This document shows, one piece after another, positions 1 to 39,221 of a stretch of DNA of 39,221 nt; the first letter of the stretch is position 1, and each line of letters starts with the position of its first letter. The DNA is taken from positions 53,929-93,149 of the forward strand of contig NZ_LR734855.1 of NCBI RefSeq assembly GCF_900010725.2, written 5' to 3'. The DNA is from Planktothrix serta PCC 8927 (GTDB taxonomy: Bacteria; Cyanobacteriota; Cyanobacteriia; Cyanobacteriales; Microcoleaceae). Below the pieces are notes generated by a model. It ran no database searches. It was not told the DNA's origin and was given only the letters and a program-made list of their open reading frames with translations. A program made the translations under genes and the position numbers.

Positions 1-70
1 AGATGATGCTCTCCCCCTAACTTCCTCTCCTGGGAGAACAGGGGGAGTGATTAAAATTAAAAATAATATG

Positions 71-115
71 ATAGAAAACTTTAGAAAACTCTACAAAACT
101 CTACAAAACTCTAAC
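71..115. repeat. 10-bp tandem repeat (about 4 units)
   Basis: Four to five successive decamers of the form AAAACTCTAC / AAAACTTTAG lie in an AT-rich stretch upstream of the sensor kinase. The period is one DNA helical turn, so the A-tracts are phased and may bend the DNA. Positions 11-17 (CTCCCCC) and 41-47 (GGGGGAG) just upstream can pair as a hairpin. No gene is seen in 1-279. Confidence 0.75.
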
Positions 116-279
116 AATTTTGATGAAGTTATAGAATAACGTTAAATAATTTCTTACAATAAAGCCAGCATAACAGAGTCCGTAGGTTCAGGGTGGTACA
201 ACAGAAGATCACAGCTTTTTCCCCAAAAAGTGGGTCAACTTTGTTATAAACCCATTTAATCATCGGCAATTTAAAACCC

Positions 280-3060
280 ATGTTTCAATTTTTTAAAGCC
301 TTTTTTGAAAATATCATGATTTTACCGGGATTTTCGCCATCCTGTTACCCGAATGCTGTTAGCAATATTCCCATACAACCGTATATTCTCGGTTCAGAAT
401 GGCTGATTATTGTAGCTCACTACAGTTTAGCATTGTTGCTGATTAACCGTCGGCAAACCCTCCCTGAACTACAGATATCCCAGAATTTACCGTCAACCTC
501 CGGGCTGAGTCGAGTCCTGAAACCCTTTTCCTTCAAGTCTTCAAACTGGCAACTCCCCTTGAAACTTTGGCCGGTTTTAGCATTCGGTTTAATCGCTGAT
601 GGCACCCTACATCTGATGCACCTGTTGAGGTGGAGGTATCCTCTCAATTTGGGTTTAGGCGTGGGTCAAGGAGTGATCACGTTCCTATTTTTACTCAGTG
701 TGGGGGGATTAATTCGGATGCTCACTCCCTCCTCCCCTGGGAGTTCCCCAGCGATACAATCCGTTACCCCTTTAATTTCTTGTGATCTTTGTCAACATAA
801 AATAGCCGCCTCTCAAAACTATTCCACATTAGATAAACTGCGATTAAATTTTTCAAATTTGTTTAAACTGGATGCTGCTTTTCCGTTTAAATTAGATCCT
901 ATGGAAGAAGTTTTAAAACTGACTAAATTTTCCATTGATAAAGCTGCCGATGCTATTTTTTGGGTCGGAGAAGATGGACATATTTTATATGTCAATGATG
1001 CGGCTTGTCGTTCTTTGGGGTATGGGCCAGAAGAATTATTAAATCTAACGATTCATGATATTAACCCGGATTTTCCTGAATCTTCTTGGTCATTACATTG
1101 GAAAATTTTAAGACGTTGCGGTTCTTTGAATATTGAAGCTCGGCATCGTACTAAACATAACCGGGTTTTTCCCGTTGAAATTACGATTAGTCATCTGAAT
1201 TTTAATGGTAAAGAATATCAATGTGCCTTTGCACGAGATATTAGCGATCGCAAACAAATTGAACGGACATTACGCGAACGTCAAGGAGAATTTCGTTCCT
1301 TAGTTTCTAATATTCCCGGTGCAGTTTATCGAGGGATTTTGGAACAGGATCGGCTGATGGTTTTTCTCAGTCAAGGAATTGAAGTTATTACCGGATATCC
1401 GGCCGCAGATTTTATTCAAAATCGAGTCCGATCCTTTAATAGTATTATTCATCCTGATGATATCGCTAAAGTCAAGGGAAAAATTCAGGTGAGTTTGGAA
1501 GCTCGACAGCCTTATATTTTAGAATACCGCTTAATTGCTGTGGATGGAACTATTCACTGGGTTTATGAAAAAGGACAAGTTATTTCGACCGAAGAAGGTT
1601 CAACTTGTTGGTTAAATGGGGCAATTTTTGATATTACAGAAAAGCGCCAAGCCTCGGAAGCCTTGAAAGCCAGTGAAGAACGATTAAAGTTAGCCTTAGC
1701 CGGAACTGATCAAGGATTATGGGATTGGAATTTAGTCACTGGAGAGGTTTATTTTAGTCCTCAATGGAGTTTGATGTTAGGGTATGAAACCAACCAAATT
1801 CAAGGGAAAGCTAGATCTTGGTTAAAGTTAGTTCATCCCGAAGATCGAGATCAAGTGGTTGAAGTTCTCAAACAACATTTAGAGGGAAAAACCCTGTTTT
1901 GTGAAATGGAACATCGAATGTTAAGCCGTTCGGGAGAATGGAAATGGATTCTGAATCATGGTAAAGTTGTGGTGCGGAATGAACATCAACAACCGATTCG
2001 GATGACGGGAACGGTTAAAGATATTAGCGATCGCAAACAAACAGAAGCCGCTTTACGTCAATCCGAAGCCAGAGAACGCGCTAAAGCGGAACAATTAGAA
2101 CTGACTTTAAGAGAATTAGGACAAGCTCAAGCTCAACTGATTCAAACCGAAAAATTATCCAGTTTAGGTCAATTAGTCGCCGGAATTGCCCATGAAATTA
2201 ATAACCCGATCACGTTTATTTATGGCAACATTACTTATGCCAGTCAATATATTCAAGACTTGTTGCAATTAATCGCCCTTTATCAACAGTATTATCCCCA
2301 ACCTGTGGCGGAAATTCAACATCATCAAGAAACCATTGAGTTAGATTTTATTCTCGATGATTTACCCAAAATTTTAGCCTCGATGGAAGTGGGAACTAAC
2401 CGAATTAGAGAAATTGTGCTGTCACTTCGTAATTTTTCCCGGTTGGATGAAGCCGATATGAAACCCGTTAATATTCATGATGGCTTGGACAATACTTTAT
2501 TGATTTTACAACATCGGCTTCGCCCCCAAGGAGGAAACCCCAGAGAAAAATGGAATCCTCCCATTCAAGTGATTAAAGAGTATGGTAACTTACCGAAAAC
2601 TGAATGTTATCCCGGTCAGTTGAATCAAGTTTTTATGAATGTGATCAGTAATGCCATTGATGCTTTATTAGAAGGAGAATCTAAGTTTATTCATCCTCCC
2701 CAATGCCTGAATTCTCCGGCTCCGGGATGGCATATTCCCTCCAGTTCTCCCACCATTCGGATTCACACAGAATTAAATGAAATCAACCGAGTTGTGATCC
2801 GAATTACTGACAATGGAAATGGCATGACAGAACGGGTAAAACACCGTTTATTTGAACCTTTTTTTACCACAAAACCTGTGGGAAAGGGAACAGGTTTAGG
2901 ATTAGCAATTAGTTATCAAATTATTGCCAAACATCAGGGGAAACTGCTCTGCTATTCTGAACCGGGAAAAGGAACAGAATTTGTCATCGAATTGCCTTTA
3001 AAGCAAGAGTTCAGACAAAATTCAAATTTACGCTTAGAAGTACAGTCCTCTACTGCTTGA
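280..3060 (+). CDS. Membrane PAS sensor histidine kinase with divergent ethylene-receptor-like N-terminus
   Basis: Three hydrophobic helices lie at about residues 38-56, 95-117 and 122-148, followed by a linker, three PAS/PAC units (about 215-330, 335-460, 465-590), a short coiled coil, a HisKA box with phospho-acceptor H638 (GIAHEINNP), and an HATPase domain with N-box (SNAIDALL, near 790), DNGNGM and GKGTGLGLAI. The membrane part resembles the ETR1/SynEtr1 sensor: a Pro/Cys-rich start (near residue 15-24), SEWLIIVAHYSL for the first helix and FGLIADGTLHLMHL for the second, but the copper-ligand Cys position is Asp107 while His111 is kept; about 35-45 extra residues separate helices 1 and 2. 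No receiver domain is present, so the response regulator is elsewhere. An AAAAAC/GTTTTT hairpin follows the stop. Kinase call is firm; ethylene-like ancestry is inference. Confidence 0.93.
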   Translation: MFQFFKAFFENIMILPGFSPSCYPNAVSNIPIQPYILGSEWLIIVAHYSLALLLINRRQTLPELQISQNLPSTSGLSRVLKPFSFKSSNWQLPLKLWPVLAFGLIADGTLHLMHLLRWRYPLNLGLGVGQGVITFLFLLSVGGLIRMLTPSSPGSSPAIQSVTPLISCDLCQHKIAASQNYSTLDKLRLNFSNLFKLDAAFPFKLDPMEEVLKLTKFSIDKAADAIFWVGEDGHILYVNDAACRSLGYGPEELLNLTIHDINPDFPESSWSLHWKILRRCGSLNIEARHRTKHNRVFPVEITISHLNFNGKEYQCAFARDISDRKQIERTLRERQGEFRSLVSNIPGAVYRGILEQDRLMVFLSQGIEVITGYPAADFIQNRVRSFNSIIHPDDIAKVKGKIQVSLEARQPYILEYRLIAVDGTIHWVYEKGQVISTEEGSTCWLNGAIFDITEKRQASEALKASEERLKLALAGTDQGLWDWNLVTGEVYFSPQWSLMLGYETNQIQGKARSWLKLVHPEDRDQVVEVLKQHLEGKTLFCEMEHRMLSRSGEWKWILNHGKVVVRNEHQQPIRMTGTVKDISDRKQTEAALRQSEARERAKAEQLELTLRELGQAQAQLIQTEKLSSLGQLVAGIAHEINNPITFIYGNITYASQYIQDLLQLIALYQQYYPQPVAEIQHHQETIELDFILDDLPKILASMEVGTNRIREIVLSLRNFSRLDEADMKPVNIHDGLDNTLLILQHRLRPQGGNPREKWNPPIQVIKEYGNLPKTECYPGQLNQVFMNVISNAIDALLEGESKFIHPPQCLNSPAPGWHIPSSSPTIRIHTELNEINRVVIRITDNGNGMTERVKHRLFEPFFTTKPVGKGTGLGLAISYQIIAKHQGKLLCYSEPGKGTEFVIELPLKQEFRQNSNLRLEVQSSTA

Positions 3061-3062
3061 AG

Positions 3063-3079
3063 AAAAACTCAGGGTTTTT
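3063..3079 (+). terminator. Possible weak terminator after the sensor kinase
   Basis: AAAAAC (3063-3068) pairs with GTTTTT (3074-3079) over a 5-nt loop directly after the kinase stop. The stem is AT-rich and short, so this is a weak call. Confidence 0.3.
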
Positions 3080-3082
3080 AGA

Positions 3083-3148
3083 TATAGCAGTCACCCCAGG
3101 GGTGTTAGGACATAGACTGATGCTTAAAACCGTGCGCCGTACACCCCT
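3083..3148. repeat. Interspersed repeat with TATAGCAG ... GTTAGGACAT motif
   Basis: TATAGCAG at 3083-3090 is followed by GTTAGGACAT at 3104-3113. The same pair of words recurs on the minus strand at 32418-32445 and in degenerate form near 6009-6035. AGGGGTGT (3098-3105) is the exact reverse complement of ACACCCCT (3141-3148), so the copy can fold. Confidence 0.5.
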
Positions 3149-3159
3149 ATGAACCTGTC

Positions 3160-3173
3160 TGTTCCCTGTTCCC
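3160..3173. repeat. STRR heptamer (TGTTCCC)2
   Basis: Two units of TGTTCCC end three bases before the stop codon of the leftward HTH gene. The same heptamer family recurs in both orientations at about 6067-6086, 14793-14855, 18875-18895 and 36147-36175. Confidence 0.7.
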
Positions 3174-3175
3174 TG

Positions 3176-3382
3176 CTATTTGGAAAAGGAGGTTTCTTGA
3201 CTACAAACAACAGCAGAACGTTGGGCTCGGCGCTCTAAGAAATGCTCAACTTCTTCTGTTGTTGTTACCCAGGTTCCTACGTTCTCATCCCAAGCAAACT
3301 CAATGCGATGTCTGAGTCTCAATTGAGAGACTCGTTGATGAGAAACCCCTAAAATTCGCGCTACATCAGACTGTCTTAACAT
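3176..3382 (-). CDS. Small helix-turn-helix DNA-binding protein
   Basis: A 68-residue protein made almost entirely of one HTH: QSDVARILGVSHQRVSQLR is a canonical helix-turn-helix, followed by a basic/aromatic stretch (RLRHRIEFAWDENVGTW) and a helix EEVEHFLERRAQR. It fits a MerR/excisionase-like or phage-type transcription factor. I chose the ATG at 3382; a TTG at 3421 would add 13 residues, but that extension runs through TATAAT-like DNA (on the minus strand) and looks like promoter rather than coding sequence. The gene is isolated, transcribed toward the kinase gene, and ends against a heptamer repeat. Its targets are unknown. Confidence 0.7.
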   Translation of the reverse strand: MLRQSDVARILGVSHQRVSQLRLRHRIEFAWDENVGTWVTTTEEVEHFLERRAQRSAVVCSQETSFSK

Positions 3383-3824
3383 TGAACTTTTTCTACCCAA
3401 AATTGGGATTATAGTTGACAATAGAAATTAAATAAATTCAACACTACTGTTAAATTTATTCGTTTTTATACTATCAGGTTTTTCCAGAAAAAAAATCAGT
3501 ATTTATTCGGAAAAATAATTCCGTAATCTGGCATTTTTCCTTGAAATTACGCAATTATACTGATGGTGTTTGGTAACAATAAATTAAACTTTTAGCCAGT
3601 AATACCCGCAAAATCAAGGAGTTGATGGTAATCACTATTACGGTTTTTATTGTCAGTACATTGAAAAAAAACCGGAGGGACAGGGACATTCCTGTTTTTC
3701 AGGGGGTAGAGCGTGGGGACAAAGGTTATGATTAAAATTCTTGAAGTGATCAGGAGCAGTATGGGATTAAAATTAAGATCAACACCAACTTTTCCAGTGG
3801 CTTTTCAGGAATTCAAGTTAAAAT
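3383..3824. other. Intergenic region between HTH gene and oxygenase
   Basis: This divergent 442-bp spacer must carry both promoters. ACAGG (3680-3684) pairs with CCTGT (3691-3695) followed by a T run on the plus strand, and an A run before the stem gives T8 on the minus strand, so a bidirectional terminator-like hairpin is possible with no known gene to end. No ORF or RNA gene was recognised. Confidence 0.4.
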
Positions 3825-4724
3825 ATGGACAGTTTAACACCAACGCCATCCATTCAAGATATTAGCGTTACCTTGCTTCTTCTCGGTGGCTATCAATATG
3901 GAATCACATTACCCTCTAACTCGCCCTTACTATTAAATTTATTGAATGCTGTGGTTCATCGGACAGAAAAAAATCAAGATGAACCGCCTAAACTGTTTCA
4001 AATTCCTGTCAATGGACAGCAGCAGGCGTTATGGTTTTCTAGTGATTCTTTAGTGGGAGTAATTACAGAACCCCCTATTTTTATTAAAACTCAAACTCCT
4101 GTTCTTCCTGCTACACCTAAAGGGGAAATTTTTAACATTAAATATTGGCAAATTGATAATTTTTTATCCCCAGAAGAACATCACAAACTTCTCGATTATG
4201 CCTTAAAACACGAGCAGGAATTTCAATTAACTGGCCCCGCAACGAATACATCAGACTATCCTGAACATCGGGATTCTCTGGTGTTGTATTATTCTCCAGA
4301 TTTTGCCGATATTATTCTAAATCGAGTTAAGGCTGTGTTCTGGAAAGCATTGGAAAAACTCAATATTCCTCCCTTTCCTATTACTCATATTGATGCTCAA
4401 CTCACCGCCCATAATCAGGGTCATTATTTCCGGGTTCATAATGATAATGGTTCTGAACGAGATGAAACTCGAACCTTAACCTATGTTTATTATTTCTATC
4501 AAGAACCGAAAGCATTTACAGGAGGAGAGTTAGTGATGTATGATACGAAATGGGAAGGTCAATATGCGTATTCAAAATTAGAGAATTTTCAAACAATAGA
4601 ACCCCTCAATAATCGAGTTATCTTTTTTTATAGTGGTTTAATGCACGAAGTTTTACCCGTTCATTGTCCCTCTAAACAGTTCGCCGATAGTCGATTTACA
4701 GTGAATGGTTGGATTAGGAAATAA
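3825..4724 (+). CDS. 2OG-Fe(II) oxygenase (prolyl-4-hydroxylase-like)
   Basis: Residues 105-299 form a double-stranded beta-helix oxygenase with the facial triad visible: H205-N-D207 (FRVHNDNGS), distal H274 (GLMHEVLPV), and R290 (SRFTVNGW) for the 2-oxoglutarate carboxylate. GGELVMYD at 233-240 is the usual strand between them. The family hydroxylates or otherwise oxidises amino-acid side chains or small molecules using 2OG, O2 and Fe(II). Residues 1-100 form a separate region (VTLLLLGGYQYGITLPSNS) that I cannot assign. There is no signal peptide, so it should be cytosolic. Substrate unknown. It is convergent with argF. Confidence 0.85.
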   Translation: MDSLTPTPSIQDISVTLLLLGGYQYGITLPSNSPLLLNLLNAVVHRTEKNQDEPPKLFQIPVNGQQQALWFSSDSLVGVITEPPIFIKTQTPVLPATPKGEIFNIKYWQIDNFLSPEEHHKLLDYALKHEQEFQLTGPATNTSDYPEHRDSLVLYYSPDFADIILNRVKAVFWKALEKLNIPPFPITHIDAQLTAHNQGHYFRVHNDNGSERDETRTLTYVYYFYQEPKAFTGGELVMYDTKWEGQYAYSKLENFQTIEPLNNRVIFFYSGLMHEVLPVHCPSKQFADSRFTVNGWIRK

Positions 4725-4730
4725 TATTCC

Positions 4731-4801
4731 ATCCTTCAATGTTTGCTACAAATACTTGTCGGGTAGCCAATCACTTTTTTCTATAGCAAATATTGAAGGA
4801 T
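4731..4801. terminator. Large inverted repeat between convergent genes (bidirectional terminator or small repeat element)
   Basis: ATCCTTCAATGTTTGCTA (4731-4748) and TAGCAAATATTGAAGGAT (4784-4801) pair over 18 bp with a single G/T-type mismatch, leaving a 35-nt loop. It begins 6 bp after the oxygenase stop and ends 18 bp before the argF stop. A second perfect hairpin, TTAGGGG (4813-4819)/CCCCTAA (4828-4834), overlaps the argF stop. Confidence 0.6.
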
Positions 4802-4819
4802 TTCCTATTAAATTAGGGG

Positions 4820-5743
4820 TTAATCATCCCCTAATAATACGGCTAATAATGCCTTTTGAACGTGCATTCTATTTTCAGCTTCATCCCAAACTTTTGATTT
4901 TGAACCTTCAATCACTTCATCAGTAATTTCTTCATCCCGATGGGCGGGTAAACAATGTAAAACAATCGAATTCTCGGCGGTTTTTTCCATTAATTTAGCA
5001 TTAACTTGATAAGGCTGAAATAGAGGAATTCGGGCTCTGGCTTCTTCTTCCTGTCCCATACTTGCCCAAACATCTGTATAAACAACATCAGCCCCTTTTG
5101 CCGCTTCAATGGGATCATCTGTAACAATGACTTCTGTTTTTCCCTGAGCAATACTTTTCGCTTGTTCAACAATATCAGCATCGGGTAAATAATTAGCAGG
5201 GGTGCCAATTCTAACGTTCATTCCTACCATTGCACAGCCTAATAATAACGAATGAGCCATATTATTAGCCCCATCGCCAAAATAACTTAAAGTCAAATTT
5301 TCTAAGGTTCCAAAACATTCCTGAACGGTCATTAAATCCGCTAAGACTTGACAGGGATGTTCCCGATCTGTTAAAGCATTAATTACGGGAATTTCAGCAT
5401 AATTGGCAAAGGTTTCTAAATCCTTTTGTTCAAAGGTACGAATTGCCATAATATCTAAATAGCGATCTAATACCCTAGCCGTATCAACTAAGGGTTCGCC
5501 GCGACTCACCTGGGTAACATTGGGGTTTAAATCAATCACTTGCCCCCCTAATTGATACATGGCAACAGTAAAACTAACACGGGTTCGGGTTGAAGCTTTA
5601 GAAAACATTAATCCTAAAACTTTATTGCGACGCAATTTAACCATTCCTGATTTTAATTTGGTGGCTAAATCTAATAAAAAATGAAGTTCGTCGATACTAA
5701 CATCCGCTAAACTTAAAAAATCTCGTCCTTTTAAGGTTTCCAT
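4820..5743 (-). CDS. argF: Ornithine carbamoyltransferase
   Basis: Transfers carbamoyl from carbamoyl phosphate to ornithine, giving citrulline in arginine synthesis (cytosol, trimer). Visible signatures: the carbamoyl-phosphate loop STRTR (about residues 51-55), HPCQVLADLMT, the FGDGANNMAHS stretch, and HCLPAHRDEEI near the C-terminus, which is the ornithine-side Cys loop. At 307-308 aa the length is normal. Two ATGs are adjacent (5746 and 5743); GAGG in the leader is 7 nt from the second, which I prefer. The gene stands alone. Arginine is one of the two monomers of cyanophycin, whose enzymes are encoded at 35-39 kb. Confidence 0.97.
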   Translation of the reverse strand: METLKGRDFLSLADVSIDELHFLLDLATKLKSGMVKLRRNKVLGLMFSKASTRTRVSFTVAMYQLGGQVIDLNPNVTQVSRGEPLVDTARVLDRYLDIMAIRTFEQKDLETFANYAEIPVINALTDREHPCQVLADLMTVQECFGTLENLTLSYFGDGANNMAHSLLLGCAMVGMNVRIGTPANYLPDADIVEQAKSIAQGKTEVIVTDDPIEAAKGADVVYTDVWASMGQEEEARARIPLFQPYQVNAKLMEKTAENSIVLHCLPAHRDEEITDEVIEGSKSKVWDEAENRMHVQKALLAVLLGDD

Positions 5744-5777
5744 CATTATTCCTCAGTAATTATGTTCAGTTCCCAGC

Positions 5778-5945
5778 GCCCGGAAATAAATTTCGGGCGT
5801 AGGGGCGGGTTCAGTGGGGTTGCGGTTAATCAGAAAAGATCTTGTTGAACCCGCCCCTACAAACCCGTTAAAACGGGTTAAGAAAGACAGGTATTTAGTT
5901 ATCTTTAGATAACTTTAGCTTTGAGCCTGAAATTTATTTCAAGGC
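5778..5945 (+). repeat. Multi-hairpin interspersed repeat, copy 1, with a nested second repeat
   Basis: Hairpins in order: GCCCG/CGGGC (5778-5798), AACCCGTTAAAACGGGTT (5862-5879), GTTATCTTTAGATAAC (5898-5913), and GCC-TGAAA/TTTCA-GGC (5925-5945). Copy 2 at 14883-14998 has the same four in reverse-complement order. Between the first and second hairpin a 62-bp GTAGGGGCGGGTT element (5799-5860) has inserted in copy 1 only. Confidence 0.75.
5799..5860. repeat. GTAGGGGCGGGTTCA inverted-repeat element
   Basis: GTAGGGGCGGGTTCA (5799-5813) and TGAACCCGCCCCTAC (5846-5860) are perfect 15-bp inverted arms around a 32-nt loop. The same arms recur three or more times in 39011-39221. Confidence 0.85.
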
Positions 5946-6102
5946 TTTTAGGCTTAAGTTGACACTGATGGAGGGAACCTCACCTCTACAAAACCAGGGT
6001 TGTTTTATAAGAGTATTCAAGGCAATTAGGACATTAAAGCTTGCAACTTTCTGTTCTATTCCCTATTCCCTGTTCCCTGTTCCCTTATAATTTTAAAGTT
6101 TT
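5946..6102. other. Rest of the argF-dusB spacer
   Basis: With the repeats just listed, the whole 356-bp gap between dusB and argF is mostly repeat DNA. A degenerate copy of the TATAGCAG/GTTAGGACAT repeat is at 6009-6035 and STRR heptamers (TATTCCC/TGTTCCC) at about 6058-6086 end just before the dusB stop. No gene seen. Confidence 0.55.
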
Positions 6103-7128
6103 CTAGGCAACAAAACTGTTCCGAGCTAACTGATTTATAGCATTATCTAATAATTGCCATCCTTGGGCTAAGGTTTCAATTTTGGCCAAATGATCCCGTA
6201 ATTCCTGCGCCCCAGGAAACCCTTTAGCATACCAGGTTAAATGCTTTCGAGATTGATAAATTCCCCGTTGTCCTTTATAGTCCCATAACGCTTGCAGGTG
6301 TTCTTTTGCACATTGCAACCGTTCAATTACTGAGGGCGGTGTTTTCAATATTCCGGTTTTCAGAAAATAGTCAATTTCTCCCACTAAAAACGGATAACCC
6401 AGGGTTCCCCGTGAACACATCACCCCATCAGCCCCCGTTTGTTGTAAACATTGAATCGCTGTTTCCACTGAAAAAATATCGCCATTAGCAATCACGGGAA
6501 TCCTTAACTGTTCCTTAACCTGTCGAATCCAGTCCCATTTTGCCTGACCGTTGTAACCTTGGGCGCGTGTCCGAGCGTGAATGGTGATCATTTTTGCTCC
6601 CGCATCCTGCATTCTACGGGCAAAATCCAAAATCGTGATTTCTTCATCGCTCCAACCAATCCGAGTTTTTACGGTGACAGGCACATCCACCGCCTCAACC
6701 ACTGACCGGACAATGGTTTCCGCGATTTCCGGTTGTCGCAATAACGAAGACCCGCCCCCATTTTTAGTAATTTTATTCACCGGACACCCCATATTAATAT
6801 CAATGGTATCGGCCCCTTCCTGAACGGCTTTTTGAGCGGCATCGGCTAAAAAATTGGGGCGACAGTCAAACAGTTGAATACTGATGGGGCGTTCATTCGG
6901 GTCAATCTCCATCATTTTAGGTCGTCTCTGAACATGACAGACCTCGCTGGCGTGCACCATTTCGGTATACATCATCGAGTCCGGGGCGTAGCGACGCACC
7001 AAACGCCGAAATACCAAGTCTGTGACACCGGATAGGGGGGATTGTAACACCCGACTATTGACTTCTACTGTGCCAATTTTCAGGGGTGTGGATAAATGTT
7101 GTTTTAATTCGGCTGAGAGAACAGACAT
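6103..7128 (-). CDS. dusB: tRNA-dihydrouridine synthase (DusB type)
   Basis: An FMN/NADPH enzyme that reduces uridine to dihydrouridine in tRNA. Visible: N-terminal LQSPLSGVTDLVFRRL, the catalytic-Cys motif INMGCPVNKITKNGGGSSLL with C115, VPVTVKTRIGW, ITIHARTRAQGY, and VIANGDIFS for flavin phosphate binding, then GVMCSRGTLGYPFLV. Length 341 aa fits the family. The C-terminal helical tRNA-binding region is present. It is divergent from the small membrane-protein gene that begins 96 bp away. No strong Shine-Dalgarno is seen. DusB is chosen over DusA/C by overall resemblance; subclass is somewhat less sure than family. Confidence 0.93.
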   Translation of the reverse strand: MSVLSAELKQHLSTPLKIGTVEVNSRVLQSPLSGVTDLVFRRLVRRYAPDSMMYTEMVHASEVCHVQRRPKMMEIDPNERPISIQLFDCRPNFLADAAQKAVQEGADTIDINMGCPVNKITKNGGGSSLLRQPEIAETIVRSVVEAVDVPVTVKTRIGWSDEEITILDFARRMQDAGAKMITIHARTRAQGYNGQAKWDWIRQVKEQLRIPVIANGDIFSVETAIQCLQQTGADGVMCSRGTLGYPFLVGEIDYFLKTGILKTPPSVIERLQCAKEHLQALWDYKGQRGIYQSRKHLTWYAKGFPGAQELRDHLAKIETLAQGWQLLDNAINQLARNSFVA

Positions 7129-7224
7129 GGTTTCTAAGGAGCAAATCTCGCAGGTCAGACTCTCTATATATTAAAATAGATTCACCCTTTCTGGGCATCA
7201 CTCTTTAACTCATTATTAGATTTT

Positions 7225-7512
7225 ATGATGAACCTTCCCCCGAATAATCGTGACCCGTTTAATCAGAATGGAAACGCGAATAAATTGCACTTTCCTCAAG
7301 CTGAATCGACTGAAATTACTGAAGAAATAGAAGATGTTAAAGGTCGAGACTATGATCCAAGAACGCTAAAAATTATTCAACGTTCTTTTATTCTTTTAAC
7401 AGTCATTGGGTTAATTGTTGGAGTGTTTATGGCTGCGGGGGTTTTGTATTTAATGCAAAAATTTAATATTACTGGACGTCCGGCACAATTGGAACAGCCA
7501 ATTAATCGATAA
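7225..7512 (+). CDS. Small single-pass membrane protein, unknown function
   Basis: 95 residues: a polar, acidic N-terminal half (ESTEITEEIEDVKGRDYDPRT) and one membrane helix at about 54-78 (SFILLTVIGLIVGVFMAAGVLYLM), ending in a short tail. ATG codons at 7225 and 7228 are equally possible; no clear ribosome site. The acidic cytoplasmic region plus single helix is seen in many uncharacterised cyanobacterial proteins. I do not recognise a family. It is divergent from dusB and convergent with the channel gene. Confidence 0.65.
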   Translation: MMNLPPNNRDPFNQNGNANKLHFPQAESTEITEEIEDVKGRDYDPRTLKIIQRSFILLTVIGLIVGVFMAAGVLYLMQKFNITGRPAQLEQPINR

Positions 7513-7576
7513 ACCTTCAATAATTAGCAGTTTTTAGCTTATTAATTGGGCTAATCACTGGATTAATTCGGGAAAA

Positions 7577-8947
7577 CTAATCTCGCATTTGATAGCGTTG
7601 TTGAGCAATTTCTTTAACTTTTGCTGAAAATTGGGGATAATTTTCTAGGACTTTATCAAAGTCTTCTTTATAGAGAACAAATAACTCACAGTAAGTTAAA
7701 GTTTTTACCGAAGCGGTGCGACGACTATCGTAGAGTAAGGCAATTTCACCAAAAAAAGAACCTGCCATCATCACTGTATAAACTTTTCCGGTTTTTTCAG
7801 AAAAGGCTTGTAATTGTCCTCGTTTCACAAAATACATTTCATGCCCAATTTGATCTTCCCGAATTACATAATCATAAGGGGGAAGAATTCTCGGTTTTAA
7901 TTTCATGACTAAATCTTCAATAAAACAGGGTTCAGCGTTTTGAAATATCGGGACTTTTGATAAAAGTTCTTGATAGAGATAACAATAAATTTTTGTTTTA
8001 AGTGAGTTAGGAAGTTCATCTAATAAGTAAAAATCTAGGGACACATCTCGATTATATTCCCACATATATTGATAATAATCCAAGACATTTTTTTGTAAGG
8101 AAGGAGGGATTTTTCGTTCCCACATATAGGCTTGAACTTGACCCAATTTATCTCGAAATCGGTTTTTATTAGCATCTAAATTAGAAATGACTGCCGCCAC
8201 ATTTCCAATCACAAAGGCATACAGCGATACCCCCACAAACATTACTACAAAGGTAAAGATTAGTTCAATATTATTTTGAGGAGTAATATCCCCATAGCCT
8301 ATAGTTGTTAAGGTTGTAATTGACCAATAGAAGGAATATAAATATTGTGTCGTTGTATTTTCTAAGTGCAGATTATTACTTTGAAGCCAAGACTCTCCAG
8401 ATTGTCCGGTTGAATTTCCAATAAAAAACCACAAACAAGCAATCCAATGATCAATTAAAAAGACAATAAAGAATAACTCAAACATCCGAATAACAGCCGA
8501 ATTAAAATAAACATTATTCTCCCATTTTCTGAAAATTAAAAAACATTGGGGAAATCTTAACAGTCTTGGAATTCGGCATAAACCGATTAAAATTAGAGAA
8601 GCCTTGGGTAAAAATAAATAGACTAAAGTATCTAGGGGTAAACTAGCGATTACATTGGATTTAAAGTCTGTATTTCGATAATGCTGACTAATTTGATTTT
8701 TATCTTTAATAACTTCTCCTTCCTTCATATAGCCAATATGAAAGCGTAAAAAAATATCTATAATTAAAATCAAATCTGCTAGACCATCTAACGAAAACCA
8801 ATTGTCAGAGATTGTGGCATTAAACGCCATGCGAAAGGGAATCGTAAAACAGTTATAGAGGGTCACTAAAACAATTAAGGCTTCCCAGACAATCAGGAGT
8901 CTTGATTCTGGGTGTAAAGACGGCATTCGGGAGAGGAAAGATAGCAT
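7577..8947 (-). CDS. Cyclic-nucleotide-binding potassium channel
   Basis: Six-helix voltage-type channel: transmembrane segments fill about residues 20-255, an S4-like segment (LCRIPRLLRFP) has only a few arginines, and the pore has the K+ selectivity filter TTIGYGD (about 214-220). A C-linker follows (RDKLGQVQAYM), then a cyclic-nucleotide-binding domain at about 335-450 with the phosphate cassette FFGEIALLYDSRRTASV, keeping the Glu and Arg needed for cAMP/cGMP. A plasma-membrane K+ channel gated or modulated by cNMP is the simplest reading. Start: ATG at 8947; a TTG at 8971 would add 8 residues. A class III adenylate cyclase is encoded at 16.2-17.8 kb, so a ligand source exists in the same genome. 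Confidence 0.88.
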   Translation of the reverse strand: MLSFLSRMPSLHPESRLLIVWEALIVLVTLYNCFTIPFRMAFNATISDNWFSLDGLADLILIIDIFLRFHIGYMKEGEVIKDKNQISQHYRNTDFKSNVIASLPLDTLVYLFLPKASLILIGLCRIPRLLRFPQCFLIFRKWENNVYFNSAVIRMFELFFIVFLIDHWIACLWFFIGNSTGQSGESWLQSNNLHLENTTTQYLYSFYWSITTLTTIGYGDITPQNNIELIFTFVVMFVGVSLYAFVIGNVAAVISNLDANKNRFRDKLGQVQAYMWERKIPPSLQKNVLDYYQYMWEYNRDVSLDFYLLDELPNSLKTKIYCYLYQELLSKVPIFQNAEPCFIEDLVMKLKPRILPPYDYVIREDQIGHEMYFVKRGQLQAFSEKTGKVYTVMMAGSFFGEIALLYDSRRTASVKTLTYCELFVLYKEDFDKVLENYPQFSAKVKEIAQQRYQMRD

Positions 8948-9144
8948 TAAAACGGGGGATTGAGTCTTCAATAAGAGTGTATATGATTTAATTCAATTTT
9001 TGGGTATAATCATCTAGCACTTTCCTCTGGAGTGAAGAAACTCGGCTCAAATTTATCCCTCTGTCTGTCGGGGTAAACCTAAATTGAGAATCTACTGCTA
9101 AAATCAGTTTATGTTCCTTCATTGACTCAATACTGATTCAACTC

Positions 9145-10131
9145 ATGATTCCAACAACGCTGACACCGTTTGCTCAAAAACTTGGTTTTCCCCTCACGAA
9201 ACAACCGATTACAATCTTACAAATTAATTTAGGAAAACGGTGTAACCTTGCTTGTAACCATTGTCATGTAGAAGCAGGGCCAAAACGGAGTGAAGAACTG
9301 AATTTAGATATTAGTTTACAACTGATTGAATTAATTAACCGCTTTCCCCAAATTCAAACCATCGATTTAACCGGAGGAGCGCCGGAAATGAATTATGGAT
9401 TTAAACCTTTAGTGGAAGCAGCGAGAACAACCGAAAAACAAGTAATTGTTCGGTCTAATTTAACAATTTATTTTGTTCCCGGTTATGAGGATATTCCCGA
9501 ATATTGTGCTAATCATCAATTAAGAATTGTTGCTTCTTTGCCTTGCTATTTAGAAAATAATGTTGATCAAATGCGAGGGAAAGGAGTCTATCAGGATTCT
9601 ATTCAAGCTATTCAATGGTTAAACCTTTTGGGATATGGTCGCACACCAGAATTAATTTTAGATTTAGTCTATAATCCTGCCTTACCGACCGCCGAAAAAT
9701 TTACCCTTCCTTCAGAACAGTCTAAACTAGAACGAGCTTATAAACAGTATCTAAAACAACAGTTTGATATTGATTTTAATCAGCTATTGACGATTACAAA
9801 TTTACCCATCGGACGCACGAAATCTTACTTACAGCAGAAAAAACTAGAAAATTCTTATTTAGAATTTTTGGAATTTAACTATAATCCTGAAACGGTGTCC
9901 CATTTAATGTGTCGGAATCAATTATCGATTGATTATCAAGGTTATATTTATGATTGTGATTTTAATCAAATGGAAAATATTCCCGCCCGAAATTCCTCTG
10001 GAAAACCCTTAATAGTCAGTGATTTATTAGAGGCTAAGGATTTAGATTTAATTGAAACTGTACAAACTGCTTCCTATTGTTATGGATGTACGGCTGGGTG
10101 TGGTTCGAGTTGTGGGGGGGCTTTAATTTAA
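9145..10131 (+). CDS. arsS: Arsenosugar biosynthesis radical SAM protein ArsS-like
   Basis: Radical SAM enzyme with the 4Fe-4S motif C33-x3-C37-x2-C40 (KRCNLACNHCHVEAGP), the DLTGGAPEMN substrate/SAM strand, and a Cys-rich C-terminal region: C256, C271, then C312, C315, C319 and C323 in the tail CYGCTAGCGSSCGG. This arrangement matches the radical SAM/Cys-rich family that includes ArsS, which adds an adenosyl-derived ribose to dimethylarsenic in arsenosugar synthesis. 328 aa is a normal length. The partner methyltransferase gene arsM is not in the window. A VTT membrane-protein gene follows 89 bp downstream on the same strand, probably co-transcribed. Family is firm; the arsenic substrate is from family knowledge. 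Confidence 0.85.
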   Translation: MIPTTLTPFAQKLGFPLTKQPITILQINLGKRCNLACNHCHVEAGPKRSEELNLDISLQLIELINRFPQIQTIDLTGGAPEMNYGFKPLVEAARTTEKQVIVRSNLTIYFVPGYEDIPEYCANHQLRIVASLPCYLENNVDQMRGKGVYQDSIQAIQWLNLLGYGRTPELILDLVYNPALPTAEKFTLPSEQSKLERAYKQYLKQQFDIDFNQLLTITNLPIGRTKSYLQQKKLENSYLEFLEFNYNPETVSHLMCRNQLSIDYQGYIYDCDFNQMENIPARNSSGKPLIVSDLLEAKDLDLIETVQTASYCYGCTAGCGSSCGGALI

Positions 10132-10165
10132 CCACAAAGACACAAAGACACAAAGAAGACAAAGA
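10131..10165. repeat. ACACAAAG short tandem repeat
   Basis: A run of CACAAAGA units lies just after the arsS stop and before the VTT gene. It is non-coding here; reading the VTT frame through it would give a spurious 48-residue N-terminal extension. Confidence 0.6.
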
Positions 10166-10220
10166 AGTTATCCAGACTAACCTGCTCCTAGCTATAATAT
10201 TAAATAATAGGGAGAATAAA

Positions 10221-10838
10221 ATGGGTATTCAAGGGTTACTAACACAGGTATTAGATTGGGTTGATAATTTAGGGTTTTGGGGGCCAATTGCCTTTATTGT
10301 TATCTACAATTTAGCGACAATATTATTTATTCCGGGTTCTCTCCTGACTTTGGGCGCAGGTGTAATATTTGGGGTATTTTGGGGGTCTATTTATGTTTCC
10401 ATTGCTTCGGTTATGGGGGCGACTTTTGCTTTTTTAATTGGGCGATATTTGGCGCGGGATTGGGTGGCTAAAAAACTAGAAAATTATGAACAATTTAAAG
10501 CGATTGATCAAGCTGTGGGTGAAGAAGGATGGAAAATTGTTGGGTTAACTCGTCTGTCTCCAATTTTTCCGTTTAACCTATTAAATTATGCTTTTGGATT
10601 AACCAATGTTTCCTTAAAGGATTATTTTTTAGCCTCTTGGATTGGAATGTTACCGGGTACAATTTTATATGTTTATGTGGGATCTTTAGTGGGAAGTTTA
10701 GCTCAGTTAGGGATGGGGGAGCGATCGCGGACTCCAGTAGAATGGTTATTATATGGAATCGGTTTAATCGCCACGATAATTGTTACAATTTATATCACAA
10801 AAATTGCTCAAAATGCCCTGAATCAAAAAATCGAATAG
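10221..10838 (+). CDS. TVP38/TMEM64 (VTT-domain) membrane protein
   Basis: 205-residue polytopic membrane protein of the VTT/DedA-like superfamily: FIPGSLLTLGAGVIFG with the adjacent glycine-rich helix GATFAFLIGRYLARDW, then the conserved LTRLSPIFPFNLLNYAFGLT loop and GMLPGTILYVYVGS. These re-entrant-loop proteins are implicated in lipid or ion movement across membranes. I start it at ATG 10221, 10 nt after GGGAG; the longer open frame upstream overlaps arsS and a repeat. Its place behind arsS suggests a role with arsenosugar lipids or export, but that is inference from position only. Confidence 0.88.
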   Translation: MGIQGLLTQVLDWVDNLGFWGPIAFIVIYNLATILFIPGSLLTLGAGVIFGVFWGSIYVSIASVMGATFAFLIGRYLARDWVAKKLENYEQFKAIDQAVGEEGWKIVGLTRLSPIFPFNLLNYAFGLTNVSLKDYFLASWIGMLPGTILYVYVGSLVGSLAQLGMGERSRTPVEWLLYGIGLIATIIVTIYITKIAQNALNQKIE

Positions 10839-10861
10839 AAGTAAAATACAATCTATATTGG

Positions 10862-10889
10862 GTAGAGACGTTGCATGCAACGTCTCTAC
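10862..10889. repeat. Perfect 28-bp palindrome (GTAGAGACGTTGCA arm)
   Basis: Two 14-base arms, GTAGAGACGTTGCA and its exact reverse complement, meet with no spacer. It lies between the convergent VTT and DUF1269 genes and could form a bidirectional terminator or be a mobile palindromic repeat. I recall similar GTAGAGACG palindromes in other cyanobacteria but cannot search. Confidence 0.9.
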
Positions 10890-10901
10890 AGGGCGCGTCT
10901 G

Positions 10902-11453
10902 TTAAGATTCTGCGGGAGTTGGTTCAACTTCAGAATTAACGGTTTTTGCTGTCGTTTCTAATTGAGAAGCAATATCCGCTTTAATGGAACGTTTGTACAA
11001 TCTGCCTGCATATTCTTCTAAAGCTTGCGTCAATTGATCGACCCAAGTATGTTCAACTAAGGCAATTATAGCCGAACTTCCAGGGGTTAAAGATTCAGAT
11101 AATTCTTTGAGATCTTCTTGAGGAAATCCCAAGTCCATAAAATGAGTAATTAAAGCACCAACTCCCGCCCCTCCTGCGGTTAGAGCAATCACTCCTAACG
11201 CTCCAATGGGGTTAAATAAGGCAATTAATCCGGCAGTAATTCCGCCCATAATTGCCCCGCCTTTAGCATCTGTATCTCCGGTTTCACTAATCGAAACTTT
11301 TCCTTTTTCATTCTTAACCATGACCGCAGCATTCACAATCGAAATCACCCCTTGTGCTTGCAGTGCTTTGAGAGTTTTTAAAACCTCTTTTGCTTTTTCT
11401 TGTTCTGGGTAAGCGACAACAACTAAATTTGTTAACTCTTCTGAATAAGTCAT
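10902..11453 (-). CDS. DUF1269-type glycine-zipper protein
   Basis: 183 residues. N-terminal alpha/beta part (ELTNLVVVAYPEQEKAKEVLKTL ... GVISIVNAAVMVKNEKGKVSI) resembles the DUF1269 family. A central Gly/Ala-rich hairpin of two membrane-like helices (about 65-105, GGAIMGGITAGLIAL and GVIALTAGGAGVGALITHF) follows, then LGFPQEDLKELSESLTPGSSAIIALVEH and an amphipathic helix. Family function is unknown; stress-related roles have been suggested for relatives. Start ATG 11453 has GAGGAA about 7 nt upstream. Convergent with the VTT gene and divergent from the antiporter. Confidence 0.85.
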   Translation of the reverse strand: MTYSEELTNLVVVAYPEQEKAKEVLKTLKALQAQGVISIVNAAVMVKNEKGKVSISETGDTDAKGGAIMGGITAGLIALFNPIGALGVIALTAGGAGVGALITHFMDLGFPQEDLKELSESLTPGSSAIIALVEHTWVDQLTQALEEYAGRLYKRSIKADIASQLETTAKTVNSEVEPTPAES

Positions 11454-11632
11454 GTTTTATTCCTCGAACTTAATTTTTAAACAAACGAGAGTGATTGTTT
11501 AAGTGTCCAGCCCTTACTTTAGCACACTCCAAATTAGCAAGCTAGACTCAACCCATGATAGATTGACGAAAGGGATTTTCATCTTTCATTGTAAACATAG
11601 ACCCAATTTCAGAAGTTAAGGATTTTTATTGT

Positions 11633-12724
11633 ATGAGCTTGAGCGTGATTCTATTGCTGATAGGAGGTTTAGTCTTACTGGTTCTGGGTGCAGAACTATT
11701 AGTGCGTGGTGCTTCAACCATTGCTGCAATGTTGGGAATTCCCTCCTTACTTGTGGGACTGACAATTGTTGCCTATGGAACCAGTTCTCCAGAAATGGCT
11801 GTTAGTATTCAATCGAGTTTTGCAGGTCAAGCGGATGTCGCATTAGGAAATGTCGTTGGAAGTAATATTTTTAATATCTTAATCATCTTAGGAATTTCGG
11901 CTTTAATTGCCCCTTTAATGGTAGCGAGTCAATTGATTCGTTTAGATGTCCCAATTATGATTGGGGTGTCTATTTTAGCCTTTATGTTTGGTAGTGATGG
12001 CACTATTAGCCGGGTCGATGGAACCATTTTATTTATTGGGGCAATTGTCTATACTCTGTTTTTAATTTATGAAGCTAAAAAACAAAAAGATCAGGAATCT
12101 TCCGAAAATCAATCTCAAGCTTCTGTTGAAAATAGTCTCAAAAACTGGCTGATTAATATCTGCTTAATTGCGGTTGGATTAGTGTTACTAATTCAAGGTT
12201 CTAATTGGTTAGTTGAAAGCTCAACTTCTATTGCTAAAGCCCTGGGAGTGAGTGATTTAGTTATCGGATTAACCATTGTCGCCACCGGAACTTCCCTCCC
12301 TGAATTAGCCAGTTCTGTTGTCGCCACAATTCGAGGTGAACGGGATATTGCGGTGGGTAATGTAGTCGGAAGCAATATTTTTAATATCCTGGCAGTTTTA
12401 GGACTATCTTCTGCCATTTCTCCAGAGGGAATTCCGGTTGCAACTGCGGCTTTAAATTTCGATATTCCCGTTATGATTGCGGTGGCAATTTCTTGTTTTC
12501 CTATTTTTTATACAGGCAAAACCATTGCCCGTTGGGAAGGCATTCTATTTTTAGGATATTATGTTGCCTATTCCACCTATTTAATCCTCGATTCTTCCCG
12601 ACATTCTCAACTTCCTATGTTTAATTTCGTGATGATCAGTTTTGCCATTCCGATTACGATAATAACCTTAATTGTCACCACTGCCCGCAGTTATCAAGCC
12701 AAACGAAAACGTTTAAATTCTTAA
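11633..12724 (+). CDS. Ca2+/Na+ antiporter, CaCA family (YrbG-like)
   Basis: Inner-membrane cation exchanger of 363 aa with the two internally duplicated alpha repeats: GTSSPEMAVSIQSS...GNVVGSNIFNILIILG (about 50-90) and GTSLPELASSVVAT...GNVVGSNIFNILAVLG (about 220-265). The Glu in each (PE) and Asn/Ser in GNVVGSNIFN are the ion-binding residues of the family. About ten membrane helices. A polar loop with Lys/Gln/Glu (EAKKQKDQESSENQSQ) lies between the halves. AAGGA precedes the ATG. Likely exchanges Ca2+ for Na+ or H+; ion preference cannot be read from sequence. Confidence 0.92.
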   Translation: MSLSVILLLIGGLVLLVLGAELLVRGASTIAAMLGIPSLLVGLTIVAYGTSSPEMAVSIQSSFAGQADVALGNVVGSNIFNILIILGISALIAPLMVASQLIRLDVPIMIGVSILAFMFGSDGTISRVDGTILFIGAIVYTLFLIYEAKKQKDQESSENQSQASVENSLKNWLINICLIAVGLVLLIQGSNWLVESSTSIAKALGVSDLVIGLTIVATGTSLPELASSVVATIRGERDIAVGNVVGSNIFNILAVLGLSSAISPEGIPVATAALNFDIPVMIAVAISCFPIFYTGKTIARWEGILFLGYYVAYSTYLILDSSRHSQLPMFNFVMISFAIPITIITLIVTTARSYQAKRKRLNS

Positions 12725-12778
12725 TCAAATCTAACCCCCGCTTATGATTAAATTTCCCGGCTGATTATTTTTGATCAG

Positions 12779-13645
12779 TTAGTTGGCTGTTAAAATAACC
12801 GGGGTGTTTCTTAATTTTCCCTCTAGGGGTTTCACTTTTTCGATAAACTGAATCAGTTGTTGATAATCATTGGGTTGGGTATGGGGAAGATAACCCGCTT
12901 GCTCAATCAAATTGGGGGGAGCTTCTTGTAGAATTGTTTTCAGATTTTGTTGCTGTTGAGGATTAAATGTCGGAGCAAATAAAACCGAACCGGAGGGTAT
13001 GGGACGAGATTTATGCAAAATCCTAAAAGGAGAGGATTTCAATTGGGGAACATACTCTAAAAACTGATTTTCTGAAACGGCGATCGCATCAACTTTACCC
13101 ATTGCTAACCAATCTAATGCCATTTTTGGTGTGGGTGCAAACTGAATTTCTGCTAATGTTAATCCATATAAATCATAGAGCGGTAAATAATATCCGGTTA
13201 ACGATCCAGGCTGTCCTAATGCTATTTTTTTATTAGATAGATTTTTGAGGATCTTCATTGAACTTTCCTGTTTAACTATAATCACCGCATAATTTTTAAG
13301 ACTTTGTAGGGGAAAAATCGGGGTATATTTAGCATCATGAATGGCAATGGCAGCTAACCCTGGAGGTGCAAAAACCACTGACCAAGCTTGACGTTTTACT
13401 TGGTCTACCGCCTGTAATTCACTAAAAGCGGGCTCCACTTCCACAATAGTTTGGGTTTGTTGGGCTAAATAATCTTGAAAGGGTTGATATTGCTGAAGGG
13501 ATTGTTTTCCCGTTTCATAACTGACAATTCCCAGGGTAATTTTTCCCCATTGATTTGAGGGAGATGGATTGCACCCCCCAACAATAGAAAGCCCTAATAC
13601 AACAAAACTTAACACGATAAAGGAAACGAGCTTTCGAGAAAACAT
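12779..13645 (-). CDS. PhnD-like solute-binding lipoprotein
   Basis: 288 residues with a lipoprotein signal: MFSRKLVSFIVLSFVVLGLS then lipobox IVGGC, giving a lipidated Cys at residue 25. The mature part resembles phosphate/phosphite/phosphonate ABC binding proteins: LGIVSYETGKQSLQQYQPFQDYLAQQ, a VVFAPPGLAAI strand, VIIVKQESSM, and the hinge segment NKKIALGQPGSLTGYYLPLYDL. No ABC permease or ATPase lies next to it, so it may be an orphan binding protein serving a sensor. It is divergent from the CxxCH/HAMP sensor gene (220 bp apart), which makes a sensory pair possible. Ligand unknown. Confidence 0.82.
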   Translation of the reverse strand: MFSRKLVSFIVLSFVVLGLSIVGGCNPSPSNQWGKITLGIVSYETGKQSLQQYQPFQDYLAQQTQTIVEVEPAFSELQAVDQVKRQAWSVVFAPPGLAAIAIHDAKYTPIFPLQSLKNYAVIIVKQESSMKILKNLSNKKIALGQPGSLTGYYLPLYDLYGLTLAEIQFAPTPKMALDWLAMGKVDAIAVSENQFLEYVPQLKSSPFRILHKSRPIPSGSVLFAPTFNPQQQQNLKTILQEAPPNLIEQAGYLPHTQPNDYQQLIQFIEKVKPLEGKLRNTPVILTAN

Positions 13646-13865
13646 AAAATTAACAACCCTTGAGCAATTCAGGACATATCAAAATTAAATTCATACTTTC
13701 TCCCCTTCTCTATTTTACAAAGCCAACTTCTAAAAAACAGATATTTTTAACAATCTTAATATTGATCGGATGACAATCCTGTATTTTTGACCTATGTTAG
13801 AATTAATCATCAAGACAACTCAGGTTGATGAACGGTTCTTAAACTGAAAAAATAAGGGATTGAAA

Positions 13866-14789
13866 ATGTCATTAATCCAACCGCATAAAATTATCCCGTC
13901 TCTTAAACTCAATCAAAAATTTACACTATTGTTGGTTATTGTTTTCTTAATGGGAACAATCTTAAGTGGAATTGTGCTATCTAGCGTTCTTAATTATAAT
14001 GCGCGATCGCAATTTAACTCAGAAGCCATGATTCTACTCAAAACCATGAATGCTGTCCGAGAGTATACAAATACTCAAGTAACAAGCCATTTAGAAACAC
14101 AAATAAAAACGGATTTTTTACCCCAAACTGTTCCGACCTATGCAGCACGAGAAGTCTTTGAAATCCTCCGAAAAGAACCAGATTGGAATCAATTTTTTTA
14201 TAAAGATGCGACTCTCAACCCTACTAATTTACGCGATAAAGCTGATCCCTTTGAAGAGAAATTAATTGCCCAATTTCGGAATAATCCCAATTTAAAAGGA
14301 TTAGAAGACTTTCGCCAATTCCCGACAGGTAAGGTTTTCTATATTGCTCGTCCGATTCAGATATCAGAAGCCAGTTGTTTAGAATGTCATAGTCAACCGA
14401 GCAAAGCTCCAAAAAGTTTAATTGAACGTTATGGAAGCGAAAATGGATTCGGTTGGAAACTGAATGAAATTGTGGGGGCTCAAATTATCTTTGTTCCCGC
14501 TAATGCGGTTTATAATCGGATGCGTCAATCCCAAATTCTCGTGATTTCCATTGTGGTTGGCATTTTTGCGGTAACAATTTTATTAGTTAATATTTGGTTG
14601 AAGCGCTATGTTGTTAAACCCCTAAAACGCATGGCTAATGCCGCAGAAGCTATCAGTATCGGAAATATGGAGGCAGAATTTGAACAACAAAGCACGGATG
14701 AAGTCGGAACTTTAGCCAAAGCCTTTACGCGGATGAAAATTAGTTTACAAATGGCAATGCAACGGTTAAGTCAAAATCGGAATTTATAG
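13866..14789 (+). CDS. DUF3365 (Tll0287-type) haem-c sensor with HAMP, no output domain
   Basis: 307 aa. A membrane helix at about 19-42, a periplasmic DUF3365 domain with one CxxCH haem-c motif (C171-L-E-C174-H175, SCLECHSQPSKAP) preceded by GKVFYIARPI, a second helix at about 223-245, then HAMP (KPLKRMANAAEAISIGNMEAEF...DEVGTLAKAFTRM) and a stop. No kinase, cyclase or methyl-acceptor output follows, so the signal must pass to a partner. Start: ATG 13866 has AAGGGA 6 nt upstream; a TTG two codons earlier is less likely. Divergent from the PhnD-like lipoprotein. Redox or ligand sensing is inferred from the haem motif. Confidence 0.87.
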   Translation: MSLIQPHKIIPSLKLNQKFTLLLVIVFLMGTILSGIVLSSVLNYNARSQFNSEAMILLKTMNAVREYTNTQVTSHLETQIKTDFLPQTVPTYAAREVFEILRKEPDWNQFFYKDATLNPTNLRDKADPFEEKLIAQFRNNPNLKGLEDFRQFPTGKVFYIARPIQISEASCLECHSQPSKAPKSLIERYGSENGFGWKLNEIVGAQIIFVPANAVYNRMRQSQILVISIVVGIFAVTILLVNIWLKRYVVKPLKRMANAAEAISIGNMEAEFEQQSTDEVGTLAKAFTRMKISLQMAMQRLSQNRNL

Positions 14790-14792
14790 GAA

Positions 14793-14855
14793 GGGAACAG
14801 GGAACAGGGAACAGGGAACAGGGAATAGGGAACAGGGAACAGGGAACAGGGAATA
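14793..14855. repeat. STRR heptamer array (GGGAACA)9
   Basis: Nine head-to-tail heptamers, seven GGGAACA and two GGGAATA, begin four bases after the DUF3365 gene stop. This is the longest of several arrays of the same family in the window, the type known as STRR in filamentous cyanobacteria. Confidence 0.92.
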
Positions 14856-14882
14856 AGCATTGGTGTCAACTTAACCCACGTT

Positions 14883-14998
14883 AGCCCTGAAATAAATTTC
14901 GGGCTAAGAAGCTCAAGTCATCTAAAGATGACTAAGATCATTCTTGATTAACCCGTTTTAACGGGTTTTAGCTTTTAGCCTGAAATTTATTTCAAGGC
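14883..14998 (-). repeat. Multi-hairpin interspersed repeat, copy 2
   Basis: Hairpins AGCCC/GGGCT with GAAATAAATTTC (14883-14905), GTCATCTAAAGATGAC (14917-14932), AACCCGTTTTAACGGGTT (14950-14967) and GCC-TGAAA/TTTCA-GGC (14978-14998). Read on the minus strand these match copy 1 (5778-5945) in order. The ATC stem has C-G where copy 1 has T-A, a compensatory change. Confidence 0.75.
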
Positions 14999-15038
14999 TT
15001 TTAGCCTGAAGTTTACACGGGAATAGGGAATTTAGTTT

Positions 15039-16178
15039 TTAATGCCTTAAGCGTTTGCGAAAAGCTTGAGCTTCATTGCTATTCGGAATATTAGCTGCTA
15101 ATTTATCTACTAATTCTTCTGGGGTTAATTGAGGAAATTGCGTTAATATATCCTCAACAATAAAATTAGCAAATGGGCCGATAAATTCAGCTAATGCTTG
15201 CCGACATTGCTCTTGAAAAATACTAGAAATTATTGAATCTGAGGCTACCGTTTTAACAGAACTAATCCCCGGAATTGGAGGTGCTAGAATATTCGGAGGA
15301 TGGGCAATAGATTGACTCAAAGGGTCGAGAGCAACGGTGGACTGTTCAAACACATCTGTTAACTCCAATATTGCCACCAGAGCCTCCTGAGCGGTCGGGT
15401 AACGTTGGCGATAGTCATAACGCACCATTTTGTCTAAAATAGTAGCAAATGCTTCACTAATCGGCTTAGACATTGGTAACACACGACAGCAATATTCTCC
15501 CTGTAAATCTTGGGGAAATTGACGAGGAGATAAACCGCTTAAAGCTTGCATAGCAATGATGCCTACTGCAAAAATATCACTACTAAATTTAGGTTTAAAA
15601 GCTTGTTGTTCACTGGGCATATAATTCGGCGTTCCCACCGCAACAGTTAAGGTAGTTTCACCCGTTGAGTTAACAGAATAGAGACTGACTTCTTTGACCG
15701 CCCCAAAATCAATTAAAACAATTTTATTGTCTTGATGACGACGAATTAAATTAGCGGGTTTAATATCTCGATGAATGACCTGATTTTCATGAACAAATGC
15801 CAAAACGTGCAGAATTTCCTGTAAAAAAATGATCACTTCCCCCTCCGACCAAGCCCGACCTGATACAATTAATTCATTCAGAGGTTGACCTTCAATATAG
15901 TCCTGAACTAAATAAAATTCTTGATTTTGTTCAAAATGAGCCAGTAAACTAGGGATTTGTTCATGATGTCCTAAACGATGTAAAACTTCAGCTTCCTGAA
16001 TAAATAGACGTTTGGCAATTTGTTGGGTATTCGCATTTGTTGATGTCGGTTTGAGTTGTTTCACCACACACAAGGGGTCATGGGGTAAATGCAAGTCTTG
16101 AGCCAAAAATGTTTGACCAAAACCCCCACTTCCCAAGGGTTTAATCAGTCGATAACGATTTGCAAGTTGAGTGTCCAT
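15039..16178 (-). CDS. Serine/threonine protein kinase (Hanks type)
   Basis: 379 aa. The kinase domain fills residues 9-275 with all key residues: glycine loop LGSGGFGQT, K40 (VVKQLK), E62-64 region (IQEAEVLHRL), catalytic H-R-D138 (VIHRDIKPANL), D157-F-G, and the activation/APE-like segment GTPNYMPSEQQ. After a linker, a roughly 55-residue helical C-terminal module (CRQALAEFIGPFANFIVEDILTQF ... EEL) is present that I have seen on other cyanobacterial kinases but cannot name. No transmembrane helix, so cytosolic. It follows the FHA-cyclase gene by 41 bp on the same strand, so likely one operon. Confidence 0.95.
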   Translation of the reverse strand: MDTQLANRYRLIKPLGSGGFGQTFLAQDLHLPHDPLCVVKQLKPTSTNANTQQIAKRLFIQEAEVLHRLGHHEQIPSLLAHFEQNQEFYLVQDYIEGQPLNELIVSGRAWSEGEVIIFLQEILHVLAFVHENQVIHRDIKPANLIRRHQDNKIVLIDFGAVKEVSLYSVNSTGETTLTVAVGTPNYMPSEQQAFKPKFSSDIFAVGIIAMQALSGLSPRQFPQDLQGEYCCRVLPMSKPISEAFATILDKMVRYDYRQRYPTAQEALVAILELTDVFEQSTVALDPLSQSIAHPPNILAPPIPGISSVKTVASDSIISSIFQEQCRQALAEFIGPFANFIVEDILTQFPQLTPEELVDKLAANIPNSNEAQAFRKRLRH

Positions 16179-16219
16179 TGTTAAGCTGCTCCTGATCTAA
16201 ATGATTACATATTATTGAA

Positions 16220-17842
16220 TTAAAAAGATAGAGCAGTTGATTGAACTTCTTGCCAATGTATTCGATAAAGTTGTAGAGGTTCAACTTTACCTTTAACAGT
16301 AACGGGGGGAATTTTTTCTAAGGGAAGACTGTGATCTTTTAATTGATCAAAAGTGGATTGAGAAATTAAAATCTCATTTTTTTGGGCCGCAGAACAAATT
16401 CGACTCGCAACGTTCATCGTATCTCCAATATGGGTATATTGAATCAGTTTAGAAGAGCCAATATTTCCGGCTGCTACCTGTCCGGTATTCAGTCCAATAT
16501 GAATATAAATTGGTTCTCCATAACGCTGTTTCCATTGCTCATTCATCCGATGAACTGTCCATTGCATTTCAATGGCGGCTCGCACGGCTCGATCAACATC
16601 ATCATGACGGGAATAAGGTGCTCCCCAAACCGCAACTAAGGCATCCCCAATGTATTTTTCTAAGGTTCCTTCAAAGGGAAAAACAATTTCCTCTACCATG
16701 TGTTTAAAATATTCATTTAACATCGAAATAACTTGACGGGGCTGCATTCGAGAAGACATTTCCGTAAACCGAGTAATATCAGAAAATAGGGCGGTAACTT
16801 CACTTTCTACAATGCCTAATTTTCCTTCTTCTCGCAGTTTTCGACTCACCGCCGGGGGAAAAAATCGTTCTAATTTATTTCTAATTACGGCTTCTTCCTG
16901 CATTTTTTTATACAGTTCTGCATTATCAATGGCGATCGCAGCTTGATTCGCTAAAGCCGTTAAAAATTCTACATCTTCGGGAGAATAAAGATTAGATAAA
17001 GATAAATTATCCACATATAAAACCCCGATCACACTATCTCGTAACTTCAACGGCGCACACATTGAGGCATGAATAGCTTGACACAAAATCGACTCGGAAC
17101 CTTCAAACCGTTCATCCGCTTGAGCATCGGCGATTAATACAGCATTCCCCGTTTCTCGAACGGTATTCGTAATTTTTTTACTATAAAAATTTTCATCGGC
17201 GAGGGGTTCTTCTCGAAATTTAACGGCTTTTTGTTCTAAATTATTAGTTTTAGGATTAATCAACAAAATCGCCGCCCGATCCAGATTCATGATTTGAAAT
17301 AATAGATCTAAAATTTTATCGAGGAGTTTATTAAGTTCATGGGGAGAAGATAACTCTTTGCTGACTTCTAATAAAATTTTTAACTTATCAACAACCCGTA
17401 AATGGGCATCTTGTTGGCGAATATTTAAAACAGAAGTTCCCGCTTGGGAAGGTTCTAATAAATCTTGAATAATTGTATAACCCGCATCCGTTGCAAATTC
17501 TTGAATCACAGAAGTTTGAGAATTGTCGCTATCAGGTTTATAGGAGGAGGTAAGTGAAACATTCATAAACTTAAATACCACACGACCACAACGAACTAAA
17601 TCCCCAGATTTTAGGTTGGAGTGTTCAATCATCACCTCATTCACAAAGGTATGATTACTACTTTGCATATCTGTAATCGTGCTTTTTCCCTCGTTTACCT
17701 CAATCCGAGCATGATGACGAGACAAACTCACATCCGCCAAACAAATCGTATTATCCCGTCCCCGTCCGATGGTATTCGCACCGAACTGTAAGTTAAACGT
17801 CATTGAACTGGTCGTATCGGGGTTATAAATTAAATATGGCAC
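16220..17842 (-). CDS. FHA-GAF adenylate cyclase (class IIIb)
   Basis: 540 aa, soluble. FHA domain at 1-93 with the phosphothreonine-binding pattern IGRGRDN, SLSRHHA and SNHTFVN; GAF domain about 165-310; a helical linker; cyclase domain about 345-530. Catalytic residues are present: metal-binding D355 (FSDITRFT) and D400 (EKYIGD), K396 and T470 for the base (Thr marks class IIIb), and N477/R481 for the transition state. It should make cAMP from ATP. Start is GTG 17842 with GAGAGGAA just upstream; the next ATG would cut into FHA. The Ser/Thr kinase gene lies 41 bp downstream, so the kinase may create the FHA ligand. Confidence 0.93.
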   Translation of the reverse strand: MPYLIYNPDTTSSMTFNLQFGANTIGRGRDNTICLADVSLSRHHARIEVNEGKSTITDMQSSNHTFVNEVMIEHSNLKSGDLVRCGRVVFKFMNVSLTSSYKPDSDNSQTSVIQEFATDAGYTIIQDLLEPSQAGTSVLNIRQQDAHLRVVDKLKILLEVSKELSSPHELNKLLDKILDLLFQIMNLDRAAILLINPKTNNLEQKAVKFREEPLADENFYSKKITNTVRETGNAVLIADAQADERFEGSESILCQAIHASMCAPLKLRDSVIGVLYVDNLSLSNLYSPEDVEFLTALANQAAIAIDNAELYKKMQEEAVIRNKLERFFPPAVSRKLREEGKLGIVESEVTALFSDITRFTEMSSRMQPRQVISMLNEYFKHMVEEIVFPFEGTLEKYIGDALVAVWGAPYSRHDDVDRAVRAAIEMQWTVHRMNEQWKQRYGEPIYIHIGLNTGQVAAGNIGSSKLIQYTHIGDTMNVASRICSAAQKNEILISQSTFDQLKDHSLPLEKIPPVTVKGKVEPLQLYRIHWQEVQSTALSF

Positions 17843-18037
17843 TTTCCTCTCAACCTAATTAATGATATAAAAACGGTACATGGATGGGATTGTGCAAATC
17901 GATATAAATCTCAGTGTGATCTTAAAGGCATCTGTCTTCTGGTGTAAGATCAGCAGCAAAGTGTTAAACCCTTGATTTCTAAGGTTCGTATTGCTGCTTA
18001 TCCCAATTTAACTCCAATTAACTGATTTATTCTAATT

Positions 18038-18694
18038 TTAGATCGCTCCTTCTAAGGCTGCTCCTACCACTCGGTGATCTTGATCTTTTTTCAGATAGTG
18101 TAATGCGGCTTGAGCTTGGGGGTGATTAAACTTTCTCAAGGCTAGGGCGACACGAGTTCGGGTTCGCCAAACGGGGGTTCCCACTAATTCTACCAGCCGT
18201 TGTAAAGCCTCCGTTTGTTTTTCCGTTCCCGCTAATACCGCTAACCCCTCAATGGCGGCTTCTTGCGCCATCTGTTCCTGTCCGGTCAACGCACAAATAC
18301 AGATTTCATACAAGGCTTGGGGATGGCGAAGGGTCATCAACGGTTCTAAAATACTTTGTCGCACCAGCCAATTAAAATCTCGACAAAAGCTACAAACCAG
18401 GTAAGGGATAGCAATTTCTCCATATTTGGAGAGGGAATTGGCGGCTTCGGCGCGAACATTGGGATCAAGATCGCAGTTGAGGAGTTCCAAGAGGGCTTGA
18501 AAGGATTCGGGAGATTGTTGGTGTCCCAGTCCCATCGCTACAAATGACCGGATAATAAATTCAGGATCATCCCGTTTACTCATGAGCAGAGGAATCGCCA
18601 CCGCACTCTCATAATGGTTTAACTCCGTTAGTCCTCTGAGTCGCTCCTGAAAATCAGGGCTGTTCAGGTAGGTTTCGATTTGCTGGATTTTCAT
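18038..18694 (-). CDS. HEAT-repeat (PBS-lyase-like) protein
   Basis: 218 residues of about six HEAT-like repeats, with recurring patterns such as DPNVRAEAANSLSKYG, WLVRQSILEPLMTL and QAQAALHYLKKDQDHRVVGAA. The repeats resemble the phycobilisome lyase/NblB superfamily (CpcE, CpeZ, NblB), and the size fits NblB-like proteins, but no residue here decides between a lyase subunit, NblB or an unrelated scaffold. Start ATG 18694 with GGAGG 6 nt upstream is clear; the TTG one codon earlier is not needed. No phycobilin genes are nearby. Confidence 0.83.
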   Translation of the reverse strand: MKIQQIETYLNSPDFQERLRGLTELNHYESAVAIPLLMSKRDDPEFIIRSFVAMGLGHQQSPESFQALLELLNCDLDPNVRAEAANSLSKYGEIAIPYLVCSFCRDFNWLVRQSILEPLMTLRHPQALYEICICALTGQEQMAQEAAIEGLAVLAGTEKQTEALQRLVELVGTPVWRTRTRVALALRKFNHPQAQAALHYLKKDQDHRVVGAALEGAI

Positions 18695-18941
18695 CAAAAT
18701 CCTCCAGAAAGGTTAAAATCTAAAGTCTGTATTTTGAACAAAACCGTCTTAAATCTTGTTTGAGTTATTTAATGATGACCTATAAACCTATTTACTCTAC
18801 TTCAAAATTTTAATTCCGTAAAACTATCTCCAGAAAGAGGGGGTAATCCGTATATACACTTAGATAAGGGAACATCGGATCTGGGAACAGGGAACAGAAA
18901 GAAAAGAAAACAAAAGATTTCACCTCTTAATTTTATTCAAT

Positions 18942-20099
18942 ATGTATTTAAAATTGCTACATTTACGACAGTTTCGCAACTATAGCGATCAAAAAGTTTT
19001 GTTTGAAGCCCCGAAAACGATTTTATTAGGAAATAATGCTCAGGGAAAATCGAATTTATTAGAAGCGGTTGAGTTACTTTCGACCCTCAAAAGTCATCGG
19101 GTGAGTCGGGATCGGGATTTAATTTTTGATCTCCAACCCACCGCACAGGTGAGTGCTACCCTAAAACGGGATGTGGGAACATTGGATTTAGCAATTACCC
19201 TGCGCTCCCAAGGAGGGCGAACGGTTTATCTAAATGGTCAATCTTTACGGCGACAATTGGATTTTTTGAGTGTATTAAATGTGGTTCAGTTTTCCAGCTT
19301 AGATTTAGAATTAGTTCGAGGGGGCCCTGAACATCGGCGCAATTGGTTAGATCGTTTATTAGTTCAGTTAGAACCGATTTATGCTTATATTTTACAACAA
19401 TATAATCAAGTTCTGCGTCAACGCAATGCTTTGTTAAAACAAATTAAACAAAATTCCGAAGAAATGGAAACTCAGAAGCAAGCGGAATTACAACTTTGGG
19501 ATACTCAATTAGCCGTAGCTGGAACCCGGGTTTTGCGACGCCGCGATCGCGTTTTAGAACGTTTAATCCCTCTGGCTCAAGCTTGGCATCAATCTATTAG
19601 TGGAAGTACGGAGTTATTAGAAATTATTTATCAACCGAATGTTAATTTAGGGTTACAAAATCAAAGTTTATCAACGGCTCCACCGGAACAAATTCAACAA
19701 GCTTTTTTTGATAAAATCATCACTAGAGCGATCGCTGAACAAAAACAAGGAATTTCTTTAGTGGGGCCCCATCGAGATGATGTTATGTTTACTATTAATC
19801 AAACTATAGCTCGTAATTATGGCTCGTCGGGTCAACAACGGACGTTAGTTTTAGCCCTGAAATTAGCCGAATTACAACTGATTGAGGAGGTTGTTGGAGA
19901 GCCCCCCTTACTGCTGTTAGATGATGTTTTAGCTGAATTAGATTTGCTTCGACAAAATCAACTTTTAGATGCTATTGGCGATCGCTTTCAAACTTTAATT
20001 ACCAGCACTCATTTAGGAGCTTTTGATACTCAATGGTTAAAACATACTCAAATTTTAAACGTTAAAGCCGGAGAGATTACCCCTTTTAACTCCTGGTAA
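18942..20099 (+). CDS. recF: DNA replication and repair protein RecF
   Basis: SMC-like ATPase that loads RecA with RecO/RecR at gapped DNA. Walker A is LGNNAQGKSNLLEAVE (about 31-46), the RecF-specific LVGPHRDDV is at about 275, the signature SSGQQRTLVLALKLAE at about 295, and Walker B LLLLDDVLAELD at about 325-336. 385 aa is typical. N-terminal MYLKLLHLRQFRNYSD is characteristic. No dnaA/dnaN/gyrB neighbours, so the gene is not in the origin cluster found in many other bacteria. A hybrid kinase gene starts 47 bp downstream, with a small ACAATA/TATTGT hairpin between. Confidence 0.97.
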   Translation: MYLKLLHLRQFRNYSDQKVLFEAPKTILLGNNAQGKSNLLEAVELLSTLKSHRVSRDRDLIFDLQPTAQVSATLKRDVGTLDLAITLRSQGGRTVYLNGQSLRRQLDFLSVLNVVQFSSLDLELVRGGPEHRRNWLDRLLVQLEPIYAYILQQYNQVLRQRNALLKQIKQNSEEMETQKQAELQLWDTQLAVAGTRVLRRRDRVLERLIPLAQAWHQSISGSTELLEIIYQPNVNLGLQNQSLSTAPPEQIQQAFFDKIITRAIAEQKQGISLVGPHRDDVMFTINQTIARNYGSSGQQRTLVLALKLAELQLIEEVVGEPPLLLLDDVLAELDLLRQNQLLDAIGDRFQTLITSTHLGAFDTQWLKHTQILNVKAGEITPFNSW

Positions 20100-20146
20100 A
20101 AAGTTACCGATAAACGTACAATAAAACTATTGTGGGGTAAACTGTT

Positions 20147-23100
20147 ATGGATCTCAACTCTTTCCTTCGTTCTCTATTAATCAGTCAAACCTGGGGCAAA
20201 ATTCCCTTACGATTTGTATTGATTATTCCCTTTGTGATCCAAATTACAGCCACCGTATTAATTGTCGGTTATTTATCCTTTCGCAGTGGACAACGTGCGG
20301 TTGAAAAAATGAGTAGCGAATTGATGAATGAAGTCACTCAGCGTGTTGAAGATCACATTGATCAAGTCACAGAAACCGCCAAAGTGATTACAAATCATAC
20401 TCTGGATCAGTGGGAGATTGACAATACTGATTTAAGCGAATTATTACCCCTGGAAGAACATCTATTTTTAACCTTACGACATTTTAAATTAATTAATAGA
20501 ATCTTAATCGGAAATGAACAGCATGATTTTTTAGGAGTCACTCGTTTGAATGGACAGCGAGCTTGGTATTCTAGTCCCCAGGATTCATCACTAATTTATG
20601 ATTATGCGATTGATCAAAAGGGAAAACCGATTAAACTTTTAGGAACCTTTTGGAAACCGAGTGTCACCCTTCGTCCTTGGTATCAAGATGCTGTGAAAAA
20701 TCGAAAAACAAGCTGGGGTTCTCTATATCCATTAGGAAGTAATGAAGATTTAGGATTAAGTCTGAATACTCCGATTTATGATCGCCAAAGCCAGAAATTA
20801 TTAGGGGTGTTGTCCGTCGGAATTATCTCCTCTAATCTCAGTGATTTCCTCAGTCAAATTCGAGTCGGAAAATCGGGAAAAGTTATTATAATTGATAGAA
20901 ATGGCAATTTAGTTGCTAGTTCTCAAGGTCAAATCTATCAGAAATATAAAGGAAAATTAAAATTTATTAATCTTGTAGAAAGTCAAGATCAATTATATCA
21001 GAATATTGGGAATTTTTTAATCAAAAATTTTGGTGAATTTCCTAATGTTCAAAAGATTCAAAATGTTAATTTTACGATTCCACCGACAACCTGGGGAAGT
21101 TTATCAAACCATTATTTTTTACAAGTCGCTCCCTTAAAAAATCAAGAGGGTTTAGATTTACTGATGATTGTTGTTATTCCTCAAAGCGATTTTATGACGG
21201 AAGTAAATGCTCAGTTTAAACAAACTTTGTTTCTTTGTATTGGTGTTTTCTTCTTAGCGACAGGTGTAGGAATCTTAATCAGTCGTTGGATCATTAAACC
21301 AATTTTAGCCGTTAATCAAGCTGCGAAACAGATCGCAACTGGAGAAATTAAACACCTTACCGACTTTGAAAGAACCGATGAAATTGGGGAATTGGTTCAA
21401 TCCTTTAAAGGAATGACCAATCAATTACAAACCAGCCTAGAAAACCTTCAAAAAGAAATTATTAAACACCAAGAAACCGAAGCCAAACTACGTCACGCTC
21501 AACGAATTTCTAAACTGAGTGTTTGGGAATTTCATTGTTTGAATAAAACTCTAATTTGGAGTCCAGAAATTTATCAGATTTATGGTTTTAATTTCCTGGG
21601 TAAACTGTCAAATATTCGACAATTATTACCCTATATTTATCCCGATGATCATCCGATCTATTTTCAAGAGGTTATTGACCCATTACGGGCGAAGAAACCC
21701 TTTGCTACAGAATTAAGAATTTTGCGGGCTGATGGCTCTATTCGCTATACTGAAGTTCAGGGAGAACCGATTTTTGATCAACAAGGAAACACAATTCGAT
21801 TAGTAGGAACTATCAGAGATATTACAGAACGTAAACAAGCAGAAATCACCTTAAAAAATCAAGAACAATTATTACGCAGTATTTATGAGGGCGTCGAAGA
21901 ACCCATTTTTGTCGTAGATGTGGGAGAAAATGGAGAGTTTCGATATGCGGGAACAAATTCCGCCCATGAAAAAATTACGGGTTTATCTCGCAAAAAAATC
22001 TTAGGAAAAACCCCGGAAGAATTAAAATTTCCCGCCTGGAAACAGGTGATTCAACATTATCAAGATTGTGTGAATACCGGAACTTCTATCTGTTATGAAG
22101 AATGGGTAGTTTTGAATGGGGTAGAAACATTTTGGTATACAACTCTAACCCCGTTAAAAGATTTAGAATCTCGCATTTATCGAATTGTAGGAACAACAGT
22201 AGAAACCAGTTATATTAAACAAACCGAGCGATCGCTACAAACCGCTTTACTACAAATTCAAAAACATTTTGAATATTCTCCCTTAGCGATTATAGAATGG
22301 GATTCTCAAGGTAAAATCAAACGCTGGTCAAAACAAGCTGAAAATATTTTTGGATGGAAAGCCGAAGAAGTCATCGGTTTATCTAATCATGATTTTTTGA
22401 TGATTTACGAAGCCGACCAAGAGCGAGTTAATCAGGGAATTATGGAGATGTTAACCCGTCAAAGTAATACCTTAAAAATGCAAAACCGGAATTATACGAA
22501 AAACCATGATCTGATTAGTTGTGAATGGTTTTCATCGGCGATCTTTGATCAGCAGGGTAATCTAACTTCAGCTTTATCTTTTGTTCAGGATATCACGGAT
22601 CGTCAACAATCTGAACAAGCATTACGTCAAAGTGAAGCCAGATGGCGGCATTTAATTGAAGCTAATATTGTTGGGATTATTTTTGCTGATTTTGAAGGCA
22701 AAATTTTAGCAGCCAATGATGCCTTTTTACGGATGATTGGCTATAGTCGAGAGGAGTTAGAAAATGGAGTATTACGCTGGGATACTATTACTCCCCCGGA
22801 TGGTAAAGCCGCTGATCAAGAACGGGTGCGAAAAATTTTAAGGGATAAGATTTTACCCCCGAATGAAAAAGAATATTTGCATAAAGATGGAACCCGAATT
22901 CCGGTTATTTTAGGAGCAACTTTATTAGAAGAACAAAAGCAGTGCGTTGCTTTTGTGTTAAATATTACCCAACAAAAACAAACCGAAATCGAACTGCAAA
23001 AAGCTAAGGAACAAGCGGAAGCCGCCAACCGCGCCAAAAGTACCTTTTTAAGCAATATGAGTCATGAGCTTCGCACCCCTTTAAATGCAATTTTAGGGTT

Positions 23101-24466
23101 TACGCAACTGATGGTGAGAGATTCTACCTTAGCCCCTCATCATCGAGAAAAATTACAAATTATTAACCGCAATGGAGCTTATTTATTACAGCTAATTAAT
23201 GATATTTTATCCATTTCTAAAATAGAAGCAAATCGAGTTATTTTTGAAGAAAAAACCTTTGATTTATATCAATTATTAGAAGATTTAGAGGATACCTTTG
23301 AACTGAGAGCAGCTTCCAAAGGTTTAGAATTAATTATTGAGCGATCGCCGAATTTACCCCAATATTTAAAGACCGATGAACGCAAATTGCGTCAAGTTTT
23401 GATCAATTTATTAGATAATGGGATTAAATTCACCGATCATGGCAGTGTCACCCTGCGAATTACGCTTTTAGAACAGAGCTTAAACCCCGGTTCTGCTCCT
23501 CCTGACTACACCATCGAGTTTGAAGTTGAAGATACGGGTGCCGGGGTAGCACCTGAAGAACTAGACACCATGTTTGATGCTTTCGTACAAACCAGCAGTG
23601 GACGACACTCGCAACAGGGAACTGGGTTAGGGTTACCCATTAGTCGCCGCTTTGTGGAACTGATGGGGGGTCAGATCCAAGTCAGCAGTCAAATAGGTAG
23701 AGGAACTCAGTTTCAATTTACCATCCAGGCTTTAGGGGTTGACCCTGCAACCGTAGCTTCACCCGAACCCCAATACCGGGTAATTGGACTGGCCCCCCAT
23801 CAACCTTTATACCGAATTTTAGTCGTCGATGATTTAGAAATGAACCGTCAATGGTTCGTTAAGTTGTTGCGTTCTGTGGGGTTTGAGGTTGAGGAAGCTG
23901 AAAATGGGGAAATGGCTTTGAATTTGGTAGAATCTTATGACCCCCATCTGATTTGGATGGATATGCGAATGTCAGGTATTGATGGCTATCGTGCAACTCA
24001 AGAAATTAGAGCCAAAAAAGCGCAGACTCTTTTATCGATGCCTCCTGATTTTGAACCTTTTCCCAAAATTATTGCGGTTTCTGCTAGTGTATTTGAAGAG
24101 GAACGCCAAAAAATTATCGCCGCAGGCTGTGATGATTTTGTTGGTAAACCTTTGACAGAAGCCAGGATTTGGGAAATATTGAAGAAACATTTAGGAGTAA
24201 AATATAGAGTTGAAGACTTTATACCTAATCAAGTTAGACATCACCAGATTCAGGATGCAACCATTATTCAAGCGTTGGCGACTCTACCTCCCGAATTGTT
24301 AAATCAGTTAGCAATAGAAACTCAAATAGGGGATTCTGAAAAACTGCTCAGTTTACTTACACAAATTCCTTCTTCTCAAAGGGTTTTAATTAACACGTTA
24401 ACGGAATTAATCAATAACTTTGAATTTGAAGTCATTCTTAACTGGGTTACAAACACTCTGATATGA
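20147..24466 (+). CDS. Hybrid sensor histidine kinase (dCache-HAMP-PASx4-HisKA-HATPase-REC)
   Basis: 1439 aa. First membrane helix at about 22-45, a long extracytoplasmic Cache region (about 50-355, with RPWYQDAVKNRKTSWGSLY and SVGIISSNLS typical of dCache), second helix 357-380, HAMP about 381-433, four PAS/PAC units (about 453-557, 575-686, 702-815, 832-940), HisKA with H973 (MSHELRTPLNAIL), HATPase (about 1075-1200: NLLDNGIKFTD, DTGAGV, GTGLGLPISR), and REC with D1272 (LIWMDMRMSGIDGY). After REC an 80-residue helical tail lacks a phospho-transfer His. The stop overlaps the next gene start (ATGA), so translation is coupled to a REC-kinase. Ligand unknown. Confidence 0.95.
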   Translation: MDLNSFLRSLLISQTWGKIPLRFVLIIPFVIQITATVLIVGYLSFRSGQRAVEKMSSELMNEVTQRVEDHIDQVTETAKVITNHTLDQWEIDNTDLSELLPLEEHLFLTLRHFKLINRILIGNEQHDFLGVTRLNGQRAWYSSPQDSSLIYDYAIDQKGKPIKLLGTFWKPSVTLRPWYQDAVKNRKTSWGSLYPLGSNEDLGLSLNTPIYDRQSQKLLGVLSVGIISSNLSDFLSQIRVGKSGKVIIIDRNGNLVASSQGQIYQKYKGKLKFINLVESQDQLYQNIGNFLIKNFGEFPNVQKIQNVNFTIPPTTWGSLSNHYFLQVAPLKNQEGLDLLMIVVIPQSDFMTEVNAQFKQTLFLCIGVFFLATGVGILISRWIIKPILAVNQAAKQIATGEIKHLTDFERTDEIGELVQSFKGMTNQLQTSLENLQKEIIKHQETEAKLRHAQRISKLSVWEFHCLNKTLIWSPEIYQIYGFNFLGKLSNIRQLLPYIYPDDHPIYFQEVIDPLRAKKPFATELRILRADGSIRYTEVQGEPIFDQQGNTIRLVGTIRDITERKQAEITLKNQEQLLRSIYEGVEEPIFVVDVGENGEFRYAGTNSAHEKITGLSRKKILGKTPEELKFPAWKQVIQHYQDCVNTGTSICYEEWVVLNGVETFWYTTLTPLKDLESRIYRIVGTTVETSYIKQTERSLQTALLQIQKHFEYSPLAIIEWDSQGKIKRWSKQAENIFGWKAEEVIGLSNHDFLMIYEADQERVNQGIMEMLTRQSNTLKMQNRNYTKNHDLISCEWFSSAIFDQQGNLTSALSFVQDITDRQQSEQALRQSEARWRHLIEANIVGIIFADFEGKILAANDAFLRMIGYSREELENGVLRWDTITPPDGKAADQERVRKILRDKILPPNEKEYLHKDGTRIPVILGATLLEEQKQCVAFVLNITQQKQTEIELQKAKEQAEAANRAKSTFLSNMSHELRTPLNAILGFTQLMVRDSTLAPHHREKLQIINRNGAYLLQLINDILSISKIEANRVIFEEKTFDLYQLLEDLEDTFELRAASKGLELIIERSPNLPQYLKTDERKLRQVLINLLDNGIKFTDHGSVTLRITLLEQSLNPGSAPPDYTIEFEVEDTGAGVAPEELDTMFDAFVQTSSGRHSQQGTGLGLPISRRFVELMGGQIQVSSQIGRGTQFQFTIQALGVDPATVASPEPQYRVIGLAPHQPLYRILVVDDLEMNRQWFVKLLRSVGFEVEEAENGEMALNLVESYDPHLIWMDMRMSGIDGYRATQEIRAKKAQTLLSMPPDFEPFPKIIAVSASVFEEERQKIIAAGCDDFVGKPLTEARIWEILKKHLGVKYRVEDFIPNQVRHHQIQDATIIQALATLPPELLNQLAIETQIGDSEKLLSLLTQIPSSQRVLINTLTELINNFEFEVILNWVTNTLI

Positions 24467-25785
24467 ATTCTAACTCAACGAACTCTCCTCTAGCAGATAT
24501 TTTAATTGTTGATGATATTCCTGATAACTTGCGGGTTTTATCTCAAGTTTTATTAGAACAGGGTTATCGGGTTCGCAAAGCAACCAATGGGCAATTTGCC
24601 TTAAATTCCGCCCAATTGATGCCTCCTGATTTAATTTTATTAGATGTGATGATGCCAGAGTTAGATGGCTATGATGCCTGTCGTTTTCTCAAGGCAGATG
24701 AACGCACACGCGATATTCCGATTATTTTTATTACCGCTAGGGATGATATTCAAAGTAAACTTATGGGGTTTGAAGTCGGAGGATTAGATTATATTACTAA
24801 ACCCTTTGATGTTGAAGAAGTTGTCGTGCGCGTTTCTACTCAACTTAAAATTAGTCGCTTGCAAAAAGAACTGCAATTGCAAAAAAATCAGTTAGAGCAA
24901 AAAAATCAACAACTGGAACAGGAAGTTAGCGATCGCATTGCTGCCCAAACACAACTCCAAATTTTAAATCAAGAGTTAGAAACTAAAGTTGAACAACGCA
25001 CCCAAGAACTGAAACAGAGAAATCAAGAATTAGTCAGCTTACAAAAACAGTTAGAAATTTCTTTGAAAAAAGAACAGTCCTTAAGCGAAATGAAATCTCG
25101 GCTAATTACCACAATTTCCCATGAATTTCGCACCCCTTTGACGGTGATTATGACTTCTAATGAATTAATTAAATATAAAATTGAACAACAAAAAACCGAA
25201 AATTTAGATCGTCATATTAACCGAGTTAATGAAAGTGTTAAACGGATTGAACAGATTTTAAATAGTGCGATTGTTTTAGCCCAAGCTGAATCTAATTTAA
25301 TTCATTTTGAACCGCAATCTTTGAATTTAGACTTATTTATTAAAAGCCTATTAGAAGATTGGAAATCTCTCGAAATTCAGGATCATAAAATTCAATTAAA
25401 GGTTGAAGGCAATCATCCACAGCAGTTTAAAGCCGATCCGAACTTCCTCAAACAAATTATCATTAATTTACTCACAAATGCGATTCGTTATTCTCCAGAA
25501 GGAGGAACAATTGTGGTTGAAATGATTTATCAACCCACTCAAGTTGTGTTCAAAATTCAAGATCAAGGCATTGGAATTCCTGAATCTGAACTAGACCAAG
25601 TATTAGAACCCTTCTATCGTGCTAGTAATGCTGATTCTATATCAGGAACCCCAGGGGCTGGATTAGGATTAACCGTTGTCAAACGTCTGGTAGAACTCCA
25701 TCAAGGAACCCTCACCCTCCACAGCATCCTCAACCAAGGAACAACCGTTACCCTTTCTTTTCCGGTTCAAGAGGTTGACGGTTAA
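24463..25785 (+). CDS. Response regulator-histidine kinase (REC-coiled coil-HisKA-HATPase)
   Basis: 440 aa, no membrane helix. REC domain 12-130 with phospho-acceptor D61 (LILLDVMMPELDGY) and the conserved T/K (FITARDD, KPFDVEE). A Gln/Glu-rich coiled coil (about 130-205) joins it to HisKA with H220 (TISHEFRTPLTVIM) and an HATPase with NLLTNAIRYSPEGG, DQGIGI and GAGLGLTVVKRL. ATGA overlap with the upstream hybrid kinase means co-expression; the likely flow is from that kinase's REC or HisKA into this REC, a phosphorelay or an opposing phosphatase. The final target is not in the window. Confidence 0.94.
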   Translation: MNSNSTNSPLADILIVDDIPDNLRVLSQVLLEQGYRVRKATNGQFALNSAQLMPPDLILLDVMMPELDGYDACRFLKADERTRDIPIIFITARDDIQSKLMGFEVGGLDYITKPFDVEEVVVRVSTQLKISRLQKELQLQKNQLEQKNQQLEQEVSDRIAAQTQLQILNQELETKVEQRTQELKQRNQELVSLQKQLEISLKKEQSLSEMKSRLITTISHEFRTPLTVIMTSNELIKYKIEQQKTENLDRHINRVNESVKRIEQILNSAIVLAQAESNLIHFEPQSLNLDLFIKSLLEDWKSLEIQDHKIQLKVEGNHPQQFKADPNFLKQIIINLLTNAIRYSPEGGTIVVEMIYQPTQVVFKIQDQGIGIPESELDQVLEPFYRASNADSISGTPGAGLGLTVVKRLVELHQGTLTLHSILNQGTTVTLSFPVQEVDG

Positions 25786-25815
25786 GAGTTAACCGCCAAC
25801 CCTCAAACCCTTCCC

Positions 25816-27243
25816 TTAAGTTGTCTCTGGGGATGGCGTTTCAGTTTTAAACACAATTCGCAGTAACGGAGGCGCTAAGAATGTGGTGATGATCACCATG
25901 AGAATAATCGCCACATCCAAAGCCGGAGATAATGCACCACTGGCGGAACCAACGGCGGCAAATACTAATCCGACTTCTCCTCGCGGAATCATCCCAACGC
26001 CAATTCCTAAACGATTGATGTTATCCAAACCAAACACCCCCCAACCGGCGGCGATTTTGCCCACAATAGCAACTACAATCAAAAACAGAGCAATAATTAA
26101 TCCTTCCCGATTTTCAGGAATTGCTGGGTTGAGAACACCTAAATTTGTTTTTGCCCCAACTGCTACAAAAAACACCGGGACAATCACATCAGCAATGGGT
26201 TTAATTAATTCCTCTAACTCTCTGCCTGGTTCCGTTTCATCTAACACTAACCCCGCCGCAAAAGCCCCTAAAATTGCTTCTAGGTGAATTGCGCCACCGA
26301 TATAGGCTAATAGCAGGGCCAAAATTAACGCCGGAACTACAACCCGACCGCGGGTTTTAAATTGGGAAGCCAGGGCAACAAAAGTCCCGTTGAAAAACTT
26401 CCCTAAAACAATCGCACCAACAATAAAAACACTGGCACTAATAATCAAATAAATGATATTAGCAATATCAATTTCACCTGTTTTTGCCAAACTCGCAACC
26501 ACAGCTAAAATCAGAATTCCTAACACATCATCAATTACCGCCGCACCCAAAATAATCTGACCTTCTTGGGTAGACAAACAACCAATTTCCGATAAAACCC
26601 TAGAAGTAATTCCGATACTGGTAGCTGTCAACGCCGCACCCGCAAAAACCGCCGGAATTACAGGAACATGGAAAATGGCAATCAGTCCCACTGTTCCAGC
26701 AATAAAGGGAACAACAACCCCTAAACAAGCCACAATAAAGGCTTGAATGCCGACAGCCAGCAGTTGTTCAATATTGGATTCTAAGCCAATTTCAAACAAC
26801 AGAATAATTACACCGAGTTCAGATAAAATCTCTAAAACTTCGCTTTGAGATTTAAACGTTGCTTCTGCCGCATCGGGACTTAACCCTGCGGTTGTTTCCA
26901 AAATACTCATAATCAGAGAGTGAGAACTATCGATCCCCCCTTCTGGAAAAACCACTAAATGCAGGGCAGAAACCCCAATAACTACTCCTCCGAGTAATTC
27001 TCCGAGAACTGGAGGAAACCCTAACCAGTTGGCAAATTCTCCCCCCGCTTTACTGGCTACAAAAATCGCCACTAAACTGAGCAGAACCCCCAGTAATACC
27101 ATTGTTGATTCTGCTTCAACAGGAGGACAAGCTTCTGTTGCGACTCCCAAAATCGGTAACAACCTCGATCCCAAACTTGAGAACATCGAGTCTAGTGAGA
27201 AAACCCCTGCAACTAGATCCACAGTTAACCCCACATAACTCAT
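25816..27243 (-). CDS. CPA2 cation:proton antiporter (NhaS3-like)
   Basis: 475-residue membrane protein with about 12-13 helices of the CPA2 family. Signatures: GFPPVLGELLGGVVIG, LSELGVIILLFEIGLES, TATSIGITSRVLSEIG and the proton/cation-binding pair of aspartates in LGAAVIDDVLGILILA, then FAAGLVLDE and MIPRGEVGLVFA. Two adjacent aspartates are usual for electrogenic Na+/H+ exchangers. Similar cyanobacterial proteins (Synechocystis NhaS3) work in the thylakoid membrane; orthology is inferred, not tested. Long Ser/Cys-containing N-terminal extension of about 45 residues before the first core helix. Convergent with the kinase pair, 30 bp apart. Confidence 0.9.
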   Translation of the reverse strand: MSYVGLTVDLVAGVFSLDSMFSSLGSRLLPILGVATEACPPVEAESTMVLLGVLLSLVAIFVASKAGGEFANWLGFPPVLGELLGGVVIGVSALHLVVFPEGGIDSSHSLIMSILETTAGLSPDAAEATFKSQSEVLEILSELGVIILLFEIGLESNIEQLLAVGIQAFIVACLGVVVPFIAGTVGLIAIFHVPVIPAVFAGAALTATSIGITSRVLSEIGCLSTQEGQIILGAAVIDDVLGILILAVVASLAKTGEIDIANIIYLIISASVFIVGAIVLGKFFNGTFVALASQFKTRGRVVVPALILALLLAYIGGAIHLEAILGAFAAGLVLDETEPGRELEELIKPIADVIVPVFFVAVGAKTNLGVLNPAIPENREGLIIALFLIVVAIVGKIAAGWGVFGLDNINRLGIGVGMIPRGEVGLVFAAVGSASGALSPALDVAIILMVIITTFLAPPLLRIVFKTETPSPETT

Positions 27244-27297
27244 CCAGATTACTGTAACGAAAATAGACCCTGGGGGAAAGGGGGCAGGGAGAAGTAG

Positions 27298-27316
27298 GGG
27301 CGAGGTCTCCTCGCCC
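27298..27316. repeat. Hairpin repeat GGGCGAG/CTCGCCC
   Basis: GGGCGAG (27298-27304) pairs with CTCGCCC (27310-27316) around a 5-nt loop, preceded by GTAGG. It lies between the antiporter start and the amidase stop. It looks related to the GTAGGGGCGGG family by its first bases. Confidence 0.55.
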
Positions 27317-27381
27317 GACCCCTGTTAACCGACACCCCACTTAACAGCTCATGTTGCCTGTTCCACAATGTCAACAGCTAA

Positions 27382-27416
27382 CGGTCAACGGTCAACGGTC
27401 AACGGTCAACAGTCAA
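27382..27416. repeat. STRR heptamer array (CGGTCAA)5
   Basis: Four CGGTCAA and one CAGTCAA unit follow one another and the last unit contains the stop codon of the leftward amidase gene (TGA, 27413-27415). The gene end is thus made of repeat. Confidence 0.85.
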
Positions 27417-28225
27417 CTAAATACTCGATGTTTGAGGCTGGGCATTTGGCGACGGACTTGTTCAAGACGAACGGGATCAATTTCTGCGATCGCCACGCCG
27501 GGTTTATCTCCCGCATCAGCGAGAACCGCCCCCCAAGGATCAAGAATCATGGCATGACCATGAGTATTTCGACGACCATAATGACACCCGGTTTGAGCAG
27601 GTGCAATGACATAACAGGTATTTTCAATCGCTCTGGCTTTGAGGAGAACTTCCCAGTGATCCTTTCCCGTATAGGCAGTAAAAGCCGCCGGGACAAATAA
27701 AACTTCTGCTCCTAAGAGTGATAAGTGACGATAGAGTTCGGGAAATCGGACATCGTAACACACTGATAGTCCAAGATTTCCCAACACTGGGGAACGATAG
27801 ACCGGGGGTAAAACACTCCCAGCCATGACGGTGTTAGATTCCTGATAAGTATTGCCATCGGGCAAATTGACATCAAAGAGATGAACTTTCTGATAACGCG
27901 CTAATTCTTGACCATTGGCATCAATCAGCACCGCCGTATTGTAGACTTTACCATCTGTTGTGGGAACTGGAAAACCCCCGGCTAGAAGCGTAATTTGAAA
28001 CCGTTGGGCAATCGTTTTGAGAAATTTTTCGGTTTTTTGAGCAATAGTTTCAGCTTGCGCCAGTTTCTCGGCTTCTTCACCCATAAAGGGAAAATTCTCA
28101 GGCAAGCTAACTAACTCTGCTCCCTGATGAACTGCTAAATCAATCAGTTCTTCCGCCTCTGCTAGATTTTTGTCTAACCAAGGCGTACTGGTCATTTGAA
28201 TAGCCGCAGCAAGATAGGATTTCAT
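27413..28225 (-). CDS. Carbon-nitrogen hydrolase, Nit1-type amidase
   Basis: 270 aa nitrilase-superfamily enzyme with the full triad: E43 (SLPENFPFM), K113 (ARYQKVHLFDV) and C156 (LGLSVCYDVRFPELYR). VYNTAVLIDANG, LPDGNTYQES and the ENTCYVIAPAQTG strand fit the Nit1 / deaminated-glutathione amidase branch rather than true nitrilases. Reaction by family: hydrolysis of an amide such as deaminated glutathione to the acid and ammonia, a metabolite-repair role. ATG 28225 starts directly at MKSYLAAAIQMTS, a natural N-terminus. Its last codons and stop run into an STRR array. It is followed upstream (rightward) by psaJ. Confidence 0.9.
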   Translation of the reverse strand: MKSYLAAAIQMTSTPWLDKNLAEAEELIDLAVHQGAELVSLPENFPFMGEEAEKLAQAETIAQKTEKFLKTIAQRFQITLLAGGFPVPTTDGKVYNTAVLIDANGQELARYQKVHLFDVNLPDGNTYQESNTVMAGSVLPPVYRSPVLGNLGLSVCYDVRFPELYRHLSLLGAEVLFVPAAFTAYTGKDHWEVLLKARAIENTCYVIAPAQTGCHYGRRNTHGHAMILDPWGAVLADAGDKPGVAIAEIDPVRLEQVRRQMPSLKHRVFS

Positions 28226-28260
28226 TAAACAATATGTATCGACAATTTAAAAAGTCGGAA

Positions 28261-28377
28261 AAGAAGAGGAGCAGAGGGAGTAGAGGAGCAGGGGGAGTAG
28301 AGAAGATCAGTGATCCTTGACACTCCGCACTCCGCACCTCACACTCCGCACTCTTAGCCCGAAACCCGAAACCCGAT
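28261..28377. repeat. Cluster of purine-rich and STRR heptamer repeats
   Basis: A stretch of AGGAGCAGGGGGAGTAGA-type DNA (28261-28301) is followed by CACTCCG heptamers with one CACCTCA (28321-28353) and CCCGAAA heptamers (28359-28377). The last unit ends four bases before the psaJ stop. Nothing else is seen in the psaJ-amidase spacer. Confidence 0.8.
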
Positions 28378-28381
28378 TAAA

Positions 28382-28510
28382 TTACGGCATGGGGTGGAAG
28401 AGTAAATCGGGGAAAAAGCGATTAAATTCGATTAAAACTCCCGCCGTAAAAACGAACAAAGCCGCAGCTAAAACGGGTGCTGTTGAAAGATATTTGACGA
28501 AATACTGCAT
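28382..28510 (-). CDS. psaJ: Photosystem I reaction centre subunit IX
   Basis: A 42-residue protein too short for usual ORF limits. It reads [20 protein letters not shown] then [20 protein letters not shown] and ends MP; one membrane helix at about 12-28 and the PsaJ patterns [21 protein letters not shown]. PsaJ binds chlorophyll and stabilises PsaF in the thylakoid PSI. GGAG lies about 10 nt before the ATG. It lies 176 bp downstream of psaF on the same strand, the usual gene order, with two strong hairpins in between (28593-28613 and 28627-28656). Confidence 0.96.
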
Positions 28511-28592
28511 GAATTTTTTCTCCTAAGTTTAGAACCGTGTGAACAACAATTAATCAGTTAAAAGAAAGCAGAATTCACAAAGATGATTGAAA

Positions 28593-28613
28593 CATAAACA
28601 ACGTTTGTTTATG
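28593..28613. promoter_or_regulatory. 21-bp palindrome between psaF and psaJ
   Basis: CATAAACAA (28593-28601) is the exact reverse complement of TTGTTTATG (28605-28613), with a 3-nt centre. It could be a mRNA hairpin that ends or protects the psaF transcript, or an operator. Which of these cannot be decided here. Confidence 0.5.
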
Positions 28614-28626
28614 GATGGATTAGAAA

Positions 28627-28656
28627 AAATTTAGGCGATAAATTCCACCTAAATTT
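28627..28656 (-). terminator. Terminator/attenuator after psaF
   Basis: On the minus-strand transcript AAATTTAGG (28656-28648) pairs with CCTAAATTT (28635-28627) over a 12-nt loop and the stem runs directly into a T6 tract. It lies 31 bp after the psaF stop and before psaJ, so it should end part of the psaF mRNA and lower psaJ relative to psaF. Confidence 0.7.
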
Positions 28657-28686
28657 TCCTCAATCTCTAAATGAGAATTCCACTTA

Positions 28687-29178
28687 TTAACGAGGTGAAA
28701 CGGTAATTTCGTTATCTTTAGCGAACATTTCACCTGTGGTGATTTCTTTCAACGCAGCTAACGGCCAAAGGAAGCCACTGAGCATATAGGTCAGGGCCAC
28801 AGGAACATCGATGATAATCTCTTTTTCTGCGGGATTTTCGCTCTTTTTAGCAGCTAGTAAATAAGAGCGACCTGCCCAACCAATCCATCCGGCAATATAC
28901 AGGAACAGAACGCTAGGAATTAAGAAATCTCCGGCATGAGCAAGGCTTCCATCTACGATTAAATGGGGTAAGCCATCTGCTTTACCACAGAGTTCTTGGG
29001 AATAGCGTTCAAAACGGGCTTTCGCTTGTGCCGGGTTAGCCGCAGAAGCGATAGAGGTTTTGGCCCGTTGCTGAAACACGGAAGATTCAGAGCAAGGAAC
29101 GAGGTTATAAGCTGAAGCTGCGGGAACAATGCTCATCCACAAGCCCAGGGCTAGAATAGCAGCCAACAATCGACGCAT
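28687..29178 (-). CDS. psaF: Photosystem I reaction centre subunit III (plastocyanin-docking)
   Basis: 163 aa. Sec-type signal at 1-23 ([23 protein letters not shown]), mature start [16 protein letters not shown], two luminal Cys (the second in [19 protein letters not shown]), then membrane helices at about 85-105 ([17 protein letters not shown]) and 128-145. PsaF helps plastocyanin/cytochrome c6 dock on the luminal side of PSI. ATG 29178 with AAAGGAA about 9 nt upstream. Divergent from tsaD, 237 bp apart. The leader has GTTACAAAA, one half of an HLR1-like (RpaB) site, but the second half is poor. Confidence 0.97.
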
Positions 29179-29415
29179 AGAAGTGTTTCCTTTTGTTACA
29201 AAACAATACGTTTTTTATCTTTTGAGTCTAGGGGGTTGCAAAGCACCTCCTCTTGACTCCATCAGACAAAGCGTTTGTTATCCCTCGAAGTGAGGTCAAA
29301 ACCCACGCAGAAAAATGGCGACTATTGGGTTCAGTTGTTCACTGTACCCAAAAAAATCTGCAATGATTAAGCTACTCAAAGTTAGCTCCAATCATTTCAT
29401 AAAATTTATCAGCCA

Positions 29416-30465
29416 ATGGCAACAGTTTTAGCAATTGAAACAAGTTGTGACGAAACCGGGGTCGCAATTGTAAAGAATCGTGAAGTTTTAAGCAATGTTG
29501 TGGCCTCTCAAATCGCCATTCATCACCCTTATGGGGGGGTTGTTCCCGAAGTTGCCTCCCGCCATCATTTAGAAATGGTTAATCCTGTTCTAAACGAAGC
29601 TTTAGAAACCGCAGGTTTAGACTGGTCAGTCATTGATGGAATTGCAGCCACCTGTGCCCCCGGACTGGTAGGAGCTTTATTAACGGGCATTACTGCCGCT
29701 AAAACCTTAGCCTTGGTGCATAATAAACCTTTTTTAGGCATTCATCACCTGGAAGGACATATTTATGCCAGCTATTTAACCGAACCTAGTCTCCAACCTC
29801 CGTTTTTATGTCTGTTGGTATCGGGAGGCCATACCAGTTTAATTCATGTTAAAGATTGTGGGGTCTATCAAATCTTGGGACACACCGTTGATGATGCGGC
29901 GGGGGAAGCTTTTGATAAAGTGGCTCGGTTATTAAATTTAGGATATCCTGGGGGGCCAATTATTGACCAATTAGCTACTCAAGGAAACCCCAAAGCCTTT
30001 GCATTACCTGAAGGAAAAATTTCTCTCCCGAATGGCGGCTATCATCCCTATCATTCTAGTTTTAGCGGGTTAAAAACGGCGGTGTTACGGTTGGTGCAAA
30101 CGTTACAAAAGTCAGAAAATACGCCGTTACCCGTTGCGGATATTGCGGCGAGTTTTCAAGATACCGTTGCTAAAAGTTTAACAAAACGGGCGATCGCTTG
30201 TGCGGTAGATTTTGGATTAGATACTATTGCTATTGGGGGAGGTGTAGCGGCAAATAGTGGGTTAAGAAACCATCTCCAAGAGGCAGCTAAACTTCACAAT
30301 TTGCGAGTATTATTTCCCCCTTTAAAATATTGTACCGATAACGCTGCCATGATTGCTTGTGCAGCTTCAGACCATCTGAGTCGAGGTCATATTTCACCCT
30401 TAACATTAGGGGCACAGTCCCGAATGTCGTTGGAAGATATGATGCTCTTGTACAACAGGGTCTAG
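29416..30465 (+). CDS. tsaD: tRNA N6-threonylcarbamoyladenosine transferase
   Basis: Kae1/Gcp/TsaD protein that transfers threonylcarbamoyl to A37 of ANN-decoding tRNAs, acting with TsaB/TsaE. 349 aa. Visible: [15 protein letters not shown], the metal motif H111-LEG-H115 ([10 protein letters not shown]), [29 protein letters not shown], and [13 protein letters not shown]. All expected residues are present. It is divergent from psaF, a neighbourhood I recall from other cyanobacteria. It ends 17 bp from the convergent rnc stop. No clear Shine-Dalgarno is seen before the ATG. Confidence 0.97.
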
Positions 30466-30482
30466 GATGCGTCATCACCTGA

Positions 30483-31181
30483 TTACAACAAACCCAACTT
30501 TTGCAGGGCTACCTCTGCGGCTTTTTTTTCGGAGTCCTGTTTTCGGCGTCCTTTTCCATAGCCATATACTTTGTCCCTAACACAGACTTCTGTACAAAAT
30601 TCCTTAGCGTGATCTGGCCCAGATTCTTCGACCACATAATATTTCGGGTTTTCACCGTATTGCGCTAAAGCCCATTGTTGAAAGCGGTTTTTACAGTCAA
30701 TTAGGGTTTGGGGTGTTGTTTCTGTTTGCGGAAATACAATTTCATTAGCAACGGCTGAAAATAAGGGATGAATAAATTCTCGAACTGTATCAATATTGGT
30801 ATCTAAATAAAAAGCCCCAATATAGGCTTCAAAGGCATCACTGAGTAAGGCAGGATTTGTGCGTCCGCCATCTCGAATAGCACCCTTTCCTAGGCGCAGT
30901 AATGCCCCTAAATCAAATTGAATGGCAAATTTAGCCAGTTGTTTTTCATCGACTAGCAGTGACCGTAAGCGAGTCATATTTGCCTCACTCATTTTAGCCA
31001 TATCTTCGGGATAGCGCTTTTTAAATAGCAATTCTCCGACTAAAAATCCTAAAACAGCATCCCCTAAAAATTCTAATCGTTCATTGTCTTCTCCTGAATT
31101 AGAATGTTCATTAATATAGGAACGATGGGTGAGGGCTTGTAGTCGCAATTGTTCGTTTTTAATTTCTGGCAGTTTTGTCAT
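30483..31181 (-). CDS. rnc: Ribonuclease III
   Basis: 232 aa double-stranded RNA endonuclease for rRNA and mRNA processing. The catalytic signature NERLEFLGDAVLGFLVGELLF (E and D of the metal site) is at about 30-50, preceded by ALTHRSYINEHSN; the C-terminal dsRNA-binding domain (CKNRFQQWAL, YGYGKGRRKQDSEKKAAEVAL) is complete. I start at ATG 31181 (MTKLPEIKN); a TTG at 31217 would add 12 residues translated from a MITE-like repeat that begins 5 bp upstream, so the extension is not real. No Shine-Dalgarno. Convergent with tsaD. Confidence 0.96.
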   Translation of the reverse strand: MTKLPEIKNEQLRLQALTHRSYINEHSNSGEDNERLEFLGDAVLGFLVGELLFKKRYPEDMAKMSEANMTRLRSLLVDEKQLAKFAIQFDLGALLRLGKGAIRDGGRTNPALLSDAFEAYIGAFYLDTNIDTVREFIHPLFSAVANEIVFPQTETTPQTLIDCKNRFQQWALAQYGENPKYYVVEESGPDHAKEFCTEVCVRDKVYGYGKGRRKQDSEKKAAEVALQKLGLL

Positions 31182-31186
31182 AATTA

Positions 31187-31316
31187 TATAGCAATTCGTG
31201 TAGGATTTGTGACTCAATACTGTAGGGGTTTGGTTTCCAAACCCAACCCCAAAAAACGGTTTGGATTGACATCACCCCTACAATAAAATATTACAACCTT
31301 GGTGCAGATTGCTATA
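31187..31316. mobile_element. 130-bp MITE-like element with TA-flanked terminal inverted repeats
   Basis: TATAGCAAT (31187-31195) is the exact reverse complement of ATTGCTATA (31308-31316). Taking TAGCAAT as the true end, TA is duplicated at both sides, like the target duplication of IS630/Tc1-type transposons. Inside, TGTAGGGGT and ACCCCTACA form inner arms and GTTTGG-TTTC-CAAAC is a further hairpin. No coding capacity. Confidence 0.65.
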
Positions 31317-31347
31317 TCGGATTAAAGCGATCGCAATTTTTCTCAAC

Positions 31348-32118
31348 TCAGACTAAAATCAACTCTCCATTACAATTTTTTTGAATAATTCCCTCCTGAA
31401 TTACTGCTTCTACAAATTTACCGAATTTAGAAAAAATCTTTCCATCAGGTTTGCCAATGGATAAAACTTTTTTATCCCCTGAAAGTCGCGGATGCTTTTT
31501 GATTAAACTACCCATTAAAGCAAGAGTAGCTTTTTTTCCTTTTGCTTGAACGGTTTTAATCAAGTCAATTAGACATTTTTTAGCTTCTTCATAAGAAATA
31601 ATAGCGGGATAATCTAGTTTTTCTGGAGTTCCCTGATTGAGATTTCCAAAGGCTATTACTTCATTGATATGATAGGCTTTATCAACAGCTTTTTTCAATG
31701 TTTTACTAACATTACAACCATGAATCAATATCACTTTTTTCCCTGACTGTTGTAACTCTTTAACTAAGGGTAAAAAATCTTTATCCCCTGTAATTAAAAT
31801 TACAATTTCAATGCTGCTATCTGGCGTTGTATCATTTCTGCCATCTCGAAAAATCTTCTTGTCAACTGCATTTTTTTCTCTTGAAGGAACATGAATTATT
31901 GTAACGTCTTCTTCCTGATCGAGAGCCTGTGCAAATCGATCATTCTCATTCCTCCAGTTAGAATAAACTTTTATAATAAATTTATAACCTTTTTGATTGA
32001 ACAATTGATCCAAAAGTTTAATTAACCCTTGAATAAATTGTTTAAATTTTTCAGCATAAGTCCGAACATTTTGAAAATCCCCATAAATTGCTACACGACT
32101 TTCCAAGCAAGGTTTCAT
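31348..32118 (-). CDS. NYN (PIN-like nuclease) domain protein
   Basis: 256 aa, Lys-rich. The N-terminal NYN/LabA-like fold shows D14 and N17 (IYGDFQNVRTY) and a second acidic cluster in VILITGDKDFLPLVKEL followed by the GKKVILIHG strand, all expected of the PIN-like metal nuclease superfamily. Residues 170-256 (TLALMGSLIKKHPRLSGDKK, FSKFGKFVEAVIQEGIIQ) look like a winged-helix OST-HTH/LOTUS-type RNA-binding module. Probably a ribonuclease or RNA-binding protein. ATG 32118 has AGGAG 8 nt upstream. Monocistronic. Substrate unknown. Confidence 0.85.
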   Translation of the reverse strand: MKPCLESRVAIYGDFQNVRTYAEKFKQFIQGLIKLLDQLFNQKGYKFIIKVYSNWRNENDRFAQALDQEEDVTIIHVPSREKNAVDKKIFRDGRNDTTPDSSIEIVILITGDKDFLPLVKELQQSGKKVILIHGCNVSKTLKKAVDKAYHINEVIAFGNLNQGTPEKLDYPAIISYEEAKKCLIDLIKTVQAKGKKATLALMGSLIKKHPRLSGDKKVLSIGKPDGKIFSKFGKFVEAVIQEGIIQKNCNGELILV

Positions 32119-32750
32119 AACGAGCTCCTAATTTGTTTTTCATGAATTAGACGCCTAGCATTAATAAAGCTTGTAATTCTAACCCTTCAGACCTTTTGCG
32201 TGAATTAAAGAATACTCCCCATTTCCAAGTCCAAAACAGAACTCGAAAACCAGCACTTTCAGCGCAATGTCTAAACTATTGAATTAAAACCCTTAGTTTT
32301 GAGTGTTTTTGGCTAAAGTCTCAAGGATCGGAGTCAAAAATATAGAAAGAGGCAACAGACAGAAGACAAGAGATAGGAGTAAAACGCTTAACAATTAAGA
32401 ATCACAGCCCTCATTAATGTCCTAACTGCATTGGCAACTGCTATATTTTTGATTCCGATCAATGAGGCAGAAGTCAATTTCCGACTCAATGCCAGGTAAC
32501 TCTACTATAATCAAGCCATCTGAAATTGTCAAGTATTTTTTGGGGATTTAGGTTAAGGATGATAAGTTTAAACTCCAACAGAGTTACTCATCCCTTGTTG
32601 GAGTCTAAAAACTTGTTATACAGGTAGAGTGTGCAAAAACTAGGCTTGATTTTAAGAAAAACCCAGTTTTTGAACGCTATTTCAAACAGAAGCCTTTTTC
32701 TTAAAACACCTAAGTTTAATCTAAATTAGATCAAACTTCACCTCCCCAGA
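32119..32750. other. Gene-free region rich in inverted repeats
   Basis: No ORF with coding character. Contents: the long inverted-repeat element at 32320-32466 (separate entry); ACTCCAACA (32572-32580)/TGTTGGAGT (32596-32604), a perfect 9-bp stem; AAAAACTAGG (32635-32644)/CCCAGTTTTT (32662-32671); and a near-perfect 23-bp palindrome GTTTAATCTAA...ATTAGATCAAAC at 32714-32736 just after the KGG gene. The last two could end the KGG transcript. Confidence 0.6.
32320..32466. mobile_element. 147-bp inverted-repeat (MITE-like) element
   Basis: Long arms: CTCA-AG-GATCGGAGTCAAAAATATAG (32320-32345) against the reverse complement of 32441-32466, matching at 23 of 26 positions, with a perfect 12-bp inner core TCAAAAATATAG/CTATATTTTTGA. 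The centre contains AGACAGAAGACAAGAGATAGGAG-like heptamer-style DNA and a minus-strand GTTAGGACAT...TATAGCAG pair shared with 3083-3113. No ORF. Confidence 0.65.
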
Positions 32751-33038
32751 TTATGAATTTTCACCATTATCATTATCTTTTTCATTATCTTTTTCATTAT
32801 CTTTTTCATTATCATTATCTTTTTTGTGGCTATTTTTACCGCCTTTGCGTCCAATAGCAGCCATGTGTTCCCGATCTTGGCTCACTGCTTTACCGCCTTT
32901 GCGTCCAGCTTCTCTGGCTTCTTCAGGAGTAAATTCATGAGCGCGTCCTGACTCATGGGCTGCTTTACCGCCTTTGCTGGCAATCTCGCGTTGTTTTTCT
33001 TCATCCATGGAAGCAAATCCACGTTTTTCTGTAGCCAT
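32751..33038 (-). CDS. KGG-repeat stress protein (con-10/GsiB type)
   Basis: 95 residues, very hydrophilic. Three stress-induced KGG repeats: REIASKGGKAAHESGRAHEF, AREAGRKGGKAVSQDREHMA and AAIGRKGGKNSH, preceded by GFASMDEEKQ. The family is disordered and hydrophilic and is induced by desiccation, salt or general stress in several bacteria and in fungi (con-10). The tail is simple DNDNEKDNEKDNEKDNDN, encoded by 12-bp repeats TTTTCATTATCT (plus strand), probably variable in number. Start ATG 33038 with AGGAG 8 nt upstream; an earlier in-frame start (33074) is unlikely. Confidence 0.9.
   Translation of the reverse strand: MATEKRGFASMDEEKQREIASKGGKAAHESGRAHEFTPEEAREAGRKGGKAVSQDREHMAAIGRKGGKNSHKKDNDNEKDNEKDNEKDNDNGENS
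32767..32825. repeat. 12-bp coding minisatellite in the KGG gene tail
   Basis: Units of TTTTCATTATCT repeat about four times with a shorter CATTAT unit at each end, encoding NEKD/ND steps. Units are multiples of three, so copy-number change keeps the frame. Confidence 0.8.
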
Positions 33039-33501
33039 GATTTTCTCCTTATCTTTTATTGAGTGGCTAAACACTACTGTATCTCTGTAATTAACGTTTA
33101 CCTTCTACCAGAAGATAGAGTTAACTTCTTTCACTAATAAACTGAAAGATAGAATAATTTATCAGTCAACTTTTCCCTTCGTCAACCGCCAATAACCCCT
33201 AGAAACTGGCTATTCTCACGAATTTTATAAGTTTAGCGATGAATCCCCCATTTAACCTCAATAAAATAGGCGATTCTTTGGCTTCCTCATAGACAGCCCC
33301 AAGGAGTGATTAAAGGATTGAGATAGAGCCGAGGGTTTATACTATTAATGGTAGCATTTCTGATTCCATTTATGTCAAATGCTGTACATATTCAATGAAT
33401 AGGGGATAATCTCAGACTTGAGAATCCTTGATCCCCTAGAAAATATCCCTCCTCAATTGCGATCGCCCTTAATTTAAACCGGGCTAATTTTCTCTCCTTC
33501 C
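33039..33501. other. Intergenic region upstream of the KGG gene
   Basis: About 460 bp with the KGG promoter presumably near 33050-33150. CTTCT/AGAAG (33100-33112 region) forms a small hairpin flanked by GTTAAC-like words. A HIP1 site is at about 33460. I see no gene or RNA signature. Confidence 0.4.
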
Positions 33502-33861
33502 CTAATAAACAATGGTATAAAATAAATCTTTCATTTTTTCCTTTCCCACTTGGGCAAATAATTCATCAATAGAACTCGCATCTGCAATTAAATGACCTTT
33601 TTCTAACGCTACCCATCTCCCTCGATAATTTTGACGATGCTGAATCACCCAATTGAGATTCAGAGGATTATCAGGATTAGGGGTAAGTTGATGAAACGGC
33701 AAATTTGAAGAGGCTAAAATTCGAGCATAGCGTTGAATTTTATCATGATTAGGATAATCTTGACTCGCTTGGGCAGAGAGAGTTTTAGCTTGATTAAAAT
33801 TCCCTTGACTTAAAGCCCAATCCATCGCTCGAATTAATGCTTCTGGAGTATCAGAATTCAT
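33502..33861 (-). CDS. Small hypothetical protein, DUF5678-like C-terminus
   Basis: 119 aa from ATG 33861 (MNSDTPEALIRAMDWALSQG). N-terminal helical half (about 5-45, SQGNFNQAKTLSAQASQDYP, possibly one TPR-like helix pair) and a C-terminal YRGRWVALEKGHLIADASSIDELFAQV that resembles the DUF5678 pattern (Y-G-W-VAL..G.VI). Function unknown. The longer reading from TTG 33891 would translate a heptamer repeat. It begins 33 bp after the trmD stop on the same strand, so likely co-transcribed with trmD. Confidence 0.65.
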   Translation of the reverse strand: MNSDTPEALIRAMDWALSQGNFNQAKTLSAQASQDYPNHDKIQRYARILASSNLPFHQLTPNPDNPLNLNWVIQHRQNYRGRWVALEKGHLIADASSIDELFAQVGKEKMKDLFYTIVY

Positions 33862-33864
33862 GCT

Positions 33865-33938
33865 GTTGACTGTTAACGGTTGACTGTTCAAGGTCTATCC
33901 TGCTTCTGTCTCCTGCGTTCTGTCTTCTGACTCCTGTA
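33865..33938. repeat. STRR heptamers across trmD 3' end and spacer
   Basis: GTTGACT-GTTAACG-GTTGACT-GTTCAAG (33865-33892) fill the gap between trmD and the next gene. From 33900 to about 33938 the trmD coding end is itself built of 7-bp steps (TTCTGTC, TCCTGCG, TTCTGTC, TTCTGAC). Confidence 0.75.
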
Positions 33939-34614
33939 ACCAATCTTGCCACAAATCGGGGCGACGCTCACGAGTACGCTGAAGTTGTTGTTGTTTTCGC
34001 CATTGCTCAATAGCTCCATGATCTCCTGACAATAAAACATCAGGAACTCGCATTCCTCGGAACTCCGCAGGTCGAGTATAGTGGGGATAATCCAATAACC
34101 CATCTTCAAAACTTTCTGCTTTAAGAGATTCTTCTTTTCCCACCGTTCCCGGTAATAATCGCACGACTCCGTTAATCAGCGCCATTGCGGGAATTTCTCC
34201 TCCAGTCAGGACAAAATCCCCTAAAGAAACTTCACGGGTGACTAAGGGCATAATGCGTTCATCTATACCTTCATAATGCCCACAAATTAAAACAATCTGA
34301 TCAAAATTTAACGCTAACTCTCGGAATAACCCTTGGTGCATTTTTTCCCCTTGGGGGGTTAAAAAAATCACTTCCCGACGAGGAAATTGAGGTAAAGATT
34401 CAACAGCAGCATAAATCGGTTCCGGTTTTAACACCATCCCCACACCACCCCCATAGGATTCATCGTCCACACGGCGATGCTTATCGCGTGTAAAGTCGCG
34501 GGGATTAACTAAATGGACATCTGCAATCTCCCTCGCTAAGGCCTTACCCAGAAGACCTGAGTTCAGTGGAGAGGTAAAAAAATCGGGAAACAGAGTAATA
34601 ATGTCAAAACGCAC
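33895..34614 (-). CDS. trmD: tRNA (guanine37-N1)-methyltransferase
   Basis: SPOUT enzyme methylating G37 with SAM, needed for frame maintenance. 239 aa with RFDIITLFPDFF, LVNPRDFT, DDESYGGGVGMVLKPEP, LICGHYEGIDERI, and the knot segment GDFVLTGGEIPAMALIN-VVRLLPG, then SFEDGLLDYPHYTRP. Start is GTG 34614. The last about 11 residues (SEDRTQETEAG) are encoded by heptamer repeat DNA and lie outside the conserved fold, so the native C-terminus has been replaced or extended by repeat. Upstream is the long leader region of cphB, divergent. Confidence 0.97.
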   Translation of the reverse strand: MRFDIITLFPDFFTSPLNSGLLGKALAREIADVHLVNPRDFTRDKHRRVDDESYGGGVGMVLKPEPIYAAVESLPQFPRREVIFLTPQGEKMHQGLFRELALNFDQIVLICGHYEGIDERIMPLVTREVSLGDFVLTGGEIPAMALINGVVRLLPGTVGKEESLKAESFEDGLLDYPHYTRPAEFRGMRVPDVLLSGDHGAIEQWRKQQQLQRTRERRPDLWQDWLQESEDRTQETEAG

Positions 34615-35161
34615 AATCGCACAATATTTAGGGGTAGATCACCAGAGCTTCAAAAAATTTTAAGCAAAAACTTGCACAGAAGATGTCATGCTATATGATA
34701 GTCGATAAACTTAAATATTTCTTAATTCGTATCAAAATATACTAAAATGGATCAGATTTTTTGGACTGGGCAAAGCCCCCCGAACTGGGTTCCCCGAAAT
34801 TTTCCGGTGGAATCAAGGACAGGTGTGGTGAAAGCCGAGTCCCTCGGTTGTCCCTGTTAAAAGCCGATTTCCCTTCTCCTCCAATCCCAGGACTCTCTCC
34901 CCAGGTCAGCCAACAGAGGAGTCCGAGATTGAGTTGTTTCTGTCTTCACTCGCTGTAGGTCAGAAATAGCCCTATTGGACACCGAAAGAGGACAGGGCGA
35001 CCGGGTGACTTCACCCAGTACAAATTCATGCAAACAGATCTGTACTGATTGTAGCGAGATCCAATCACCCCTAGCCCTTGGACAACTGTTTATAACAAGC
35101 CCTAGGTGGTGGGACACAAGCCCCTAATCTTGAACTTATTCTCATGACTAGGAGATACACT
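34615..35161. other. Long structured region before cphB
   Basis: About 547 bp with higher GC than its surroundings from 34760 on. Stems visible: GCCGAG (34834-34839)/CTCGGT (34843-34848), GGACTC-TCT (34890-34898)/AGA-G-GAGTCC (34915-34924), GGGTG/CACCC (35003-35016), and CAGTACA (35016-35022)/TGTACTG (35041-35047). No tRNA, SRP, RNase P or tmRNA signature found. Best reading: the cphB 5' leader or a separate small RNA. Confidence 0.45.
34672..34699 (+). promoter_or_regulatory. Possible sigma70-type promoter for cphB leader
   Basis: TTGCAC (34672-34677) and TATGAT (34694-34699) are spaced by 16 nt and point to a transcription start near 34706, which would give a leader of about 455 nt. A TATACT near 34738 is an alternative -10. 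No NtcA site (GTA-N8-TAC) was found. Confidence 0.4.
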
Positions 35162-36016
35162 ATGCAGCAGTTGACATCTCAAGCCCTTGAACAAATGATT
35201 CCCCAACAAACTAAAACCTCGATTCTCATTATTGGTGGAGCAGAAGACAAAGTTCATGGACGTGAGATTCTGCAAACTTTTTTTCACCGGGCTGGCGCTT
35301 CCACTGCCAACCTTGCCATCATTCCCTCCGCCTCCCGTGAACCTGCCATTCAAGGAGAGAGATATCAAAAAATCTTTGGGGAAATGGGGGCAAAATCCAT
35401 TGAAGTCTTTGATATTCGGGAACGCCATCATTGTGAAGATCCCAAATGGCACGCCTACTTGGAAACCTGTACTGGGGTATTCCTGACGGGGGGAGATCAA
35501 TTGCGACTTTACAGTCTGTTGGCGGATACCCTACTGATGGAAAAAATTCGGATCGCAGCCCGCCAAGGACGACTGGCTTTAGCGGGAACCAGTGCGGGAG
35601 CAGCCGTTATGGGCCATCACATGATTGCTGGGGGAGGCAGTGGGGAATCTCCAAACCGTTCCCTGGTGGATATGGCAACGGGCCTAGATATTCTCCCGGA
35701 GTTGGTGGTTGATCAACACTTTAATAACCGTAATCGCATGGCAAGACTGGTGAGTGCGATCGCAGCCCATCCCGATAAAATTGGGATTGGGATTGATGAA
35801 GATACCTGTGCCTTATTTGAAGCGGAAGGTTTATTGCGGGTCGTGGGAAAAGGAACCGTTACCATTGTAGATACCCAGGAAATGTCTTACACCAATTTGG
35901 TGAATGTCGGCGCGACTGATCCCTTAAGTGTATTCAATCTGCGAGTCCATATTTTGTCTTATGGCGATCAATATAACCTGCATTCGCGTCGTCCGAGTTC
36001 TGCCCCCAGTGTGTAA
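35162..36016 (+). CDS. cphB: Cyanophycinase
   Basis: Serine-type exopeptidase that cuts cyanophycin to beta-Asp-Arg dipeptides in the cytosol. 284 aa from ATG 35162, which has AGGAGA 6 nt upstream; an ATG at 35144 lacks one. Motifs: ILIIGGAEDKVHGREIL, IIPSASREP, GVFLTGGDQLRLYSLL, nucleophile S144 in LALAGTSAGAAVM, and VDQHFNNRNRMARL with GIGIDEDTCALF. Length close to characterised enzymes (about 270-290 aa). Paired with cphA 271 bp downstream: degradation and synthesis of the same polymer. A long leader and a structured spacer separate the genes from their neighbours. Confidence 0.97.
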   Translation: MQQLTSQALEQMIPQQTKTSILIIGGAEDKVHGREILQTFFHRAGASTANLAIIPSASREPAIQGERYQKIFGEMGAKSIEVFDIRERHHCEDPKWHAYLETCTGVFLTGGDQLRLYSLLADTLLMEKIRIAARQGRLALAGTSAGAAVMGHHMIAGGGSGESPNRSLVDMATGLDILPELVVDQHFNNRNRMARLVSAIAAHPDKIGIGIDEDTCALFEAEGLLRVVGKGTVTIVDTQEMSYTNLVNVGATDPLSVFNLRVHILSYGDQYNLHSRRPSSAPSV

Positions 36017-36051
36017 ACCGCAGATCACCCGATTTTGACCTCGGAGGTTGT

Positions 36052-36110
36052 CAAGGTTTTCCCCTGAAGTCTCTGGAGACTGGATAGTGCCGACACTTCC
36101 AGAAACCTTG
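36052..36110 (+). promoter_or_regulatory. Two-level hairpin between cphB and cphA
   Basis: CAAGGTTT (36052-36059) pairs with AAACCTTG (36103-36110) and encloses AGTCTC (36068-36073)/GAGACT (36076-36081). It lies 35 bp after the cphB stop. No T run follows, so a processing or stability element is more likely than a simple terminator. Confidence 0.45.
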
Positions 36111-36146
36111 CACCCAACAAAACAGATGATCAGATTCACTGCTTAC

Positions 36147-36175
36147 TGTTCCCTGTTAAGCTGTTCCCTGTTCCC
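36147..36175. repeat. STRR heptamers (TGTTCCC)
   Basis: Three TGTTCCC and one TGTTAAG heptamers lie in the cphB-cphA spacer, with one extra C breaking the phase after the second unit. Confidence 0.8.
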
Positions 36176-36199
36176 TTGATAATGAAAAAACTGTTCATG

Positions 36200-36212
36200 G
36201 TAAACAGTTTAC
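36200..36212. promoter_or_regulatory. GTAAAC-A-GTTTAC palindrome upstream of cphA
   Basis: A perfect 13-bp palindrome sits 76 bp before the cphA ATG. It is one base short of the NtcA consensus GTA-N8-TAC (here N7), so it may be a site of another dimeric regulator. A possible -10 (TTGAAT or TAGCTT) follows within 10-25 nt. Confidence 0.4.
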
Positions 36213-36287
36213 AAGTCACCTTAGCTTGAAATTGAATAAAGCGGACTATCGCCCTGGAACATTCCTGCATCACGGACTCACACGGAT

Positions 36288-38993
36288 ATGAAAATTCTTA
36301 AAATACAAACCTTAAGAGGCCCTAACTACTGGAGCATCCGACGTCATCAACTGATTGTGATGCGTTTGGATTTAGAAGAATTAACTGAACGCTATAGCAG
36401 CGATATTCCAGGCTTCTATAAAGGCTTAACGTCTGTTCTCCCTAGCCTAATTGAACACCACTGTTCACCAGGAGTCCGAGGAGGGTTCCTCAGTCGGGTA
36501 GAACGGGGAACGTTAATGGGACATATTATCGAACACGTTGCCCTGGAACTCCAACAGTTAGCCGGAATGCCTGTCGCCTTTGGTCGCACCCGTGAAACAT
36601 CGACTTCAGGGATTTTTCAGGTGGCGTTTGAGTATGACAACGAACACGCCGGACGTTATGCAGGAAGGGCGGCCGTCCGACTCTGCCAAAGTATTGTGCA
36701 GACAGGAACCTATCCCACGGAAGAACTCACCCAAGATCTTGAAGATCTCAAAGAATTAAAAGCTCAAGCCTCCCTTGGCCCTAGCACAGAAACTATTATT
36801 AAAGAAGCCGAAGCCCGTGAAATTCCCTGGCAACAACTGAATGCTCGGTTTATGATTCAGTTTGGCTATGGTTGTTATCAAAAACGGATTCAAGCCACTC
36901 TGAGCAACCAAACCGGAGTGTTAGCGGTGGAACTAGCCTGTGATAAAGAAGGGACAAAACAAATTCTCCGCGATGCAGGGGTTCCGGTTCCTAGGGGGAC
37001 AGTAATTCGCTATTTTGATGAACTCCAAGATGCTATTGATGAAGTGGGGGGCTATCCCATTGCCATTAAGCCCCTGGATGGCAATCATGGCCGGGGAATT
37101 ACCCTAGATATTACTAAATGGGAAACGGCCGCTACAGCCTACGAGGAAGCCAGTAACGCTTCTAAAACCCGCAGTGTGATTTTGGAACGCTTCTATAAAG
37201 GTCGAGATCATCGGGTATTAGTGGTTAATGGAAAAATGGTCGCTGTCGCGGAACGGGTGCCCGCCCATATCATCGGGGATGGTCAGTTAACCATTGAACA
37301 ATTAATCGAAAAAACTAACCGAGATCCCCGTCGGGGAGATGGTCATGATAATGTCCTCACCCGGATAGTGGTGGATAAAACGGTGCTGTCCATGATTGCC
37401 GAAAAAGGCTGTACCCTAGAAAGCGTATTGCCCCCAGGAGAAATCTGTTTTCTTCGAGCTACGGCTAATCTGAGTACCGGAGGGAGTGCTATTGACCGCA
37501 CCGATGAAGTTCACCCGGATAATGTTTGGCTGTTTGCTCGAATTGCTAAAATTATTGGTTTGGATATTGCCGGAATTGATGTGGTGACACCGGATATTTC
37601 CCAGCCTCTGCGGGAAGTTGATGGGGTGATTGTGGAAGTTAACGCCGCACCGGGTTTCCGAATGCACGTCGCCCCCAGTGAAGGTTTACCCCGGAATGTG
37701 GCGGGGGCGGTGATGGATATGTTATTCCCCCCTGGTCAACCGAGTCGCGTCCCGATTTTAGCGGTGACTGGGACGAATGGGAAAACGACAACTACCCGTT
37801 TGTTAGCTCACATCATCAAACAAACGGGGTTAGCGGTGGGTTATACCACTACCGACGGGATTTATATTGGCGATCATTTAGCTGAACCTGGGGATAATAC
37901 CGGGCCTCAAAGCGCTCAACTGATTCTGCGTGATCCGATGGTAGAAGTCGCTGTGCTTGAATGTGCGCGGGGGGGAATTCTGCGGGCTGGGTTAGGGTTC
38001 GATACCTGTGATGTCGGTGTGGTGTTGAATGTTTCGGCCGATCATTTGGGGTTGGGGGATATTGATACCCCGGAACAAATGGCGAAGGTGAAAAGTGTTG
38101 TGGCTGAGGTGGTGATGCCCAAAGGCTATGCGGTGTTGAACGCTGATGATCCGTTAGTGGTACAAATGGCCGAACGGGTGAAAGCCCAGATCGCCTATTT
38201 TACGATGAATCCTGAGAATGAAATTGTGTTGAAACACACTGAATCTGGGGGGTTAGCGGCGGTTTATGAAAACGGCTATCTGTCGATATTAAAAGGAGAT
38301 TGGACGTTACGGATTGAACAGGCGGTGAATGTTCCGATCACGATGAATGGTCGCGCTCCGTTTATGATTGCCAATGCTTTAGCGGCTTGTTTAGCCGCCT
38401 TTGCCCAAGGGGTGAAAATAGAGCATATTCGGGCGGGTTTGTCAACCTTTATCGCCTCGACTTCCCAAACCCCCGGACGGATGAATTTATTTAATATGGG
38501 CGACTATCACGCTCTGATTGATTATGCCCACAACCCGGCAAGTTATGTGGCATTAGGAGCTTTTGTGAAAAATTGGCCAGGGCCTCGGATTGGGGTTATT
38601 GGTGGCCCCGGCGATCGCCGAGATGAGGATTTTGTCACCTTGGGTCAACTGGCGGCTGATATTTTTGATCAGATTATTGTCAAGGAGGATGATGATACTC
38701 GGGGTCGAGAACGGGGTTCGGCGGCTGAGTTAATTAGCAAAGGGGTTGAGCAAATTTTGGCGGGAGTTCCTGATCCTAGTATTCGCTATGAAACGATTCT
38801 CAATGAAACTGAAGCGATTAATACGGCTTTAGATCAAGCTTCTTCGGGATCGTTAGTGGTGATTTTACCTGAAAGTGTGAATCGAGCTATTCAATTAATT
38901 GAGTCGCGTAACCCTATCCAGGAGTCTAATAACAACTCTCATCCTCCGAGTCTAAATTCCTCAACAGCGAGCTTAAAACCGTCTCAAGTTTAA
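36288..38993 (+). CDS. cphA: Cyanophycin synthetase
   Basis: Non-ribosomal ATP-dependent enzyme that builds multi-L-arginyl-poly-L-aspartate, adding Asp to the backbone and Arg to side chains. 901 aa: N-terminal domain (about 1-160, IEHVALELQQLAGM), ATP-grasp (about 210-480, with GYPIAIKPLDGNHGRGI and VEVNAAPGFRMH), and Mur-ligase domain from about 490 with the P-loop TGTNGKTTTT at 494-503, DNTGPQSAQL, LECARGGILRAGLG, and DYAHNPASY. All three are complete. The last about 25 residues (Asn/Ser-rich) are a disordered tail. Own promoter probable. A strong GC-rich hairpin with T5 (39014-39075) ends the unit. Confidence 0.98.
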   Translation: MKILKIQTLRGPNYWSIRRHQLIVMRLDLEELTERYSSDIPGFYKGLTSVLPSLIEHHCSPGVRGGFLSRVERGTLMGHIIEHVALELQQLAGMPVAFGRTRETSTSGIFQVAFEYDNEHAGRYAGRAAVRLCQSIVQTGTYPTEELTQDLEDLKELKAQASLGPSTETIIKEAEAREIPWQQLNARFMIQFGYGCYQKRIQATLSNQTGVLAVELACDKEGTKQILRDAGVPVPRGTVIRYFDELQDAIDEVGGYPIAIKPLDGNHGRGITLDITKWETAATAYEEASNASKTRSVILERFYKGRDHRVLVVNGKMVAVAERVPAHIIGDGQLTIEQLIEKTNRDPRRGDGHDNVLTRIVVDKTVLSMIAEKGCTLESVLPPGEICFLRATANLSTGGSAIDRTDEVHPDNVWLFARIAKIIGLDIAGIDVVTPDISQPLREVDGVIVEVNAAPGFRMHVAPSEGLPRNVAGAVMDMLFPPGQPSRVPILAVTGTNGKTTTTRLLAHIIKQTGLAVGYTTTDGIYIGDHLAEPGDNTGPQSAQLILRDPMVEVAVLECARGGILRAGLGFDTCDVGVVLNVSADHLGLGDIDTPEQMAKVKSVVAEVVMPKGYAVLNADDPLVVQMAERVKAQIAYFTMNPENEIVLKHTESGGLAAVYENGYLSILKGDWTLRIEQAVNVPITMNGRAPFMIANALAACLAAFAQGVKIEHIRAGLSTFIASTSQTPGRMNLFNMGDYHALIDYAHNPASYVALGAFVKNWPGPRIGVIGGPGDRRDEDFVTLGQLAADIFDQIIVKEDDDTRGRERGSAAELISKGVEQILAGVPDPSIRYETILNETEAINTALDQASSGSLVVILPESVNRAIQLIESRNPIQESNNNSHPPSLNSSTASLKPSQV

Positions 38994-39010
38994 CTGAAGA
39001 AGAGGAGAAT

Positions 39011-39221
39011 GTAGGGGCGGGTTCTGTAATTATCTTCAATTCTGAGCAATAATCTGACTAAACCCGCCCCTTTTTCAATGCGATCGCCTAAGAATAGAGG
39101 GCGGGTTTAGGGAGATAATTACTGATTATTAAAGCTCGTCTCGGAACCCGCCCCTACGGTTTAATTGTTGATTATTGCTCAAATGCGATCGCATTTTTTC
39201 CACAACAAAATGTAGGGGCGG
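39011..39221. repeat. Cluster of GTAGGGGCGGGTT repeats, cut by the window edge
   Basis: Arms: GTAGGGGCGGGTT (39011-39023), AACCCGCCCC (39061-39070), GGGCGGGTT (39099-39107), AACCCGCCCCTAC (39145-39157), and a further TGTAGGGGCGG at 39211-39221 that continues beyond the window. HIP1 sites are at about 39080 and within ATGCGATCGCAT (39184-39195). No gene seen. Confidence 0.85.
39014..39075 (+). terminator. Repeat-derived terminator after cphA
   Basis: GGGGCGGGTT (39014-39023) pairs perfectly with AACCCGCCCC (39061-39070) and the second arm runs into TTTTTC. It starts 20 bp after the cphA stop. The arms are those of the GTAGGGGCGGGTT repeat, so a repeat has been taken into terminator position. 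Confidence 0.65.

Follow-up and report, generated by a model that had tools for sequence, protein, structure and literature searches.

A diverged ethylene-receptor-type sensor histidine kinase of Planktothrix serta in which the copper site has probably been lost

The window analysed here (39,221 nucleotides of Planktothrix serta PCC 8927, contig NZ_LR734855.1) carries near its start a gene for a sensor histidine kinase whose membrane domain appears, with good support from sequence comparison, to be a strongly diverged ethylene-binding domain. In the reading preferred here, to which a probability of about 0.7 is assigned, the ancestor would have been an ordinary cyanobacterial sensor kinase with an ethylene-binding domain. 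In the Planktothrix lineage, its Cu(I) site would have been destroyed by substitutions of ligand and pocket residues, along with an insertion of 20-27 residues in the loop between helices 1 and 2. The three helices would be maintained by purifying selection, most likely as a membrane anchor and as a dimerisation and transmission bundle, and an intact histidine kinase would now receive its input from the cytoplasmic PAS domains. In ancestry the protein is an ethylene-receptor-type kinase, and judged from its residues it should not be an ethylene receptor.

The open frame extends from 280 to 3060 on the plus strand, on which all of its parts described below lie, and encodes 926 residues. The preliminary description had placed the sensor in 280-780; this span does hold the sensor part, but the gene itself measures 2.8 kb and the sensor is a portion of it. 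Both M1 (280) and M13 (316) are possible starts. In the orthologs from genomes G004 and G007, an in-frame TAA is located upstream of the start equivalent to M13 (L079:6010-6024 and L081:6010-6012), in a stretch which is still alignable with its translation ended, and the G005 copy has two TAA codons as well. The membrane domain (residues 1-150, 280-729) is followed by a PAS region of three PAS stretches (residues about 219-579, 934-2016; three stretches each for Pfam PAS_3 and PAS_9) and by the histidine kinase core (2164-3003), in which Pfam places HisKA from residue 629 and HATPase_c at residues 780-908. The two features by which a sensor histidine kinase is recognised, the HisKA phospho-acceptor His and the HATPase_c G boxes, are both found: H638 sits in AHEINNP, and the boxes DNGNGM and GTGLGL are present.

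The three N-terminal helices proposed earlier were confirmed by three hydrophobic segments (about residues 37-52, 97-111 and 129-144) and by AlphaFold2, which, together with the profile alignment, places helix 1 at residues 33-60 (376-459), helix 2 at residues 91-119 (550-636) and helix 3 at residues 124-148 (649-723). The model was obtained from a six-row alignment with a mean pLDDT of 47 and a pTM of 0.29, values at which the helix packing is not confident. Relative to canonical domains, 27 residues are inserted between helices 1 and 2 (460-540, ends approximate), since E40 and D107 are 67 residues apart and the corresponding distance in canonical domains is 40; the 35-45 residues estimated previously were too many. 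Half of the eight Planktothrix orthologs have a shorter insertion of 20 residues. One spacing value (g3_G011) was taken as a false regular-expression match and ignored.

In Pfam, the relationship of this domain to ethylene-binding domains shows only below the cut-off. The 174-residue N-terminal piece scored 13.5 bits (E 0.09) against ETR1_N (PF25487), below the cut-off of 27 bits, with residues 96-148 matched to model positions 40-91, and ETR1_N was not listed when the whole 926-residue protein was the query. Of the remaining seven Planktothrix orthologs, five (G008, G005, G004, G007 and G002) matched the same part of the model with 14.8-20.5 bits (E 0.0025-0.17); the genus-wide six-frame ETR1_N search that gave these matches (E up to 10) did not list the copies in G003, G006 and the window genome. 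The homology of the window protein's N-terminus therefore rests on profiles and orthology. When a profile of eight Planktothrix sequences was compared by hhalign with 29 cyanobacterial domains (of 30 loci), which were chosen by a motif demanding intact Cys and His and are thus intact by construction, a score of 29.4 (P 2.6e-4) was obtained over all three helices. The controls remained lower: 50 full column shuffles reached at most 19.8 and 200 shuffles within hydrophobic or loop blocks at most 22.2, and the reversed profile scored 14.9. The same profile was also compared with orthologs from g9 and g11, which, together with g10, are the genera of the same family as Planktothrix into which the PAS-region orthologs fall. 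The three g9 orthologs were matched over three helices in the same register (Prob 87, E 4e-6), and the g11 orthologs over helices 2-3 only (score 21.2, E 0.011; shuffle maximum 16.4, n=60), the g11 profile having been built from 11 of the 18 rows. The profile search against the sensor family that had been suggested as a check thus gave a divided answer, below the cut-off in Pfam and positive as profile-profile similarity over the three helices. In the hhalign alignment, E40 (397-399) stands at Asp25 of ETR1, D107 (598-600) at Cys65, H111 (610-612) at His69 and Q130 (667-669) at Lys91. With H47 (418-420) at Tyr32 and A51 at Pro36, the register given in the preliminary description was reproduced independently by profile comparison.

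It might instead be supposed that an unrelated three-helix domain without kinship to ethylene-binding domains has replaced the N-terminus. The score under the Pfam cut-off would agree with such a replacement, as would the low identity of the N-domain to those of five of its seven Planktothrix orthologs, 44-55% compared with 86-91% in the kinase, and the unrecognisable N-terminus of the g10 orthologs. However, the three-helix match to the g9 orthologs, the score against intact domains that none of the 250 shuffles reached, and the common model region matched by five other orthologs make it very unlikely. A search of solved structures with an intact domain as query returned no relative, the sole match up to E 1 being a light-harvesting peptide (E 0.42). 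The best non-orthologous matches in the genus by whole-protein score are PAS kinases for which no ethylene domain was listed.

Orthology and gene order connect the gene with kinases that have an intact domain. The window-type N-domain was found in eight of ten Planktothrix genomes (E 3e-29 or better) and, with 12 candidates scored per genome, in 6 of the 291 genomes of the order, all of them Planktothrix. Orthologs of the PAS region were detected at E <= 1e-70 in 23 of the 291 genomes, 22 of which belong to the same family (six candidates scored per genome); the kinase part served to recover G302, G023 and another five g11 copies. The g9 orthologs L188 and L189 (genomes G017 and G022) are colinear with the window protein, with 54% identity over 909 aligned positions, and differ from it in retaining Cys65, His69, Asp25, Tyr32, Pro36 and Lys91. 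In a tree from which most of the membrane domain had been left out, 30 orthologs (7 from Planktothrix, 2 from g10, 3 from g9 and 18 from g11) form one clade with support 99/91, which splits into Planktothrix with g10 and g9 with g11. For this tree a fixed 150 or 170 first residues were removed from each ORF, and because the ORFs of G002 and G003 have 40 additional upstream codons, the last part of helix 3 remained in the alignment for these two; the G005 copy, whose contig breaks off, stands outside it. The kinase-only tree (82 rows) recovered Planktothrix with g10 (96) and g9 with g11 (97) and did not join the two pairs, which both lie inside a 41-row fork (support 81) with the ethylene-domain paralogs of the genus and two kinases lacking such a domain; it was the longer alignment that joined them.

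Moreover, a leucyl aminopeptidase gene is located upstream in 13 of the 15 copies examined. It lies directly upstream in ten of them, namely in five Planktothrix (the window genome G000, G002, G003, G004 and G007), both g10 and three g11 copies (the latter two groups being G018, G023, G024, G271 and G287), and farther away, at 2.6-5.2 kb, in three (G008, with two ORFs between, and G017 and G022, the distance in g9 being about 5 kb). The surroundings of the gene in G006 and G302 yielded no aminopeptidase. The sample of 15 copies was drawn from a larger set, with the remaining 15 g11 copies and G005 outside it, and the aminopeptidase, named from the copy of the window genome, was recognised outside that genome and eight others by its first 45 residues only. 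In G008 alone, the ORFs between aminopeptidase and kinase (L012:2612-4509) are of 418 and 140 residues, and the former resembles by eye an IS200/IS605-type transposase. Its orthology to canonical members and the shared gene order assign the N-terminus to ETR1_N by descent, and kinship with the ETR1/SynEtr1 sensor, as first proposed, is upheld by profile homology, by orthology to intact-domain kinases and by gene order. In G001 and G009, the next gene after the aminopeptidase, at a distance of ~70 bp, is the 570-residue kinase that comes after the gene in G008, G004 and G007, and the absence of the gene from both genomes is most simply explained by deletion. Candidate remnants in the two genomes were rejected. 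The tblastn matches fell in the neighbouring 570-residue kinase or, with E values from 0.14 upwards, were no better than chance, and blastn yielded a single match of 24 bases (E 0.57).

The copper site is formed by Asp25, Cys65 and His69, as stated in an excerpt of PMC12643061. According to a section of PMC11819568, ETR1 no longer binds ethylene once C65 or D25 is mutated, the same being true of the comparable Cys in SynEtr1, and the model described there has D25 positioning H69 and forming a bond to K91. In the window protein, positions 25, 32, 36, 65 and 91 are changed (E40, H47, A51, D107 and Q130) and position 69 is kept (H111), so the residue set of a functional receptor, the Cys65/His69 pair with Asp25, Tyr32, Pro36 and Lys91, is not present. 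Across the Planktothrix orthologs the pocket changes are Asp25 to Glu, Tyr32 to His or Gln, Pro36 to Ala or Gly, Lys91 to Gln, and Cys65 to Asp or Asn. The sole Cys of residues 1-150, Cys22 (343-345), is kept in all eight and is located near the position of the single N-terminal Cys described for cyanobacterial ethylene-binding domains in part of PMC6682694. The loss of the copper and ethylene site suggested in the preliminary description is thus well supported by the Cys content, the intact-domain orthologs, the profile homology and the gene order, and with its Cu(I) site gone, the Planktothrix protein should bind neither Cu(I) nor ethylene. That the helices retain weak copper or ethylene binding through other residues, for which H47, H111 and H114 in helices 1 and 2 might be considered, is extremely unlikely, since no Cys other than C22 is available, a Cys is required in ETR1 and SynEtr1 (section of PMC11819568), and Asp25, Tyr32, Pro36, Cys65 and Lys91 are all altered.

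The preliminary description had further suggested that the Asp/His combination senses another ligand or metal. In its fuller form, the domain would be a neofunctionalised sensor in which the E40-H47-D107-H111 cluster holds another metal or a small ligand and still gates the kinase. The former pocket positions are indeed taken by four polar residues, with E40 and Q130 identical in all eight orthologs, H111 is found in seven and H47 in six, and the domain is under purifying selection. The complete Glu/His/Asp/His set, however, occurs in only three of the eight: the Cys65 position is Asp in three and Asn in five, and the His69 position is His in seven and Asp in one, so that the conservation of D107 proposed as a check does not hold, and the inter-helix insertion likewise measures either 27 or 20 residues. 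Other residues are present at these positions in the g9 and g11 orthologs, where C, G, W or D stands at the Cys65 position and the His69 position has H, Q, K or E. A metal-binding Asp/His pair was rejected as the main reading because of this variation, and a neofunctionalised sensor is considered unlikely. A broader proposal, in which cyanobacterial ethylene-receptor domains repeatedly become copper-free sensors and the window lineage has a kinase-coupled Glu-His-Asp-His site for another metal or for protons, appears rather improbable; such a rebuilt site is possible in three of the eight orthologs and is not conserved over all of them.

Loss of the copper ligands, which counts in favour of the preferred reading of descent with loss, extends beyond Planktothrix. 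Only 2 of the 28 tree orthologs with a recognisable domain, L188 and L189, retain Cys65 together with His69. In G302, Cys65 is replaced by Gly and His69 is retained; in the 18 g11 copies the Cys65 position is Cys in 11, Trp in six and Asp in one, and the His69 position is never His (Gln in ten, Lys in seven, Glu in one). The ETR1_N score declines along the clade from 142.8 bits in the near-canonical domain of L188 to 100 in G302, 59.9-69 in the four of 18 g11 copies scanned and 13.5 in the window protein. The two g10 N-termini gave no Pfam ETR1_N match and profile scores below the shuffle maxima, and here replacement instead of erosion is possible. At least five changes are required on a 40-row tree with paralogs included, in which states were assigned by group and the two g10 rows were scored as lost; the count carries no direction, and the choice of the intact state as the ancestral one follows from its being the norm of the family. 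Site loss has apparently occurred more than once within the same gene of related bacteria, with the kinase retained. Among the titles and abstract openings retrieved from open-licence literature, none dealt with copper-ligand loss in cyanobacterial domains, which is weak evidence of absence.

The membrane domain is under purifying selection, with dN/dS above that of the kinase. In 21 Planktothrix pairs, dN/dS was 0.21-0.52 for the N-domain versus 0.05-0.13 for the kinase; the values were 0.19-0.33 for intact paralogous domains (10 pairs) and 0.31-0.52 for pairs involving paralogs with a His-to-Pro change (11 pairs). In four close pairs (G002-G003, G008-G004, G008-G007 and G004-G007), the N-domain showed no higher dN than the intact paralogous domain did. 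When the G002/G003 line was compared with the G008/G004/G007 line, the dN of the N-domain was 3.1-4.4 times that of the intact paralog (0.56-0.60 versus 0.13-0.18), although dS was also high there (1.1-1.7) and alignment error or saturation may contribute to the dN. Rapid change in a burst, with constraint thereafter, fits this pattern better than free decay does. As the dN/dS range shows a domain that is still constrained, the bundle likely persists as a membrane anchor and as a dimer and transmission bundle; purifying selection would fit a new ligand as well.

As in SynEtr1, GeiEtr1/2, AzoEtr1 and plant ETR1, three N-terminal membrane helices precede a cytoplasmic sensor kinase in the window protein, which also shares with these ETR1_N kinases the register of the binding site and the N-terminal Cys. 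It is unlike them in its five replaced pocket residues, in the insertion of 20-27 residues and in its Pfam score below the cut-off. Other Planktothrix kinases with an ethylene-binding domain have likewise lost a copper ligand, but these degenerate paralogs occupy other loci and score above the Pfam cut-off. In L117 (G000:C57, the window genome) and L124 (G006:C174), Pro stands in place of His69 and Cys in place of Tyr32, and in paralogs of G001 and G005, Cys65 is replaced by Phe. A separate kinase of 1357-1360 residues with an ETR1_N-like domain (L138, L139 and L140 in G000:C30, G002:C1 and G003:C26) has Asn at both ligand positions. Two alignment rows, par_G006 and par_G001, were in wrong reading frames and entered no count. 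Both ligands are kept in 11 of the 18 full over-cut-off domains of Planktothrix, a census of 19 rows from which the partial L068 was dropped and which does not include the eight window-type domains. In the background they are kept in 21 of 25 over-cut-off domains (27 rows, with L257 and L258 dropped as below the cut-off), from 14 genomes of 14 other families, hand-chosen among those with a match and mostly with few matches. The census thus warns that an ETR1_N match alone does not make an ethylene receptor.

The orthologs of this one gene form a natural series, from the intact site of two g9 genomes through the partial loss in G302 and g11 to the fully altered pocket of Planktothrix and the absence of the gene from G001 and G009, with the kinase conserved wherever the gene is present. 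This makes the role of an ethylene-receptor bundle unable to bind ethylene directly testable. Beside the g9 ortholog, a second ethylene-domain kinase is located (L229:3766-5760 in G017 and L228:6266-8569 in G022), with a seemingly near-canonical N-terminus in G022; in G017, recognition of this domain was limited to the helix-3 part.

Elsewhere in the window, an FHA-GAF-adenylate/guanylate cyclase gene adjoins that of a Ser/Thr protein kinase (15039-17842). Two adjacent two-component genes with a 4-base overlap (20147-25785) encode a 1439-residue dCache-HAMP-PAS hybrid kinase and a 440-residue response-regulator/kinase protein. At 35144-38993, a gene of the Peptidase S51 family, which includes cyanophycinases, is followed by one for a cyanophycin-synthetase-like ligase.
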